Positions 1-64,000 of a stretch of DNA of 64,000 nucleotides are shown piece by piece. Each line of letters begins with the position of its first letter. Position 1 is the stretch's first letter. The notes beneath the pieces were generated by a model that was not told where the DNA came from, ran no database searches, and saw only the letters and a program-made list of their open reading frames with translations. The DNA is from Mesorhizobium sp. B2-8-5 (GTDB lineage: Bacteria; Pseudomonadota; Alphaproteobacteria; Rhizobiales; Rhizobiaceae). The stretch covers positions 5,365,501-5,429,500 of the forward strand of contig NZ_CP083951.1 in the NCBI RefSeq assembly GCF_006440675.2, in the 5' to 3' direction. Position numbers and translations under genes: made by a program.

Positions 1-507
1 GGCATAGTTCTCGACTTGCGTCAGCGGCAGCGTCTTCGAGGTGATCGCCAGCGTCAGGATCGGCGCGTCGGCCGGGTTGACCTTGGCGTAGATCGGCGGC
101 GCCGGCAGGTCGGCGGGCAGAAGATTGCCCGACGCGTTGATCGCTGCCTGCACCTCCTGCTCGGCGATGTCGAGGCTGAGGTCGAGGCTGAAGCGCAGCG
201 TGATGACCGAGGCGCCGGCGGAGGAGCCCGACGACATCTGCTCCAGCCCAGGCATCTGGCCGAACTGGCGCTCCAGCGGTGCCGTGACCGATGTCGTCAT
301 CACCTCGGGGCTGGCGCCGGGATAGAAGGTCTGAACCTGGATCGTCGGATAGTCGACCTCGGGCAAAGCCGAGAGCGGCAGGAACATGTATGCGATCATG
401 CCGACGATCAGGATGGTCGCCATGATAAGCGTGGTGGCCACCGGCCGCAGGATGAACGGCCGCGACGGGTTCAACCAGCCGGAGACGAGGCCGCTCGGCG
501 TGCTCAT
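1..507 (-). CDS. RND efflux pump inner-membrane subunit, N-terminal part
   Basis: Only the first 169 codons are in the window; the gene runs off the left edge. The start ATG (507-505) overlaps the stop of the upstream adaptor gene in an ATGA, so the two are translationally coupled. One membrane helix lies at about residues 23-43. It is followed by the [19 protein letters not shown] stretch typical of the first periplasmic segment of HAE1/MdtB-type proton-driven drug exporters. The protein would pump hydrophobic or toxic compounds from the inner membrane or periplasm through a tripartite complex. No outer-membrane partner is visible here. The substrate cannot be inferred. Confidence 0.9.
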
Positions 508-2105
508 TGGCCCTGGCCGCTGTCGCCGCCATTGCCGCCGCTGCCGGCATTGGCGCCGCCGTCGCGGCGATGGTGGCGGTGATGCTTACGGCCGGAAGCA
601 TCGCCCGATGCGTCCGCGCCCTCTCCTGCCTGGCCGCCCTGGCCACTGGTGGCCGCGGGGGCGTTGCCGGAATTGGCGGGCGTGTTGCCGGAGCTGGCCG
701 GCGGCGTGCCGGCAGCCGGGCTGCTCGCCCCAGCTGCTTGCGACTGCGCGGGCGCGGCGGCGGCCGGCGCTGTTCTCGAGGCTGGCACGGCGTTGTCGGG
801 CACGGTGACCTTGGCGCCGTCCTTGAGCCGGTCGACGCCGTCGACCACGACCTTGGCACCTGGCGCCAAACCGGAGAGCAGCTGCGTGACGGTGGCGTTG
901 CCCGGGCCGAGCGTAACTGTCTTCACCGAGACGGTGCTGTCGTCGTTGAGCTGGTAGACGAAAGTGCCTGGCGCGCCGTGCTGGATGGCGGCGTTGGGCA
1001 GCACGCTGACGCCGGTCAAAGTGCGCACAAGCAGATGCACGTTGACGAACTGGTTGGGATAGAGCACGCCATCGGTGTTGGGGAAGACGGCGCGCAGCTT
1101 CACCGTGCCGGTGGTCGGATCGATCTGGTTGTCGATCGTCTGTAGCGTGCCTTCGGCGATCTCTTTGGTGCCGTTGCGGTCGAACAAGGTGGCTTTGAGC
1201 CCGGCATTGCCATGCGTCTGTTCCAGCACTTGCGCCAGGCTGTCCTCTGGCAGCGAGAACAGAACCGAGATCGGCTGCATCTGAGCGATCACCGCGATGC
1301 CAGTGGCGTCGCCCGGCGTGACGTAATTGCCCTGGTCGATGAGGCGCAGTCCGATGCGGCCGTCGGCGGGCGCGGTGATATGGCTGTTGGCGATGTTGAC
1401 CTGCACGGCCTCGATCTGCGCCTGGTCGGACATCACCGTGCCCTCGTCGGACTGCACCGTCGCGCGCTGCAGGTCGACCGCCTGCTGGGTTATGGCGCTG
1501 GAGGTGAGCTTCAGGTCGCGGTCGAGGTCGAGCTTGGCATCGGCAAGCAGCGCCTGGTCATGCTCCAGCTGGCCCTGCCATTGATGCAGCGAGGCGTTCA
1601 GCGTGCGGTCGTCGATCTGAGCGAGGAAATCGCCCCTCTTCACGTTCTGGCCCTCGGTGAAGCCGATCTGGGTGATCTGGCCGCTGACCTGCGCGCGAAC
1701 CGTCACGGTCGAGAGCGGGGTGACGGTGCCCAGCGCCTCGAGCACGATCGGAATATCGGCCTGCGCCACGGGCGCAACGGCAACCGGCTGCGCAAGATCG
1801 CCGCCGCGGAAACGGCCGCCACGGTGGCCGCCTTGCTGCTGAACCTGAACAGGATGCAGCCAGAACGCGACCCCGGCCGCCGCAACGACCAAGAGCAGCG
1901 CGACAATCCAGCCGCGCCGCGAGCGGCGCACGACTGGCGGCCGGACCTCGGCCAGCGGCTCGCTCGGGGGCGCGGGCACATTGCGGCGCTTGCGCCTGCT
2001 GACGACTTCGTCGTCCACTTCTCTCACCTGTCCTTCGAGCCGCATCCAGGAAGGTCCGCCGTGCAGAGCCGCCGTCGAACCGTCGCCGATCGCGCCGTCA
2101 GACAT
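504..2105 (-). CDS. RND efflux periplasmic adaptor (membrane fusion protein)
   Basis: A 533-residue MdtA/AcrA-type adaptor linking the inner-membrane pump to an outer-membrane channel. After a charged cytoplasmic leader a single membrane anchor lies at about residues 66-84, followed by a Gly/Arg-rich linker. Next come the lipoyl/hairpin parts ([16 protein letters not shown] and [20 protein letters not shown]) and the beta-barrel region. The last 100 or so residues are a low-complexity Ala/Pro/Ser tail ending in His/Arg/Gly-rich sequence, an unusual extension. The ATG at 2105 is used; a TTG two codons upstream and an ATG at 2045 are alternatives because no clear Shine-Dalgarno is seen. It overlaps the pump gene by 4 bases. 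Confidence 0.92.
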
Positions 2106-2501
2106 GCCCAAGGCAGGTACAATGGCGCGATACTATTCGAAGCATAGGCGCGCGGATTTTATCGTGCAATTCCAGCAGACATTAAATTCCTGTAAGAAAT
2201 TGAATGGGTTAGAGCCGTAAATCAGCTTCGTCTCCGCGAGAAAAAGCGGCAATTTTCAAGGACGAAATTGGGGGCTTCTCATCGCCTTTAGACAAATGGC
2301 CACAAGGTCTTAGGGGGTCAGCACAAACGGCTAACGGCGGCGCGCTGCTGCGGCGTAGCGGCTTCACGACCAACTCCGGATCCGCCGAGACGATTCTCGC
2401 GAAGGTGTGAATATCTGCCAGCCGCGAGCGTACGAAACGCGGGCGAGGAACCAAGATCGCGCATTAGCGTTGCCTCACATAGCAACATTTTGGAGATCGT
2501 C
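2106..2501. other. Intergenic region between the efflux operon and the small membrane peptide gene
   Basis: About 400 bases with no convincing coding sequence. The part at 2145-2215 is clearly richer in A and T than the neighbourhood and probably carries the promoter of the minus-strand efflux operon. No regulator gene or clean operator palindrome is visible, so control of the pump remains unknown. Confidence 0.5.
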
Positions 2502-2585
2502 ATGCTGCGAGGCGGATTGCTTTGGCTTATCGGGATACCTTTGCCCGTCATCCTTATTCTTTGGCTGCTCGGTTACTTGCACTAG
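2502..2585 (+). CDS. 27-residue hydrophobic membrane peptide
   Basis: A very short gene with a good ribosome-binding site (GGAG, 6 bases before the ATG) and a stop TAG at 2583-2585. After the basic start MLRGG the product is one hydrophobic helix (LLWLIGIPLPVILILW) ending in LLGYLH. That is what a single-pass inner-membrane micropeptide looks like. A Gly-Ile-Pro-Leu-Pro kink sits in the middle of the helix. Function is unknown, and I cannot name a family with certainty. It stands alone between divergently oriented genes and ends 49 bases before the convergent FAD oxidase. Confidence 0.6.
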   Translation: MLRGGLLWLIGIPLPVILILWLLGYLH

Positions 2586-2634
2586 CAGCGGAACCTGCCT
2601 GCGCGGCACAAGTCGCGCAGGCGCCAAAACCAGT

Positions 2635-4053
2635 CTATCTGCGATCCTTCATCCGCCGGCGAGGCAAGGCCTCGATCTCTTCGGCCGACAAATGCTTCAC
2701 CTCGTTCCAGAAACGCGATTTCGCCGAGTTGAGCAGGCCGTCCGGGTCGAGCCGCTTCTTCCACGCCAGATGTTTGAAATCCGGCTTCATGCTGCCGCCT
2801 TCGACATAGGGAACATGCGGGTTTGAAGTGCCCAGTCCATGCGCTTCATAGATGGCTGTGATTTCCGTCAGGCGCGCGTCGTCGGTGTAGCGCAGGATCG
2901 GCAAGTCGAAGGCGACCAGCCGGTCGTCGAGCAGCGCGAATTCGTGATGCATCAGCACCTCGTCGCCGAAGATTTCCTGCAGCGGCTCTATCAGGCCGCT
3001 ATCGAGCGGCGCAGGACAAGTCACCTGCAGGTTGGTGACAGTGCGGTCCTGCTTCAGCACCTGCAGCGTGGTGTGGTTGTAGGAAAATTCGGAGAGCGCC
3101 GGCAGGCCGGAGGCCGCGATGCCGTCCGCGTCGAGGTCGATCTCGACCGTGCCGCCATGGTCGCGCAGCACATCGCGAACCGCTGTCGCATCCGGCTCGG
3201 CCACGATGACGATGGCGAGGTCGCGCCGGCGCCTTGCGAGTTCCCCGAGCTTGGTTATCGAAGCCGCGATGCGGCCGTCTATCGTTGTCAGCAGCTTGAG
3301 GTTCAGCGAGCGCGCGTTGCCGAGCGCGATGCCGGCCTCGAAGGCCTGCCGATAGGTGTCGAACGAGGCGATGATGTTGCGCCAGCGCGGCGACGCGATG
3401 GTGCCGAGCGTCACCTCGGTGATGACGCCGTTCAGCCCCCAAGCATGATGGATGGCGAGGATTTCGGGGCCGGTGAAGACGTGGCGTTCCGGTTGCCTCT
3501 CCATCGACAGCACCGTGATCGCCTGGATGTTCTTGCCATCGCGCAGCATGCCGTGGCGGATCGAACCGATGCCGCCGGAGCCGCCTGCGATGAAACCGCC
3601 AATGGTGGCGACCGCTTCGGTCGAGGGCACGATCGGCAGCTCGCGACCGTGGCGCCCGAGTGCGGCGTTGATATCGCCGATGCGGGCGCCGGCCTCGGCG
3701 CGCACCGTGTCGGCACCGATTTCCAGCACGCGCGAGATGCCGGTCATGTCGACGATCAGCCCGCCATCCACCGGCACCGCCTGGCCGTAATTGCCGGTGC
3801 CTCCGCCCCGGATCACGATAGGCACCCGCCATTCGGCGGCCACAGCCAGGCAGCGCGCCAGCTCGTCCAGCGTAATCGGCGCGGCGACGAGATCGCCGAA
3901 ACAGGACGACAATTCACGGCTGAGGATCGGGCTGTACCAGAAGAAATCGCGCGAGCGCTTCTTCACGATCGACGGCGTGTCGAAGGTTTCGATGCCATCG
4001 AGCGCCTTGGCGAAGGCCTGCCAGTCGATGTCGTTCTTGCCTGAGATGGACAT
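2635..4053 (-). CDS. FAD-binding oxidoreductase (PCMH/GlcD-type)
   Basis: A 472-residue flavoprotein of the FAD-linked oxidase family, related to glycolate/D-lactate dehydrogenases. The N-terminal FAD-binding PCMH domain shows the phosphate-binding [11 protein letters not shown] (residues 81-91) and the second Gly-rich loop [13 protein letters not shown] near residue 150. The C-terminal half matches the oxidase cap domain. Such enzymes oxidise 2-hydroxy acids or aldonolactones and pass electrons to a quinone or cytochrome; the substrate here is unknown. It is divergent from the 2OG-oxygenase/binding protein/SDR group across 448 bases, so a shared catabolic role is possible but only inferred. 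Confidence 0.85.
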
Positions 4054-4501
4054 GAACGCCCTCGCCTAACGTTGGTTCGCAGCGAAACGAACACGTGCCA
4101 ATGGGCGTCCGCGAAAATCACAGTTGGTTGGATCGATACGGCTTTCGTCGAGCATCTCGCTTCTCCGCCGGTCGCGCTGCGACCTGTCGAATTGCGGCTC
4201 GTTCCCTTGAAAGCCCTGTGCCATGGGGTGGCGCGACTGTCGTTCAGGCCGGACGGTCTGTCAACCGCCAGCCCACGCTTGACAAAGCTGCCTGCCTGTT
4301 GGACGTTTCTTCCCACCATGGCACCGGGTTCGAGCCGCTTTTCTCCGACCGGCAAGGCGTCGGAACGAAACGGATCGCGATGCCAGGCAATCCAGAAATC
4401 CTTCCAGACAATGAGCAAGGGCCGCGCCTCATGGCGTGCTCGCGCCTGTCGGCGGATTCGACTGCGGCACGCCCGGTCCCAAGCATCGCAAGGATCATGA
4501 G
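4054..4501. other. Intergenic region between divergent oxidase and oxygenase genes
   Basis: About 450 bases without a supportable gene; the open frames crossing it lack ribosome-binding sites and recognisable sequence. A consensus-like -35 hexamer TTGACA occurs at 4279-4284 on the plus strand, but the sequence 17 bases later (GACGTT) is a poor -10. A promoter here is only a possibility. Confidence 0.4.
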
Positions 4502-5542
4502 ATGAGCGACGACACCACCGGGGGCATCCCCGCCATCGACATCGCGCCGCTGTTCGGCCCGCCGTCGCCTGCCCGCGACGAGGCAGACCGCCAGATCTTC
4601 ACTGCTGCCTCCGGCATCGGCTTCATGACCGCGCGCGGCTTTCCGGGCGCGGAGCTTTTGACGCGCGAGCGGCGCGGCGAGTTGCTGAAGATCTTCGACT
4701 TGCCGGACGCGGAAAAGCAGAAGCTGCTGCGCTGGAATTTCGATCCGTCGAAATCGAACTATTATCGCGGCTGGTTCCCGCTGCAGCCGACCGCGGTGTC
4801 CTGCAAGGAAGGCATCGACATGGGGCCGGACATCGCGCATGCCGACGCCGAATTCGCGGCCGACGATCCGCTGCTCGAACGCACGCCGCTGCCGGCCGAG
4901 AACGACGCTCCAGGATGGAAGGCGGCGGCAGCGCATTACTACCGCTCGATGGAAAAGGTCGGCGCGGCGCTGATGGCCTCGATCGCGCGCAGCCTCGGGC
5001 TCGAGGACGATATTTTCGACGGCCATTTCCAGGGCGGCATCTCGACGCTCAGGCTGATCCGTTATCCGCTGCGCACCGAGGATGGCGCGGTCGACCTGTC
5101 GAAGCCTGAATATTCGGTCATGCACAAGGGCGAGCGGCGGCTGGTCATCGGCCGCGAGCATGCCGATTCCGGCTTCGTGACGCTGCTGGCGCAGGACGGC
5201 GTCGAAGGCCTGCAGGCCAAGAACCATGCCGGCGAGTGGATCGACGTGCCGCCCGCAGACGGCACGCTGGCGGTGAATTTCGGGCAGTTGCTGGAGCGCT
5301 GGACGGGCGGTGTGGTGCAGGCGACGCGCCACCGGGTGATCGCGCCGAAGACGGCGCGCTACTCCATCCCCTTCTTCTACGAGCCGCGCGTCGACGCCGA
5401 GATCGCGCCGCTGCCGATCAAGGGCGCCAGCGATTTCGCGCCATTCCTCTATGGCGACTATCTGTGGGAGTCGGCGACCAACTTCGTCGAGATGTCCGGC
5501 GTCAAGACTTTGCGGAAGCCAAGGCGGGCGGCGGCCGCCTGA
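4502..5542 (+). CDS. 2-oxoglutarate/Fe(II)-dependent dioxygenase (isopenicillin N synthase family)
   Basis: A 346-residue oxygenase that would couple oxidation of a small substrate to decarboxylation of 2-oxoglutarate. The iron-binding facial triad is present: H220 and D222 in REHADSGFVTLL, and H277 in ATRHRVIAP. The co-substrate RxS motif (R286, S288) is in RYSIPFFYEP. The N-terminal DIOX_N half contains the usual PAIDIAPLFG start. Translation most likely starts at this ATG because AAGGA stands 9 bases upstream; an ATG further upstream at 4436 lacks support. It is followed 27 bases later by a binding protein gene and then an SDR gene in the same direction. Confidence 0.88.
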   Translation: MSDDTTGGIPAIDIAPLFGPPSPARDEADRQIFTAASGIGFMTARGFPGAELLTRERRGELLKIFDLPDAEKQKLLRWNFDPSKSNYYRGWFPLQPTAVSCKEGIDMGPDIAHADAEFAADDPLLERTPLPAENDAPGWKAAAAHYYRSMEKVGAALMASIARSLGLEDDIFDGHFQGGISTLRLIRYPLRTEDGAVDLSKPEYSVMHKGERRLVIGREHADSGFVTLLAQDGVEGLQAKNHAGEWIDVPPADGTLAVNFGQLLERWTGGVVQATRHRVIAPKTARYSIPFFYEPRVDAEIAPLPIKGASDFAPFLYGDYLWESATNFVEMSGVKTLRKPRRAAAA

Positions 5543-5569
5543 GCGCACCAACCAACAGGGGACCAAACA

Positions 5570-7210
5570 ATGAGTACCGAAACGCGCAAATTGCCATCCA
5601 TCCTCGGCGTATGGGAGGCTGCGGTGAGACAAGGCAGGGTCGATCGTCGCGAGTTCCTGGCGGTGGCCAGCGCGCTCGGCGCCTCCACCTCGGCGGCCTA
5701 TGCGATGGCGGGCCTCGCCGCTCCGACCGAGGCACGAGCCGACGAGCCGAAGCGCGGCGGCGTGCTGAAAGTGGCGATGCTGGTGCCGGGGCTGAAGGAT
5801 CCGCGCACGTTCGATTCCTCCGATCTCGGCAATATCGGCCGGCAGTTCCTCGAGCCGCTGGTGCGCTACACGGAAACCTTCACCTTCAAGCCGATGCTTG
5901 CCGAGCGCTGGGAGGTGAATGACGACGCCACCCGCTACACGCTCTATCTGCGCAAGGACGCGACCTGGAACAATGGCGATGCCTTCAGCGCCGACGACGT
6001 GATCTTCAACTTCACCCGCTGGTGCGATACCGCGGCCGCCGGCAATTCGATGGCGCGGCGCTTTGCCGGCCTCACCGAGGGCGACAGCGGCAGGCTGCGC
6101 GCCGGCGCCATCGAGAAGGTCGACGACCACACGGTCGTGCTCAACCTCTCGGCGCCGGACGTGACGGTGATCCCCAATCTCGCCGATTATCCGGCGCTGC
6201 TCGTGCATCGCGATTTCGAGGCCAGCGGCGGCGATCTCGCCAAGCATCCGATCGGCACCGGCGCCTTCGAATTGGTTTCGCTCGATGTCGGCCAGCGCGC
6301 GGTGTTCAAGCGCCGCGCCAACGGCAAATGGTGGGGCGGCGAAGCGCTGCTCGACGGCATCGAGATGATCGATTACGGCGTCGATCCCAACGCGCTGGTC
6401 AGCGCCTTCGAGGCCGGCGAGGTCCACACCAATCTCGACAGCAATGGCGACTTCATCTCGGTGTTCGACGGCATGGGCCTGACCAAGAGCGAGATCCTGT
6501 CGGCCTCGACGGTGGTCGCCCGCGCCAATGCGACGACCGCGCCCTATAGCGATGAACGCGTGCGGCGCGCGCTGCAGCTTGCGGTCGACAATTCGGTGGT
6601 GCTGAAGCTCGGCCTCGCCGGCGCCGGCGAAGTGGGCGAGAACCACCATGTCTGCCGCATCCATCCCGAATATGCGGAGCTGCCGCCGATCAAGCGCGAT
6701 CTCGACGAGGCCAAGCGCCTGATGACCGAGGCCGGCCAGATGGGCTACGAGCACGAGCTGTTCTCGATCGACGACGACTACCGCAAGAACACCGCCGACG
6801 CGATCGCTTCGCAGTTGCGCGAAGCCGGCTTCAAGGTGAAGCGCACGGTGCTGCCGGCCTCGACCTACTGGAACGGCTGGGCGAAATTCGCCTATTCGAC
6901 CACCAACTGGGCGATGCGCCCGCTGGGCGTGCAGGTGCTGGCCCTCGCCTACCGCACGGGCGAGGCGTGGAACGAGAGCGGCTTCGCCTCGAAGGAATTC
7001 GACGCCAAGCTCGACGAGGCGCTGAAGACCGCCGATGTCGAGAAGCGCAGGGCGGTGATGAAGGACGTGGAGACGATCCTGCAGCAGTCCGGCGTGATCA
7101 TCCAGCCCTATTGGATGAAGCTTTATTGCCACTCGGCCAAGCAGGTGATGAACCGCCACGCACATCCGACATACGAATTGGACTTCACCGACGTGTGGCT
7201 CGCCGCTTGA
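5570..7210 (+). CDS. Family 5 extracellular solute-binding protein (peptide/nickel/opine type), Tat-exported
   Basis: A 546-residue periplasmic binding protein of the DppA/OppA class. The leader carries a twin-arginine motif (RREFL, residues 26-30) followed by an Ala-rich hydrophobic stretch, implying export in folded form. Typical family 5 segments follow: [13 protein letters not shown] after the leader, [19 protein letters not shown], and the binding-pocket stretch around [14 protein letters not shown]. No permease or ATPase genes accompany it, so it is an orphan binding protein or uses a transporter encoded elsewhere. Its placement between an oxygenase and a dehydrogenase suggests it captures the substrate those enzymes work on. 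Confidence 0.9.
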
Positions 7211-7310
7211 GGCAGGCCGCAAAGGCGTGACCATGCTGGCCGACGCCTTGCGCTTGCTTGAGCTGTTGGGCAGGGTGACAATGCCCGTCGACAGATCGAT
7301 GAAGGTGCAA

Positions 7311-8093
7311 ATGCGTTCGACCGACTATCTCGGCCGTCTCTTCGGCCTCGAAGGCAGGCATGCCTTCATCACCGGCGCCAGCCGTGGGCTGGGCCTCGCC
7401 TTCGCGGAGGCGCTGGCCGCCGCCGGCGCGCGCGTCACCATAGGCGGCCGCAAGGCCGACGAGCTCGAAGCCGCCGGCGACAGGCTACGCGGCAACGGCT
7501 ACACGGTCGCGGAGTCATTGATCGACGTCACCGACACGCAGTCGGTCGATGCGGCGATTGCGGCGAGCGAAGCCGGCACCGGGCCGATCGACATCCTGGT
7601 CAACAATGCCGGCATCCAGCGCCGCGCGCCGCTCGAGACTTTTTCCGATGCCGACTGGGACGCGCTGATGGCGACCAATCTCGACGGCGTCTTCAAGGTG
7701 AGCCGCGCCGCGGTGAAGGGTATGATCCAACGCCGCAGGGGCGTGATCATCAACGTCTCCTCGGTGCAGAGCGCGCTCGCCCGCCCCTCGATCGCGCCCT
7801 ATGCGGCGAGCAAGGGTGCGATCACCATGCTGACCAAGTCGATGGCCGGCGAATGGGGCCAGCACGGCGTGCGCGTCAACGCCATCGCGCCGGGCTATTT
7901 CAAGACCGAGCTGAATGCCGCACTCGTCGCCGACGAGAAATTCTCCACCTGGCTCACCGGCCGCACGCCGATGCGGCGCTGGGGCGATGTCGGGGAACTG
8001 GCGGGCGCGGCGGTGTTCCTGGCGTCGGACGCAGCAAGCTTCGTGACGGGACAGACGCTGCTGGTGGATGGCGGGATCACGAGCGTGTTGTAG
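7311..8093 (+). CDS. Short-chain dehydrogenase/reductase (gluconate 5-dehydrogenase-like)
   Basis: A 260-residue classical SDR oxidoreductase with an NAD(P)-binding TGASRGLG (residues 21-28), the NNAGIQ structural motif, the catalytic Ser in NVSSVQSAL and the Tyr164-x3-Lys168 pair in YAASK. The C-terminal GQTLLVDGG ending is normal. Overall it resembles gluconate 5-dehydrogenases and related sugar-acid ketoreductases. An open frame extends upstream to 7227, but the ATG at 7311 has AAGGTG at the right distance and begins where the family usually begins. It is third in the oxygenase - binding protein - SDR group. Confidence 0.88.
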   Translation: MRSTDYLGRLFGLEGRHAFITGASRGLGLAFAEALAAAGARVTIGGRKADELEAAGDRLRGNGYTVAESLIDVTDTQSVDAAIAASEAGTGPIDILVNNAGIQRRAPLETFSDADWDALMATNLDGVFKVSRAAVKGMIQRRRGVIINVSSVQSALARPSIAPYAASKGAITMLTKSMAGEWGQHGVRVNAIAPGYFKTELNAALVADEKFSTWLTGRTPMRRWGDVGELAGAAVFLASDAASFVTGQTLLVDGGITSVL

Positions 8094-8105
8094 GGCCCCT
8101 CACCC

Positions 8106-8357
8106 CTACTCCCACGTCACATTCGCCGGCATGCTGTGCTCCAGCACGAGGTCGACATTGGGCATGTCGTTGCCGCGAACCTTGGCCACCGCATATTCAT
8201 CCGGGCAGTTCAGGTCCGTCCAGCGCTTCAGCAGCCTTGTTCAAACTCGGCGCGCGGCGATCGCCGCCACCTCGACCCTGGCATCGCCGAGCAATGCGGG
8301 CAGATGGGCACGCCGCGCGATCATTCCGGTGCCGAGGACGGCAAGCCTGAGCTTCAC
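8106..8357 (-). pseudogene. Remnant of a Gfo/Idh/MocA-type oxidoreductase gene, internally deleted
   Basis: Reading from a GTG at 8357 gives the start of a Rossmann-fold oxidoreductase (KLRLAVLGTGMIARRAHLPA, the dinucleotide-binding strand and GxGxxA loop). It then runs into an in-frame TGA at 8243-8241. The same frame continues with a protein-like tail (DLNCPDEYAVAKVRGNDMP, then ending near MPANVTWE) to a TAG at 8108-8106. A full enzyme is about 330-370 residues; this is 83 codons. The centre has been deleted, or two gene ends were joined; I cannot name the source of the C-terminal piece. It lies just beyond the end of the sugar operon, which carries an intact member of the same family. Confidence 0.65.
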
Positions 8358-8373
8358 CGCGCTATCCTGGAAA

Positions 8374-8398
8374 GGGCCGGCGGGATTCCCGCCGGCCC
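8374..8398 (-). terminator. Hairpin at the end of the sugar ABC operon
   Basis: A near-perfect GC-rich inverted repeat, GGGCCGGCGGGA / TCCCGCCGGCCC, lies 10 bases after the stop of the binding protein gene. On the minus strand it is followed by TTTCC, a short T-run. It fits a transcription terminator or a 3'-stabilising hairpin for the operon. Confidence 0.6.
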
Positions 8399-8407
8399 GT
8401 CTAAAGA

Positions 8408-9415
8408 TCAGTTCTTGCCGCAGGTGTCGGCCATGTCGGGCGTGCACTTGACGAAGCCGGTGTCGATATAGGGCGGTACCGTCTTGCCCTGCTTCAGGTC
8501 ATGCAGGGCCTCGATCGACTTGTAGCCCATATTGTACGGGCTCTGGCCGACAAGGTAGTGGGCAAGCCCATCCTTGAGCAGCGGCAGTTGCGGCGCGAAA
8601 GCGTCGCCGAAGGAGATGACGAGGTCCTTGGAATCGACGCGGTCCTTCACCCGCCCGACCGCCTGCCGGTAGGCCGACGGCGCGTATTGCGCCCAGCCGC
8701 CGACGGCGACGAAAGCGTCGAGCTTGGGATTGGCGACCAGCACGTCGTTCATCTGCTGGGCGGCGAGGCTGATGTTGTCATTGTTGTAGATCGGGCAGCC
8801 GTCGACCTCGGTCCAGCCATTCTCGCCGGCAAGACGCTTCACCGGCTTGTCCTTGGAGACGTTGGCCAGCGTGTCGCGAATGCCCTGGACGCGCAGGTCG
8901 AGATTGAGCGAGCCGGCCGTGCCGGTCTGGATGCAGACCGTGCCGCCCTTCGGCTTGTATTCGACGACCTTCTTGGCCAGCTCGACGCCGAAATTGTAAT
9001 TGTCGGTGCCGATGAAGGTCGAGCGCAGGCCGGCGTCTTCCTGCAGCAGATCGCCGTCGAAGGTCACGATCGGGATGCCGGCCGCCTTTGCCTTTTCCAG
9101 CAGCCGGGCCACGGATTTCGGATTGGTCGCGGAGACCGCGATGCCGTCGACGCCCTTGGTCAGCACGTCGTTGATGACCTGAAGCTGCTGGGCCTCGTTC
9201 ACCTCCGACGGACCGATATAGTAGCACTCGACGCCGAGGTCCTTGGCGGCCTTCTCGCAGCCCTCCTTGACCGGGGCGCTGAAGACGTCGTTCACCGTCT
9301 TGACGATCACCGCATAGGTCTCGGCCGAAGCCGGCGCCGCGTTGATGCCCGCGGCGAATGCCGCCGCGATCACGGTCGCGCCCATTCGGGCGGTCAGTCT
9401 GTCGATGCTTCTCAT
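8408..9415 (-). CDS. Sugar ABC transporter substrate-binding protein (ribose/RbsB type)
   Basis: A 335-residue periplasmic binding protein. The cleavable Sec signal peptide ends near residue 31 (INAAPASAETYAV). The mature part has the family's sugar-binding architecture: DVFSAPVKEGCEKAAKDLGV, the hinge region DGIAVSATNP and IPIVTFDGD. It is the last gene of the seven-gene catabolic operon, 74 bases after the permease. The pattern of permease, single-domain ATPase and binding protein marks a CUT2-type importer of a monosaccharide or polyol. The exact sugar cannot be read from sequence. A GC-rich hairpin follows the stop. Confidence 0.92.
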   Translation of the reverse strand: MRSIDRLTARMGATVIAAAFAAGINAAPASAETYAVIVKTVNDVFSAPVKEGCEKAAKDLGVECYYIGPSEVNEAQQLQVINDVLTKGVDGIAVSATNPKSVARLLEKAKAAGIPIVTFDGDLLQEDAGLRSTFIGTDNYNFGVELAKKVVEYKPKGGTVCIQTGTAGSLNLDLRVQGIRDTLANVSKDKPVKRLAGENGWTEVDGCPIYNNDNISLAAQQMNDVLVANPKLDAFVAVGGWAQYAPSAYRQAVGRVKDRVDSKDLVISFGDAFAPQLPLLKDGLAHYLVGQSPYNMGYKSIEALHDLKQGKTVPPYIDTGFVKCTPDMADTCGKN

Positions 9416-9489
9416 GGTTTTCTCCTCTCTGATGTTATGTGCACGAAAGTGCGCGAACCTTCCGGACAGGCCACCCGTCCGGACAGGTT

Positions 9490-10494
9490 CTAGGCGCGGC
9501 TGGAGCGGAACCGTTCAAGCAGTACCGCGAACAGGATGAAGAGGCCGACGAAGGTGCCCTGCCAGAACGGGTTCACGCCGGCGAGCAGCAGGGCGTTGCG
9601 GATCACCTCGATCAGCACCGAGCCGATGACGGCGCCGAAGGACGTGCCGAAGCCGCCGAGCAGGTTGGCGCCGCCGATGACGGTCGCGGCGATGACCTGC
9701 AGCTCCTGGCCCTGGCCGAGCGCGTTGGTGGCGGCGCCCATCCAGCCGACGAGGAAGATCGCCGTCATGCCGGTCATGGCGCCGAGCAGCGCGTAGGTCG
9801 AAACCTTGACGCGATCGACCGGGATGCCGGAAAGACGCGCGGCATTTTCATTGCCGCCGATGGCGCGCACGTAGCGGCCCCATCTGGTCATCGACAGCAG
9901 CCACTGCATGACGACGGCCGAAACGATCACCGCCCACAGCACGTTCGGCACGCCGAGGAAGGAGCCGCTGCCAAGCGCCAGCAGCGTGTCGCCGGCGCGG
10001 CCGAAATCGTAGACGACCTGGTTGTTGGTGACGACCAGCGTCTGCGAACGCACGAGGCTCATCATGCCGAGCGTGACGATGAAGGGCGGCAGCTTCAGGT
10101 ACGAAACCAGCGCCCCATTGACGATGCCCACGAAGGCGCCGACGAGAAGCACGAACAACACGACGACGGCGAAAGGGTAGCCGCTGGCGCAGAACAGGCC
10201 GAGCAGCACGCCGGTCAGGCCCAGCGTGGAGCCGACGGAGATGTCGATGCCGCCGGTCATGATCACCGGCGTCATGCCGATCGCCATCAGCGCGGTGAAG
10301 CAGAAATTCTGCAGGATGTTGGCCATGTTGGCGCCGGTGAGGAAGCGCGGCGCGATCATGCCCACCACGGCGCCGATGATCAGCACCGCGATGACGATCC
10401 AGAATTCCTGGCTGCGCAGCATCTCGCCGAGCTTGCTGCGTTCCGACAGGTTGAAGACCGAATCCAAGTTGCTGGCGTCCGGAGACTTGTTCAT
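9490..10494 (-). CDS. Sugar ABC transporter permease (RbsC type)
   Basis: A 334-residue inner-membrane permease with eight or more hydrophobic helices. It has the family signature GGIDISVGSTLGLTG in the cytoplasmic coupling region and NLLGGFGTSFGAVIGS near the C-terminus. The reading frame stays open far upstream, but that extension lies antisense to other genes and makes no sense as protein. The ATG at 10494 gives the expected length. It lies 20 bases downstream of the ATPase gene, so the three transporter genes are co-transcribed. Confidence 0.93.
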   Translation of the reverse strand: MNKSPDASNLDSVFNLSERSKLGEMLRSQEFWIVIAVLIIGAVVGMIAPRFLTGANMANILQNFCFTALMAIGMTPVIMTGGIDISVGSTLGLTGVLLGLFCASGYPFAVVVLFVLLVGAFVGIVNGALVSYLKLPPFIVTLGMMSLVRSQTLVVTNNQVVYDFGRAGDTLLALGSGSFLGVPNVLWAVIVSAVVMQWLLSMTRWGRYVRAIGGNENAARLSGIPVDRVKVSTYALLGAMTGMTAIFLVGWMGAATNALGQGQELQVIAATVIGGANLLGGFGTSFGAVIGSVLIEVIRNALLLAGVNPFWQGTFVGLFILFAVLLERFRSSRA

Positions 10495-10514
10495 TCCATC
10501 CTCCCCTGTTGCCT

Positions 10515-11251
<737 letters not shown>

Positions 11252-11255
<4 letters not shown>

Positions 11256-12211
11256 GGCGGGGACTCCCGTTCTTGCTTCGCTTCGGATGCAGGCATCGAT
11301 CGAGCCGCGGCATAGTCGTCGGCGGCCTTGAGGCCGCCATAGAGGACGGCGCGCCAGCCGAGCCCGGCCCAGCGTAGGTCCATCGGGCGGCCCGTCTCGG
11401 CGAAGGGCGCCCGGAGCGCCACCAGTTCCTCCAATTGCCGGCGCGGAAATGCCTCGATCGCGCAGACCCCTCCCCCGAGCACGACCGTGGCCGGGGAAAA
11501 CAGCGCCACCGCCGTGCCGATGGCGAGCGCCTGATCGCGCACGAACCGATCGACGTCCGCACCAAGCCCGGGGATGCGCCGGGACTGGACAAAAACCTCG
11601 GTGACGGGAACGCCGTGCCTGGCGGCGATGACTTCCAGAGCGCGGCCGGAGACGTAGGTTTCCAGGCAGTCCGTGCGCAGTCCTTCCAGCGTCCTGCCCT
11701 CATTGCCGAAAGGCATATGGCCGATCTCCAGCGCCCAGCCGCCGCCGCGAAAGGCTTCGCCGCCCTGCAGGAAGGCGCCGCCGACACCGGTGCCGAAGAA
11801 CAGGCCAAGCACGCTGTCGGCGCCTTTCGCTGCACCCGCGATCACCTCACCCGCCAGCACAAGGACAGAGTCGCGTTCGATGATGACGGGGAAGCCAAGC
11901 AGCGCGCCGAGCTCGCTCGCCAGGTGGTGGCCGTTGAGCTCGGGCACATTGCCGGCGAACAGAACGCGGTCGCCGTCGGTATCGATGAAGCCGGGAACGG
12001 TCGAGACCATCAGGTCGGGGGTTAGGCCCGCCTCGGCGCAGAACTCCCTGACCAGCCTGGCGAAGCTGCCGACGGGATCGGCGTTGCGCATCAAGGCGGA
12101 CGGGAAGAGCCGCTCGCCGGCCTGCGCGACACGGTCGACGACCATGCCGCATTTGACCGAGGTGCCGCCGACATCGACGACCAGGATCGAGCGGATCGAG
12201 GCGCGTGTCAT
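11252..12211 (-). CDS. ROK-family sugar kinase
   Basis: A 319-residue actin-fold kinase with the phosphate 1 motif VVDVGGTSVKCG (residues 11-22) and the Gly-rich GLFFGTGVGGAFLQGG that binds the sugar/ATP region. The classical ROK zinc site CxCGxxGCxE is degenerate: around EGLRTDCLETY only one Cys-x-Glu survives. There is no N-terminal helix-turn-helix, so it is an enzyme rather than a repressor, presumably phosphorylating the imported sugar or its product. It sits between the hydrolase and ATPase genes, overlapping both by 4 bases. Confidence 0.88.
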
Positions 12212-13026
12212 CGGTCGCCTCCCCTGTCCGGAAGGAAGTCTGCCAAGGCGCTCCGGAACTCGGCGATATAGGCCGCGCGATCGACCGTCTTCGACGTGAT
12301 CTCGGCCAGCCGGGCGCCCGGGATGAGACCGGCCAGCTCGCGCGCATAGGAAAGCGGGTGGACGTAATCCTGGTCGTTGCCGATGATCAGCACCGGCTGC
12401 CGGATGGCCTCGATCCGGGCGCGGCTCACGCCCGGCCAGTCGAGCGGAATGCGCGTCAGAAGCGCGATCGTGGTATCGGGCCGCGGCCGCTTGAAGAAGC
12501 CGATGAGCGAGGCCGCGTTGTCCGGCGAGGCCGCAAGGACCTCAATGAACTCCGGCGATACGCGAAAACGCTCCGCGCCTTCTTCGGCGCCGTATTTTTC
12601 GAGATACCGCGCCGCGACGTGATAGCCGTGCTGGCGCTCGATGGAAGGTGCGTCCACCCAGGCCGGCCGCGCCAGCGCCAGCTTTGCCACGCGCGGGGCA
12701 TGAAAGCCTGCCAGCCGCAGCGCAATCGCCGCGCCCAGCGAGATGCCGCCGACCGCAGCCTGTTCGATGCCGAGATGGTCGAGCAGCGCCAAGGCATCGT
12801 CGGCGAACTGCGCGATCGAGAGGCGCGACGGATCGCCAAGCGCGGAGGCGCCGTGGCCCCGGCACATCAGCGTGACGCGTTGCAGACCGGTGTCTTCGGG
12901 AAACACCTCGACCGGCTGGTCGAGAGGCGCGCCGAGCCCGTGCTGCCAAAGCACCGGGTATCCTTTGCCCGCGACATCGAAGGCAAGCGCACAGCCGTCA
13001 GCGGTGGTGAAGGTTCCGGCGGTCAC
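12208..13026 (-). CDS. Alpha/beta hydrolase
   Basis: A 272-residue alpha/beta-fold hydrolase. The oxyanion segment is PVLWQHGLGAP, the nucleophile elbow is GGISLGAAIA (the Ser in GxSxG), and a C-terminal Asp/His pair is suggested by QPVLIIGNDQDYVHP. Members act as esterases, lactonases or C-C hydrolases. Within a sugar catabolic operon a lactonase or deacylase role is plausible, but that is inference. It is coupled by 4-base overlaps to the TIM-barrel gene before it and the ROK kinase after it. Confidence 0.85.
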   Translation of the reverse strand: MTAGTFTTADGCALAFDVAGKGYPVLWQHGLGAPLDQPVEVFPEDTGLQRVTLMCRGHGASALGDPSRLSIAQFADDALALLDHLGIEQAAVGGISLGAAIALRLAGFHAPRVAKLALARPAWVDAPSIERQHGYHVAARYLEKYGAEEGAERFRVSPEFIEVLAASPDNAASLIGFFKRPRPDTTIALLTRIPLDWPGVSRARIEAIRQPVLIIGNDQDYVHPLSYARELAGLIPGARLAEITSKTVDRAAYIAEFRSALADFLPDRGGDR

Positions 13027-13850
13027 GACACGTCCTCAAGAAGCGTGCGCAGAGCCGCGCCCGACGCGGCCGCATCCTTATGCCCAAAGCCATGCGCGAC
13101 GACCGCCTGGCCGTAGCCGCGGGAGCGCAGCAGCCGCAGGAACCGGTGGAGGTCGACGGCGCCGGCGCCGGTGGCGACAACCGTGCCGGCCCGGTCGATG
13201 TCCTTGGCATGCGCCAGGACAATGTGCTCGCCGAGCAGGTCCACCGCCTCTTCCATGACGCGGGCCTGATCGCTCAATCTGTCGCCGACGAGATTGGCGG
13301 CGTCGAGGATGATGCCGAGGCGCGGGCTCCTGACCTCGTCGAGGATCCGCCGCGCGAGAACGGCGTCGGCAACGACATTGCCGGGCTCGGGCTCGATGCC
13401 GAGCCGCACATCGTGCTTGTCGGCAAGCTCGAGCGCCGCATCGAGCTCGGCGCGCAGATCGGCCCAAGCGGCCGGCGAGGCGTTGTCGGGATGGGCTGCC
13501 CACATGTCGTCGGCGTTGCGCGAGCCGGTGCACAGCGTCACGATCGGCGCGCCAAGCAGCGGCGCGGCGGCGACGACATTGGCGAAGCGGGCGCGGGCGG
13601 CACGGCGCACCGCCGTATCGGGGTGAGCCATGTTGTAGGTGCCGGAGAGGCCGGCAATTGCCAGGTCCTGCGCGCGGGCAGCTTCGGCGAAGGCCGTGAG
13701 CTCGGCGGCGGGGACAGTGTCCGGAAGGCTGGCCAATCCCAGGCATGACAGGTTGAACTGCATGCCCTCATAGCCGTCTTGCCCGATCGCCCAGAGCAGC
13801 TGGTCGACGGGGCCGAGCGGATAGGTCCGGGCAAAGATTGCGGGATACAT
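13023..13850 (-). CDS. Sugar phosphate isomerase/epimerase family protein (xylose isomerase-like TIM barrel)
   Basis: A 275-residue AP endonuclease 2-like TIM barrel. Recognisable strands include EGMQFNLSCLGL, IVTLCTGSRN, RLGIEPEPGNVV (metal-binding Glu), LGIILDAANLV and HIVLAHAKDI (metal-binding His). These ligands match the divalent-metal site of hydroxypyruvate isomerase, inosose dehydratase and sugar epimerases. The ATG at 13850 overlaps the stop of the upstream oxidoreductase gene by one base; an in-frame extension beyond it is antisense noise. Likely reaction: isomerisation or epimerisation of the ketose or inosose made by the neighbouring dehydrogenase. Confidence 0.87.
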   Translation of the reverse strand: MYPAIFARTYPLGPVDQLLWAIGQDGYEGMQFNLSCLGLASLPDTVPAAELTAFAEAARAQDLAIAGLSGTYNMAHPDTAVRRAARARFANVVAAAPLLGAPIVTLCTGSRNADDMWAAHPDNASPAAWADLRAELDAALELADKHDVRLGIEPEPGNVVADAVLARRILDEVRSPRLGIILDAANLVGDRLSDQARVMEEAVDLLGEHIVLAHAKDIDRAGTVVATGAGAVDLHRFLRLLRSRGYGQAVVAHGFGHKDAAASGAALRTLLEDVS

Positions 13851-14929
13851 CAGACCGGCCCCGAGGCGTCCGCCAGATCGACGGGCTTGCCGCTGCGGAC
13901 CGACTGGCCGATCGCCACCATGGCGCGGATGGAAGCGACGCCGTCCGCGACCGAGGCGCCGTTCATCGGCACGCCGGTGAGCACGACGTCGGCGAAGCCT
14001 TCGAGCTGGCGGCGATAGAAATGCCCGTCGGCGCCGAGCACGCGCTCGGAGGAAGCGCTGCTCTCGCGGAAGATGTCGACCTCGCTCGACTTGTAGTACC
14101 AGGGGTTGAAGATCTTGCCGATGGCGCTGCCGTTCTCGCCATAGAGCTGGAAGCCTTCGTGCCAGTCCATCCGGACCGGCAGCGTCAGATCGAGATGGCC
14201 GAGCGCGCCATTTTCGAATTCCGTGTCCACGAACCAGCAATGGGCGCCGAAGCGTTCGAGCAGACGTGCCTGCACCGACTTGATCGGCCCCGCCAGATAG
14301 CGCGCGAGATCGACGAGATGGCTGCCATGCGCCAGCATGAAATAGCGCTGGCGATCGGCCTTCTGGTCGCCGGCCGGCTTTAGCGCCTTGGCGCCGGTCC
14401 TTGGCACCGGCTGCACCGCATCGGTCATGGTGTAGCGATGGGTGGAATCGCAGTACCAGGCCTTCAGCGCCAGCAGCGAGCCCATCTCCTTGGTGGCGAA
14501 TTCGTGCGCTGCCTGGATGCCTGGATCGAAACGCAGCATATGGCCGATCTGCAGCACCAGGCCGGTGCGCTCGACATGGCCTCTCAGCTCCTCCGCCTCC
14601 TCGACCGACATTGCGATCGGCTTTTCGCAAAGAACGTGCTTGCCGGCCGAGAGAGCCTTGATCGCCGCCGGAACGTGGAAGGCATCTGAAATGCCGATGA
14701 CGATCGCCTCGACCTCGGGATCGGCGAGCATGCGGTCATAGTCGTTATAGATGCTTGTCGCGTCGTAGAAGGAGCCGAACCGCCGCGCCAGATCGGCATC
14801 GGCATCACAGACGGCCTGGAGGACGACGTTCCTGCCCTTCTGCGCCGATTCCAGATGCGCGAATTGCGAGATCGGGCCGCAGCCGAGGATACCGATGCGC
14901 AGACAACGGGCGTCTTTCTTGACGGGCAC
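13850..14929 (-). CDS. Gfo/Idh/MocA family oxidoreductase
   Basis: A 359-residue NAD(P)-dependent sugar or inositol dehydrogenase. It has an N-terminal Rossmann motif RIGILGCGPIS, then the conserved GKHVLCEKPIAMS with the catalytic Lys. The C-terminal GFO_IDH_MocA domain includes the conserved HGSHLVDLARYL. Translation starts at GTG 14929, supported by GGGGAG about 8 bases upstream. It is the first gene of the seven-gene operon. A large palindrome lies 15 bases before the start codon, so this is the regulated end. Confidence 0.9.
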   Translation of the reverse strand: MPVKKDARCLRIGILGCGPISQFAHLESAQKGRNVVLQAVCDADADLARRFGSFYDATSIYNDYDRMLADPEVEAIVIGISDAFHVPAAIKALSAGKHVLCEKPIAMSVEEAEELRGHVERTGLVLQIGHMLRFDPGIQAAHEFATKEMGSLLALKAWYCDSTHRYTMTDAVQPVPRTGAKALKPAGDQKADRQRYFMLAHGSHLVDLARYLAGPIKSVQARLLERFGAHCWFVDTEFENGALGHLDLTLPVRMDWHEGFQLYGENGSAIGKIFNPWYYKSSEVDIFRESSASSERVLGADGHFYRRQLEGFADVVLTGVPMNGASVADGVASIRAMVAIGQSVRSGKPVDLADASGPV

Positions 14930-14943
14930 AGGCTCGCTCCCCT

Positions 14944-14978
14944 GATATTTGTTTTTGTCTTATACAAAAACAAATATC
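14944..14978. promoter_or_regulatory. Long palindromic operator upstream of the sugar operon
   Basis: A perfect inverted repeat with 15-base arms (GATATTTGTTTTTGT and its complement) around a 5-base spacer CTTAT. It stands 15 bases before the first gene of the operon in otherwise GC-rich DNA. AT-rich palindromes of this kind are bound by ROK-type repressors (NagC/XylR/Mlc class), and such a repressor is encoded at 15504-16661. Direct binding is inferred, not shown. Confidence 0.75.
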
Positions 14979-15503
14979 ACAAACCGCCCCGCGTCAAGGC
15001 GCTTGATTAGGATTTCTGCGATGGCTGTTTTGCGGGATGCGACAATAGATCGACTTCGCATGGCCGCGGTCGGCGCTAGTGCTTTGAGTTGGCTCACCAA
15101 AATGGACTGTCGCAGCGCCCCGCTGTTCGCCAGTGCGTGCAAGAAAAAACCTTGGAAATGACAGCCAGTTCCTCAGCACAGGGACTGGATTTTCACCGTC
15201 TATTTCCGTGGAATCAGCGCAAACGCTGGAGATTGGTGGAAGCCTCCCCAACGTCGTCATCCCTGGGCGGAGCAGCCGCGAAGCGGCGTCGTGGGGACCC
15301 TGGGATCCATTCGGTTACTTTGATCGAAGAACGTAGCGGAGCAGAATTCTGGACCGCAGCAGCGCTCATGAGTCACGGAATGGATCCTCGGGTCTGCGCG
15401 CGTCGCTACGCTCCTTGCTCCGCCCGTGGATGACGAGGCCGGACCGGTTCGGCCAATCTCCAAGGCATACCACCTGCCAACGCAGACATAGCCGACTGGG
15501 AAA
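14979..15503. other. Intergenic region upstream of the sugar operon
   Basis: About 525 bases between the operator and the ROK repressor gene. No convincing gene is present. The right half is filled by a 181-base element with 58-base inverted ends (listed separately). The left part, 14990-15250, shows no repeats or coding signal that I can support and presumably holds promoter sequence for the sugar operon. Confidence 0.5.
15255..15435. repeat. Intergenic element with 58-base imperfect inverted ends
   Basis: The left arm (15255-15312) begins CGTCATCC and contains GGGCGGAGCA and GATCCATTC. The right arm (15378-15435) is its imperfect reverse complement, starting GAATGGATCC and ending GGATGACG. 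The arms diverge mainly in their centres. A 65-base middle separates them. The layout matches palindromic intergenic elements common in rhizobial genomes (RIME-like); no transposase is encoded. Confidence 0.7.
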
Positions 15504-16661
15504 CTACCGCGTGCTGGCCTCGAGGTCCGGGAGAGCGAAAAGCGTGTCGCGGATGGTCGCCGCCGCGCCGATCGCGGCGCCGTCGGCGCCGAACTGCGCC
15601 ACCCTGATCTCGGGCATCGCGAAGCCCGCCAGAAGCCGCCGCTTGATATCGGCCTGGATGCGCCGGCCGAGCTTGGGATAGAGGCCTGCCAGCGGGCCGC
15701 CGAGCACGATGCGCCCGGGGTCGAGCAGATGGATGGCGTTGACGAGGCCCGCGGAAAGGCCGCTGACCCAGGCGTCGAGCACGGCGTCCACGTCCTTGCT
15801 GCCGACGCTTGCAAGCAGCATCTGGACGCCGTCGGCCACTGGCTGCCCCTCTTCGAACAGCCGCGTGAAAAGCTTGGCGCCGGCCAGCATCTCGAATGTA
15901 TCGACGCGGCCGCCGGCGGAAACGATGGTGTGGCCGATTTCGCCGGAGTAGCCGTGCCCGCCCATCACGACACGGCCGTCATCGATGATGGCGCCGCCGA
16001 TGCCCTCGGCCAGGAGAACGACCAGCATGCTGCCGGCCTTCGCCGTGGCGGAGGCGGCAAGCTCGGCATTGGCGAAGGCGAAAGCGTCGTTGCAGACCAT
16101 GACCGACCAGTCGGCCGGCGACTTGGCCGTCAGTTCCGCTTGCAGGGGATAGTTGCGCCATTCCAGGAACGGCGCATGCACCACGCTGCCGTCGCGGCCG
16201 ACGAGGCCCGGCACCGAAATGCCGATGCCCTCCACCTTGTCCTGCAGAGCGGGATTTTCGTTGAGCAGCCTCTCGATCAGGGAGAGCAGCCTTGCCGATA
16301 TATGCCCGGCGTCGCGGTAGCGCGGACCGGTCGGCTCGACGATGCGGCTGACGACATTCATCTGCAGGTCGAGCAGCACCCCGGTCAAGGAACGCGTGCC
16401 GACATCGGCGCCGACAAAATACGCCCCCGAAGGGTTGAGCGACACGCCCACGCCCGGACGACCCTTGCGCGTTTCAGGGGACATTTCGGCGCTCTCGACG
16501 ACAAGGCCGGCATCGAGCAGGACGCGCATGGCGTTGCCGATCGTGGCCCTTGTCAGGCCGAGCTGGCGGGCCATGTCGGCGCGGGAGAGCTGCCGGCCGT
16601 TTTGCAGCAGTCTCAGGCAACGCCTGGCGTTGATATGGCGCAGTAGGCTTGTCGTATTCAA
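15504..16661 (-). CDS. ROK-family transcriptional repressor
   Basis: A 385-residue NagC/XylR-type regulator. The N-terminal winged helix-turn-helix reads LSRADMARQLGLTRATIGNAMR, about residues 26-47 from the chosen start. It is followed by an actin-like sugar-sensing domain with VGADVGTRSLTGVLLD and VVLLAEGIGGAIIDDG. The Cys-rich ROK zinc motif is absent. No ATG fits; TTG at 16661 gives the typical NTTSLLRHINARR start, but no good ribosome-binding site is seen, so the start is uncertain. It is encoded beside the sugar operon and is the obvious candidate to bind the palindrome at 14944-14978. Confidence 0.87.
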   Translation of the reverse strand: MNTTSLLRHINARRCLRLLQNGRQLSRADMARQLGLTRATIGNAMRVLLDAGLVVESAEMSPETRKGRPGVGVSLNPSGAYFVGADVGTRSLTGVLLDLQMNVVSRIVEPTGPRYRDAGHISARLLSLIERLLNENPALQDKVEGIGISVPGLVGRDGSVVHAPFLEWRNYPLQAELTAKSPADWSVMVCNDAFAFANAELAASATAKAGSMLVVLLAEGIGGAIIDDGRVVMGGHGYSGEIGHTIVSAGGRVDTFEMLAGAKLFTRLFEEGQPVADGVQMLLASVGSKDVDAVLDAWVSGLSAGLVNAIHLLDPGRIVLGGPLAGLYPKLGRRIQADIKRRLLAGFAMPEIRVAQFGADGAAIGAAATIRDTLFALPDLEASTR

Positions 16662-16734
16662 GGCGACGTCTTCAGTTTGGGACCCGAGCAAATAGCATCC
16701 GGCGCCAGCAATCCAAAGAGGTTTCCGTGCCGCC

Positions 16735-17217
16735 TCAAACCGGCAGGCTCGTCTCCCCCACCGACGGATGCTGCTCGACGGGCGGATCAATCTTGGTGTC
16801 CTTCGCGAGCCTGGCCAGCACCCTGTCCACCGACAGCCTGCCGGAACCGGAGAGCGCCAGGATGAACATGCCGCCGGCGATGGCGAGATCCTTCTCGAAA
16901 TGCAGCAGTTCGTTCTGGCTGGCGAAATTGGTGTGGAAGAGGCCGGCCGTCATCAGGCAGAACAGGCCGAGGCCGATCGCGCCGAGCCGCGCCAGGATGC
17001 CGAGCGCCACGGAGAGGCCGGCGCCGAGCTGCAGCGCGATGGTGGCCAAAAGCAGCGGCGTGCCGACGCCGAGCGCGGCCATCGCCTTCTGAGCGCCTTC
17101 GAAATGGGTCGCCAGTTCCAGTCCCTCATGCACGAAGATCAAGGACAGGAGCAGCCGGCCGACCAGCAGGACCGCGTCCCTGGCGTGAAGTTTTTCGGCA
17201 AGTTCGATCGGTGTCAT
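16735..17217 (-). CDS. DoxX family membrane protein
   Basis: A 160-residue protein with four predicted membrane helices (LLVGRLLLSLIFVHEG, LLLATIALQLGAG, IGLGLFCLMTAGLF, IAGGMFILALSG) characteristic of DoxX/DUF417-like proteins. These are small quinone-associated or redox-related membrane proteins of poorly defined function. The ATG at 17217 is preferred because GGAG precedes it by 6 bases; a TTG four codons upstream is less likely. The C-terminus ends in a polar tail. It lies upstream of the ROK repressor on the same strand with a 73-base gap. Confidence 0.83.
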   Translation of the reverse strand: MTPIELAEKLHARDAVLLVGRLLLSLIFVHEGLELATHFEGAQKAMAALGVGTPLLLATIALQLGAGLSVALGILARLGAIGLGLFCLMTAGLFHTNFASQNELLHFEKDLAIAGGMFILALSGSGRLSVDRVLARLAKDTKIDPPVEQHPSVGETSLPV

Positions 17218-17364
17218 GGTCGGCTCCAATCTTTGGAAAAGGGGTTGGCGCCGCGCGCCCGAGGTTGAAAGGTCGGAGCCGGCGCGAGGGAGAGGAACGC
17301 CGGCTCCGGTTTTCGGGCGCTACTGCCGTGGCGCCCAAAAGGATGACGAGCTCTTATGGGCCGC

Positions 17365-17826
17365 CTACTTGGTCACCTTGGTGTCGATCGCCTGCTTGAG
17401 GTCGGAGAACTCCTCGCAACCCGACGGGCAGAGCTTCTGCAGCGAGGCGAGCTGCTCGTTCGCCTTGGCCATGTCGCCGGTCTCGACATAGAGCTCGCCC
17501 AGATATTCATGCGCGGCCTTGTGGTCGGGCTGAAGTTCCAGCGCCTTGGTATAGTAGGTGAGCGAGGTCTGGTAGTCGCCGGTCTTGCGCAGCGTGAAGC
17601 CGAGCAGGTTGTAGACGTCGGCCTGCTGGGTGTCCTGCGCAAGGTCACGCAGGTCGGCCAGCGCGCCCTTATAGTCCTTGGCCTCGATCTTGGCCTTGAC
17701 GGCCGTCAGGTCCGGCGCGTCGGCGCCTTCGATATCGTCCACCGCATAGGCCGGAACGGCGATGGCGATGGGGGCCGCGGTCAGCACCGCAATGGCGCCG
17801 AGCACCTCGAAAAGTGCGTGTTTCAT
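17365..17826 (-). CDS. Secreted tetratricopeptide repeat protein
   Basis: A 153-residue protein with an N-terminal signal peptide (MKHALFEVLGAIAVLTAAPIA, cleaved near residue 28). Two to three TPR helices follow, with motifs ADVYNLLGFTLRKTGDYQTS, KALELQPDHKAAHEYLGELY and TGDMAKANEQL. A short C-terminal part has two cysteines (LCPSGCEEF). TPR proteins in the periplasm usually act as protein-binding scaffolds. It lies between the DoxX and metallo-beta-lactamase-fold genes on the same strand, but with gaps of over 100 and 36 bases. Confidence 0.82.
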   Translation of the reverse strand: MKHALFEVLGAIAVLTAAPIAIAVPAYAVDDIEGADAPDLTAVKAKIEAKDYKGALADLRDLAQDTQQADVYNLLGFTLRKTGDYQTSLTYYTKALELQPDHKAAHEYLGELYVETGDMAKANEQLASLQKLCPSGCEEFSDLKQAIDTKVTK

Positions 17827-17862
17827 TGGAGTTGTCGCTTTCTGTTCAGGATCCGATTCAGA

Positions 17863-18834
17863 TCAGATCTGGGTTGGGGTGAAGGCGTAGGCGTTGCCGT
17901 CCCTGACGAAGCTGCCTGTGCCGGGGAACGGGAAGTGCGAACCGCAGATGCGGACATTGTCGGCGATCACCTGGTCGATGATCCGGTGGCGCGTGGTGAT
18001 CGCCATCGGCCCATCCTGGTCATAAGCGCCCTGCCATTCGGGATGCGGGGCAAGCAGCGCCGGCACGTACATGGTGTCGGCCGAGACGAGGAACTGCTCG
18101 GAGCCGGCATCGACATGGTAGACGGAATGGCCGGGCGTGTGGCCGGGCGCCGCCATGAGGCGGATGCCGGGCACCACTTCCGCGCCATCGTCGACCAGCT
18201 TCCAGTTCTTCCATTTCGGGAAGTTCTCGGCGATGCGCTTGCCCGCCGGCTTGCGGCCCTCGGGCAGCTTGGCGAGGCGGCTCGGATCCGTCCACCAATT
18301 GTATTCGGTGGCATTGACGATCAGCTCGGCATTCGGGAACACCGGATTGTTGGTGCCTTTTTCCATCAGGCCCCAGACATGGTCAGGATGGAAATGCGAG
18401 ATCATGATGGTGTCGATCGCCTTGTAGTCGATGCCGGCGGCCTTCATGTTGGCCGGAAGATGCGTGGCGTTGGCCTGCCACTGGCCGACGCCTGAACCGG
18501 CGTCCATCATGATGGTGCGGCCGTTCATCTGAAGCACCACGACGGTGAGCGGGATCGGCATGAATTCGGTGGTCAGTCCGGCCTTGGCGAGTGCCGCCTT
18601 GGTGTCGTCGATCGACACATCCTTGATGAAGGCCGGGTCGTGCGGCTTGCGCCAGATGCCGTCATAGACGGCGGTGACCTCGAGCGAGCCGACCTTGTAT
18701 TTGTAGAAGCCGACCAGCGGCTCGACCGGGGTTTCGGCGTAAGCCGCGGGCGCGAATTCCAGCTTGCCGGCAATGCCGAAGGCGGCCGCGGCGGCGGCGG
18801 AACCGAGCACCATGCGGCGTGTCATGTTGAACAT
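17863..18834 (-). CDS. Exported MBL-fold metallo-hydrolase
   Basis: A 323-residue metallo-beta-lactamase-fold enzyme with a Tat-like leader (TRRMVLGSAAAAAAFG) ending near residue 34. The zinc ligands are visible as ISHFHPDHVWG (HxHxDH), and AAPGHTPGH supplies the third-site His. This layout is that of lactonase-like hydrolases such as AiiA-type acyl-homoserine lactonases and arylsulfatase-like relatives, but the substrate cannot be called. The start is supported by AGGAG 7 bases before the ATG. It could act in the periplasm on lactones or signals; that is inference. Confidence 0.86.
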   Translation of the reverse strand: MFNMTRRMVLGSAAAAAAFGIAGKLEFAPAAYAETPVEPLVGFYKYKVGSLEVTAVYDGIWRKPHDPAFIKDVSIDDTKAALAKAGLTTEFMPIPLTVVVLQMNGRTIMMDAGSGVGQWQANATHLPANMKAAGIDYKAIDTIMISHFHPDHVWGLMEKGTNNPVFPNAELIVNATEYNWWTDPSRLAKLPEGRKPAGKRIAENFPKWKNWKLVDDGAEVVPGIRLMAAPGHTPGHSVYHVDAGSEQFLVSADTMYVPALLAPHPEWQGAYDQDGPMAITTRHRIIDQVIADNVRICGSHFPFPGTGSFVRDGNAYAFTPTQI

Positions 18835-18893
18835 CAGAAATCTCCTCTTGTGGCTTGGGCGTTTGCTTCAGGTTTCAGGCGGTATGAGAGAAT

Positions 18894-18971
18894 GGCGGAG
18901 GGCCCGGTGCGACCCTCCGCCGGCTGCGGAACCGGAGCCGGCCGGTCCGACTGAAGACCGGCCGGCTCCGG
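18894..18971. repeat. Two adjacent strong hairpins
   Basis: First hairpin: GGCGGAGGG (18894-18902) pairs with CCCTCCGCC (18913-18921). Second: a perfect 16-base stem CCGGAGCCGGCCGGTC (18932-18947) with its complement at 18956-18971 and an 8-base loop. Neither has a good T-run on either strand. They lie between the metallo-hydrolase gene and the frameshifted DUF680 gene and may act as terminators or mRNA-stabilising structures. Confidence 0.6.
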
Positions 18972-19080
18972 GGAGATCGGGACGTCTGGTCGTTGACCCA
19001 GGGCGAGGCGTGCCTTCCTCACACCGGCATCAGGTCCTTCGATCCCGCCTCCTGGGCGAGGACCTTTCGGTCCCGCCGGC

Positions 19081-19286
19081 TCAGCGACCCCAGGTGCCCT
19101 GGCCGGGCTCTTCCGCAGCAATCCTGGCCGCCGGCTTCATATCGGGCTTCGCGATGGAGGCAGTGGTGGTGGAGTCGACGGACGCGGCCTGCTGGCCGCC
19201 ATTCGTCCGGGGAAGCGGTCGCTGCCGGCAAAGGCGCTGCCGGTGGCAACGAGGATGGCGAGAGCGGTGAAGACGGTTTTGTTCAT
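19081..19286 (-). pseudogene. DUF680-type small secreted protein, frameshifted
   Basis: The ATG at 19286 starts a clear signal peptide (MNKTVFTALAILVATGSAFA) followed by GSDRFPG. At about 19200-19214 the frame then changes. The neighbouring frame continues with NGGQQAASVDSTTTASIAKP and ends in EEPGQGTWGR at the stop 19083-19081. The two halves together form a normal DUF680 protein of about 68 residues, a family expanded in Mesorhizobium. The total length is one base short of a full frame. Either the gene is inactivated or the CCCCGG run there carries a sequencing error. Confidence 0.72.
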
Positions 19287-19548
19287 ACGCGTAGTCCTTC
19301 CGGGTTGGTTGATGCGTGCCTTGGGAGGACGGCCTCGCTACAGCCAAGACCCGGAAGGCCCGGGCTTTATTCCCGGACGCGGAAGATTTTTTGGGAGCAA
19401 CGGAAAATCGCGATTTTTGCGGGATGAACGGCCCAGTTGGCCGGCGTTAATCATGGCTTGAGTTTGTTGGCTCAAGGCAAGCCTCCAGGCCGCGAACGGC
19501 GCAATTTGAGGCTGGCATGGAAGTTCTAATTTAAGCACTTTCCTTTAA

Positions 19549-19592
19549 CTCCGATCGATGGGGCGTCGTCCTCCGATCGATGGAGCGTCGTC
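19549..19592 (+). repeat. 22-base tandem duplication across the start of the GGDEF-EAL gene
   Basis: CTCCGATCGATGGGGCGTCGTC (19549-19570) is followed at once by a copy with a single difference (19571-19592). Each copy carries an ATG; only the first (19558) is in frame with the long gene. Because 22 is not a multiple of three, the second ATG opens a 12-codon frame that stops in TGA. No Shine-Dalgarno precedes either. Confidence 0.85.
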
Positions 19593-22242
19593 TAGAAAAG
19601 CTATTCGGGTTGAATTGACCGGGAAAATTTTCAATATCGGCCGCATCAGGCAGGCCGTTTTCTCTTCCGCCAACGTGCCGGCGGCGATTGCTTTCGTCGT
19701 GCTCTTGATCTGCGCGATCTTCGTCGACCAGCAGAACAAAACGGTTTCCGATCAACTCACGCGCGCGGACGTCCTCTACAAGGTCAATATCATCCGCGCC
19801 AAGCTGGAAGGAAACATCAACGGCAATCTCCAGCTGGTTCAGGGCCTCGTCTCGGCCATCGTCACCGAGCCCTATATGGGGCAGCAGAGATTTGCCTCCC
19901 TCGCTGCCAATCTCTTCAAGCAGAAATCGCAGTTGCGCAACGTTGGCGGCGCGCCGGATCTCGTCATTTCGCTGATGTATCCGATGGAGGGCAACGAGAA
20001 GGCGATCGGGCTCGACTACCGCAAGAACGAGGCGCAACGCTTGGCGGCGCTCAGGGCCCGCGACCAGCGCATATCGGTCCTTGCCGGTCCCGTCGACCTC
20101 AGGCAGGGCGGGCGCGCCTTCATCGGCCGGATCCCTGTCTTCGTGCCGACAGCGGGGGGCGGCGATCGCTTCTGGGGCCTTGTCTCGGCGGCTATCGATA
20201 TCGATCGGCTCTACGCCGCAAGCGGCCTCACCGACCCTGATCTCGACATAGATGTGGCGCTTATCGGAAAGGATGCGCTTGGCGGTGGCGGCCAGCGCTT
20301 CTTCGGCAGCGCCGACATCGTCAAGAACAATCCGGTGACGGCAGACGTGCAGCTGCCGTTCGGTTCCTGGCACATATCAGCAATCCCCAAGGGCGGTTGG
20401 CCGACCGTGCCGAAGAACGAGCGGGGCTTGCAGGCGCTCATGGCGCTCGCCGCTGTGCTGGTGGTGCTGCCCATCCTGGTGGCCGGACGGCTGTTCGGCG
20501 AAAGGCAGAAAAACTATGCTGAATTGAGGCGCCTGTCCGGGAGGCTGGAACTGGCGCTGGAGGCTTCAGGCATCGGCGTGTGGGAGCAAGACCTCTTCAC
20601 CGACGAGCTGCTGTGGGACGATCGCGTCAATGAGATCTACAACAAGCCCGCCGACGGGAAGCCGCGCGGCTATGACGACTGGGCACTGGCGATCCACCCC
20701 GAGGATGTCGCGCGGGCACGGCGCGAGTTCGACCTTGCCGTGGGTGCAAAAGGTCCCTACTCGTCGCAGTATCGACTGCTTCGCCCAGACGGCACCGTCC
20801 GCCATGTGCGCGCGCGCGCAAGCTACTTCCAGGACAGCGACGGCACGCCGAAGATGGTCGGGGCCGAATGGGACGTGACCAGCGACGTTCTGCTCAACGA
20901 GAATCTGGTGCGTGAACGGCAATTGTCGGAATCGAAGAATGCCGAACTCAAGACCGCCAAGGCGCGCATCGAGCATGTTGCGCTGCACGATTCACTTACC
21001 GGGCTGCCCAATCGCCGTTACCTCGATGAGATGCTGGCTAATTCGCCCGAGGATCGCACTGCGCTGCTGCATCTCGACCTCGACCGCTTCAAGCACATCA
21101 ACGACACGCTCGGCCATGCGGCGGGCGACGCCATGCTCATGCATGCCTCGAAGGTCATCAAAGCCAACGCCCGGGCAGGCGACTTCGTGGCGCGCATCGG
21201 CGGGGACGAGTTCGTTGTGGTTTGCCAAGGGCGCGATGACAATGAACTCGCCGCGCTAGCGGATCGTATCATCGAAGAAATGCGCCAGCCCGTCGACTAT
21301 AAAGGCCACCAATGCCGGTTTGGGGTCAGCATCGGGATTGCGGCGCTTAGCGGCGTCGATGCGAAGCAGTTGCTGGTCAACGCCGATCTCGCGCTCTATC
21401 GAGCCAAGAGCCGCGGTCGCAACCGCTATGAGTTCTTCAACGAAGAGCTGCAGAGCGAGATCGTCAGGACCAAGCAGACCGCTGACGAGATCCTCAGCGG
21501 GCTGGAGCGCAACGAGTTTATCGCCTACTATCAACCACAGTTCGATGCCAAGACGCTCGAGATCGTCGGCGTCGAGGCGCTGTCGCGCTGGCGCCATCCA
21601 CGGCGCGGCATCCTCGCCCCCGACATCTTCCTCAAAGTGGCCGAGGAATTGAATGTGGTCTCGCTGATCGACCGCACGATCCTCGAACAAACGCTGGAGA
21701 ATTTCCAGCGCTGGTCGCGCGACGGCCTCAACATTCCGCGCTTTTCCGTCAACGTCTCAGCACGAAGGCTGGAGGACAAAGACCTGATCAACGGCCTGCG
21801 CATGCTGGCGATCAAGGAGGGAACCGTCTCGTTCGAGCTCGTGGAATCCATTTTCCTGGACGAAAATGACGAGCTTGTCGCCTGGAACATCGAGCACATC
21901 AAGGAGTTCGGGATCGACATCGAGATCGACGATTTCGGCACGGGCCATGCATCCGTCGTCAGCCTGCTCAAACTGCAACCGCGCCGTCTCAAAATCGACC
22001 GGCAACTCGTCACGCCGATAACGGGCTCGGCGGCGCAGCGGCGGCTGGTGTCGTCAATCATCGAGATCGGCAAATCGCTCGGCATCGGGGTCGTGGCGGA
22101 AGGCGTCGAGACGATGGAACACGCGCGCATCCTGAAAGAGCTTGGCTGCGACATCCTGCAAGGCTACGCTTTCGGGCGTCCGATGGACCCAAAATCTTTC
22201 AGGACCTTCGCGATGTCGCGCAAATGGCTGGCGACTGGATAG
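19558..22242 (+). CDS. Membrane-bound CHASE-PAS-GGDEF-EAL cyclic di-GMP signalling protein
   Basis: An 894-residue sensor and cyclic di-GMP enzyme. Helix 1 is at about residues 41-58 and a periplasmic CHASE-like sensor follows. Helix 2 is near residues 280-300. Then come a PAS domain (LELALEASGIGVWEQDL), a GGDEF domain with an intact RIGGDEF active site and NDTLGHAAGD, and an EAL domain with VEALSRW, EIDDFGTGH and VVAEGVE. Both synthesis and hydrolysis residues look intact, so net activity is unclear. The start is doubtful: the ATG at 19558 has no ribosome-binding site and lies in a tandem duplication; TTG at 19615 is an alternative. It stands alone on the plus strand. Confidence 0.9.
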   Translation: MGRRPPIDGASSRKAIRVELTGKIFNIGRIRQAVFSSANVPAAIAFVVLLICAIFVDQQNKTVSDQLTRADVLYKVNIIRAKLEGNINGNLQLVQGLVSAIVTEPYMGQQRFASLAANLFKQKSQLRNVGGAPDLVISLMYPMEGNEKAIGLDYRKNEAQRLAALRARDQRISVLAGPVDLRQGGRAFIGRIPVFVPTAGGGDRFWGLVSAAIDIDRLYAASGLTDPDLDIDVALIGKDALGGGGQRFFGSADIVKNNPVTADVQLPFGSWHISAIPKGGWPTVPKNERGLQALMALAAVLVVLPILVAGRLFGERQKNYAELRRLSGRLELALEASGIGVWEQDLFTDELLWDDRVNEIYNKPADGKPRGYDDWALAIHPEDVARARREFDLAVGAKGPYSSQYRLLRPDGTVRHVRARASYFQDSDGTPKMVGAEWDVTSDVLLNENLVRERQLSESKNAELKTAKARIEHVALHDSLTGLPNRRYLDEMLANSPEDRTALLHLDLDRFKHINDTLGHAAGDAMLMHASKVIKANARAGDFVARIGGDEFVVVCQGRDDNELAALADRIIEEMRQPVDYKGHQCRFGVSIGIAALSGVDAKQLLVNADLALYRAKSRGRNRYEFFNEELQSEIVRTKQTADEILSGLERNEFIAYYQPQFDAKTLEIVGVEALSRWRHPRRGILAPDIFLKVAEELNVVSLIDRTILEQTLENFQRWSRDGLNIPRFSVNVSARRLEDKDLINGLRMLAIKEGTVSFELVESIFLDENDELVAWNIEHIKEFGIDIEIDDFGTGHASVVSLLKLQPRRLKIDRQLVTPITGSAAQRRLVSSIIEIGKSLGIGVVAEGVETMEHARILKELGCDILQGYAFGRPMDPKSFRTFAMSRKWLATG

Positions 22243-22442
22243 GCAGGCGAAGCGAGCTGCCGTTTGATCGCAACGCCACGGCTGCGCAGCCAGTTCGGCC
22301 AACGATAGGACGGCTCTGTCGAGAGTGGCTGCAGCCGTAAAGACGGTCACCAAACTGTCACACTGGGCGGCAATCGCCATGGTAGGTTTGCACTGGCCGC
22401 CCCCCGCGACCCCTGACCGCACCAAGAGCCGGCGAAGCCGCC

Positions 22443-23438
22443 ATGAACATCGCCCTCCCCGCCGAAGGCACCGACCTCTCGCCCTATCTGCCGGACGAGC
22501 ACGGGCTGTTCTTCATCTATCATTTCAAGGCCGATGGCTCCCGCACCAAGGATCCCGCCGAGGCGCATTGGAGTTGGCGCAGCTACCAGATCACCGACAT
22601 GCGCGCCCGCCAGGAGATCGGCGCCGAGCAGGCCCTGCCGCAGCCGGTGCGCGATGCCTTCCTGTCGCCCAGCCATGGCTGCCAGATCGATTTCGAGGAC
22701 GACTTCCTCTATGGCGACCTGCCCGACCTCAGGCATGACTTCGCCGAGGCGCGCGGGCTCACGCATTTCCGTTTCGCCTTCAACGACAAGATGCTGGTCG
22801 GCGCCCGCAAGCAGCCGCTGGAATCGGTCGATAAGATCCGCAAGCTGGTGGAGGGCGGCACGCGAAAATTCCGCACGCCGGCCGAGCTGATCGAGGCGGT
22901 GATGGGCCAGTCGCTCGACGGCATGGCGGCCGAGCTTGACAAGATGGGCGATACGCTGGACGGCATCGAGGACCGGATCGTCGTCGATGCATGGCACAGC
23001 GAGCGCCAGGCGCTGGTCGATGCGCGCCGGCAGCTGGTTCTGATCCACCGGCAGATGGCGACGCTCACCAACCTCTTCCGCCACCTCGACCATTCGCATC
23101 GCAACGAGCTGCCGGACCCGATCAACGACATGGCGACGCGGCTATCGCACCGAGCGCACACGCTGCATCACGACGGCGAGCAGTTGCAGGCGCGCACGCG
23201 CCTGTTGCAGGACGAGCTGATGGCCAAGCTCACCGAACGGTCGAACCAGTTGCTCTATATCCTGTCCGTCATGACGGCGGTGCTGTTGCCGATGACCATC
23301 ATCTCCGGCCTGTTCGGCATGAACGTCGGCGGGTTGCCGCTGGTCGACACGCCGCTGGGTTTCTGGGTGGTGACGGCGATCTCGGTCGTCATCGCCGGCA
23401 TCGTCTATACGATCGTGCGGCGGCTGGGGCGGGTCTGA
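22443..23438 (+). CDS. zntB: CorA-family metal ion transporter, ZntB-like
   Basis: A 331-residue 2-TM-GxN family protein. The large cytoplasmic N-terminal domain is followed by two C-terminal helices (LYILSVMTAVLLPMTII and FWVVTAISVVIAGIVY). The pore signature GMNVGGLPL between them matches ZntB-type Zn2+/proton carriers better than the Mg2+ channel CorA (GMN followed by MPE). A homopentamer in the inner membrane is expected. It is followed convergently by the glutathione transferase gene, 10 bases apart. Confidence 0.85.
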   Translation: MNIALPAEGTDLSPYLPDEHGLFFIYHFKADGSRTKDPAEAHWSWRSYQITDMRARQEIGAEQALPQPVRDAFLSPSHGCQIDFEDDFLYGDLPDLRHDFAEARGLTHFRFAFNDKMLVGARKQPLESVDKIRKLVEGGTRKFRTPAELIEAVMGQSLDGMAAELDKMGDTLDGIEDRIVVDAWHSERQALVDARRQLVLIHRQMATLTNLFRHLDHSHRNELPDPINDMATRLSHRAHTLHHDGEQLQARTRLLQDELMAKLTERSNQLLYILSVMTAVLLPMTIISGLFGMNVGGLPLVDTPLGFWVVTAISVVIAGIVYTIVRRLGRV

Positions 23439-23448
23439 AGCAATCGCG

Positions 23449-24135
23449 TCAAGCGGTTGCCCGCAGATCCTCGACGATGGCGCCGGCGGCGGCGACTTCG
23501 GCTTCGTGGCCGGGTTCGCGCCACGTCTCGGCAAGTCCGGCCGCGTACCATTCGCGCATGGCCGGCAGGTCGAGCAGCCGCGACGGATAGGCGGCGGCTG
23601 CGCCTTCGAATGCCAGGCCATAGGACTGCGCCCTGAACGCGATGGGGGCGAAGAAGGCATCGACGGCACCAAAACGGTCGCCGGCCAGGAAAGGTCCGCC
23701 GAAACGCGCAAAGCCATCGTTCCACAAGTCTCCCATGCGGAAGATGTCGTGCTTCAGCGCGCCGGACATGGGCGAAAGCTTTACCCGCACGCCGCAGCTC
23801 ATCGGGCAGTCATTGCGCAGCGCGGTGAAGCTCGAATGCATCTCGGCGGCGGCCGAGCGCGCCCAGGCGCGCGCCTTCGTCTCCGACGGCCAGACGCCCT
23901 GATGGCGTTCGGCAAGGTATTCGACGATCGAGAGCGTATCCCAGACGGCCCAGCCATCATCGACAAGACAGGGCACGCGTCCATTTGGCGAGAACTGCCG
24001 GTAGAGGCCGAAACTCGATCCGGTCGGGAACGGCGTCAGCCGCTCCTCGAAGGGAATACCGAGGACACGCATCAGCAGCCACGGGCGCAGCGACCAGGAC
24101 GAATAGTTCTTGTTGCCGATATGCAGAACGTACAT
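23449..24135 (-). CDS. Glutathione S-transferase family protein
   Basis: A 228-residue cytosolic GST. The N-terminal thioredoxin-like domain contains KNYSSWSLRPWLLMRVLGIPF with the likely catalytic Ser, cis-Pro in GRVPCLVDDG, and the glutathione-binding WDTLSIVEYLAER. An all-helical C-terminal domain follows. The SSWSLRPW motif places it in the group of bacterial YfcF/Zeta-like GSTs. A detoxification role is likely, substrate unknown. It is transcribed alone, with RarD upstream on the same strand after 59 bases. Confidence 0.87.
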   Translation of the reverse strand: MYVLHIGNKNYSSWSLRPWLLMRVLGIPFEERLTPFPTGSSFGLYRQFSPNGRVPCLVDDGWAVWDTLSIVEYLAERHQGVWPSETKARAWARSAAAEMHSSFTALRNDCPMSCGVRVKLSPMSGALKHDIFRMGDLWNDGFARFGGPFLAGDRFGAVDAFFAPIAFRAQSYGLAFEGAAAAYPSRLLDLPAMREWYAAGLAETWREPGHEAEVAAAGAIVEDLRATA

Positions 24136-24194
24136 CGGGTGCCCTCTGCTTCTTGTTTACGCAATTCCGGACGGAAAACCGTCTCGCACTTTGC

Positions 24195-25124
24195 TTATCT
24201 CGTCGCGGCAGCCGGCGGGCGGACCTCGCGCCCCCTGAACATCGACCAGCTATACATGGCCAGAGCTGCCCAGATCAGCGCAAAGGCGACAGCCTGGGTG
24301 CCGCCGAACGGCTCGTCGAAGATCAGCACGGCGATCAGGAATACCATGGTCGGCGCGATATATTGCATGATGCCGATGGTGGACAGGCGCAGCAGCCTGG
24401 CGCCGAAGGCAAAGAGCAGCAGCGGCACCGCGGTGACCGGGCCGCAGCCGATCAGCAATGCGGTGTCGGCGCCTGTGCCGGAAATCAGATGATCCTGGCC
24501 GGTGGCGATCAGGTAGACGATGTAGCAGAGCGCCGGCACCGACAGCAAAAGCACTTCGAGCAGGAACCCCTGGCTCGGGCCGATCGGCAGTGTCTTGCGG
24601 AAGAAGCCGTAGGCGGCGAAGGAGAAGGCGAGCGCCAGCGACACCCAGGGCAATTTGCCGGCCTCGATTGTGAGCACCATCACCGCGACCGCGGCCAGCG
24701 CCACCGCGGCGATCTGCAACCGGTCGAGCCGCTCGCCGAGCAGCACCGCACCGACAACGACGACCACCAGCGGGTTGATGTAGTAGCCGAGCGCGGTCTC
24801 GACGGTGCGGTCGACCGCGATCGCCCAGACATAGATGCCCCAGTTGATCGAGATCAGCACCGCCGTCAGCGCCGCCATGGCAAGGCTCTTCGGCGAGCGG
24901 ATCGCCGCCTTGAAGTCGGCGGTGCGGCCAGCCCAGATGAGCACCGCCGCCGCGATCGGCACCGACCAGACGACGCGGTTGGCGATCACCTCGGCAAGCG
25001 GCAGATGCGCCACCGCCTTCATGTAGAAGGGCAGCAGTCCCCAGAGGAAATAGGCGCCGAGCGCCAGGAGGAAACCGCGGCGGGCCTTGGCATCCTGATC
25101 GAGATCGGCTGTAGCGGTGACCAT
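24195..25124 (-). CDS. rarD: EamA family transporter RarD
   Basis: A 309-residue inner-membrane protein with ten predicted helices in two EamA repeats. It begins GFLLALGAYFLWGLLPFYMKA, has NRVVWSVPIAAAVL in helix 2 and NWGIYVWAIAVDRTVETALG in the middle, all strongly typical of RarD (chloramphenicol-sensitivity protein family). It exports or exchanges small metabolites; the true substrate is not established. The start ATG at 25124 gives the normal length. The C-terminal tail is short and basic. Confidence 0.9.
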   Translation of the reverse strand: MVTATADLDQDAKARRGFLLALGAYFLWGLLPFYMKAVAHLPLAEVIANRVVWSVPIAAAVLIWAGRTADFKAAIRSPKSLAMAALTAVLISINWGIYVWAIAVDRTVETALGYYINPLVVVVVGAVLLGERLDRLQIAAVALAAVAVMVLTIEAGKLPWVSLALAFSFAAYGFFRKTLPIGPSQGFLLEVLLLSVPALCYIVYLIATGQDHLISGTGADTALLIGCGPVTAVPLLLFAFGARLLRLSTIGIMQYIAPTMVFLIAVLIFDEPFGGTQAVAFALIWAALAMYSWSMFRGREVRPPAAATR

Positions 25125-25247
25125 GGCCTGACGCTATGGCCCAGCGGATCGCCCAAGACCATCACAAAATTATGATGGATCAACGGACTTTTCGTGATGG
25201 TTCAAACAGTTGACTACGCTCCAAGACGCCTAAACAGCGAAGGCTGC

Positions 25248-25775
25248 TCATTGCTGGGCGGGTTTTTCGACAAGCTCGAAGAAGACCCTATCGGGTACTC
25301 CCTCATCATGCCTGAAGCCAGTCAACTCCGCCGCCAAATCGAGGGGAATGTCGAAGGCATAATCGACATCACTTTCGTTGTCCTGCTTTGAAAATGCCTG
25401 CTGCCTCAAGGATTCAAAGGAGGCTGGAAGATCGCCCGTGGTATGGAGATCCCTGACGTGTTTGTCGCCGCTATGCCAGACCCTCCAGATATTCTTTCCG
25501 GCGCTCCATAGCTCGGCGCGAGCAAACATCGTGTGTTCTTCTATGTGCACGATGACCATTTCCCTGCCTTGCGAAAACGCAGACAAGTAACTGTCGGGAG
25601 GATTGGGATAGCTGCAGTAGCCGAGGATGACGATCGCCCAGTTCTTCTCGCTGCGATAAGCATTCACCGGCGCATCGAAATCCTCCGATGTGTCGCCGAC
25701 TTCCCTGCCAAACAAGGCAGCGGCTTCCTTGATCCCGTAACCCCGAAGGCCAAACCAGCTTATCGAAAAGCCCAC
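25248..25775 (-). CDS. Hypothetical protein, 175 residues
   Basis: I do not recognise a family. The start MGFSISWFGLRGYGIKEAAA and the later WAIVILGYCSYPN, MVIVHIEEHTMFARAELWSAG and SDVDYAFDIPLDLAAELTGF suggest a soluble alpha/beta protein with several edge strands, without signal peptide or helix in the membrane. It resembles in style small stand-alone proteins found as immunity or accessory genes, but no motif proves this. The base composition is visibly less GC-rich than its neighbours, hinting at transfer. It starts 4 bases after the stop of cimA on the same strand. Confidence 0.7.
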   Translation of the reverse strand: MGFSISWFGLRGYGIKEAAALFGREVGDTSEDFDAPVNAYRSEKNWAIVILGYCSYPNPPDSYLSAFSQGREMVIVHIEEHTMFARAELWSAGKNIWRVWHSGDKHVRDLHTTGDLPASFESLRQQAFSKQDNESDVDYAFDIPLDLAAELTGFRHDEGVPDRVFFELVEKPAQQ

Positions 25776-25779
25776 GCGT

Positions 25780-27396
25780 CTACTCCGCCGCCACCAGCCC
25801 CGCCATGTCGCGGTTCTTCATCAGCTTGTAGACGATCGAATCCATCAACGCCTGGAAGGAGGCGTCGATGATGTTTTCCGACACGCCGACGGTCCACCAG
25901 CGGGCACCGGTGGAATCGTGCGATTCGATCAGAACGCGGGTGATCGCCTCGGTGCCGCCGTTGAGGATACGCACCTTGAAGTCCGCGAGCTCGAGGTCGA
26001 CGATCTCGCTCTGATATTTGCCGAGGTCCTTGCGCAGCGCGATGTCGAGCGCGTTGACCGGGCCGTGGCCTTCGGCGACCGACATCTTCTCCTCGCCGTC
26101 GACCTCGACCTTCACGATCGCCTCGGAGACGGTCTTCAGATTGCCGTTGGCGTCGAAGCGGCGCTCGACCATGCAGCGGAACGAGGTGACGTTGAAGAAC
26201 TCCGGCAGGCCGTGCAGCATCTTGCGGGCCAACAATTCGAACGAGGCGTCGGCGCCTTCATAGGCATAGCCTTCGGCCTCGCGCTCCTTGACCACGGCGA
26301 TCAGCGCGTCGAGCCGGTGATCGTCCTTCGGCACGTCGATGCCGCGCCGCTTCAGCTCAGCGAGGAAATTGGCCTTGCCGCCCTGGTCGGAGACCATGAC
26401 GCGGCGGCGGTTGCCCACGGCTTCCGGCGGGACATGCTCATAGGTCGCCGGCTCCTTGGCCAAAGCCGAGGCATGGATGCCGGCCTTGGTGGCAAATGCC
26501 GATGAGCCGACATAGGGCGCCTGCGCTTCCGGCGCGCGGTTGAGCAATTCATCGAACGCACGGGAAAGCCTCGATATTCCGGTCAGCGCCTCGGCCGAAA
26601 TGCCGGTCTCAAAACGATCGGCGAAGGCGGGCTTCAGCGCCAGCGTCGGGATGATGGAGATGAGATTGGCGTTGCCGCAGCGCTCACCGATGCCGTTCAG
26701 CGTGCCCTGGATCTGGCGCACGCCGGCCTCGACCGCGGCAAGGGAATTCGCCACCGCCTGGCCGGTATCATCATGGGCATGGATGCCGAGATGATCGCCA
26801 GGAATGCCGTGCGCGATGACCTTGCCGACGATTTCGCGCACTTCCGAAGGCTGCGTGCCGCCATTGGTGTCGCACAGCACCACCCAGCGCGCGCCGGCTT
26901 CATAGGCCGTCCTGGCGCAGGCCAGCGCATAGTCCGGATTGGCCTTGAAGCCGTCGAAGAAATGCTCGCAGTCGACCATCGTCTCCTTGCCGGCCGCGAC
27001 AGCGGTTTCCACCGAGGTCTTGGTCGACTCCAGGTTCTCCTCGTTGGTGCAGCCGAGCGCGACGCGCACGTGATAGTCCCAGCTCTTGGCGACGAAGCAG
27101 ATGGCGTCGGACCTCGACTGCACCAGCGCCGCCAACCCCGGGTCGTTGGAAGCCGAGATCCCTGCCCGCTTGGTCATGCCGAAGGCGACGAATTTCGCGC
27201 GCTCAGTCCGCTTCTTCTGGAAGAAAGCTGTGTCGGTCGGATTGGCGCCCGGATAACCGCCCTCGACATAGTCGATGCCGAAGTCGTCCAGCATTTTGGC
27301 GATGGCGATCTTGTCCTCGACGGAAAAGTCGATGCCCGGCGTCTGCTGGCCATCGCGAAGCGTCGTGTCGAAGAGATAAAGGCGTTGCTTTGTCAT
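25780..27396 (-). CDS. cimA: Citramalate synthase
   Basis: A 538-residue enzyme of the HMG-CoA lyase-like/LeuA family. The catalytic TIM barrel begins LYLFDTTLRDGQQTPG (metal and substrate residues R and D). The metal-binding HxH is in DHLGIHAHDDTG. The C-terminal LeuA allosteric dimerisation domain covers roughly residues 400-530. The length and the FSVEDKIAIAKMLDDFGIDYVEGGYPGA-like barrel strands point to citramalate synthase (pyruvate + acetyl-CoA) rather than isopropylmalate synthase, feeding isoleucine synthesis by a threonine-independent route. It is the last recognised enzyme before the unknown gene downstream. Confidence 0.9.
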   Translation of the reverse strand: MTKQRLYLFDTTLRDGQQTPGIDFSVEDKIAIAKMLDDFGIDYVEGGYPGANPTDTAFFQKKRTERAKFVAFGMTKRAGISASNDPGLAALVQSRSDAICFVAKSWDYHVRVALGCTNEENLESTKTSVETAVAAGKETMVDCEHFFDGFKANPDYALACARTAYEAGARWVVLCDTNGGTQPSEVREIVGKVIAHGIPGDHLGIHAHDDTGQAVANSLAAVEAGVRQIQGTLNGIGERCGNANLISIIPTLALKPAFADRFETGISAEALTGISRLSRAFDELLNRAPEAQAPYVGSSAFATKAGIHASALAKEPATYEHVPPEAVGNRRRVMVSDQGGKANFLAELKRRGIDVPKDDHRLDALIAVVKEREAEGYAYEGADASFELLARKMLHGLPEFFNVTSFRCMVERRFDANGNLKTVSEAIVKVEVDGEEKMSVAEGHGPVNALDIALRKDLGKYQSEIVDLELADFKVRILNGGTEAITRVLIESHDSTGARWWTVGVSENIIDASFQALMDSIVYKLMKNRDMAGLVAAE

Positions 27397-27445
27397 GGCT
27401 GCGTGGGTGCTTCAGCACCCTCCTCTGGCCTTGCGGCCGGTAATA

Positions 27446-28886
<1,441 letters not shown>

Positions 28887-28890
<4 letters not shown>

Positions 28891-29375
28891 CTTTCCTCCG
28901 GTGGCCATTGGTCGGTGTCGTGATCGGGATGCTGGTAGGAGACGAGCTCGGCGAGGTAAGGCGCCGAGGCGATATCGGCCATCGTGTCCTCGGACGGCAG
29001 CTTGGGGATGCCGTCGACATAGGGAAGTTTTGCCTCCGTCCCCCACTGGATGGTGGGCGCGATGCCGGTCGGGTCATCGAAGGCGGCGATCGCAAGCGCC
29101 ACGCCGTCGGGGGCCTCGAAGGTCAGCGGCGTGCCGCATTCGGCGCAGAAGCCGCGCCAGGCGGCATTGGACGAGCGGAAGCGTTTGGGCTCGCCGCGCG
29201 TCCAGTCGAGCATGGCGCCGCGCACCGAGACCAGCGGCAGATAGAAGTTCCCGCTCGCCTTCTGGCACATGCGGCAATGGCAGACAGAGGCGTCGCCCAG
29301 CGCCCCTTCGACGCGGAAACGCACGGCGCCGCACTGGCAGCCGCCGGTGTAGACAGGCCGGTTGTCGAGGCTCAT
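28887..29375 (-). CDS. GFA-family protein, second copy
   Basis: A 162-residue zinc protein sharing the fold and all Cys ligands of its downstream neighbour (GGCQCGAVRF, SVCHCRMCQKASGNFY, FCAECGTPL). The two are tandem paralogues with diverged C-termini; both end in a QHPDHxT motif followed by acidic or polar residues. The close but unequal similarity suggests an old duplication. The gene overlaps its downstream partner by 4 bases and follows the VOC gene after 33 bases. Confidence 0.86.
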
Positions 29376-29408
29376 GACACACTCCCGCTCATGGGCTGCT
29401 TTTGGGGC

Positions 29409-29795
29409 TCACTCCGGATCATGGCAGACCGCCTCGACATTGTTGCCGTCGGGATCGAAGACGAAGGCGCCGTAATAGTTGGGGTGGTAATGCGGCCGCA
29501 GACCCGGTCCGCCATTGTCCTTGCCGCCGGCGGCAAGTGCCGCCGCGTGGAAAGCGTCGACCTCGGCGCGGCTGCGCGCGGTGAAGGCGACATGCTGGGC
29601 GGATTTCGGCTTGTCCGTGCTGTCGCTCAGCCAGAACACCGGCCGGTCACGGCCATAGCCGCCGACCTTGGCGCCGCCGGTATATTCCTGAGGCACCATG
29701 TAGAGCAGCGATGCCCCCAGCGGCGCCATCGCCTTGTCGTAGAAGGTCTTGGATGCGTCGAAATCGGATACGTTGATGCCAAGATGGTCGATCAC
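29409..29795 (-). CDS. VOC (glyoxalase/bleomycin resistance/dioxygenase) family protein
   Basis: A 128-residue single-domain protein of the vicinal oxygen chelate superfamily. Paired beta-alpha-beta-beta-beta modules are seen, starting MIDHLGINVSDFDASKTFYD and ending YYGAFVFDPDGNNVEAV, with likely metal ligands H4, H91 or nearby, and Glu at the end of the last strand. Substrate unknown. It overlaps the upstream DUF559 gene by 4 bases (ATGA). Confidence 0.85.
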   Translation of the reverse strand: MIDHLGINVSDFDASKTFYDKAMAPLGASLLYMVPQEYTGGAKVGGYGRDRPVFWLSDSTDKPKSAQHVAFTARSRAEVDAFHAAALAAGGKDNGGPGLRPHYHPNYYGAFVFDPDGNNVEAVCHDPE

Positions 29796-30190
29796 GAGAC
29801 AAGCTCCTCCGTTGGTGGCGCGGGCGCGACGGCCAGGCCGGCCACGATGACGATGTGCTGGCAGACGTTGTCGATATCGCGGATCACGTCGTCGTTCCAG
29901 AAGCGCAGGATGGTCCAGCCAGTGGCGGCTAGATAGGCAGTTCTCTCCTCGTCGCGGCGGGAGTGTTCCCCATCGCCATGCTGGCTGCCATCGACCTTAA
30001 CTATGAGGCGATGCGCAGAACAAGCGAAGTCAACAATGTAAGGTCCAATCGGCACCTGCCGCCGAAAGCTCATGCCCATGAGCCTGTGCGCACGCAATTC
30101 GTTCCAGAGCTTCAGCTCGGCATCGGTCATCGCGCGCCGCATCGATTTGGCGTTTTTGCGCTGATGAGAGGGAACGCGGTCGTGACCCAT
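29792..30190 (-). CDS. DUF559 endonuclease-like domain protein
   Basis: A 132-residue protein of the DUF559 group, structurally related to very-short-patch-repair (Vsr) and restriction-type endonucleases. The core motif is RRQVPIGPYIVDFACSAHRLIVKVDG, with the VDF Asp and the later Lys/Asp forming the putative PD-(D/E)xK-like centre, followed by QHGD and WTILRFWNDDV. It is the first of five overlapping genes (DUF559, VOC, GFA, GFA, pip). A real nuclease role is not established. Confidence 0.83.
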   Translation of the reverse strand: MGHDRVPSHQRKNAKSMRRAMTDAELKLWNELRAHRLMGMSFRRQVPIGPYIVDFACSAHRLIVKVDGSQHGDGEHSRRDEERTAYLAATGWTILRFWNDDVIRDIDNVCQHIVIVAGLAVAPAPPTEELVS

Positions 30191-30239
30191 GCTCAGGCCG
30201 CCCTACGCTGGAGATTAGCGAAACCGCACGCGACATCTG

Positions 30240-30422
30240 ATCTCCCCCCTTGCGGGGGAGATGTCCGGCAGGACAGAGGGGGGTGCTGTCCCGCCAGCGT
30301 AGCAACTAGGGAGCGCTGCACTCTCAGGAAATGGCTGGCATGAGAATGGGGAAGTTTGAACGCTGGCGTTCCTTCACACCCCCCTCTGTCCTGCCGGACA
30401 TCTCCCCCGCAAGGGGGGAGAT
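30240..30422. repeat. Inverted pair of a 46-base rhizobial palindromic repeat
   Basis: Copy 1 (30240-30285) begins ATCTCCCCCCTTGCGGGGGA and continues with GATGTCCGGCAGGACAGAG. Copy 2 (30377-30422) is its exact reverse complement. Each copy alone also forms a hairpin (ATCTCCCCC / GGGGGAGAT). The 91 bases between the copies hold no gene. Such repeats recur in Mesorhizobium and relatives. They lie between the DUF559 gene and cysS and could end transcription of cysS. Confidence 0.85.
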
Positions 30423-30461
30423 TGGCCGTCGCCGATGGTTTCGCCAATCGCCGAAGTTGTC

Positions 30462-31904
30462 TCACCGCTTGATCTCCCACGTCGTCACGCGCTCGCCGGT
30501 GGCGGGGTCCTTGCCGTCCTTCAACTGCACGCCTTGCGCCAGCAACTCATCACGCAGGCGGTCGGCTTCGGCCCAGTTCTTCGCGGCGATGAATTCCAGG
30601 CGCTTGGCTATCGCCTTGGCGATCGCTTCCTCGTCCACCTTGGCCGCGGCGACATCGAAGCCCAGGAAAGCCAGCGCCGCCTTCAAGGACCCGGCGGCTT
30701 TCTCGCCTCCGGCATCGCCCGCCTCGCCGGCGAGCTGCGTAAGCCGCTGGAAGGCTGTGTAGGTGGCGAGGTCGTCCGACAGCGCATCCACCACCTCGGC
30801 CGGCAGGTCCTTCGCGGCCACTGGTGCAAGGTCCGCCGCGCGCTTCCATTTGCGCAATGTGTTTTCCGCCTCCTCCAGCTTGCGCACGGAAAAGTCGATC
30901 GGTTCGCGATAGTGCGTCATCAGCATCGCCAGCCTGAGCACCTCGCCAGGCCAGGTGCGGCCGCCGAAAGTGTCCGTCTCCAGGAGCTCGTGGATCGAAT
31001 AGAAGTTGCCGAGGCTCTTCGACATCTTCTGGCCTTCGACCTGCAGGAAGCCGTTATGCATCCAGACATTGGCCATGACCTTGGTTCCGTGGGCGCAGCG
31101 CGACTGGGCGATCTCGTTCTCGTGGTGCGGGAAGATCAGGTCCAGCCCGCCGCCATGAATGTCGAAGACCTCGCCGAGATAGGCGGCGGACATCGCCGAG
31201 CATTCGATGTGCCAGCCGGGCCGGCCCCTGCCCCACGGGCTCTCCCAGCCGGGCTCCTCAGGCGAAGACAGCTTCCACAGCACGAAATCGCCGGGGTTCT
31301 TCTTGTGCGCGTCGACGGCGATGCGCGCGCCGGCCTGCTGCTCGTCGAGATTGCGCTTCGACAATTCGCCATAGTCGGGCATCGAAGCGGTGTCGAACAG
31401 CACCTCGCCGCCGGCGACATAGGCGTGGCCGCGCTCGATCAACTGCCGGATCAGCGACAGCATGTCGGCCTTGCCGTCGGCCCGGGGCGCGACGAATTCG
31501 GTCGCTCGCGGCTCGTAGGTCGGCTGCAGGCAGCCAAGTGCGGCGACATCCTTGTGATACTGATCGGCGGTCTTTTCGGTGACCTTGCGGATCGCATCGT
31601 TGAGCGAGAGCTTGCCGGCCGCGATCGCCTCGCCGAAGTCGCGCAGCGCCCTGGCATTTATCTTGTCATCGACATCCGTGATGTTGCGCACATACGTGAC
31701 ATGCGTTTCGCCATAGACTTGGCGCAACAGACGGAAAAGCACGTCGAAGACGATCGCCGGACGCGCATTGCCGATATGGGCAAAGTCGTAGACGGTCGGG
31801 CCGCAGACATACATGCGCACGTTCAACGGATCGATCGGGATGAATCGCTCCTTCGTCCGCGTTAGCGTGTTGTAGAGGTTGAGGCCCTTCGATGCGTCAG
31901 ACAT
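30462..31904 (-). CDS. cysS: Cysteinyl-tRNA synthetase
   Basis: A 480-residue class I aminoacyl-tRNA synthetase. It has the zinc-bound [19 protein letters not shown] with the HIGN version of the HIGH signature, WHIECSAM and [11 protein letters not shown] for zinc and substrate binding, and the KMSKS loop [15 protein letters not shown] anticodon-binding region fills the C-terminus. The ATG at 31904 starts the usual [12 protein letters not shown]; an in-frame extension upstream is not supported. The gene is isolated and reads towards the palindromic repeats. Confidence 0.96.
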
Positions 31905-32295
31905 GCGGTCCCGGTCCTTAGTTTGTGTTTGCCGGAACCAACTTCGCGCCGAAGGCACAAATCAGGCTCCAGCCTGCTGGCCGGGGCGTTTTTCCGATCT
32001 GGGGAAAGATGAGGCGAAAACGTCCGGACCAGCGCGAGGCTAGCCAATAATGCAAATGCCACAAATGGCGAAAGACGTTTTCATGGGCGGCTTTATCGCG
32101 CTGGCAGGTGTTGCCGTCAAGTCGCTCCGCTCAGGAAAGATGTGGCTGAATCACAGGTAAAGACAGGACGAAACATTTTATTAAACATGTCGGCACAGTG
32201 ATGAAACATTCGCCGGCTAGACCGTCAGATGTCACGATTTGGTCGGAATCGGCCGCCAAACGCTGGACACGAAACCGTTACCAGGGAAGAGAATC
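31905..32295. other. Intergenic region upstream of cysS and the small basic protein gene
   Basis: About 390 bases between divergent genes. The region near 32150-32230 is relatively AT-rich (ATTTTATTAAACATG) and is a likely promoter area for the plus-strand gene. One possible micro-ORF is listed separately. No palindromic operator is evident. Confidence 0.45.
32050..32160 (+). CDS. Possible 36-residue small protein
   Basis: An ATG at 32050, preceded by GAGG about 10 bases upstream, opens a short frame (MQMPQMAKDVFMGGFIALAG, then a basic tail ending WLNHR) to a TAA at 32158-32160. The hydrophobic centre followed by basic residues could be a membrane micropeptide. There is no independent support, so it may be chance. 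Confidence 0.22.
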   Translation: MQMPQMAKDVFMGGFIALAGVAVKSLRSGKMWLNHR

Positions 32296-32451
32296 ATGGC
32301 TCGCACCAAGCAGGAACAGAACCGACAAACGCAGCCCGCACTGGCCAGCCACTACCGCGCGATCGGCCCGGCGGCAATCGTCGCGGCCCTCCTCCACACC
32401 GCAAAGAAGAAGAAGCCCGCGCAGAAGATCGTGTCGCCGCGCGTTGCCTGA
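32296..32451 (+). CDS. Small basic conserved hypothetical protein
   Basis: A 51-residue protein beginning MARTKQEQNRQTQPALASHY, with a hydrophobic centre (IGPAAIVAALL) and a very basic tail (KKKKPAQK). The purine-rich AGGGAAGAGAA stands just before the ATG. Function unknown. Similar short basic proteins occur in Mesorhizobium genomes as far as I recall, but I cannot name a family. No partner gene is obvious; the next gene is convergent. Confidence 0.55.
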   Translation: MARTKQEQNRQTQPALASHYRAIGPAAIVAALLHTAKKKKPAQKIVSPRVA

Positions 32452-32564
32452 AAGGGCACGACCGGCACGGTCCCCGACAATGGGGACGCCGGCGATGAGG
32501 GCGCCAAAGAGCGCCCTGGAGATGAAGGCCTCCGGAAGCAGCCTCGCAAGGCTGATAACCTTCG

Positions 32565-33326
32565 CTAGAACAAGCTCATCTGGTTTTCGTCCGGGCCATG
32601 CTTCTGGCGCCCGGGTTTTTCGGCCTGCGGCGAAACGATGCCGCGCTCCTGAATCTCCGGCCCGGTGTTGGCGACCTTGTTGACCAGGTCGGAAACCGGA
32701 ATCGCCTCGAAGAAATCGGGTTCGGCGGGCTTCAGCAGATCGAGCACGTCGCGCGGCTCCTGCGTGCGGCAATCCAGCCAGCGGGCGAAGTCGCGTTCCT
32801 CGATCACCACCGGCATGCGGTCGTGGATATGGGCGATGCCGGCATTGGCCTCAGTCGTGACGATCGCTCCGGTATCCATCTCCGAACCGCCCGGCTCGGC
32901 ATAGGTCTCGATCAGGCCGGCGAAGGCGACCATGCCGCCGCGTCGCGGGCGGATCCAGTAGGGTTGCCCCTTGCCGCTGCCCGACTGCTGCCACTCGTAG
33001 AAACCCGATGCCGGCACAAGAGCGCGCCTGTGGCGCATCGCGGTCTTGAACGAAGCCTTTTGCAGCACACCCTCGGAGCGGGCGTTGATGAGCAGCGGAA
33101 ACGCCTTGGTGTCCTCGACCCAGGCCGGAATCAGGCCCCAGCGCACCAGCATCGCCTGGCGGTCCGGCAGGTTCGAGCCCGGCTCCCGCTGCGGCCCGGC
33201 AAGCGCCATCAGCACCGGCTGCGTCGGCGCGATGTTGTAGCGCGCCGGAAATTCCTCCAGCTCGGCCAGGCCGAGGAAGGCGGCGGTCTGGTCCGGCGTG
33301 GCGGTCAGGGCAAAGCGTCCGCACAT
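32565..33326 (-). CDS. SOS response-associated peptidase (SRAP/YedK family)
   Basis: A 253-residue HMCES/YedK-type protein that covalently caps abasic sites in single-stranded DNA. The start MCGRFAL gives, after Met removal, the catalytic Cys2. The family landmarks ARYNIAPTQPVL, MLVRWGLIPAW, INARSEGVLQKASFKTAM and the CLVPASGFYEW-like ALVPASGFYEWQ with catalytic Glu are present, plus HDRMPVVI. The ATG at 33326 is fixed by Cys2; upstream in-frame sequence is spurious. It is divergent from the NUDIX gene. Confidence 0.93.
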   Translation of the reverse strand: MCGRFALTATPDQTAAFLGLAELEEFPARYNIAPTQPVLMALAGPQREPGSNLPDRQAMLVRWGLIPAWVEDTKAFPLLINARSEGVLQKASFKTAMRHRRALVPASGFYEWQQSGSGKGQPYWIRPRRGGMVAFAGLIETYAEPGGSEMDTGAIVTTEANAGIAHIHDRMPVVIEERDFARWLDCRTQEPRDVLDLLKPAEPDFFEAIPVSDLVNKVANTGPEIQERGIVSPQAEKPGRQKHGPDENQMSLF

Positions 33327-33442
33327 GGATCTGGCTCTTCGATTGACGTGCAATGAAAGTGGCGATGGAACCGCCACGCCGCAACGGCTAAAGCTTGTTT
33401 CGCCCAATCGGTCCACAAAAGGCTGCGGAGAGATCGACACGC

Positions 33443-33862
33443 ATGGAACAGCGCAAGCTCTTACCGGCCGTTTCCGTCGCCGTCGTGCGCGGCGAGACGG
33501 TGCTTCTGGTCAAGCGCGCGCGGGCGCCATCGCAGGGGCTCTACGCCTATCCCGGCGGCAAGGTCGAGGCGGGCGAGACGCTGGCCCAAGCCGCGGCGCG
33601 CGAGTTGCAGGAAGAGACCGGGCTCGAAGCGGCAGGTTACCGGCCGCTGCGCGACATCCATATCGACGGCAGCAGTGAAAACCACGCGGTCGACTATCTG
33701 CTGACGGTGTTCGGCGCGGCCTATGCCGGCGGCGAGCCCGTGGCCAGCGACGATGCCGAGACGGCGGCGTTCTACACGCTGGCGCAAATGACGCAGATGC
33801 CGCTGGCGGGCGACGTGTTCTCGGTCGCCGAGGAATTGCTAGGGGCCGCTGCGGGCGATTAG
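33443..33862 (+). CDS. NUDIX hydrolase
   Basis: A 139-residue NUDIX enzyme with a complete signature: GGKVEAGETLAQAAAREL followed by QEETGLEA. The start at 33443 (MEQRKLLPAVSVAVV) fits the family; the open frame from 33395 is less likely. NUDIX enzymes hydrolyse nucleoside diphosphate derivatives. It begins 116 bases from the divergent SRAP gene. A weak hairpin TCGCC/GGGCGA follows the stop. Confidence 0.88.
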   Translation: MEQRKLLPAVSVAVVRGETVLLVKRARAPSQGLYAYPGGKVEAGETLAQAAARELQEETGLEAAGYRPLRDIHIDGSSENHAVDYLLTVFGAAYAGGEPVASDDAETAAFYTLAQMTQMPLAGDVFSVAEELLGAAAGD

Positions 33863-33937
33863 ACACCCATAAAAATCGCCTTGCGGGCGACGAAATGTTT
33901 CGCCACAAAGCTTTAACTCCCTCACGCCAAGGCTTTG

Positions 33938-34315
33938 ATGACCCGCGCTTCTGCTCTTCTCGCCGCGTGCCTCGCTGTCAGCATGATCGTCGCGGCATCC
34001 CCGGCCCCCGCCGCCGAAGCGCCGTTCGAGCCCGGCCTGATGCGGCTGGCGGAAGTGCTCGGATCGCTGCATTTCCTGCGCAACCTGTGCGGCGAGAAGG
34101 GCGACCAGTGGCGGGCCGAGATGGAAAAGCTGCTCGAATCGGAAAATCCCGATCCCGACCGGCGCGCCCGCTTCATCGCATCGTTCAACCGCGGCTACCG
34201 CTCCTTCAGCGGCACCTACACCCAATGCACGCCGTCGGCGACCGAGGCCATCGCCCGCTACATGAAGGAAGGCGAGACGTTGTCGCGCGACATCGCTTCC
34301 CGCTACGGGAATTGA
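33938..34315 (+). CDS. TIGR02301 family secreted protein
   Basis: A 125-residue small protein with a signal peptide (MTRASALLAACLAVSMIVAA, cleaved after PAPAAEA). The mature part matches the alphaproteobacterial TIGR02301 family: RLAEVLGSLHFLRNLC, the GEKGDQWRAEME segment, FNRGYRSFSGTYTQC and a C-terminal DIASRYGN. Two conserved cysteines may form a disulphide in the periplasm. Function is unknown. A Rho-independent terminator follows 14 bases after the stop. The ATG at 33938 is used; the TTG just before it is not needed. Confidence 0.85.
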   Translation: MTRASALLAACLAVSMIVAASPAPAAEAPFEPGLMRLAEVLGSLHFLRNLCGEKGDQWRAEMEKLLESENPDPDRRARFIASFNRGYRSFSGTYTQCTPSATEAIARYMKEGETLSRDIASRYGN

Positions 34316-34329
34316 GGCCGGCTCGGCCG

Positions 34330-34353
34330 CTGCGCGTTTTGCGCAGATTTTTT
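34330..34353 (+). terminator. Rho-independent terminator after the TIGR02301 gene
   Basis: A perfect 6-base stem CTGCGC / GCGCAG with loop GTTTT is followed by ATTTTTT. It lies 14 bases after the TGA and reads on the plus strand. Confidence 0.82.
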
Positions 34354-34557
34354 GCGGGCAATCGGCGCCAATGTGACGTGCCTTATTGTGTCCTGTCCCG
34401 CTCTGGTGCAATCATGTGTTGCACTTGCGCAACAGCGTTAATGAAACGTTAGCGCGCGATTGTGGAATTAACTCAAACTGAAGGTTTTGATGCCCCAAGC
34501 CGGTCTAATCGGCTAAGCTCGGCATCGATTGAGCGCAGTCTCGATCGCAATGTAGAT

Positions 34558-34578
34558 TACGACCGTAAAAATGTCGTA
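34558..34578. promoter_or_regulatory. Small inverted repeat before an unknown gene
   Basis: TACGAC and GTCGTA frame a 9-base spacer in an AT-rich stretch of the 34354-34643 intergenic region. Position and shape would suit an operator of the gene at 34644, but the repeat is short and could be chance. The rest of that 290-base region shows no gene. Confidence 0.35.
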
Positions 34579-34643
34579 TTTACAAAGACTTAAATGAGGC
34601 TGCGGACGAACTGACAGACCAAGCCTGATCTCTCGTCGGATCG

Positions 34644-34925
34644 ATGCTTGCAGAAGTGGACATCGCAATGGAACATGGCGTCAGCGACATCGACGCGTTG
34701 GTCAGGGAAGAAAAGCGGCTGACTGCCGTTGAGAGCCACAGCGAAGCGTGGGCCGAAGGCCTATCGGCCGGCATCGAGCCGGAAATCATCGCCGAGGCAG
34801 CGCTGGAGACCGCTTTCGGCGAGATGTTGCGCGCCAATGGCGAGACCTCTGCGCTCGCGCTCCTCGACCGCATGCGGGAAAAGGTGATCGCCGGCGCGTT
34901 CGAGCCCGAACGGCTGAAGCATTAG
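34644..34925 (+). CDS. Conserved hypothetical small acidic protein
   Basis: A 93-residue, Glu/Ala-rich, mostly helical protein (DIDALVREEKRLTAVESHSEAW then AEGLSAGIEPEIIAEAALE and a LLDRMREKVIAG end). There is no signal peptide or membrane helix. Translation could start at the ATG 34644 or at 34668 (MEHGVSDIDALV). I do not recognise the family. The gene stands alone between the terminated TIGR02301 gene and a secreted protein gene. A small inverted repeat precedes it. Confidence 0.6.
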   Translation: MLAEVDIAMEHGVSDIDALVREEKRLTAVESHSEAWAEGLSAGIEPEIIAEAALETAFGEMLRANGETSALALLDRMREKVIAGAFEPERLKH

Positions 34926-35057
34926 CCACCTGTTTTGACAGCGACTTTTTGACCACGAGTTTTTGACGGCGACACGCCATTTGGGCATCATGCCTATGCG
35001 CCTGGACGCTCGGAGCGCCGGCCGGGGCCGAACCCGGGAACCATGGAGAGGCAAGCG

Positions 35058-35843
35058 GTGAGATTTTCGATGTCAGGCCGGCCGCGCGGGCTGGCCCTCA
35101 GCATCCTGATCGCCGCTTCCTGCCTGACGCTGCCCCTGTGCCTCACGAGCACGCCTTCCTACGCGCTGAGCGAAATCCAGCGCGAGGACCTGCCTTCGCC
35201 GGGCACCCCGCCCGCAACTGGCGACAGCGCCGCGCCCGGCGCCACCGTGCCGATGCCGGAGGCGCCCGCTACCAAGCCCTCGGACCAACCTGCCGACGAT
35301 ACGGACAAGTCGGAGCCGGAGACGCCGCCCGCCAATGGCGGCATCACCAGCCCGCACACCCATCCGGACGCTCCGCCGCCTGCGGTCGTCTACGACCTCA
35401 ACACGCTTCCCGAACCGGTCAAGCGCATGCATGGGCTGATCATCGAAGCCTGCCGGACCGGTGACATCGAGAAGCTGAGATCGCTGATCGGCAAGGGCGA
35501 TTCCATGACGCAATTGTCGCTTGGCGACATCGACGGCGACCCGATCACCTTCCTGAAGAGCCTCTCGGGCGACGGCGACGGCCAGGAAATCCTCGCCATC
35601 CTGGAAGAGGTGCTTTCGGCCGGCTACGTCCATATCGACACCGGCACGCCGCAGGAACTCTATGTCTGGCCGTATTTCTTCGCGCTGCCGCTCGACAAGC
35701 TCGATCCCAGGCAGCGTGTCGAGTTGTTCAAGCTGGTCACGGCCAGCGATTATGACGACATGAAGCAGTTCGGCGCCTACATCTTCTACCGCGTCGGCAT
35801 CACGCCGACCGGACAGTGGCTGTTCTTCGTCGCCGGGGATTGA
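35058..35843 (+). CDS. Secreted hypothetical protein with Pro-rich linker
   Basis: A 261-residue exported protein. The signal peptide is RGLALSILIAASCLTLPLCL, cleaved near SYALSE. A long Pro/Ala/Thr-rich disordered linker follows to about residue 120. Then comes a folded domain with EPVKRMHGLIIEACRTGD and a C-terminal LDKLDPRQRVELFKLV and AYIFYRVGITPTGQWLFF. It looks like a rhizobial periplasmic protein family of unknown function. GTG at 35058 has GGAGAGG just upstream and is preferred over the ATG at 35043; an ATG at 35070 is also possible. Confidence 0.68.
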   Translation: MRFSMSGRPRGLALSILIAASCLTLPLCLTSTPSYALSEIQREDLPSPGTPPATGDSAAPGATVPMPEAPATKPSDQPADDTDKSEPETPPANGGITSPHTHPDAPPPAVVYDLNTLPEPVKRMHGLIIEACRTGDIEKLRSLIGKGDSMTQLSLGDIDGDPITFLKSLSGDGDGQEILAILEEVLSAGYVHIDTGTPQELYVWPYFFALPLDKLDPRQRVELFKLVTASDYDDMKQFGAYIFYRVGITPTGQWLFFVAGD

Positions 35844-35909
35844 GACGCAACGGGTACGGCAATGTTGGCGGGACAGCGCAACGACAGCGGCTGGGATTGT
35901 CGCTACGGC

Positions 35910-36133
35910 TCAAGCCGTGGTCAGAAGGATACCGTGGCCAAATTCGTCGGCCAATTTCATGATAAGCAGCTTCTCACGCGCCGTAAGGCGCTTTTGGTCG
36001 ACAAAGCGCCAGTTGCGTTCGTAAGGCGCAAAGGCCTCTTTAGCGGGATAGGACACATGACATCGCGGTTCCAGGCGAGCGCCTGGAGTTCAGGAAACTC
36101 CGCAGGAATGATCGCCGCAATATTCGCGGTCAT
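35910..36133 (-). pseudogene. Small conserved protein gene, frameshifted
   Basis: The ATG at 36133 starts MTANIAAIIPAEFPELQALA and WNRDV. Near 36041-36049 the frame is lost. The next frame continues with KEAFAPYERNWRFVDQKRL and ends in LADEFGHGILLTTA at the TGA 35912-35910. The pieces read as one protein of about 74 residues. Restoring one G in CCGCTAAA (to CCGGCTAAA) would give PIPAKEAFAPYERNW, a natural continuous sequence. So a single-base deletion, or a sequencing error, is likely. It is placed between a secreted protein gene and a dihydroorotase-like gene. Confidence 0.68.
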
Positions 36134-36185
36134 GGTCCATCCAAGATAATGCAGAGCGCTTAACAAATCCAATTCTTGGCAAGGG

Positions 36186-37517
36186 CTAGGCCGGCAGCGC
36201 CTCGGAGAACTCCACCGCCGCGCCCTGGCCGGGCGTGACGATCTCGCCTTCCCACATGACGCGCCTGCCGCGCACGACCGTGCCGACCGGCCAGCCGGTG
36301 ACCTCCCTGCCGTCATAGGGCGTCCAGCCGGCCTTGGAGCCGGCCTGGGCGTTGGTGATGGTCTCGCGGCGCTTCAGGTCGACGACCGTAAAATCGGCAT
36401 CGTAGCCGGCGGCGATGCGGCCTTTCCTGGCCATGCCGAATATGCGCTGCGGACCATGGCTGGAAAGGTCGACGAAACGCTGCAAAGTGAGCCGGCCGGC
36501 GTTGACGTGGTCGAGCATGATCGGCACCAGGGTCTGCACGCCGGTCATGCCCGACGGCGAGGCTGGATAGGGCTTTGCCTTTTCTGCAAGCGTGTGCGGC
36601 GCGTGGTCGGAGCCCAGCACATCGACGATGCCTTGCGAAATGCCATGCCAGACGCCGTCGCGGTGGCGAGCGGCGCGCACCGGCGGGTTCATCTGGATCA
36701 GCGCACCCAGCCGCGCATAGTCGTCGGCGCTCAGCGTCAGATGGTGGGGCGTCGCCTCGCAGGTCGCGACATCCTTGTGCTGTTCGAGGAAGACGATCTC
36801 CTCGGCTGTCGAGATGTGCAGCACATGGATGCGCGCGCGCGTCTGCCTGGCGATGCGCACCAGCCGCTCGGTGCAGCGCAGCGCCGCGATCTCGTCGCGC
36901 CAGACGGGATGGGACGACGGATCGCCCTCGACGCGCTCGCCGAGCCGCTCGCGCAGGCGGAATTCGTCCTCGGAATGGAAGGCGGAGCGGCGGCGGGTGT
37001 TGCGCAGGATCGAGGCGACGCCTTCATCGTCCTCGACCAGCAGGTCGCCGGTGGACGAACCCATGAACACTTTTATGCCGGCCGCTCCCGGCAGCCGTTC
37101 CAGTTCGCCGACATCGCCGGCATTGTCGCGCGTGCCGCCGACCCAGAAGGCGAAGTCGCAATGCATGCGCCCTGTGGCGCGGCGCACCTTGTCGGCAAGT
37201 GCTGCCTCGCTGGTGGTCAGCGGATTGGTGTTGGGCATTTCGAAGACGGCGGTGACGCCGCCCAGCACCGCGGCGCGGGAGCCGGTCTCCAGATCCTCCT
37301 TGTGTTCCAGCCCCGGTTCGCGGAAATGCACCTGGCTGTCGACGACGCCCGGCAGGATGTGCAGGCCCGTGCAGTCGATGGTTTCGCCGGCAGAAGCCTG
37401 GCCGAGATCGCCTATCCGCGCGATGCGTCCGGCCTTCACGCCGATGTCGCGCCGGCCCTCGCCGTCATGATTGACCACCGTGCCGCCTGTCAGGATGAGG
37501 TCGAAGGTGGTTGCCAT
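36186..37517 (-). CDS. Dihydroorotase-like amidohydrolase with an altered first metal site
   Basis: A 443-residue cyclic amidohydrolase of the dihydroorotase/allantoinase class. It contains ILPGVVDSQVHFREPG, the likely carboxylated Lys in AAGIKVFMGSS, His ligands in HVLHISTAEE and ATPHHLTLS, and the catalytic Asp in GSDHAPHT. The first metal motif normally reads DxHxHxR; here it is DSQVHFR, so the first His is Gln. Whether this is a clade-specific active variant or a non-catalytic partner protein is unclear. The ATG at 37517 is used. It is divergent from ygfZ. Confidence 0.82.
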   Translation of the reverse strand: MATTFDLILTGGTVVNHDGEGRRDIGVKAGRIARIGDLGQASAGETIDCTGLHILPGVVDSQVHFREPGLEHKEDLETGSRAAVLGGVTAVFEMPNTNPLTTSEAALADKVRRATGRMHCDFAFWVGGTRDNAGDVGELERLPGAAGIKVFMGSSTGDLLVEDDEGVASILRNTRRRSAFHSEDEFRLRERLGERVEGDPSSHPVWRDEIAALRCTERLVRIARQTRARIHVLHISTAEEIVFLEQHKDVATCEATPHHLTLSADDYARLGALIQMNPPVRAARHRDGVWHGISQGIVDVLGSDHAPHTLAEKAKPYPASPSGMTGVQTLVPIMLDHVNAGRLTLQRFVDLSSHGPQRIFGMARKGRIAAGYDADFTVVDLKRRETITNAQAGSKAGWTPYDGREVTGWPVGTVVRGRRVMWEGEIVTPGQGAAVEFSEALPA

Positions 37518-37601
37518 GGCAGGTCCAATCTCTTGCGGGGGGAGTGTGGCCGGCTTACGTAATGGCCGAACGTTTTGCAAGATCAGGCCGATTTTACGCC
37601 C

Positions 37602-38465
37602 ATGCCCTTTGCCCAGCTCAAAGACCGCGCGCTCATTTCCGTGTCAGGCCCCGATGCCGAGCATTTCCTGCAGAACATCCTCACCACCGACCTCGACGCG
37701 CTTCGGCCCGGGGAAGCCAAACCCGGCGCGTTGCTTTCGCCGCAGGGCAAGATCCTGTTCGATTTTCTGATCTCGCGCGCCGGCGAGAATGGTTTTCGCC
37801 TCGAATGCCGCACCGATATCGCGGACGATTTCGTGCGCCGGCTGATGCTTTACCGGCTAAGGGCGAAGGCCGATATTGCCAAACAGGATCAGGCGCTTGT
37901 CACGGTCGCGTGGGGCGATGATTCAACCGCCTCACCTTCCGATTCAATGGCGCTTGCCGACACGCGCTTCCGCGATGTGTCGGTGAGGCGCGCTTACGAA
38001 GGCGAGGTAAAGGACGGCGGCGACTCAAATGCCTGGCTGGTGCTGCGCATCGGCAACGGCATCGCGGAGAGCGGTTCCGACTACCAGCTCGGCGATGCCT
38101 TTCCGCATGACGTGCTGCTCGACGAAACTGGCGGCGTGGGCTTCAAGAAGGGCTGCTATATCGGCCAGGAAGTGGTCTCGCGCATGCAGCATCGCGGCAC
38201 CGCGCGGCGCCGTGTGCTGATCGCGTCGGCCGATGGTCCCCTGCCCGCTGCCGGGACCGAACTCACGGTCGCCGGGCGGCCGGTGGGCACGCTCGGGTCT
38301 GTCGACGGCCGGACCGGTCTTGCCGTTGCCCGCATCGACCGTGTCAAGGCGGCGGTCGACGCCGGCGAGGCGATCATGGCGGATGAGGTTCCGGTAGCGC
38401 TCGCCATTCCCGCCTGGGCGAAGTTCACCTTCCCCGAAGGTGCGGTTAGCGCGGAGGAGGCCTGA
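37602..38465 (+). CDS. ygfZ: Folate-binding protein YgfZ (iron-sulfur cluster factor)
   Basis: A 287-residue GcvT-fold protein that binds tetrahydrofolate and helps Fe-S cluster enzymes such as MiaB. The family signature KGCYIGQEVVSRMQHRG, with its reactive Cys, is present. The N-terminal DAEHFLQNILTTDLDAL matches GcvT-like sequences. The start at ATG 37602 is chosen; a TTG at 37575 is possible. Its stop overlaps the start of the HD-domain gene by one base (TGATG), showing coupling. Confidence 0.9.
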   Translation: MPFAQLKDRALISVSGPDAEHFLQNILTTDLDALRPGEAKPGALLSPQGKILFDFLISRAGENGFRLECRTDIADDFVRRLMLYRLRAKADIAKQDQALVTVAWGDDSTASPSDSMALADTRFRDVSVRRAYEGEVKDGGDSNAWLVLRIGNGIAESGSDYQLGDAFPHDVLLDETGGVGFKKGCYIGQEVVSRMQHRGTARRRVLIASADGPLPAAGTELTVAGRPVGTLGSVDGRTGLAVARIDRVKAAVDAGEAIMADEVPVALAIPAWAKFTFPEGAVSAEEA

Positions 38466-39103
38466 TGGCGGCCGACCGGGCCGGCGCGCCGCCGCGCGCC
38501 TGGCAACGCATGCTGTCCGGCCGGCGGCTCGATCTGCTCGATCCGTCGCCGCTCGACATCGAGATCGCCGATATCGCGCACGGCCTTGCCCGGGTCGCCC
38601 GCTGGAACGGCCAGACCAGCGGCGACCATGCCTTCTCGGTGGCGCAGCATTCGCTGCTGGTCGAAGCTCTCTACGGTGAACTGGTGCCTGCCGCTCCGGC
38701 CGAGGCGCGGCTTGCGGCGCTGCTGCACGACGCGCCCGAATACGTCATCGGCGACATGATCTCACCGTTCAAATCGGTGATGGGCGGTTCCTACAAGGAT
38801 TGCGAATTGCGCCTGCAGCGCGCCATCCATCTGCGTTTCTCGCTGCCGGCGGAGCTCGCCGCCTCGTTGCGCAACGACATCAAACGCGCCGACCAGATCG
38901 CCGCCTATTACGAAGCGACGCTGCTGGCCGGCTTTTCGACCGCTGAGGCGACCGAGTATTTCGGGCGGCCGCGCGGCTTCTCCGCCGACCGCTTCGACTT
39001 CACGCCAAAATCCGTGACCTGGGCGCAAACGGCTTTTCTCAAGCGTTTCAAGACGCTGGAAGCCAAGCGCCAGTCTTCGCTTGCCGTGAATACAACCCCA
39101 TAA
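38465..39103 (+). CDS. HD-domain 5'-nucleotidase-like hydrolase (YfbR-like)
   Basis: A 212-residue HD-domain phosphohydrolase of the YfbR/YedJ type. Metal-binding residues are in GDHAFSVAQHSLLVEAL (first His), ALLHDAPEYVIGDM (HD pair) and the later NDIKRADQIAAYYE (Asp). Likely substrates are deoxynucleoside monophosphates. It is translationally coupled to ygfZ. It ends 65 bases before the next signalling gene. Confidence 0.86.
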   Translation: MAADRAGAPPRAWQRMLSGRRLDLLDPSPLDIEIADIAHGLARVARWNGQTSGDHAFSVAQHSLLVEALYGELVPAAPAEARLAALLHDAPEYVIGDMISPFKSVMGGSYKDCELRLQRAIHLRFSLPAELAASLRNDIKRADQIAAYYEATLLAGFSTAEATEYFGRPRGFSADRFDFTPKSVTWAQTAFLKRFKTLEAKRQSSLAVNTTP

Positions 39104-39168
39104 AAGAACGCTAAATTAACCGGCGACCGCGACAGTATTGCGTTCGGTCACGGTCCGAAGGCGTGCTC

Positions 39169-41304
39169 ATGCCCGGCGCACATGTCAAGACTGCTTCCAC
39201 CGCCGGCAAGCGAAGAACGGCCGCCATTGGTCCGGCGCGGCAGATCGCGGAAGAATTGCGGGCTCAGAACGAGCGCTTCGCGGCGGCTGTCGAGAACATG
39301 TCGCATGGCCTGTGCATGTTCGACGCCGATGAGCGGATGATCATCTGCAACCACAACTATCTCGACATCTTCAGCCTGGACGCCAAGGTGGTGAAGCCCG
39401 GCATTCCTTTCTTCGACATACTGCAGCACAGCGTCGACATCGGCATCGCCTCGCAGAGCGCGAACGAGCTTTATGCCATCCGCAAGCCTTACATCGACGG
39501 CGCCAAGGCCTCGACCTATGAGGAAGTCTTGTCGGACGGGCGCATCGTCGTCATTTCGCACCGGCCGATCGCCGTCGGCGGCTGGGTGTCGATCTACGAG
39601 GATGTGACCGAGGAGCGGCGCGCCGAGGCGGAGTTGAAGGAGCAGCACCGCCGCTTCGACGCGGCGCTTGCCAACATGTCGCAAGGCCTGCTGATGTACA
39701 GCGCCAAGGGCCGGCTCATCGTGCGCAACCAGCGCTTTCTGGACCTGTGCAACGCCAAGGCGTCGGATTTCGCGCTGGGCATGACGCATCGCCAGATGCT
39801 GGATAAGCTCATTCGACTCGGCATCTTCGCGCCGCTGGAAATCGACGTCGAGGTCGACAAGACGAAGGCCAGCCTGGATGCCGGCCAGTCGCGCTCGAGC
39901 TATCGCGAACTGGTCGACGGCCGAACGCTCTTCGTCTTGCGACGGCCGCTGGCCGGCGGCGGCTGGGTGGCGACTTTCGAGGACGTCACCGAGCGCCGGC
40001 GCACCGAAGAGCGCATGACGCATCTTGCGCATCACGACACACTGACCAACCTGCCCAACCGCTCGATGTTTCGCGATCGGCTGGACCAGGCGCTTGGCGA
40101 GGCCAAGCCGCTGGCGATCCTCTCGCTCGACCTCGATCGCTTCAAGGCGGTCAACGACACGTTCGGCCACCCGGCCGGAGACTGGCTGCTGCAATGCGTC
40201 GCCAAGCGGCTGCAGCATTCGGTGCGCAGCAGCAAGGACGTGGTGGCGCGCTTCGGCGGCGACGAGTTCGCCATCATCCAGTTCGGCATCAGGAGCGTCG
40301 CCGATGCCGAAAAGCTCGCCAAGCGCATCGTCGAGATCGTCGGCAAGCCTTATCGCGACAAGGGGCGCGAAATGCATGTGGGCGTGAGCCTCGGCATCGC
40401 GCTCTATCCCGGCGACGGGCACGACGCCGACACACTGCTCACCAACGCCGACATGGCGCTCTACCGGGGCAAGAGCGAAGGACGCAATGTCTATCGCTTC
40501 TTCGAGCCGGGCATGGATGCGCTGATGCGCGAGCGCCGGGCGCTCGAGGCCGATCTCGAGGCGGCGCTCTCCAGGCGCGAATTCGAACTCGATTTCCAGC
40601 CGATCCTCGACATCGGCTCCGGCAGGATTGTTGGCGCGGAAGCCCTGATGCGTTGGCGCTCGCCGTCGCGCGGCCTGGTGTCGCCGGAGAACTTCATCCC
40701 CGTCGCCGAGGAAACCGGATTGATCGTGCAGCTCGGCGACTGGGCGCTGCGCAAGGCGTGCAACGTGGCGGCGAACTGGCCGCCGGACATGCGCATGGCC
40801 GTCAACGTCTCGGCCGCGCAGATCAAGAGCGGCGGCTTCGCCCGCAGCGTGATCGCGGCGCTTGCCTTCTCCGGCCTGCCGGCCAACCGACTGGAGCTCG
40901 AAATCACCGAAACGGTGATGATGGACGAGAGCGACGCCGTGCTGAAGACGCTGAGCCAGTTGCGCGGTCTCGGCGTGCGCATCGCGCTCGACGATTTCGG
41001 CACCGGCTATTCCTCGCTCGGCTACCTCCGGCGTTTCCCCGTCGACAAGATCAAGATCGACCGCTCCTTCACCAGCGATCTCGACAAGCGCGACACGGCG
41101 GCTATCGTGCGCACGGTGATCGGGCTCGGCGCCGAGCTCGGCATCACTGTCACCGCCGAAGGTGTGGAGACCGAGGCGCAGCTGGACATGCTTCGCAAGG
41201 CCGGCTGCGGCGAGGCGCAAGGCTATCTGATCGGCGTGCCGGCCAAGGCCGCCGAGGTGAACCGGCTGCTGCGTGCGCAGGCGCTGCTGCGCCAATCGGG
41301 CTGA
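39169..41304 (+). CDS. PAS-PAS-GGDEF-EAL cyclic di-GMP signalling protein
   Basis: A 711-residue soluble protein with no membrane helix. Two related PAS domains (AAVENMSHGLCMFDADERM and AALANMSQGLLMYSAKGRL) look like an internal duplication. The GGDEF domain has an intact RFGGDEFAII with NDTFGHPAGDW. The EAL domain has GAEALMRW, ALDDFGTGYSSLGYL and TVTAEGVET, so both catalytic halves may work. It probably senses a cytosolic ligand or redox cofactor. The ATG at 39169 follows a GTG two codons earlier. A palindromic repeat element follows the stop. Confidence 0.92.
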   Translation: MPGAHVKTASTAGKRRTAAIGPARQIAEELRAQNERFAAAVENMSHGLCMFDADERMIICNHNYLDIFSLDAKVVKPGIPFFDILQHSVDIGIASQSANELYAIRKPYIDGAKASTYEEVLSDGRIVVISHRPIAVGGWVSIYEDVTEERRAEAELKEQHRRFDAALANMSQGLLMYSAKGRLIVRNQRFLDLCNAKASDFALGMTHRQMLDKLIRLGIFAPLEIDVEVDKTKASLDAGQSRSSYRELVDGRTLFVLRRPLAGGGWVATFEDVTERRRTEERMTHLAHHDTLTNLPNRSMFRDRLDQALGEAKPLAILSLDLDRFKAVNDTFGHPAGDWLLQCVAKRLQHSVRSSKDVVARFGGDEFAIIQFGIRSVADAEKLAKRIVEIVGKPYRDKGREMHVGVSLGIALYPGDGHDADTLLTNADMALYRGKSEGRNVYRFFEPGMDALMRERRALEADLEAALSRREFELDFQPILDIGSGRIVGAEALMRWRSPSRGLVSPENFIPVAEETGLIVQLGDWALRKACNVAANWPPDMRMAVNVSAAQIKSGGFARSVIAALAFSGLPANRLELEITETVMMDESDAVLKTLSQLRGLGVRIALDDFGTGYSSLGYLRRFPVDKIKIDRSFTSDLDKRDTAAIVRTVIGLGAELGITVTAEGVETEAQLDMLRKAGCGEAQGYLIGVPAKAAEVNRLLRAQALLRQSG

Positions 41305-41312
41305 TTTCCCGA

Positions 41313-41454
41313 GCACGTGTTGAGATTCGGGTTAGGCCGCGCCGAAAATGGCGGATTCCGAGAACCGGAGCGGAGCGTACTTGAAGTACGTGAGTACCGG
41401 AAGCGCAGGAAGCCGGCATTTGCAGGCCGGCATCACCTGAATATCAATACGCGC
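41313..41454. repeat. Palindromic intergenic element of about 142 bases
   Basis: The ends are imperfect inverted repeats: GCACGTGTTGAGATTCGGGT (41313-41332) matches the complement of 41435-41454 at 16 of 20 positions. Inside are a hairpin CGTACTT / AAGTACG and one with GCCGGC arms (GCCGGC ATTTGCAG GCCGGC). The element fills the gap between a GGDEF-EAL gene and the desaturase, ending at the desaturase stop codon. It resembles mosaic intergenic repeats of Rhizobiales. Confidence 0.65.
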
Positions 41455-42371
41455 TAGCGCAGCGTCTCGATATATTTCTCATGGAAGCTCACATAGCCGG
41501 GCTCGACCACCTTGAGGTGCCGCTCGATCAGCCGGTGGAATTGCGGCAACTGGTGGAACGGCACGCCGGGATAGGCGTGGTGTTCGGCATGGTAAGGCAT
41601 GTTCCAGGCGAGCTTGCGCACGAACCAGTTGGTCAGCGTCGTACGGGTGTTTTCCAGCATGTTGGCGACGAAGGGACAGCGGCCGTGCTCGGCCAGCAGA
41701 TAGAGCCTGAGGAACGGCTGGCCGAGCAGCGCCGGCACGATCCAGACATAAAGCAGCACCGATGCCTCGAACCAGACCGCAAGCGCCAGCAAGACGACAT
41801 AGAAGGCGATCATCGCCCGCGCCTCGGCCTTCACCTTCGGCAAGCCCTTTGGCGGCACGTAGCTGTCGCGGCAGCGCCCCATTGCATTGGTGTAGAGCGT
41901 CTTGAAATGGCCCCACCATACCGGAAGGCCGGAGACGTGAACGATGTATTGCCGCATCGTCTCGGGCTTCGGAAAGGCCAGTTCCGGATCGTTCTCGGGG
42001 TCCTGGGTGAAGCGGTGATGAGCGAAGTGGAAATAGCGGAACCAGTCGGCCGGCAGCGCGATCGCCAGGCTGCAGAAGCGCGCGACCATATCGTTCAGCC
42101 ACTGTGTTTCGAATGCCGTCCTGTGGACCGTTTCATGCAGCAGCGTGAACAGGAACACGATCAGGACGCCCTGCGGCAGCATCAGGACCGGCCAGAACGG
42201 CACCTTGGCCGCGATCAGCGCGCCGAGGAGGATGATCGCGCCGAGATGGAGCGCGAACTGGGCAAGGCCCGGCCCGTCCGATTTTCCGGTCAGCCGGCTG
42301 CGCTCCTCATTCGTCAGCGAGGCTATCACGGAGCGGTGGTCGATGGATGCGTCGTGGTCGATTGCGTTCAT
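41454..42371 (-). CDS. Membrane fatty acid desaturase family protein
   Basis: A 305-residue di-iron membrane desaturase/hydroxylase. Three His boxes are seen: HETVHR, HFAHHR and HAEHH. Helices before and after them (IILLGALIAAKVPFWPVLML, VVLLALAVWFEA, LLYVWIVPALL) fit the usual four-helix topology. The start ATG at 42371 gives the expected length; the open frame extends upstream without support. It is divergent from a LysR gene only 84 bases away. The stop lies in the palindromic element. Confidence 0.9.
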   Translation of the reverse strand: MNAIDHDASIDHRSVIASLTNEERSRLTGKSDGPGLAQFALHLGAIILLGALIAAKVPFWPVLMLPQGVLIVFLFTLLHETVHRTAFETQWLNDMVARFCSLAIALPADWFRYFHFAHHRFTQDPENDPELAFPKPETMRQYIVHVSGLPVWWGHFKTLYTNAMGRCRDSYVPPKGLPKVKAEARAMIAFYVVLLALAVWFEASVLLYVWIVPALLGQPFLRLYLLAEHGRCPFVANMLENTRTTLTNWFVRKLAWNMPYHAEHHAYPGVPFHQLPQFHRLIERHLKVVEPGYVSFHEKYIETLR

Positions 42372-42426
42372 GAGGCCACGATACCCAGAAATAAACCTTT
42401 CGAAAAACGAGGATTTCTGCGAAATA

Positions 42427-42443
42427 GATAAGGTAGGCTTATC
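42427..42443. promoter_or_regulatory. LysR-type T-N11-A palindrome
   Basis: GATAAG, a 5-base spacer GTAGG and CTTATC form a 17-base palindrome with the T-N11-A core favoured by LysR-type regulators. It lies in the 84-base space between the desaturase and the LysR gene, 12 bases before the LysR start. A site here could repress the regulator itself and activate the desaturase. Confidence 0.6.
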
Positions 42444-42455
42444 TTTTGGATCGCC

Positions 42456-43376
42456 ATGGTCGCTCTTCCCTCCTTGCGCGGACTTCAGGCCTTCGAAGCG
42501 GCGGCGCGCACAGGCAGCTTCGCGGCCGCGGCGGAGGAACTGTCGATTTCGGCGGCGGCCGTCAGCCAGCTTATCCGCACCGTCGAGGAGCAGATGGGAC
42601 GAAAGCTGTTCCATCGGGTCAACCGGCGCGCGGTGCTGACCGAGGCCGGGGTGGAGATGCTGCCGCGGCTCAGCATGGCCTTCCGGGAAATCGGCAGTGT
42701 CGCACGCGACGTCGGCGGCGATGCGTTCCGGCCGAGGCTCGTCGTTTCGGTGCCGCCCTCCATGGCGATGGGCTGGCTTTCCGAGCGCATCGCCGGCTTT
42801 GTCGCATCGCATGGCGCCGCCGACATATCGCTGAGAGGCGACGACGATCCGGTGCCGTTCGATCATGAACTGATCGACATCCGTCTCTCCTACGGTCCGC
42901 ACTATCGCGAGCATCCGACCGAGGAGATCGTCAGGGATGCCGTCTATCCCGTCTGCGCGCCGACGCTGGCCGGCGCGACCGGATCCGACGGCCTTGCCGG
43001 TCTGCCGCTCATTCACACCGACTGGGGACCGACGGGGGCAGCCTTTCCATCCTGGCGCAACTGGTTCGACGCGGCGGGAAGCGAGTCCCGCGCGGCACAG
43101 CGCGGGCTTTCGGCCAACTCGTCTCGGGCAGCGCTCGATCTCGCCATTTCAGGACTGGGCGTGGCGCTGGCGCAAGGCATCTATTGCGCCCAGGCGCTGG
43201 AGGATGGCAAGCTGGTGCGGGCCGCCGCGCAATCCCTGGAACTGCGCCAGCCCTATTGCCTGACGATCCCCGAACGCAGCGCGAGGCGCGATGCCGTGGC
43301 GGCGTTCCGGGAATGGCTGATCGGGGAATGCGTGCGCGCGGTCGGCTCCCCGGCGCTGGTCACGCCGTCAATCTGA
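42456..43376 (+). CDS. LysR-type transcriptional regulator (GcvA-like)
   Basis: A 306-residue regulator with an N-terminal winged helix: LRGLQAFEAAARTGSFAAAA, then ELSISAAAVSQLIRTVEEQMG. A type 2 periplasmic-binding-like effector domain follows. The sequence resembles the GcvA group. It is divergently transcribed with a desaturase gene, a layout in which LysR proteins usually control the neighbour. The inducer is unknown. Confidence 0.9.
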   Translation: MVALPSLRGLQAFEAAARTGSFAAAAEELSISAAAVSQLIRTVEEQMGRKLFHRVNRRAVLTEAGVEMLPRLSMAFREIGSVARDVGGDAFRPRLVVSVPPSMAMGWLSERIAGFVASHGAADISLRGDDDPVPFDHELIDIRLSYGPHYREHPTEEIVRDAVYPVCAPTLAGATGSDGLAGLPLIHTDWGPTGAAFPSWRNWFDAAGSESRAAQRGLSANSSRAALDLAISGLGVALAQGIYCAQALEDGKLVRAAAQSLELRQPYCLTIPERSARRDAVAAFREWLIGECVRAVGSPALVTPSI

Positions 43377-43395
43377 CGGCCCGCGAAACATGCGT

Positions 43396-43668
43396 TCACA
43401 GATGCCCGGCCAATGCCGCTACCATGTCCTTGCTGTTGGCCACCGGAACGATCTCGAATTCGACCAAATCCGCCCATTCGATGACCCAGCGCTGCAGCAC
43501 CGTCGCATCGTCGGCTTCCACCAGCATGAAGCAGCGGCTCATGTCGCCCGCGATCCAGCTGTGATGCACGACGAGCTCGTCGGGCTTCAGCCGGCCCTTG
43601 TCGCGGAAGCGGCGGTAGATCCCCTTGCGGTCCGAGCCGTGGAAATCCTCGATCACGAAAAACAGCAT
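43396..43668 (-). CDS. DUF3303 family protein
   Basis: A 90-residue single-domain protein starting MLFFVIEDFHGSDRKGIYRR, then HHSWIAGDMSRCFMLVEADD and a C-terminal VEFEIVPVANSKDMVAAL. It is a dimeric alpha/beta-barrel-like fold of the DUF3303 family with unknown function. The gene is convergent with the LysR gene (19 bases). It lies downstream of the RimK-like gene after 52 bases, so co-transcription with it is possible. Confidence 0.78.
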   Translation of the reverse strand: MLFFVIEDFHGSDRKGIYRRFRDKGRLKPDELVVHHSWIAGDMSRCFMLVEADDATVLQRWVIEWADLVEFEIVPVANSKDMVAALAGHL

Positions 43669-43720
43669 TTTGTTCCCTCAAATCAGGCGGTTGGTTCCCT
43701 GCCCGCTATTTGTCCGGCCG

Positions 43721-45181
43721 CTACTTATCCGGCCGCTCCAGGCGCTCCAGGAACCATTGCGTCAGCCGCACCCACAGCTCGTCCTTCTCGCCCGAATCCT
43801 CCCAGCCATGGTCGAGATTGGGATTGTCGTTGACCTCTATGACGAAGACGCCGTCCTTGGTCTCCTTGAGGTCGACGCCGTAGAGCCCGTCGCCGATGCA
43901 TTTTGCGGCCTTGACCGCCGTCTCGACGACATGAGGCGGCGTCTGCTTCAGCGTGAACGTCTTGATCCCACCCTGGTCGGGCTTGCCGCTGGCCTTGTGG
44001 TTGACGATCTGCCAGTGCTTCTTCGCCATCAGATAGTGCACGGCAAAGAGCGGCTGGCCGCCGAGCACGCCGACGCGCCAGTCATATTCGGTCGGAATGA
44101 ATTTCTGCGCGATCAAGAGATCGGAATCGTCCAGCCATTCGGTCGCGAGCTTGGTCAACTCGGCCATGTTCTCGCATTTCTTGACGCCGCGCGAGAAAGA
44201 CGAATCCGGGATCTTCAGCACAAGAGGGAAGCCGAGCGTCTGCGCCGCCACTTCGAAGTCGGACGTGCCGGCGATCATCACCGTCGGCGGCACCGGCACC
44301 TTGTTGTAGGTCATCAGTTCGTTGAGATAGACCTTGTTGGTGCAGCGGATCATCGACAGCGGATCGTCGATCACCGGCATGCCTTCCTGCTGGGCGCGGC
44401 GCGCGAAGCGGTAGGTGTGGTTGGAGATCGAGGTGGTCTCGCGGATGAACAGCGCGTCGTAGTTGGCGAGCTTGGCCAAGTCCTTCCTGGTGATCGGCTC
44501 GACTTCGACGCCCATCTTCTCGGCAATCCTCGCCCAATAGCGCAGCGAGGAGATTTCCGATGGCGGCAGTTCCTCATGCGGATCGACCAGCGTGGCGAAA
44601 GTATAGCGCGCCGGCGTGCGGCCCTTGGTGTCGCGCCACTCGCGGTTGGTGTAGGTGTCCAGGCATTGCAGGAAGAATTCTTCCTCATCCTCGGTCATGC
44701 GGGCGAGCGGCAGGAAGCCGATCTTGCGGATCGAGGCCCATTCGGCGCTGTCCTTGATGTGGACCTCGAGCGCCGGCGCGCGGAACCAGTCGAACAAAAG
44801 CTTGGCGAAACGGTCCCAGACTTTCGACGGACCGATGCCGAAGAAGATCGCGACCTTGGCCGGGAACCCGCCGAGGTCCTTCCTGCATTTGTTCAAGGCA
44901 AGCTCTAGTTCCGGCAACGCGTGCTCGTAAAGCTTGCGCTCCGACAGGTCGATCATGGTCTCGACGGTCGGGATCACCCGGTGGCCGCGAGAGCCGGCCA
45001 GCAGCGAGGCGTAGTAGCCGCGGCTCTGGTAGCCGTAGTTGTTCGACAGGTTGATCACCTTCGGCCGTTGGCCGCGGAACAGCGCCGGATGCGCGAGATA
45101 GTCGCGGTTGGTGATGATCTTGTGGGGTGTGGCCACCTGATCGATGTCGTTCTGCCTGCCTGTGAGGATAACCCAGGTCAT
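43721..45181 (-). CDS. RimK-like ATP-grasp ligase with RLAN N-terminal domain
   Basis: A 486-residue protein of the RimK-family proteins. The N-terminal half matches the RimK-like ATP-grasp N-terminal (RLAN) domain: NYGYQSRGYYASLLAGSRGH, VIPTVETMIDL. The C-terminal ATP-grasp domain has DALFIRETTSISNHTYRFA, VPPTVMIAG, the ATP-binding LVLKIPDSSFSRGVKK and the Mg-binding VFVIEVNDNPNLDHG. Such enzymes ligate an amino acid to a peptide or protein carboxylate. It ends 4 bases after its partner GNAT-C39 gene stop region; the two are a conserved pair. Confidence 0.9.
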   Translation of the reverse strand: MTWVILTGRQNDIDQVATPHKIITNRDYLAHPALFRGQRPKVINLSNNYGYQSRGYYASLLAGSRGHRVIPTVETMIDLSERKLYEHALPELELALNKCRKDLGGFPAKVAIFFGIGPSKVWDRFAKLLFDWFRAPALEVHIKDSAEWASIRKIGFLPLARMTEDEEEFFLQCLDTYTNREWRDTKGRTPARYTFATLVDPHEELPPSEISSLRYWARIAEKMGVEVEPITRKDLAKLANYDALFIRETTSISNHTYRFARRAQQEGMPVIDDPLSMIRCTNKVYLNELMTYNKVPVPPTVMIAGTSDFEVAAQTLGFPLVLKIPDSSFSRGVKKCENMAELTKLATEWLDDSDLLIAQKFIPTEYDWRVGVLGGQPLFAVHYLMAKKHWQIVNHKASGKPDQGGIKTFTLKQTPPHVVETAVKAAKCIGDGLYGVDLKETKDGVFVIEVNDNPNLDHGWEDSGEKDELWVRLTQWFLERLERPDK

Positions 45182-45185
45182 TGTC

Positions 45186-46283
45186 TCAGCGTTTTCCCAG
45201 AGTGATGGCGGCCCGCAAACCGTCGCGGCCGAACTGCGCCATGTTCATGAAAATGTCGTAGGGCACCGGAATGTTCGCGGCGTCGAGGATCGTTTCCTGC
45301 CTTTCATCCTCCACCCATGGGTCGTGGATCAAGATATGATCGCCGTCGTCGCCGATGGCCAGCACCCAATGCGGCACCTTCTTGCCGAACATCAGGAAAC
45401 CGCTGACCAGCACCACCACCAGCTTGCCCTCGGCCAGGGCGTCGCGGATGTCGCCGATGCCGAACGGACGGTAATTGACGGGAATGCCGTAGAGTTCGGC
45501 GCGGCGGCGGAAATCGACCTGGGCGAGCTCCATCACCCGGCGCTTGTCCTCGCTCCTCACCGACTGCAGGAACAACGCGCCGTAGAAGGAGACGAATATC
45601 TCGGCCGCGAGCCCGCTCTCGTAGCCGGCGACCGCCAGGCCGAAAGGCTCGCAGCCGCCAGGGCCGGACATCATGAAGACCGTGGTCGCCTCGCGCCACA
45701 GGCGGATTTCCATGACCGGGTCGGGCACGAAGCCACGGTCGAAATTGGCCATCGCCATCATCAGGCAGCACGGGCCGCAGCTGAACTCGCAGGTCTGTTG
45801 GTAGAACGGCACCCTGGTCGCGGTCGGGGTGTCGCCGCGCAGCGTCTTTTCATAGCGCAGCGCCGTCGCGCCATCCTCGTAATAGTCGGGCTCGCGGCCC
45901 AGTCTTCGATAGCCGGCCTGCTCGTAGATACGGATGGCGCGGTCGTTGTCCTCGCGCACTTCGAGACGAAGCAGCAGCCGGTCGTGCTCGAAGGCCGCTT
46001 CCTCGGCGGCCGCCAACAGAAGGCGACCGATGCCGAGCCGGCCGAAGAAGGGGCCGACGGCGATGGAATAGAGCCGCGCGACTCCGCTGCCCTTGCGAAA
46101 CAGCACCACGGCATAGCCGGCGACTCGGCCCTCGTTCTCGGCCACCAGCATCTCGGCGGTTTCACGTTCGATGAACTGGCGGAAAGAGCGGCGCGAGAGC
46201 CTGTCGCCCGGAAAAACGGCCTTCTCGATGGCGGCGAGGTCATCGACGTCTGACGCGCGGGCCTTGCGGATCTCGGCAGGCAT
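45186..46283 (-). CDS. GNAT acetyltransferase - C39-family peptidase fusion
   Basis: A 365-residue two-domain protein. Residues 1-150 form a GNAT N-acetyltransferase (SIAVGPFFGRLGIGRLLL acetyl-CoA loop). Residues 160-360 are a papain-like C39-type peptidase with Cys in CEFSCGPCCLMMAMAN and the His/Asp pair in PHWVLAIGDDGDHILIHDPW. C39 peptidases usually cut double-Gly leader peptides. Here fused to an acetyltransferase and encoded just upstream of a RimK-like ligase, it suggests a peptide-modifying unit. Known pairing in proteobacteria, function unresolved. Confidence 0.88.
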   Translation of the reverse strand: MPAEIRKARASDVDDLAAIEKAVFPGDRLSRRSFRQFIERETAEMLVAENEGRVAGYAVVLFRKGSGVARLYSIAVGPFFGRLGIGRLLLAAAEEAAFEHDRLLLRLEVREDNDRAIRIYEQAGYRRLGREPDYYEDGATALRYEKTLRGDTPTATRVPFYQQTCEFSCGPCCLMMAMANFDRGFVPDPVMEIRLWREATTVFMMSGPGGCEPFGLAVAGYESGLAAEIFVSFYGALFLQSVRSEDKRRVMELAQVDFRRRAELYGIPVNYRPFGIGDIRDALAEGKLVVVLVSGFLMFGKKVPHWVLAIGDDGDHILIHDPWVEDERQETILDAANIPVPYDIFMNMAQFGRDGLRAAITLGKR

Positions 46284-46491
46284 TCGGGCTTGGGAGAACC
46301 TCGATTGGGTTTAAGAAAACGGCCCCGGTGGATGCGTCGCGAACACTGGCCGAAGCGCCAGCATTCATCAAGCGCTATCGCTCCTTGATTAGGGCCGAAT
46401 TGTGACAGTTTCCGCCACGGCAGGAAAGGGCCAGGCGCTTGAACGGAATTGCCGTTCGACGGGTTGCCGGCCGCCGAAAAACGCAGCCGGT
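46284..46491. other. Intergenic region between the GNAT-C39 gene and the anti-sigma gene
   Basis: A 208-base gap between two minus-strand genes. No gene, repeat or clean terminator was found. It probably contains the promoter of the GNAT-C39/RimK pair. Confidence 0.4.
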
Positions 46492-47286
46492 TCAGCTCGA
46501 TATGCCGGCCACGAGCTGGCCATAGGCGCTCTTTGCGACATCCGACAATCGCTCAGGCGGCAACGAGCCGACGACGGCGCAGGCATAGCCCTTGTCCAGC
46601 CAGTAGACCGCCTCCGGACCGCCCGCCTCGGCCGTATAGGTGCCCTTCGATGTTTGAGCCGATTCGGCGGTGACGAAGAGCGAGATGCGCTCGCCCTTGG
46701 CGTCCTCGTAGAGCAGCATTGCCGCCTTGCCTTGCTCACCGGCCGGCAGCAGCCGGCCGCCGATCAATTCGAAGCCCTCGGCCGTCAGGTCGGGCGCAAC
46801 CAGCTTCAGCCCGACGCGGTTCGACAGCCAGGTCTGGAGATGATCCTTGTCGCTCGCCGGAACCTCGACGGCATGACGCTTCTCGGCCGCGTAGACGACA
46901 TGGGCCGCGATCGCCTGCTCGGCGAGCTGGTCGTCGCCGTCGCCGCCACGGGCGATGCCGTCGATGCCGGCGATATAGCCGCCAAAGCCGCCGACGGCGA
47001 GCACCACGGCAGCCGCGGCCGAGAGCCACCAGCGCGAGCGCCAGGCCGATGCCTTTGCAGGGACCTGGCCGAGCAATGCCTGCCGCAGCCTCGCCGGCAC
47101 CGGCTCGTCCATCACGCCAGCGAAAGCAGCGCGCATGGCGGCGCGATCGGCGATGTAGCGCGCGGACTTCGCCTTCATCTCGGGATTGGCCTCGAGCCAG
47201 GCGTCATAGGCCATGCGTTCGTCGCCCGGCAGCTCGCCGTCGAGGGCCATGTGGATATCGCGTTCGGAAAAATCACGACGGGTCAT
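46492..47286 (-). CDS. Membrane anti-sigma factor
   Basis: A 264-residue anti-sigma protein. The N-terminal cytoplasmic domain (SERDIHMALDGELPGDERMA) has the start of the zinc-binding anti-sigma fold but no HxxxCxxC. One membrane helix is at about residues 95-116 (WWLSAAAAVVLAVGGFGGYI). The periplasmic C-terminal domain contains SLFVTAES and VYWLDKGYACAVVG. It would hold the ECF sigma factor encoded just upstream, whose gene it overlaps by 4 bases. Confidence 0.85.
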   Translation of the reverse strand: MTRRDFSERDIHMALDGELPGDERMAYDAWLEANPEMKAKSARYIADRAAMRAAFAGVMDEPVPARLRQALLGQVPAKASAWRSRWWLSAAAAVVLAVGGFGGYIAGIDGIARGGDGDDQLAEQAIAAHVVYAAEKRHAVEVPASDKDHLQTWLSNRVGLKLVAPDLTAEGFELIGGRLLPAGEQGKAAMLLYEDAKGERISLFVTAESAQTSKGTYTAEAGGPEAVYWLDKGYACAVVGSLPPERLSDVAKSAYGQLVAGISS

Positions 47287-47801
47287 TTCTCGACGATCCT
47301 CAGCGAGCGGCGGCGCAATGTGTCGTCGAGCAATCCTCGCAATTCCTCGCGGCCGCGCGCGATGCGCGACATCAGCGTGCCGGCCGGCACGCCAAGGATG
47401 TTGGCTGCCTCGGCATAGGAAAAGCCCTCGATGGCGACCATCACCAAGGCCGCGCGGCGATCGGGGCTGATCGCCTGCAAGGCATCCATGATCTCGCGCG
47501 AAGCGATGGTCTCGACCTGATCGGCGGGCGCGGACTGGGCCTCACCGGCTTCGAGAGGCAATATCGCCGCCTCGCCGCGCCGGTTGACCTTGCGCATCTG
47601 GTCGATGAACAAGTGATGCATGATCGTAAACAGCCACCTCCGGGGGCTCTCTCCAGTCTGCCAGTTGTCGAGCCGCACAAGCGCCCGCTCCAGGCAATCC
47701 TGGACGAGATCGTCGGCGGAATCGCGGTCGCGCAGCAGCGAGCGCGCATAGCGCCGCAACCGCGGTATTTCGCTCAGGATCGCTGCCTTCTTGTCGTCCA
47801 T
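47283..47801 (-). CDS. ECF-type RNA polymerase sigma factor
   Basis: A 172-residue extracytoplasmic-function sigma factor. Region 2 is ARSLLRDRDSADDLVQDCLE followed by PRRWLFTIMHHLFIDQMRK. Region 4 is VMVAIEGFSYAEAANILGVP and GTLMSRIARGREELRG. It pairs with the membrane anti-sigma gene downstream (4-base overlap). Target promoters are not evident; its own upstream region holds a GCGCC/GGCGC inverted repeat but no clear ECF consensus at good spacing. Confidence 0.92.
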   Translation of the reverse strand: MDDKKAAILSEIPRLRRYARSLLRDRDSADDLVQDCLERALVRLDNWQTGESPRRWLFTIMHHLFIDQMRKVNRRGEAAILPLEAGEAQSAPADQVETIASREIMDALQAISPDRRAALVMVAIEGFSYAEAANILGVPAGTLMSRIARGREELRGLLDDTLRRRSLRIVEK

Positions 47802-47971
47802 GACCGCTTGTTTCGAGGTCGCTTTCCATCCCGATAGAACGCGCCTTCCAGGCGCGGTGCAAGCAGTCAGCGCGAAGCGGCCGAACCGCTGCGATTACCC
47901 AAGCAAATGAATAACGAAGGCGTGGGCCGGCTTATTCCCGTTCGAGTCCCAAACCGACTCATTGTTTAATT

Positions 47972-48007
47972 ACGTAAGATACGTATATTGCGTATATCGC
48001 GTATGAG
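47972..48007 (+). promoter_or_regulatory. Four 9-base tandem repeats upstream of the toxin-antitoxin genes
   Basis: Four units of 9 bases follow each other exactly: ACGTAAGAT, ACGTATATT, GCGTATATC, GCGTATGAG. Each begins with a [A/G]CGTA core. They end 7 bases before the antitoxin ATG (the last GAGG also serves as ribosome-binding site). Such an array suits cooperative binding by an antitoxin-toxin complex for autoregulation. Confidence 0.65.
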
Positions 48008-48014
48008 GCAATCG

Positions 48015-48266
48015 ATGAAACAATTCACCTTTTCAGACATGAACCGCGTATCGGGCGAAATCCTCGAAACAGCAATGATCGAGCCTGTCGCGCTGACAAA
48101 ACGCGGCAAGGAAAAGCTGATCATCCTGTCGGCCAGGCAATACCGGCAACTCGTTGGTTCGTCTCATGCCGCGGCTTACACGCTCGAGAATGCGCCTGAC
48201 GAGATCCACAACGAACTGATGTCGGGGTTGGAAGCCATCATACGTGGCGATGAGCCGGATGTTTAA
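48015..48266 (+). CDS. Phd/YefM-type antitoxin
   Basis: An 83-residue protein starting MKQFTFSDMNRVSGEILETA, the DNA-binding domain of Phd/YefM antitoxins, with PVALTKRGKEKLIILSA following. The C-terminal part (AAYTLENAPDEIHNELMSGL) would wrap the toxin. The ATG at 48015 has GAGG 5 bases upstream; earlier ATGs are unlikely. Its stop overlaps the toxin start region. Confidence 0.85.
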   Translation: MKQFTFSDMNRVSGEILETAMIEPVALTKRGKEKLIILSARQYRQLVGSSHAAAYTLENAPDEIHNELMSGLEAIIRGDEPDV

Positions 48267-48654
48267 GCCCGGCGATCTGCTTCGATATTACTATTTGTGG
48301 GCACGGCAGGCTGACGCTGGTGAGGAGTCCGGCCGCAAAGCGCGCCCTGTCTGCATCGTGGTCAGAACGCCGACTACGCCGGCAGCGCTGTTCCTGTTCC
48401 CGCTCACCTCGCAGCAACCCCACGCGACCCGCACTTATATTGCCATCAGTGAGATCGAGTGTCGTAGGGGCGGCCTCGATTTTCCGTCATGGCTGATCCT
48501 CGACGAGTACAACCGTGCGCGTGTTGACGAAGCTTACGACCTCGTGACGACGAAGCCGATCGGTTCCTTCAGTCCGGCATTCGTCCGCAAGATTGCTGGC
48601 CTCATCAAAGAGGCAGCCGAAGAGCGCCGCCTGCGCGGCGTTGTCCGGAAATAG
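48250..48654 (+). CDS. PemK/MazF-like toxin
   Basis: A 134-residue protein with features of MazF/PemK endoribonuclease folds: FKPGDLLRYYYLW, then GRKARPVCIVVRTP and LFLFPLTSQQP on the core strands, and WLILDEYNRARVDEAYDL near the usual second motif. It overlaps the antitoxin gene by 17 bases. An mRNA interferase role is likely from context but sequence similarity to well-known PemK is moderate. The start may be at 48250 or 48259. Confidence 0.72.
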   Translation: MSRMFKPGDLLRYYYLWARQADAGEESGRKARPVCIVVRTPTTPAALFLFPLTSQQPHATRTYIAISEIECRRGGLDFPSWLILDEYNRARVDEAYDLVTTKPIGSFSPAFVRKIAGLIKEAAEERRLRGVVRK

Positions 48655-48682
48655 TGGCAGCAGTCCAGGAAACCCCAGACTT

Positions 48683-51454
48683 TCACCCTTTCCTCGCCCC
48701 CCGCGTCAGCAGCCGCTGGTAGAACAGGCCGATGCCGATCAGCACGGCGCCGAGGCCGATGAAGGAGAGCGCGCGCAGCACGCCTTCCAGCTCCGACATA
48801 TCGAACAGGAAGACTTTCAGCACCGCGACCGCGATCAGCACCGCGGAGCCGATGCGCAGCACTTGCGACTTCAGCCAGACGCCGGCGGTAAGCAACGCAA
48901 CGCCGATGACCAGCCAGAGCGCCGAGTAAGTGTAGGTCTCGAGCTGGCCAAGCCCGCTCCACAAGGCGATGAACTCGCCTTTGAACAGGCGGCGCACCGA
49001 AAGCGTGGCATAGGCGAAGGCAAGCAGCGAGGCGATCAGCGCCAGCATCGCCGCATACCATCTCGGACGCTTGTCGCGGACATAGAGCGCCAGCGCGCCC
49101 GCCGCGATCGCCGGCAGCAGATAGGCGAGGAACAAAAGGTTGAAGACAGGAATCGTGCCGGTCGACTCGTCCGTCAGCAGCGGGTTCAGCACCACGAAAT
49201 GCTGCACGGCGATCAGGCCCGCCGAGATCACGCCGGCGGCCATCGAGCCATAGCGCAGCACCGAGCTTGGCGAGCGCATGTCGATGGCGACCAGCATGGC
49301 GCCGGCGCCGAGCGCGATCAGCGTGTAGATCGCCTGTTCGGCAAGGGTCACGGTGCCGGTGTCGATGACGCCACCATGCATGGCGTGGCGCACCAGCATG
49401 GCGATGGTGAGCAGCGCGAACAGCGCCGAGGCTGCCTCCATGGCAAGGCGCGGCCGGCCATTGGTGGTGCGGGCGAGTTGCCAGGCGGCGAAGCCGAAGG
49501 CGAGCGCCGGCACGCCGTAGCCAGGCAGCAGCCAGTTGAAGACCGGCGCCCTGGACAGAAACGCCGCGCCGACGATGGTCGGATCGAAGGCGACACGGGC
49601 GAGAACGGCGACCGCCGCGCCCACCGCGACCCAGCCCAGCACGGGGTAGGACCGCCAGCGCGTGGCCAGCGCCGGCACGACAGCGGCGGCGCCCAGGAGC
49701 ACTGTCGTCCAGCCGGAACCGAAGGCCATGTGCAGCATCGACAGGCCGGCGAAGCCGGCGCCGCCAAGCGCGAAGGACACAGCCGGGCCGCCGGTCAACG
49801 GCGGCTCCTCGGCGCGCGCGATCCATTCACCGCCGGCGGCAAATGCGAGCACCAGCAACAGCGCCGGCAACGCGTAGCCGAGGTCGCGGTCGATATCGCC
49901 GAAGGTAAGCCACAGCGCGGTGAGCACCGTCAGCGGAGCAATGACGCCCCAGGCGGCCCAGCAGGCCGCGCGCGGCGAAGCGGTGGCGGCAAAGCGGCGC
50001 GCCGCCCAGAAACCGGCCGCGAGGAAGATCAGGCCAAGCGCGATGCCGATGCGGAAAGTAAGCGTGTCGGACGACGCCAGGGGCTGAGCGTCCAGCCCGA
50101 TATCGAGCGCATTTGCGGCGATCGTGGCGGGCGGGATGATGCCGAGATAGATCAGCACTGTCGCGATGCCGGCGGCGAAGACCAGCGGCAGCGCGCGCGG
50201 CCGGCAGAGCGCCACCGCGACCAGCGCGGCCAAAAGGACCGCGCCGTGCAAGGCATCGCCGGCGCTGGCAAAGGCCGGATCGACGGACAGGCCAAGCGCG
50301 CTCAAGGCGATGAAGAAGCCGGGCACGATCGACGGCCAGTCGAAGCCGCGCGCCGCATCGTCGCGGCCAGTAACCAAGAAAAGGCCGAGCCAGACGAAAG
50401 CCAGCACGGCGAGCGTCGCCAGGCTGATGAACAGGACGGCGGCAAGATTCACGTCCGGCGCGTCGACCATGTAAAGAATGGTCCAGATGCCGGTGCCGGC
50501 GAAAGCGGCGGCAACCAATGCCCTCCAGTCGCGGATGCGGGCGATTGCCGCCGTGGCGGCGAGCACGATCGCCAGATAGACGAACAGCGCCCAGGGATTG
50601 GGCGCCTGCGAGGCGACCAGCGCCGGCGTGACCATGGCGCCGACGAGGCCGATGCCGGCCAGCGCCAGGCCATGCAGGAGCGATGCGCCAATGGTCGCGA
50701 CGCCGACGGCGCCAAGCAGCAGGAAGGCCGTCGCCGGACCGATGAAGCCATAGATGCCGTGCGCGGCGTAGACCGTGCCGAACAGGATGAAGGCGCCCGC
50801 CCCGGTCAGGATCGCGGGGATGTAGGCGCCGGCGGCGCCTTGCACCGGCACCTTGAAGCCGGTGCGACGGATGAATTCGGCGCCGCCAATCAGCACCAGG
50901 CCGAGGATGCCGGCCATCGTCAGGCGCACGCCGGGGCCGAAGATGCCGGCTTCGATTGTGTAGCGGATCAGGAACAGGCCGCCCAGCGCCAGTGCGATGC
51001 CGCCGACCCAGACCGCCCAACGCGTGCCCAGCGCCGTCTCGACATCGCTCTGGCGCGCCGCCTTCGCGGGCGCGGGCGGTTCTGCTCCGGGCGTCTCGGT
51101 GGCTGAGACAGGTTGCGCCGGTTCGGACGGCCCGGCGGATTGCGCCGCGGCCGCCTGGGCTTTCGTCCAAGGTCCTGCCGCTGCCGCCTCTTCGGCCGCC
51201 TCGGGCTTCGCAGCGATCTCTTCGGCCGCGCCGTTCGCCGACCGCGCGGCAGGCGCCGCGGCTGCCTTGGCCTCCTCGGGAAGACCCTCCTGCGTGGCGT
51301 CCGCCGCCTTGGGCGCGGACAGCGAAGCGCCCGACTGCACCAGGCGGCGCAGGACGCCGAGCTCGCGCTCGACCAGCGCGATGCGGTTCTGCTGGCGTGA
51401 AACGATGACGAAAAGAGCTATGACGGCGGCAATGGCGATCAGGCTGAAAAACAT
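48683..51454 (-). CDS. DUF2339 large polytopic membrane protein
   Basis: A 923-residue inner-membrane protein of the DUF2339 family. An N-terminal helix (FFSLIAIAAVIALFVIV) and a short coiled coil are followed by an Ala/Pro/Glu-rich linker (residues about 45-135). Then come some 25 hydrophobic helices, starting LGTRWAVWVGGIALALGGLF, to the end. The function is unknown; it may transport or sense the cell envelope. The ATG at 51454 has GAGGG upstream. The gene stands alone between a toxin-antitoxin module and a NUDIX gene. Confidence 0.88.
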   Translation of the reverse strand: MFFSLIAIAAVIALFVIVSRQQNRIALVERELGVLRRLVQSGASLSAPKAADATQEGLPEEAKAAAAPAARSANGAAEEIAAKPEAAEEAAAAGPWTKAQAAAAQSAGPSEPAQPVSATETPGAEPPAPAKAARQSDVETALGTRWAVWVGGIALALGGLFLIRYTIEAGIFGPGVRLTMAGILGLVLIGGAEFIRRTGFKVPVQGAAGAYIPAILTGAGAFILFGTVYAAHGIYGFIGPATAFLLLGAVGVATIGASLLHGLALAGIGLVGAMVTPALVASQAPNPWALFVYLAIVLAATAAIARIRDWRALVAAAFAGTGIWTILYMVDAPDVNLAAVLFISLATLAVLAFVWLGLFLVTGRDDAARGFDWPSIVPGFFIALSALGLSVDPAFASAGDALHGAVLLAALVAVALCRPRALPLVFAAGIATVLIYLGIIPPATIAANALDIGLDAQPLASSDTLTFRIGIALGLIFLAAGFWAARRFAATASPRAACWAAWGVIAPLTVLTALWLTFGDIDRDLGYALPALLLVLAFAAGGEWIARAEEPPLTGGPAVSFALGGAGFAGLSMLHMAFGSGWTTVLLGAAAVVPALATRWRSYPVLGWVAVGAAVAVLARVAFDPTIVGAAFLSRAPVFNWLLPGYGVPALAFGFAAWQLARTTNGRPRLAMEAASALFALLTIAMLVRHAMHGGVIDTGTVTLAEQAIYTLIALGAGAMLVAIDMRSPSSVLRYGSMAAGVISAGLIAVQHFVVLNPLLTDESTGTIPVFNLLFLAYLLPAIAAGALALYVRDKRPRWYAAMLALIASLLAFAYATLSVRRLFKGEFIALWSGLGQLETYTYSALWLVIGVALLTAGVWLKSQVLRIGSAVLIAVAVLKVFLFDMSELEGVLRALSFIGLGAVLIGIGLFYQRLLTRGARKG

Positions 51455-51715
51455 GGCGGTTTCCCTCAAAACCAAACCAGTCGTGGCCAACAAATGCGGC
51501 GATGAGACGGCTGGTCGAAATCAGCGTCTTGCTGGCTAACAAGATCGGGCCGACTGACAAGATCGAGCATGTTTCGTCGCCGATTGCCAGCAACTTGCCG
51601 GTTCATCCCATGCCGGGCCGCCGGGCTGACGGCATTGCCGACGGGACTGCGTGACCTCAGCCGCGAAATACTCGTGCTATTCTCGCGCGGGCGAGAAGAT
51701 GCCGCGAGGTGACCG

Positions 51716-52180
51716 ATGCCGCAGAAAAGCGCGGGCCTGCTGATCCACAGGCGCATTGCCGGTGTGTTCGAATTCCTGCTCGTCCACCCGGGCGGGCCGT
51801 TCTGGGCAAGAAAGGATGAAGGCGCGTGGTCCATCCCGAAAGGACTAATCGGCGACAATGAGGATGAGCTGGAGGCCGCCAAACGCGAGGCCGAAGAGGA
51901 GCTCGGCGTCGCCGTCGCCGGCGATTTCCGGCCGCTCGGCGGCTACAAGCAGCCGGGCGGCAAGATCGTCATCGCGTGGAGCGTCGAGGCCGACATCGAT
52001 ACTGATGCCATCAGGAGCAACATGTTCACCCTGGAATGGCCGCCAAAATCGGGACGCATGAAGGAATTCCCGGAAGTGGATCGAGCCGGCTGGTTTCCAT
52101 TGCCCGAAGCCGGGCTCAAGATCCTGAAGGGCCAGCGCGCCATGCTCGACGATTTCCTGGAGAAACGCGGCGCGGACTAA
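51716..52180 (+). CDS. NUDIX hydrolase
   Basis: A 154-residue NUDIX protein. The signature is close to canonical: PKGLIGDNEDELEAAKREA followed by EEELGVAV. It begins SAGLLIHRRIAGVFEFLLVH and has FWARKDEGAWSIPKG, typical of YjhB/diadenosine-type family members. ATG 51716 fits; GAGG precedes it. It is convergent with recO, separated by 8 bases. Confidence 0.88.
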   Translation: MPQKSAGLLIHRRIAGVFEFLLVHPGGPFWARKDEGAWSIPKGLIGDNEDELEAAKREAEEELGVAVAGDFRPLGGYKQPGGKIVIAWSVEADIDTDAIRSNMFTLEWPPKSGRMKEFPEVDRAGWFPLPEAGLKILKGQRAMLDDFLEKRGAD

Positions 52181-52188
52181 GTGCCTTG

Positions 52189-52947
52189 CTATCCTGCTTC
52201 GCCCGCAATCGCCTTCACCGCCGTATGATGCCGGCGCAGCGCGGCCAGGAAGCCGGCGCGGGAGTCGGGCGGCTCGAGGCCCCGCGGCTCGTAGACATGG
52301 CGGGTGAAGAAGAAGCCGGTCAGCCGGAAGGCATCTTCCAGTGCTGCAGCATCGGCGCGCAGGCCGGAACCGCGTTGCAGGAAGGCGGGCAGCGCCAGCA
52401 TCTTGTCATGCCAGGCCGCACCGGCTTCGCGCGACACGGCGCGTCCGGATCTCGGCGAGACATAGGCGAGATCCTGCCTGGAGCCGGTCGCCGCGCACTG
52501 GCTGAGGTCGAGGCCGAAGCCCAATTCATCGAGGATGAGCAACTCGAAGCGCGCCACCAGCTCGCCCGCCGCGTCGGCATCGCCCAGATGGGAGATCATC
52601 ACGGCAAGCGCCTCGTAAAGGCCGCCATGGGCATCGCGCTCGGGCAGGAGCCTGAGATGCGCGGCCATGGTCAGCAGGCCGTAGACGGCGACCGCACTGT
52701 CCATCAGCCGCGCGGCGTTCATCTCGATCGCCTCGGCCTGGAAGATACCCAGATGCTCGTCGAGCCGAGCCCGCCACAGAAGGTCGACGCGGTTGCCGGG
52801 CTGCAGTACCGGCTGCTGCTTGCGCGAGCGCCCTCCCCGCACCAGTCCGAGATGGCGGCCATGCGCGCGCGTCATCACCTCGAGGATGGCGCTGGTTTCG
52901 CCATGCTTGCGAGTGCCGAGAACTATTCCCTCGTCGCGCCATTCCAT
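52189..52947 (-). CDS. recO: DNA repair protein RecO
   Basis: A 252-residue recombination mediator that helps RecA load in the RecFOR pathway. The OB-fold N-terminal domain starts [20 protein letters not shown], followed by [16 protein letters not shown] and [12 protein letters not shown]. The helical C-terminal domain lacks the Cys4 zinc site found in some RecO proteins. It is the last gene of the rnc-era-recO group, 57 bases after era. Confidence 0.93.
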
Positions 52948-53004
52948 GGGCGGAGCTTTTCACCTGTTGCGCGGCGAAATCAAGTTGGAGCGACGCAAAC
53001 CGGC

Positions 53005-53925
53005 TTACCCCGGAAACTCCAGCCCCATCTCGCGGTAGCGCTCGGGGTCGTCGCCCCAATTCTCGCGCACCTTCACGAACAGGAAGAGATGCACCTTCTG
53101 CTCCAGAATGGCAGCAATCTCCATCCGCGCGGCCTGCCCGATGGCGCGGATCGTCTCGCCCTTGTGGCCGAGCACGATCTTCTTCTGGCTGTCGCGCTCG
53201 ACATAGATGACCTGCTCGATGCGCACCGAGCCGTCCTTCTTCTCTTCCCATTTCTCGGTTTCGATATGGGAGGAATAGGGAAGCTCCTGATGGAGCCTGA
53301 GATAAAGCTTTTCTCGGGTGATCTCGGCCGCGAGCTGGCGCATCGGCAGGTCCGAGATCTGGTCTTCCGGATAGTACCAGGGCCCCAAGGGAAGCGTCTC
53401 GGCGAGATAGTCGAGCAGGTCCTTGCAGCCGGAGCCGGTGAGCGCGGAGACCATGAAGGTGCGCTTGAACGGAACGCGTTCGTTCGCTGTCGCGGCCAGC
53501 GCAAGAAGCGTTTCCGGCTTGACGCGGTCGACCTTGTTGAGGACCAGAAGCATCGGCTGCCGGACGTCCTTCAGCCGGTCGAGGATGGCATCGGCGTCAC
53601 CCTTGATGCCGCGCTCGGCGTCGATCAGCAGCACCACGACATCCGCGTCCTTGGCGCCGCCCCAGGCGGTGGTCACCATCGCGGTGTCCAGCCGCCGCTT
53701 CGGCTTGAAGATGCCGGGCGTGTCGACGAAGACGATCTGCGCGTTGTCATGCGTGGCGATGCCGCGCACGATGGCGCGGGTGGTCTGCACCTTGTGGGTG
53801 ACGATCGACACCTTGGCGCCGACAAGCTGGTTGACCAGCGTCGACTTGCCGGCATTGGGCGCGCCGATCAGCGCGACGAAGCCGGAGCGGGTGTTGGGGG
53901 GCTCGGGGGATTGGTTTGCGGTCAT
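53005..53925 (-). CDS. era: GTPase Era
   Basis: A 306-residue Era GTPase for 16S rRNA/30S assembly. GTP-binding motifs are G1 IGAPNAGKST (residues 20-29), G3 FVDTPG, and G4 LNKVD. The C-terminal KH domain has IVLGHKGETIRAIGQAAR. The ATG at 53925 overlaps the stop of rnc in ATGA. An N-terminal extension seen in other rhizobial Era proteins is short (about 14 residues). Confidence 0.96.
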   Translation of the reverse strand: MTANQSPEPPNTRSGFVALIGAPNAGKSTLVNQLVGAKVSIVTHKVQTTRAIVRGIATHDNAQIVFVDTPGIFKPKRRLDTAMVTTAWGGAKDADVVVLLIDAERGIKGDADAILDRLKDVRQPMLLVLNKVDRVKPETLLALAATANERVPFKRTFMVSALTGSGCKDLLDYLAETLPLGPWYYPEDQISDLPMRQLAAEITREKLYLRLHQELPYSSHIETEKWEEKKDGSVRIEQVIYVERDSQKKIVLGHKGETIRAIGQAARMEIAAILEQKVHLFLFVKVRENWGDDPERYREMGLEFPG

Positions 53926-54638
53926 GCCGCGCTCCATACGCCCTCGCGCAGCAAAAGAGTAGCCGCCGCTGCCTGCTCGGCCTCGCGCTTGGAGCGGCCG
54001 CTGCCGGTCGCGGGAGCAAAAGAGCCGACCTCGACGCTGACCGTGAACAGCGGATCGTGGTCCGGTCCCTCGCGGCCGTCGATGCGGTAGGCCGGCACGG
54101 CGCCGGCGGCCGCCTGGTGCGCCCACTCCTGCAATTCGGTCTTGGCGTCGCGCCGCGCAGCCCCTGTCGCTTGCGAGCGCGGCCGCCAGTAGCGGTGGAT
54201 GAACGCACGCGCCGCGTCCAGCCCGCCGTCGAGGTAGAGCACGGCTATCAGCGATTCCAGAGCATCGGCGCGTAGATTGGTGCGCTTGCGTCCCTCGAGA
54301 TTGCGCACATCGGAACCGGCGCGCACGAGTTCCGGCAGGCCGATCTGTTCGGAGATTTCCGAGAGCGCCTCGGCATTGACCAGCGCGTTGAGACGCAGCG
54401 AAAGCTCGCCCTCGGCGGCATCGGGAAAGGCCGCGAGCAGCATGTCGGCCACGACAAGGCCGAGAACGCGGTCACCCAGGAATTCGAAACGCTCGTAGTC
54501 GACGCCGGCATGGGTCGAACGGGCGCTGGCATGGGTCAGCGCCCGCTGCAGGCGCTGAGGGTCGGCGAAGACATGGCCGGTGCGCTCGACAAGCGCTTCG
54601 GCGAGGGCATCGGCGGTCAAACGCTTGCTGGCCGCCAT
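53922..54638 (-). CDS. rnc: Ribonuclease III
   Basis: A 238-residue double-stranded RNA endonuclease. The catalytic signature YERFEFLGDRVLGLVVADM is at residues 48-66. An intact dsRNA-binding domain is at about residues 160-230 (AKTELQEWAHQ, TVSVEVGSFAPATGSGRSKR, EAEQAAAATLLL). It sits between lepB and era, the usual order in Rhizobiales. Overlaps era by 4 bases. Confidence 0.96.
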   Translation of the reverse strand: MAASKRLTADALAEALVERTGHVFADPQRLQRALTHASARSTHAGVDYERFEFLGDRVLGLVVADMLLAAFPDAAEGELSLRLNALVNAEALSEISEQIGLPELVRAGSDVRNLEGRKRTNLRADALESLIAVLYLDGGLDAARAFIHRYWRPRSQATGAARRDAKTELQEWAHQAAAGAVPAYRIDGREGPDHDPLFTVSVEVGSFAPATGSGRSKREAEQAAAATLLLREGVWSAA

Positions 54639-54642
54639 CGCT

Positions 54643-55392
54643 CTAGTGGACGAAATGGAACAGGCGCCCGGCGCGCATCAGCGACGGCCACTTCCAGATC
54701 TCGAGCGGGCTCGCCTTGCCGGCGATCGAAAAGAAGATGACGTTGGCGCGGCCGACAAGGTTCTCGGCCGGCACATAGCCGACGGCAAAGCGGCTGTCGG
54801 AGGAGTTGTCGCGATTGTCGCCCATCATGAAATAGTGCCCGGCCGGCACGACGAATTCGCGCGTGTTGTCGCCGATCGAATCGGAATTGATGTCGAGCGT
54901 GTCGTAGCTGACGCCGTTCGGCAGCGTCTCACGATAGACATCGATCGGCCGGTTTTCCTCGGTGACATCGGGATTGTCGATCTGGCCGGTCTTTACGCGC
55001 GGCACGCCGACGTCATTGATGAAAAGCTGGCCGTCCTTCACCTGGATCTTGTCGCCGGGCAGGCCGACGACGCGCTTGATGTAGTCGACCGACGGATCCG
55101 GCGGGAACTTGAACACCACCACGTCGCCACGCTTGGGCTCGGCGCCCCAGATACGACCCGAGAAGAGATCTGGGCCGAAAGGCAGCGAGTAACGCGAATA
55201 GCCATAGGCCCATTTGGTGACAAAGAGATAGTCGCCTTCGAGCAGCGTCGGGCGCATCGAGCCCGACGGAATGGAGAAAGGCTGGAAGAGCAGCGTGCGG
55301 ATGACGAGCGCGAGCAGCAGAGCCTGGATGATGACGGAGAAGGTTTCACCAAGCCCGCCGGATTTCTTCTGCGATTTTTCAGCCACGCTCAT
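54643..55392 (-). CDS. lepB: Signal peptidase I
   Basis: A 249-residue inner-membrane serine peptidase that removes signal peptides. One helix near residues 17-37 is followed by the catalytic Ser45 in IPSGSMRPTL, the catalytic Lys in YIKRVVGLPGD and the conserved GDNRDNSSDSR. The gene sits 4 bases upstream of rnc. Normal for the alphaproteobacterial form. Confidence 0.96.
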   Translation of the reverse strand: MSVAEKSQKKSGGLGETFSVIIQALLLALVIRTLLFQPFSIPSGSMRPTLLEGDYLFVTKWAYGYSRYSLPFGPDLFSGRIWGAEPKRGDVVVFKFPPDPSVDYIKRVVGLPGDKIQVKDGQLFINDVGVPRVKTGQIDNPDVTEENRPIDVYRETLPNGVSYDTLDINSDSIGDNTREFVVPAGHYFMMGDNRDNSSDSRFAVGYVPAENLVGRANVIFFSIAGKASPLEIWKWPSLMRAGRLFHFVH

Positions 55393-55471
55393 GTCGTCCT
55401 CGATTGTGCGATGTTGGTATAGAGTCTCGGCGGGCGCTGAGCAACGTCATGCCGCTCGTGGTCAAATGGAA

Positions 55472-55885
55472 TCAATGTGGCGCTTGTTCGGCGGGCACTG
55501 CCTCGATGATCACAAAGGCTTGAGCAAGCGGGAAATCGTCGGTGATGGTGAGATGAATCAGCGCACAGTGGCCTTTCGGCAGGATTTTCTCCAGCCTGGC
55601 CGCGGCGCCGCCGGTCAGCGCCATGGTCGGCGCGCCGCTCGGCAGGTTGACCACGCCCATGTCGCGCCAGAACACGCCCTCGGCCATGCCGGTGCCCAAC
55701 GCCTTGGCGCAGGCCTCCTTGGCGGCGAAGCGCTTGGCGTAGGAGGCAGCGCGGGCGGCGCGCTTTTCCGACTTGGCCTGTTCGACCTCGGTATAGATGC
55801 GCTGGACGAAGCGCCGGCCGTGCCGTTCCAGCGATTTTTCGATGCGTCTGATGTCGATCAGGTCGCTGCCGATGCCGATGATCAT
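55472..55885 (-). CDS. acpS: Holo-[acyl-carrier-protein] synthase
   Basis: A 137-residue phosphopantetheinyl transferase that activates acyl carrier protein. The metal-binding [13 protein letters not shown] (Asp8) is at the N-terminus and the second motif [14 protein letters not shown] lies near residue 63. The protein is of normal length. The ATG at 55885 overlaps the stop of the DUF2062 gene in ATGA. It is 79 bases from lepB. Confidence 0.95.
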
Positions 55886-56469
55886 TCCGCCGGCACTTCC
55901 CGTCCGCCCTGCCGCGCTTTCTTCTCGGCGCGCTCGACCATGCGCTTCCTGCGCTGCTCGCGAAACACGGTCATGCCCCAGCGCGTGATGGCGTAGAACA
56001 CGAGCCCGAAGACGAGGCCAAGCGGCACCGCGCCAATGAGCATCGGCTCCAGAACGGGGTGCCAGAGCTTCGCGAAGGAGAGCTTGTGCATCATTTCGCC
56101 CAGATGCTCGGGCGGGCCGTGCTTCGGCAGGTGCTCATGCAGGAGCAGTTTGCCGGTTTCCCAGGACGCGCCCCACAAAAGCGGGAAGGTCAACGGATTG
56201 CCGAAGAACACGGCGCCGAGCGCCGCCGCGACCAGATTGCCGGCGATGATCCAGCACAAAACGGCAGCGACGATGAAGTGGAAGCCAAGCGGGAAGAAGG
56301 AAGCGAAAACGCCCGCGGCAACGCCGGCAGCGACGGAATGCGGCGTCGCCTTCAGCCGCAGGATGCGTTTGGAGAAATATTGCACGGAACGCGAGAACGA
56401 GCGGCGCGGCCAAAGATAAGTACGCACCCGCTCCAGGAGGCCATCAGGCTCTCGGCGTCGAAAAAGCAC
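55882..56469 (-). CDS. DUF2062 membrane protein
   Basis: A 195-residue inner-membrane protein of the DUF2062 family. It has [20 protein letters not shown] and [20 protein letters not shown] helices, followed by [12 protein letters not shown] and a C-terminal basic tail. No ATG exists near the family start, so GTG at 56469 ([14 protein letters not shown]) is used. The frame stays open far upstream, antisense to the GNAT gene, without sense. Its gene is coupled to acpS. Function unknown. Confidence 0.83.
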
Positions 56470-56685
56470 TCTGTTCCAGTTCCCGGTCCAACATGCGCTG
56501 CCCCTGCCACCACCGGGTCGCGCCAAACATATCTTGCGCTTCGATGGCGCAGAAAGGCAACAAGTCTTTGATATAGCGACGGCCAGGCCGCGTAACAACG
56601 AAACGCCGCCGCGATGGTCTGCCGCAGGCTGTAACAACGGCTTCATTCTGGCGAAACTGAGGAGAAGAACCAGGATGCGGAGCCG

Positions 56686-57216
56686 ATGACCACCATTCGA
56701 CCGGCGCGGGCCGAGGACGCCGAGGCATTGCCGCCTATCGAACAATCGGCCGGGGAAGCGTTCCGCGCCATTCCGGAACTGGCGTGGCTTGCCGACGGAG
56801 ACAATGTCAGCCCGGAGCGGCACCGCGCGCTGATCGCCGGTGGCGCATGCTGGGTGGCCGCAGACGAGAAGGACCGGCCGGTCGGCTTCCTGAGCGCCGG
56901 GATGGAGGGCGATGCGCTGCATATCTGGGAGCTGGACGTGCGCCTCGACCGGCAGGGCCAGGGCATCGGCCGGGCTTTGCTTGAAAGGGCGCTTGGGGAC
57001 GCCAGGCAGCGCGGCCTGGCCGCGATGACCCTGACCACGTTTCGCGACGTCGCCTGGAATGCGCCCTTCTATCAGCGGTGCGGATTTCGCATCCTGGAAG
57101 GCGCTGAGGTCGACAGACGGCTGGCCGATCTGCTCAGCGACGAGGCCGATCATGGTATGGCTTTGGACCAGCGCTGCGCCATGCGGCTCGATCTCAGTCG
57201 AGCTGGTACTCGCTGA
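56686..57216 (+). CDS. GNAT family N-acetyltransferase
   Basis: A 176-residue acetyltransferase with the acetyl-CoA-binding loop RLDRQGQGIGRALLERAL and ELDVRLDRQ on strand 4, and the C-terminal FYQRCGFRI. It begins TTIRPARAEDAEAL. The substrate is unknown. It is divergent from the DUF2062 gene and its 3' end overlaps the convergent VOC gene by 23 bases, which is unusual in this window. Confidence 0.87.
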   Translation: MTTIRPARAEDAEALPPIEQSAGEAFRAIPELAWLADGDNVSPERHRALIAGGACWVAADEKDRPVGFLSAGMEGDALHIWELDVRLDRQGQGIGRALLERALGDARQRGLAAMTLTTFRDVAWNAPFYQRCGFRILEGAEVDRRLADLLSDEADHGMALDQRCAMRLDLSRAGTR

Positions 57217-57577
57217 CCTCGACCAGATTGCCGTCCGGATCGCGGAAATAGACCGACATCATCGGGCCGCGCGCGCCGGTGCGCCCGACCGGGCCGACTT
57301 CGATCGCCACGCCATTGGCTTCGAGGCTGGCCTGGACTTCGGCAAGCGGCACCGCCGCCACGAGGCAGAAATCGCCGGAACCGGGCGTCGGCGTCTTGGC
57401 CTTCGGCTCGAACGTGCGGCCGACCTCATGCAGGTTGATCTTCTGCGCGCCGAACAGAAGCGCGGTCGGCCGGTTCGATTCATCGAGCCGCCGCATGCCG
57501 AGCACACGCTCGTAGAACTCGCAGCTCGCTTTCACCGAGTGGACCGTCAGCACGAAATGGTCGATGCCCGCGATCAT
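57194..57577 (-). CDS. VOC family protein
   Basis: A 127-residue single VOC domain with start IDHFVLTVHSVKASCEFYERV and metal-binding His4, then INLHEVGRTF and a C-terminal SVYFRDPDGNLVEVSEY containing the last Glu ligand. It resembles virulence/glyoxalase-like small VOC proteins. Its 3' end overlaps the convergent GNAT gene by 23 bases. Confidence 0.87.
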   Translation of the reverse strand: MIAGIDHFVLTVHSVKASCEFYERVLGMRRLDESNRPTALLFGAQKINLHEVGRTFEPKAKTPTPGSGDFCLVAAVPLAEVQASLEANGVAIEVGPVGRTGARGPMMSVYFRDPDGNLVEVSEYQLD

Positions 57578-57652
57578 TGCCGCCTCGGCGCGCGTCGCTG
57601 CGAAAGAGATTCAAGCGATGCGCTCAAGTGCTTGGTTTCATACATTGGGGAG

Positions 57653-58231
57653 TCAGATGTTGCGGCTTCCCGGCTTAACGGCGGGAATGGCGGCGAGTTC
57701 CGGCGGCAGGCGGTCGGCGGGATAGGCCGGCACCTCATATTCGGCAAGCGCGATCAGCGGCACGCCGACATCGGTCTTACCGGCCGAGCGGTCGATGATA
57801 CAGGCGGCCGCCACCACTTCCGCGCCGATCTCGCGCAGGCAATCGATGGTCTCGCGGATCGACAGGCCCGTGGTGACGATGTCCTCGACGATGACGACGC
57901 GCGAGCCTTCGGCAATCTCGAAGCGGCGGAGCCTGAATTCGCCCCCTTCCCGCTCGACCCAGATCGCCGGCGCGCCGAGATGACGCGAGGTCTCATAGGC
58001 CGGAATCAGGCCGCCGATCGCCGGGCCGACGACATAGTCGATCCTGCCCGGCACCGCTTTCCGGATTTTCTCGGCCAGCGCCTTGCACAGGCGCTCGGTC
58101 TTGTCGGCATGCATGAAGACCCGCGCCTTCTGCAGGAAGACCGGACTGCGCAGGCCGGACGTCAGGATGAAATGACCTTCGAGAACGGCGCCGGCCTCAC
58201 GGAAAATGCCCAGCACTTCGTCGGTGTTCAT
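57653..58231 (-). CDS. pyrE: Orotate phosphoribosyltransferase
   Basis: A 192-residue enzyme converting orotate and PRPP to orotidine 5'-phosphate in pyrimidine synthesis. The PRPP-binding motif [14 protein letters not shown] is clear. The N-terminal [18 protein letters not shown] matches alphaproteobacterial PyrE. It lies 58 bases downstream of rsh, so pyrimidine synthesis and the stringent response genes share a transcriptional neighbourhood. Confidence 0.95.
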
Positions 58232-58249
58232 TTTTATCCCCTATTCAAT

Positions 58250-58280
58250 CCCTGACCCGTTCCACTTTTCGCGGTCAGGG
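58250..58280. promoter_or_regulatory. Hairpin in the rsh-pyrE gap
   Basis: CCCTGACC and GGTCAGGG form an 8-base stem with a 15-base loop in the 58-base space between rsh and pyrE. There is no T-run, so it is not a normal terminator; an mRNA-processing or attenuation role for pyrE is possible. Confidence 0.4.
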
Positions 58281-58289
58281 TCCAGTCAT

Positions 58290-60521
58290 TTAGCCGTTAA
58301 CACGCCGCGCATCGCTGACGCTCGAATTGTCCTTCAGCTGCGACAGCAGCCGGTTGAGGTGCTTGAGGTCCCAGACCTCGAGATCGATCAGCATCTCGGT
58401 GAAATCGGGCGCCGTGCGTATCATCGACAGCGTGTGGATGTTGGCGTCGTTGGACGCCACCACCTGGGCGATGTCGGCCAGCGAACCCGGCGCATTGATG
58501 GCAGTGACCGAGATGCGCGCCGGGAAACGTTCCTTGGTGCGTTCGTCGATGTCCCAGCGCACGTCGATCCAGCGCTCGGGCTGGTCGTCGAAGGCCTGCA
58601 GCGCCGGCGACTGGATCGGATAGATGGTGATGCCGGTTCCGGGCTGGATGATGCCGACGATGCGGTCGCCGGGCACCGCCCCTTCCGGGGCGAAGCGCAC
58701 CGGCAGGTCGCCGCGCACGCCACGGATCGGCACCGCGCCATCGCGCGGCTGGTCCTTGTCCTTCTTCGCGGCGCGGGTGCCGGGCATCTGGAACAGCATG
58801 CCGGCGGCGTTGCGGATCTTCGACCAACCTTCCTCGCGCTGCTTGGGCGGCGCGACGGTGACGCGCTCGTCCTTATAGTCGGGGAAGACCGCTTTCATGA
58901 CATCGGTGGAGCTCAGCTCGCCGCGGCCGACCGAGGCCAGCACGTCCTCGATGTCCTTGCGCGCCAGCCGGTGCAGAACCGGCTTCAGGCTCTCCTTGGT
59001 GAAAGTCTTGCCGGCGCGCTCGAAGGCGCGCTCGAGGATGCGGGCGCCGAGGCCGGAATATTGCTTGCGTATCGCATTCTTGGTGGCGCGGCGGATGGCG
59101 GCCCGCGCCTTGCCGGTGACCACGACCGATTCCCAGGCGGCGGGCGGCACCTGCGCCTTGGAGCGGATGATCTCGACCTCGTCGCCGTTCTTGAGCTCCG
59201 TCATCAAGGGCATGATACGGCCATTGACCTTGGCGCCGACGCAGGTGTCGCCGACATCGGTGTGGACGGCGTAGGCGAAGTCGATCGGGGTGGCGCCGCG
59301 CGGCAGCGCGATCAGCATGCCCTTGGGCGTGAAGCAGAACACCTGGTCCTGGAATAGTTCCAGCTTGGTGTTTTCGAGGAAATCCTCGGGATTGTCGCCT
59401 TCGGCCAGTTGCTCGATGGTGCGCCGCAGCCAGGCATAGGCGTTGGTCTCCCTGGAGATCGCGTGGCCGGCGCCGTTCGTCTTGCCGCCGCTGTCCTTGT
59501 AGATCGAATGCGCGGCAACGCCATATTCGGCGATCTTGTTCATCTCCTTGGTGCGGATCTGCAATTCGACGCGCTGGCGCGACGGGCCGACGATGGTGGT
59601 GTGGATGGAACGGTAGTCGTTCTGCTTCGGCGTCGAGATGTAGTCCTTGAAGCGGCCGGGCACCATCGACCAGGTGGTGTGGATGGCGCCAAGCGCGCGG
59701 TAGCAGTCATCGACGGAATCGACCACGACGCGGAAACCGAAAATGTCGGAGAGCTGCTCGAAGGAAAGTGCCTTGGCCTCCATCTTGCGGAACACCGACC
59801 ACGGCTTCTTCTGCCGGCTCTTCACGCTCGCCTTGATGGCGTGTTTGTCGAACAGGCCGGAAAGCGCCGTCTCGATCTCCTGCAGAACGCCCTTGTTGCG
59901 CTCGAAAATCTCGGCGAGCCTTGCGGTGACGGCGCGATAGGCCTCCGGATTGATGTAGCGGAAGGCGATTTCTTCCAGTTCCTCGCGCATGCCCTGCATG
60001 CCCATGCGCCCGGCCAAAGGCGCATAGATGTCCATCGTCTCCTCGGCGATGCGCAGGCGCTTGGACTCGGGCATATGGTCGAGCGTGCGCATGTTGTGCA
60101 GGCGGTCGGCGAGCTTGACCAGAAGAACGCGAATATCCTCGGAGATCGCGAGCAGGAGCTTGCGCAAATTCTCCGCCTGCTCGGCCTTCTTCGAGACCAG
60201 GTCGAGCTTCTTCAGCTTGGTGAGGCCTTCGACCAGCTTGCCCATTTCCGGACCGAACAGCTCGTCGATCTCGGCTCTTGTCGCCGTCGTGTCCTCGATC
60301 GTGTCGTGCAGCAAGGCAACGGCGATCGTCGCCTCGTCCATATGCATGTCGGTGAGGATGGCGGCGACTTCGAGCGGATGCGAGAAATAGGGATCGCCCG
60401 AGGCGCGCTTCTGGTGGCCATGCTTCTGCATGGCATAGACATAGGCCTTGTTGAGCAGCGCCTCGTTGACGTCAGGCTTGTAGCGCTGGACGCGCTCGAC
60501 AAGCTCATACTGACGCATCAT
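58290..60521 (-). CDS. rsh: Bifunctional (p)ppGpp synthetase/hydrolase (RelA/SpoT homologue, Rsh)
   Basis: A 743-residue long Rsh. The HD hydrolase domain holds HGHQKRASGDPYFSHPLEVA and LLHDTIEDT. The synthetase domain has the conserved GRFKDYISTPKQNDYRSIHT. A TGS domain (FTPKGMLIALPRGATPIDFA) and a C-terminal ACT domain follow. Both catalytic centres look intact. It controls the stringent response, important for symbiosis in rhizobia. rpoZ precedes it by 124 bases. Confidence 0.95.
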   Translation of the reverse strand: MMRQYELVERVQRYKPDVNEALLNKAYVYAMQKHGHQKRASGDPYFSHPLEVAAILTDMHMDEATIAVALLHDTIEDTTATRAEIDELFGPEMGKLVEGLTKLKKLDLVSKKAEQAENLRKLLLAISEDIRVLLVKLADRLHNMRTLDHMPESKRLRIAEETMDIYAPLAGRMGMQGMREELEEIAFRYINPEAYRAVTARLAEIFERNKGVLQEIETALSGLFDKHAIKASVKSRQKKPWSVFRKMEAKALSFEQLSDIFGFRVVVDSVDDCYRALGAIHTTWSMVPGRFKDYISTPKQNDYRSIHTTIVGPSRQRVELQIRTKEMNKIAEYGVAAHSIYKDSGGKTNGAGHAISRETNAYAWLRRTIEQLAEGDNPEDFLENTKLELFQDQVFCFTPKGMLIALPRGATPIDFAYAVHTDVGDTCVGAKVNGRIMPLMTELKNGDEVEIIRSKAQVPPAAWESVVVTGKARAAIRRATKNAIRKQYSGLGARILERAFERAGKTFTKESLKPVLHRLARKDIEDVLASVGRGELSSTDVMKAVFPDYKDERVTVAPPKQREEGWSKIRNAAGMLFQMPGTRAAKKDKDQPRDGAVPIRGVRGDLPVRFAPEGAVPGDRIVGIIQPGTGITIYPIQSPALQAFDDQPERWIDVRWDIDERTKERFPARISVTAINAPGSLADIAQVVASNDANIHTLSMIRTAPDFTEMLIDLEVWDLKHLNRLLSQLKDNSSVSDARRVNG

Positions 60522-60645
60522 GGGCGGGATCTCGCGGTGCTGAAATGATTGATGCGCCGCACTGGCGTGCGACGCACCTCATAGATAGCCACGAAACCTA
60601 AGATACGGAAGTCCTGGATGGTTGATCCAACCCGGACAAAAGCTC

Positions 60646-61047
60646 TTAGTAGTCGTCGCTCTTTTCCGGCGGCACCAGACCTTCGATGCCGGCGAGCAGA
60701 TCTTCCTCGCTCATGCGGTCGAACGTAACGTTCTCCTCGGCGTCGTCGGTGTCGGCAGCAGCAACGGTCGCGCCGGTCTCGTCGGTGATCGCCTCGCCCT
60801 CGGCTTCCGGCTCGTCGACCTCGACATGCTTCTGCAGCGAGTGGATCAGGTCTTCCTTGAGGTCGTCGGGCGACAGCGTCTCGTCGGCGATCTCGCGCAG
60901 CGCGATGACAGGGTTCTTGTCATTGTCGCGCGGAACGGTGATCTGCGCGCCCTGGCTGATCTGGCGGGCGCGGTGGCCGGCGAGCAGCACGAGTTCAAAA
61001 CGGTTGTCGACCTTGTCGATGCAATCTTCAACGGTTACGCGGGCCAT
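60646..61047 (-). CDS. rpoZ: RNA polymerase omega subunit
   Basis: A 133-residue omega subunit. The start [20 protein letters not shown] and [12 protein letters not shown] fit the family. The C-terminal part is an acidic extension ([20 protein letters not shown]) seen in alphaproteobacterial RpoZ. It is followed by rsh after 124 bases in the usual order. Omega forms part of the (p)ppGpp site on RNA polymerase. Confidence 0.95.
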
Positions 61048-61351
61048 GGACTGCCCCTTTCATGCGATGGATTTGATGGAAAGCTGGCGCGCTCCATAAC
61101 GCGGGCGCGGCCGAAATACAAGCTTCATGGCGTCGACGTCAGCTTTGCGGGTCGTTGCCTGGCTCATCAACGCTCTACGCCATGAAGCCGCCCATATAGT
61201 GGCGATCACAATTGCTTGCAATGCAGGGGCCCGCCCTTGGATATCCACAAATTGCGCGTTATCTCGGTTGTGACGGCACCGAGGCCCATTTGTCGGACCT
61301 GTTCGTCAAACGCTTTTAGACGACAGAAATTTTCGAAAGGAATGTTTTTCA
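61048..61351. other. Intergenic region between rpoZ and the NYN-domain gene
   Basis: About 300 bases between divergent genes. No convincing gene or tRNA. The last part before the NYN gene has GAAAGGAATG as ribosome-binding site and AT-rich sequence around 61312-61350. Promoters in both directions are expected but not resolved. Confidence 0.45.
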
Positions 61352-61933
61352 ATGTTCGATCCCCGTGAAAAGATCGCTCTTTTCATCGACGGCGCCAATC
61401 TCTATGCCACATCCCGGGCGCTGGGCTTCGACATCGACTACCGCAAGCTCCTGTCGAGCTTCCAGAAGCGCGGCTATCTGTTGCGCGCCTACTATTACAC
61501 CGCGCTGGTCGAGGATCAGGAATATTCATCGATCCGGCCGCTGATCGACTGGCTCGACTATAACGGCTTCAAGGTGGTGACGAAGCCCGCCAAGGAATTC
61601 ACCGACTCAACCGGCCGCCGCAAGATCAAGGGCAACATGGACATCGAGCTGACCGTCGATGCGCTGGAGCTCGCCGATGTCGTCGATCATTATGTGATCT
61701 TCTCCGGCGACGGCGACTTCCGCACACTGGTCGAAGCGCTACAGCGGCGCGGCCGCAAGGTGTCGATCATCTCGACCATGGCTTCCCAGCCGCCGATGAT
61801 CTCCGACGACCTGCGCCGCCAGGCCGATCATTTCATCGACCTGATGTCGCTGAAGAGCGAAGTCGGCCGCGACCCGTCCGAGCGGCCCGCGCGCCGGCCG
61901 GAACCTGCCGAAGTCGACGAGGACGATTATTGA
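61352..61933 (+). CDS. NYN-domain (LabA/DUF88-like) protein
   Basis: A 193-residue protein of the NYN family (PIN-like nuclease fold). Acidic active-site residues are present: ALFIDGANLYATSR (Asp, Asn), GNMDIELTVDALELA (Asp) and IFSGDGDFRTLVEAL (Asp pair). The C-terminal tail is charged and probably disordered. Members act as RNases or in RNA metabolism. It is the first of a two-gene unit with the uracil-DNA glycosylase gene 6 bases downstream. Confidence 0.87.
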   Translation: MFDPREKIALFIDGANLYATSRALGFDIDYRKLLSSFQKRGYLLRAYYYTALVEDQEYSSIRPLIDWLDYNGFKVVTKPAKEFTDSTGRRKIKGNMDIELTVDALELADVVDHYVIFSGDGDFRTLVEALQRRGRKVSIISTMASQPPMISDDLRRQADHFIDLMSLKSEVGRDPSERPARRPEPAEVDEDDY

Positions 61934-61939
61934 CGGGCG

Positions 61940-62602
61940 GTGGCGTTGAGCGCCGCGCCCTCCCCCGAACCCGGCCGTGACTGCCCGCTTTGCCCGCGGC
62001 TGCATGATTTCATCGCGGCCTGGCGCGAGCGCGAGCCCAGCTGGTTCAACGCGCCCGTGCCGACATTCCTGCCGCCGGAAGGCGAAGATTCAGTCCGCCT
62101 GCTGATTGTCGGGCTGGCGCCCGGCCTGCGCGGCGCCAACCGCACGGGACGCCCCTTCACCGGCGACTATGCCGGCGATCTGCTCTACGGCACGATGATC
62201 GCGCATGGCCTGGCGCGCGGCGAGTTCAAGGCGCGGCCGGATGATGGGCTCCAGCTTATCGGCACGGCCATCACCAATGCGGTGCGCTGCGTGCCGCCGG
62301 AGAACAAGCCGGTTGGCGCCGAGATCGCCACCTGCCGGACCTTTCTGAAGCCGACCATCGCGCGCTTTCCCAATCTCAGCGCCATACTGACGCTGGGCTC
62401 GATCGCGCATCAGTCGACGGTGCGGGCATTGGGCGAGCGCGTGGCGGCCGTTCCGTTCCGCCATGGCGGCCGGCAGCAGGCCGGCGGCATCGCGCTGTTT
62501 TCCAGCTATCACTGCTCGCGCTACAACACCAATACGGGCGTGCTGACACAGGAGATGTTCGTCAATGTGTTCAAGGAGATTGCGGCGTTCCTGAAGACCT
62601 AG
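61940..62602 (+). CDS. Uracil-DNA glycosylase, family 5 type
   Basis: A 220-residue glycosylase. The active-site motif is VGLAPGLRGANRTGRPFTGD, which matches family 5 (UDGb) enzymes rather than family 1. The N-terminal CPLCPRLHDF carries cysteines likely for an iron-sulfur cluster. The C-terminal SYHCSRYNTNTGVLT matches the second motif (family HPS position). GTG at 61940 starts it, 6 bases after the NYN gene stop. It would remove uracil and related bases from DNA. Confidence 0.86.
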   Translation: MALSAAPSPEPGRDCPLCPRLHDFIAAWREREPSWFNAPVPTFLPPEGEDSVRLLIVGLAPGLRGANRTGRPFTGDYAGDLLYGTMIAHGLARGEFKARPDDGLQLIGTAITNAVRCVPPENKPVGAEIATCRTFLKPTIARFPNLSAILTLGSIAHQSTVRALGERVAAVPFRHGGRQQAGGIALFSSYHCSRYNTNTGVLTQEMFVNVFKEIAAFLKT

Positions 62603-62634
62603 ATTCAGGCGCCCTGGAGTAATCCCGCGCCCAT

Positions 62635-63108
62635 TCATACCGGCAGCAGCGCATCCGGCTTCACCTCGCCGATCGAGGCGTAAGTGTGCGTCTCCTTCAC
62701 TCCGGGCAACGGTAGGATGACCCGGGTCAGAAAATCCTGATAGGCGGCCATTTCCGAGATACGCGCCTTTACCAGATAGTCGAAGCCGCCCACGACCATA
62801 TGGCATTCCAGCACCTCAGGCGCCTTGATCACCGCTTCGGCGAAGCGTTCGAAGATATGAGGCGCCGTGTGATCGAGGCGTACCTCGATGAAGACGAGTG
62901 TGCCGCGGCCGATCTTGGCGGGATCGAGCACGGCCCTGACCGCGATGATGTAGCCTTCCCGAAACAGCCGCTTCACCCGCTGGCTCGTGCCGGTCGGCGA
63001 CAGGCCGACACGCGCCGCCAGATCAAGCGTGGTGCGACGCCCATCCTCCTGCAGCAGCCGAAGAAGATTGCGGTCGATCGCGTCGAGGTCGCTTGCTTCA
63101 GGATTCAC
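62635..63108 (-). CDS. Lrp/AsnC family transcriptional regulator
   Basis: A 157-residue regulator with a helix-turn-helix (DLAARVGLSPTGTSQRVKRL, residues about 30-49) and a C-terminal RAM effector domain (VLECHMVVGGFDYLVKARI). Sequence resembles PutR/Lrp proteins. It is divergent from an EamA exporter at 63253, a frequent arrangement for amino-acid export control. An operator in the 144-base gap is not resolved. Confidence 0.9.
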   Translation of the reverse strand: MNPEASDLDAIDRNLLRLLQEDGRRTTLDLAARVGLSPTGTSQRVKRLFREGYIIAVRAVLDPAKIGRGTLVFIEVRLDHTAPHIFERFAEAVIKAPEVLECHMVVGGFDYLVKARISEMAAYQDFLTRVILPLPGVKETHTYASIGEVKPDALLPV

Positions 63109-63252
63109 TTCAGAACTGCCTTTCCAATGTGAATTCCACTACCGTTTTCCAAAATAAGTGTATTTCAACGCAGAGAGCTGAACAATAGTCTGCGCTTTCG
63201 CCGCAGCGGTGGAGACAGTCTTCACCTCCGACGACCTTATGGGTGGCAAGTC

Positions 63253-64000
63253 GTGGCAGACGCAGATGACGCAGGGAACACGAGACTGGCGATTATCGCC
63301 GGCCTCACCATGATCGGCATCTACGCTATCCAATTCGTCGCTGCTCGCTTCAGCCTGCGAGAACACCTGACGGCGACAGATTTGGCCGTTTTGCGCTTTG
63401 GCGGCGCGGGGGTGGTCTTTCTGCCGATCGTCTGGCGCAGCGGCTTCGCCCCCATGAGGGCGCTGGGCTGGCGACGGGCTCTGGCGTTGGCGGCATTGGC
63501 AGGTTTGCCTTATCCGCTGATCATCAATTGGGGCCTGACCTATGCGCCTGCCGCCCACGCGGCCGCGCTCTGTCCTGCGTCGATCGTCTTCTTTTCGTCC
63601 CTGCTGTCGCGCGTCTTCTTCGACGACGGCGGTTCTCAACGACGGACAATCGGCGTCGGCGCGATCATCGCCGGGCTGTTGCTGTTCATCGCCGCGGCGC
63701 GTGGCGGCACCGGCGGCGCCCTGATCGGCGACGTGCTGTTCATCGGATCGGGCCTCATGTTTTCGACTTATGCCGTTCTCGTGAGGCTATGGCGTGCCGA
63801 TCCGGTCACGGCGACGGCCGCGGTAGTAACCCTGTCGTGCCTGCCGTTGCCGGTTCTCCATCTCTTGGCGCCAAGCCATATCCATGCCGCGTCGGCTACG
63901 GAGATCGTCAGCCAGATCGTGATCCAAGGGATTCTGGCCGGCGCGGCGGCCATGTTCCTCTACACCTACATCGTCCGGCAAATGGGGCCGCAGGCGGCGT
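63253..64000 (+). CDS. EamA/DMT family transporter, N-terminal part
   Basis: The gene runs off the right edge; 249 codons are visible. Successive hydrophobic helices (LAIIAGLTMIGIYAIQFVAA, LRFGGAGVVFLPIVW, ALALAALAGLPYPLIINWGL, IGVGAIIAGLLLFIAAA, IGDVLFIGSGLMFSTYAV) match an EamA-type exporter of amino acids or metabolites. The GTG at 63253 is the likely start. Control by the divergent Lrp-type gene is probable by position. Confidence 0.85.
   Translation, partial: MADADDAGNTRLAIIAGLTMIGIYAIQFVAARFSLREHLTATDLAVLRFGGAGVVFLPIVWRSGFAPMRALGWRRALALAALAGLPYPLIINWGLTYAPAAHAAALCPASIVFFSSLLSRVFFDDGGSQRRTIGVGAIIAGLLLFIAAARGGTGGALIGDVLFIGSGLMFSTYAVLVRLWRADPVTATAAVVTLSCLPLPVLHLLAPSHIHAASATEIVSQIVIQGILAGAAAMFLYTYIVRQMGPQAA

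Follow-up and report, generated by a model that had tools for sequence, protein, structure and literature searches.

A predicted sugar uptake-and-breakdown operon of Mesorhizobium sp. B2-8-5 with altered enzyme active sites and a putative ROK operator

Introduction

To our knowledge, many rhizobial sugar operons are without a known substrate. Several described bacterial systems share parts with the locus studied here. The D-allose system AlsBACEK of E. coli pairs a sugar ABC importer with a ROK kinase bearing an RD motif; it differs in its 510-residue ATPase, in having the AlsE epimerase within the operon and in having no core of Gfo/Idh dehydrogenase, TIM barrel and hydrolase, and the record of AlsR does not describe a ROK protein. 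E. coli YcjQRS, which serves 3-keto-glycoside epimerisation, contains a Gfo/Idh protein (YcjS, 25% identity to ours) and a TIM barrel (YcjR, 27% over 143 residues), but YcjR carries the annotation 3-dehydro-guloside 4-epimerase, and the listed cluster has two dehydrogenases and no ROK kinase. An oxidoreductase and a TIM barrel of the sugar phosphate isomerase/epimerase type are likewise found in the levoglucosan system LgdA-LgdB1-LgdB2-LgdC and in the Agrobacterium GlycDH/OGE/HYD system. ABC sugar importer genes lie beside lgd, and both operons have two oxidoreductases and two TIM barrels, whereas our locus has one of each; the accessible portions of the two reports name no alpha/beta hydrolase or ROK pair (PMC7676230, PMC10628242). 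For fructose, S. meliloti frcBCA-frcK-frcR encodes an ABC importer, a kinase and a putative negative regulator, but FrcK resembles P-loop/pantothenate kinases, not ROK proteins, and the accessible part of the report mentions no such core trio (PMC10433430).

All eight parts of our locus, the regulator included, are present in S. meliloti strain Ak57 (locus L109). The identities are 62% for the dehydrogenase, 40% for the TIM barrel, 42% for the hydrolase, 41% for the ROK kinase, 69% for the ATPase, 57% for both permease and binding protein, and 30% for the ROK regulator. The order differs, in that the ROK genes are divergent and the importer genes stand ahead of the core. This locus presumably corresponds to SMc03810-SMc03817, the strain 1021 numbering being assigned from gene order and annotation. 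These S. meliloti genes have been met in regulatory studies: PhaR binds the SMc03815 promoter (PMC12542648) and smc03810 appears in a table of a Clr study (PMC5498481), the accessible parts of both giving no substrate.

Results

The window, that is, the whole stretch of DNA that was analysed, comprises 64,000 nucleotides of the Mesorhizobium sp. B2-8-5 genome. Seven minus-strand genes in it support the prediction of one sugar operon (Table 1). Behind a palindrome at the operon head, they encode in order a Gfo/Idh dehydrogenase, a TIM barrel, an alpha/beta hydrolase, a ROK kinase, and the ATPase, permease and binding protein of an ABC importer. The seven open reading frames and family calls of a first-pass annotation, which had been made from the letters of the window, were borne out by the list of open reading frames and by profile searches. 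That annotation had all seven genes joined by overlaps; this holds for the first five (1, 4, 4 and 4 bases, in order), but gaps of 20 bp and 74 bp separate ATPase from permease and permease from binding protein. The frames adopted for the TIM barrel and the permease both start with ATG. The whole would be a self-contained, switchable gene set for the import and breakdown of a sugar.

Table 1. Features of the operon, its head and the neighbouring regulator gene, in window coordinates.
Feature	Position	Strand	Evidence or remark
Gfo/Idh/MocA dehydrogenase, first gene, GTG start	13850..14929	-	Pfam GFO_IDH_MocA 88 bits, E 7e-25
AP_endonuc_2 TIM barrel	13023..13850	-	metal site by alignment E153/D183/H214/H253
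Alpha/beta hydrolase	12208..13026	-	S96, D220, invariant H223 and K246; no canonical triad His
ROK sugar kinase, allose-kinase-like	11252..12211	-	ERD catalytic motif (R113-D114)
ABC importer ATPase, single nucleotide-binding domain	10515..11255	-	profile matches
ABC importer permease	9490..10494	-	BPD_transp_2; best model ribose permease
Periplasmic sugar-binding protein, last gene	8408..9415	-	Peripla_BP_4, 206 bits
Palindrome 16+5+16, proposed ROK operator over promoter	14943..14979	.	perfect arms, conserved site in relatives
TTGACG, -35-like element	14992..14997	-	kept in relatives' upstream sequences
AGGGGAG, ribosome-binding site	14937..14943	-	sequence; one base common to palindrome end
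ROK family transcriptional repressor (helix-turn-helix and ROK domain)	15504..16661	-	Pfam ROK 108.6 bits

As judged from sequence matches, the set also occurs outside this genome and its core is widespread. At 65% identity or above, the core module of dehydrogenase, TIM barrel and hydrolase is present in no fewer than 80 species-level genome loci, these being the top 80 of a longer list; 119 plasmid records carry it at 60-80% identity. All three genes recur in 74 of the 80 fetched genome loci, and several loci have exchanged the importer while keeping the trio. S. meliloti and M. jarvisii have the complete set, and their binding proteins are 57-58% identical to ours. Searching for the proteins and their order, as had been proposed with the first-pass annotation, returned the complete S. 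meliloti counterpart and further relatives, and no described pathway that fits all parts. The annotation had itself been unable to match the genes to a described pathway, and in this it was right: the NCBIfam scores given below lie far under the equivalog cut-offs, and the open-licence papers searched neither name a substrate for the operon nor describe a pathway that would accommodate every part.

The importer, described earlier as complete, is indeed so by profile matches to binding protein, permease and ATPase, and the joint presence of Peripla_BP_4, BPD_transp_2 and an ABC ATPase is that of a CUT2-type system. Among solved structures, those closest to the binding protein bear the names of ABC importer sugar-binding proteins. 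The ATPase has 246 residues and matches only the first half of models of the RbsA/XylG/AlsA type (positions 4-242 of 513 in the best model), without their tandem nucleotide-binding domains.

Within the core, the dehydrogenase keeps its EKP motif (K103) and H204 among orthologs, which occur in 28 of 61 genomes, its own counted. Ketose 3-epimerases of the DTE/UlaE type combine a catalytic Glu pair with a Glu/Asp/His/Glu metal site. The TIM barrel has the fold and is nearest to UlaE and the ketose 3-epimerases by profile, but its metal site departs from theirs: E153, D183 and H214 are present in all 87 rows, while at the fourth position His253, found in 86 of 87, replaces the metal-ligand Glu. 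The hydrolase has an alpha/beta fold with a nucleophile Ser (S96) and an acid (D220), and the position of the catalytic His after the last strand (248) is His in only one of the 82 aligned rows (L079). His223 and Lys246 are invariant in the same 82 rows, and Lys246 is also kept in all 119 rows of a second sequence set. Both the TIM barrel and the hydrolase are without catalytic residues on which their textbook relatives rely.

The core might serve a short oxidation-elimination-hydration-reduction route for glycosides, as in levoglucosan (Lgd), puerarin (Dgp) and Agrobacterium OGE/HYD breakdown, with the Gfo/Idh enzyme forming a 3-keto-glycoside, the TIM barrel eliminating the aglycone, and the sugar being rehydrated, reduced and phosphorylated. 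We regard this as unlikely. The operon has a single oxidoreductase and a single TIM barrel against the two of each in the Lgd and Agrobacterium operons (PMC7676230, PMC10628242, as far as the accessible portions go), the levoglucosan dehydrogenase model gives 68 bits where the cut-off is 650, the TIM barrel profile lies nearest the epimerases named above, and a binding protein of CUT2 type points to a free sugar. Quite improbable is a lactone route, in which the dehydrogenase would oxidise C1 to a lactone, the hydrolase would open it and later steps would lead to a phosphorylated ketose. The score that bears on this route (82 bits) is far below the cut-off of 255.85, aldonate genes, such as one for the dehydratase, are lacking among the seven, and ordinary Ser-His-Asp ester hydrolysis is doubtful because 81 of the 82 rows are without the triad His. 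The first-pass annotation's single sugar operon is supported; its hydrolase, missing the canonical triad His, is not simply to be named a lactonase.

The kinase has allose kinase as its best NCBIfam model, at 140 bits against a cut-off of 253 and so below the level of an AlsK equivalog. In an alignment with the fetched part of E. coli AlsK (32% identity over 208 residues), the two have an RD rather than an ND motif in common, and D114 is kept in 17 of 17 rows. The GH motif at 164-165 reads GL in L101 and GN in L034. AlsK carries the zinc motif CxCGxxGC, whereas the window kinase has only one of the three Cys left. With one exception, a locus has either a kinase of the allose-kinase-like type or a 3-epimerase accompanied by a glucokinase-like one: within the fetched stretches, the epimerase is absent from 17 of 18 loci with an RD kinase and present in 56 of 56 with a glucokinase-like kinase, a pattern that comes down to four independent switches (sign test p 0.125). 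Because loci carry one tail or the other, a C3-epimeric (allo) sugar is hinted at, and we tentatively suggest that the core product might be a C3-epimeric hexose such as allose or allulose. The operon has no AlsE epimerase; elsewhere in the genome only two Rpe-like genes were found, both resembling ordinary Rpe (47% to E. coli Rpe), and a search run without a positive control gave no match to an RpiB-type isomerase. On these grounds, the steps that would lead from allose to fructose 6-phosphate are incomplete as seen. With low confidence, we put the altered residues and the tails together and propose that the trio may be an undescribed sugar-converting module, comprising a TIM barrel whose second catalytic Glu is replaced by His and a hydrolase built on Ser96, Asp220, His223 and Lys246 where others use a Ser-His-Asp triad, that would deliver a C3-epimeric (allo) hexose. 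Bacteria would pass this sugar on through either of two interchangeable tails, one consisting of an allose-kinase-like kinase and the other of a 3-epimerase and then a glucokinase-like kinase.

At the operon head the first-pass annotation had placed a perfect palindrome of 15+15 bases; the repeat is perfect but larger, 37 bp with exact 16-base arms about a 5-base centre. Allowing up to three mismatches gave one occurrence in the window and none in 100 dinucleotide shuffles, and the longest arms in ten block-shuffled windows measured 9-11 bases. Its 27-bp core occurs once in the 6.46-Mb genome at up to three mismatches, and the regulator looks local because the genome holds one strong site. The ROK repressor, said earlier to lie next to the palindrome, is upstream on the same strand but 524 bp away, across a gap that contains intergenic inverted repeats. 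It is best read from a TTG start as a 385-residue protein, not in the longest frame. It combines an N-terminal winged helix-turn-helix (E 3e-4 to 5e-4, under Pfam's own cut-offs) with the ROK domain, as ROK repressors do, and the Mlc model aligns from model position 13 on.

The sequence TTTGTTT-N-AAACAAA precedes the dehydrogenase gene in 15 of the 16 relative loci that have a close ROK regulator in the vicinity (at least 40% identity and near the core genes; 16 of 87 loci) and in 1 of the 71 others, the motif having been designed from the same sequences and six of the 16 loci being close copies of the window's locus. Random windows of the same loci reached the motif score in 10 of 240 cases. 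L030 and L039 each have a TTGACG-17-TATACA promoter whose -10 is covered by the site. In the clade of the window, TTGACG and a -10 are spaced differently, and a consensus promoter scan did not report the TTGACG element. In four Burkholderia-type loci, whose regulator stands apart from the core, the motif is missing next to the ROK gene (scores 8-10 of 14), no operator-like site was found in the repressor's own promoter among close relatives, and the M. jarvisii plasmid locus L106 has a distant ROK regulator (32%) directly before the dehydrogenase and no such site. Since the site tracks a nearby ROK regulator, it is best read as an operator lying over the promoter, and the palindrome is probably a dedicated ROK operator. 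It is very unlikely to be instead a leader RNA hairpin for attenuation or mRNA protection: the predicted stem is strong (z -5.3), lies directly before the ribosome-binding site and has both arms changed together in L021 and L026, but it has no Rfam match and no T-run behind it, leaves all but one base of the ribosome-binding site outside, is mismatched in one arm in L023 and is reduced in relatives to the short TTTGTTT/AAACAAA core, kept together with a ROK gene, and the whole stem cannot be in the L030 and L039 transcripts because the site there covers the -10.

Discussion

Operon layout, protein families, the conserved operator-like site, the conserved core and the altered catalytic residues, all drawn from sequence, lead us to propose as likely an inducible operon for the uptake and breakdown of one monosaccharide-sized sugar, a proposal that takes in the steps below and leaves the allo product aside. 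When the sugar is absent, a ROK repressor dimer would cover the promoter by occupying the palindrome; binding of the sugar, or of a derivative, to the ROK domain would free the repressor from this site. The ABC importer would then take the sugar into the cell, where the Gfo/Idh enzyme would oxidise a hydroxyl using NAD(P) and the metal-dependent TIM barrel and the alpha/beta hydrolase would rework the keto intermediate. The ROK kinase would phosphorylate the product, which would enter central metabolism as a ketohexose phosphate.

The two tails offer a direct test of the core's product. The TIM barrel and the alpha/beta hydrolase are very common enzyme folds, to which the two altered active sites would bring unusual chemistry. 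Because the module is present in at least 80 species-level loci and 119 plasmid records, assigning a single substrate would allow its annotation across many genomes.

Operon organization

All seven genes of the minus-strand sugar operon proposed in the first-pass annotation, and their families, were present in the single-contig 6.46-Mb genome; the operon is real and dedicated to sugar. Joining by overlaps had been claimed for all genes and applies to the first five (1, 4, 4 and 4 bases), the last two being preceded by gaps of 20 (permease) and 74 bases (binding protein). The ATPase contains one nucleotide-binding domain versus two in RbsA-type models, and none of the seven proteins reached an NCBIfam cut-off among the families listed (for the ATPase, the best 25 of 189). 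The named relatives closest to the dehydrogenase are mostly from Mesorhizobium. Judged from sequence, the genes are likely to form an inducible uptake-and-breakdown operon for one sugar under putative ROK control.

Genes of the operon in window coordinates
Feature	Position	Strand	Transcription order
Gfo/Idh/MocA dehydrogenase	13850-14929	-	first
AP_endonuc_2 TIM barrel	13023-13850	-	second
Alpha/beta hydrolase	12208-13026	-	third
ROK kinase	11252-12211	-	fourth
ABC ATPase	10515-11255	-	fifth
ABC permease	9490-10494	-	sixth
Binding protein	8408-9415	-	seventh, last

A palindromic site at the operon head mostly co-occurs with a nearby ROK regulator

The palindrome at the operon head, described earlier as 35 bases with 15-base arms, is indeed perfect and extends slightly further, with 16+5+16 bases at 14943-14979, its end meeting the dehydrogenase gene's ribosome-binding site. 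None of 100 shuffles reproduced it, and the longest chance arms in 10 block shuffles were 9-11 bases; its 27-bp core has a single match in the genome with up to 3 mismatches allowed. Among related loci, L021 and L026 carry paired changes in both arms that keep the palindromy, L023 has one mismatch, and a shorter version persists in the distant relatives L030, L039, L034, L031 and L028. The -10 element of a TTGACG-17-TATACA promoter lies under the site in L030 and L039. TTGACG is kept in the window's clade, in which the exact promoter is unsure because TATAAG, at the palindrome centre, lies 27 bases from it.

The best TTTGTTT-N-AAACAAA match within 300 bp 5' of the dehydrogenase gene was scored in 87 loci, 80 from genomes and seven from plasmids (L101-L107). 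A score of at least 11 of 14 was found in 15 of the 16 loci with a ROK regulator (at least 40% identity within ~4.5 kb) versus 1 of the 71 others. The motif had been devised after viewing these sequences, and the 16 include six close copies of the window's own locus. The single scoring locus of the second set, L103, has an adjoining annotated ROK regulator of 35% identity. As a control, 10 of 240 random windows from the same loci reached 11, some possibly including the true site. The only miss among the 16 was L032. No such site was found beside the regulator in the Burkholderia-type loci L032, L036, L038 and L101, where it is separate from the core; the last three were counted as lacking a regulator since it is too distant. 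Nor was one found in close relatives at the promoter of the repressor gene itself. The M. jarvisii plasmid locus L106 has a ROK regulator (32% identity) directly 5' of the dehydrogenase, yet no such site. Upstream of their ROK gene, L032, L038 and L101 have in common another A+T-rich sequence, which contains TGCATT or ATGCAT and is possibly a shifted operator.

Two other repeats were noted in the window. A second perfect inverted repeat (18932-18971; 16-base arms, 8-base loop, G+C-rich), ~100 bp upstream of an MBL-fold-like gene (17863-18834), is terminator-like or repeat-element-like. The intergenic gap between repressor and operon holds nested inverted repeats (15227-15462; arms of 15-24 nt, 83-90% complementary), perhaps an intergenic repeat element.

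The core is widespread and its importer is exchanged

The dehydrogenase has an ortholog at E < 1e-149 in 28 of 61 genomes, own included (next best match 1.8e-26). In the genome collection 390 stretches encode a relative, perhaps including paralogs, as do 122 plasmid records, 119 of them at 60-80% identity; in an evenly drawn sample of 398 genomes from the phylum, six matched at E 1e-100 or better, counting the window's genome. The core is already widespread. Within the best 80 of the 390 stretches, the TIM barrel lies directly 3' of the dehydrogenase in 79 and the hydrolase is also present in 74; the exceptions are L035, which lacks the TIM barrel, L022, which stops at a contig end, and four loci without the hydrolase (L037, L040, L045, L093). 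A downstream kinase of at least 45% identity occurs in 15 of these 80, and a binding-protein ortholog above 50% in seven (L021, L023-L026, L030, L039). The importer is AraFGH-like in Paraburkholderia and CUT1-type with UgpC in R. tumorigenes, Shinella and R. leguminosarum. Because the trio is kept while the importer kind differs in several inspected loci, the core is taken as constant and the uptake part as exchanged.

Three Mesorhizobium assemblies hold both module versions (L023/L060, L025/L059, L026/L075), one with a dehydrogenase 88-95% identical to the window's, the other 66-67% with an epimerase tail. Near the core, the Rhizobium-type loci L104, L105, L107 and L108 encode a second TIM barrel (in L104 nearest to IolE, far under its cut-off) as well as a second pair of Gfo/Idh and alpha/beta hydrolase; three carry a class I fructose-bisphosphate aldolase, two of these also a PfkB kinase. 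L041, one of the Rhodobacteraceae-type loci (with L033, L042, L043 and L044), reads Gfo, TIM, hydrolase, ROK regulator, transaldolase, epimerase, ROK kinase; nothing beside its core matched the window's importer.

All eight parts, regulator included, also occur in one S. meliloti Ak57 record (L109) at 30-69% identity. By gene order and annotation, this group is probably SMc03810-SMc03817 of strain 1021. A search of open-licence literature found no substrate for the group. PMC12542648 assigns both SMc03810 (listed as a putative non-heme chloroperoxidase) and SMc03815 (as an ABC ATP-binding protein) to a single PhaR module and describes PhaR binding to the SMc03815 promoter, with promoter and protein levels disagreeing. 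In two other studies, smc03810 appears in a table of Clr work (PMC5498481) and SMc03816 is listed as a transcription factor (PMC11387232).

Two tails and the possible chemistry of the core

Many loci carry an additional ribulose-phosphate-3-epimerase-like gene; eight such proteins showed 28-33% identity to both E. coli AlsE and Rpe. Tails were surveyed in 90 loci within 7.5 kb and each fetched stretch. An allose-kinase-like kinase with the RD motif, also found in E. coli AlsK, occurs in 18, 17 of them without epimerase (L027 has both). The 56 loci with a glucokinase-like kinase all have the epimerase too; the kinase motif is ND in 53 and unread in 3, and four aligned proteins gave LEND in three and VEND in one. 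No kinase was found within that range in the other 16, 10 of which have the epimerase. On the 90-row dehydrogenase tree, the 74 kinase-bearing rows imply at least four changes of kinase type and five of the epimerase; the epimerase ran opposite to the kinase in ~3.7 of 4 independent pairs (p 0.125).

A plain allose route is disfavoured, because the window's genome gave no RpiB match (in a search without a positive control) and no AlsE-like gene. The transaldolase added in five Rhodobacteraceae-type loci and L037 would be consistent with a ketose phosphate as end product. The chemistry of the core is probably unusual; that new chemistry is combined with two interchangeable tails is possible but less likely than not. 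Tentatively, the core may yield a C3-epimeric (allo) sugar, which would be either phosphorylated directly or epimerised first.
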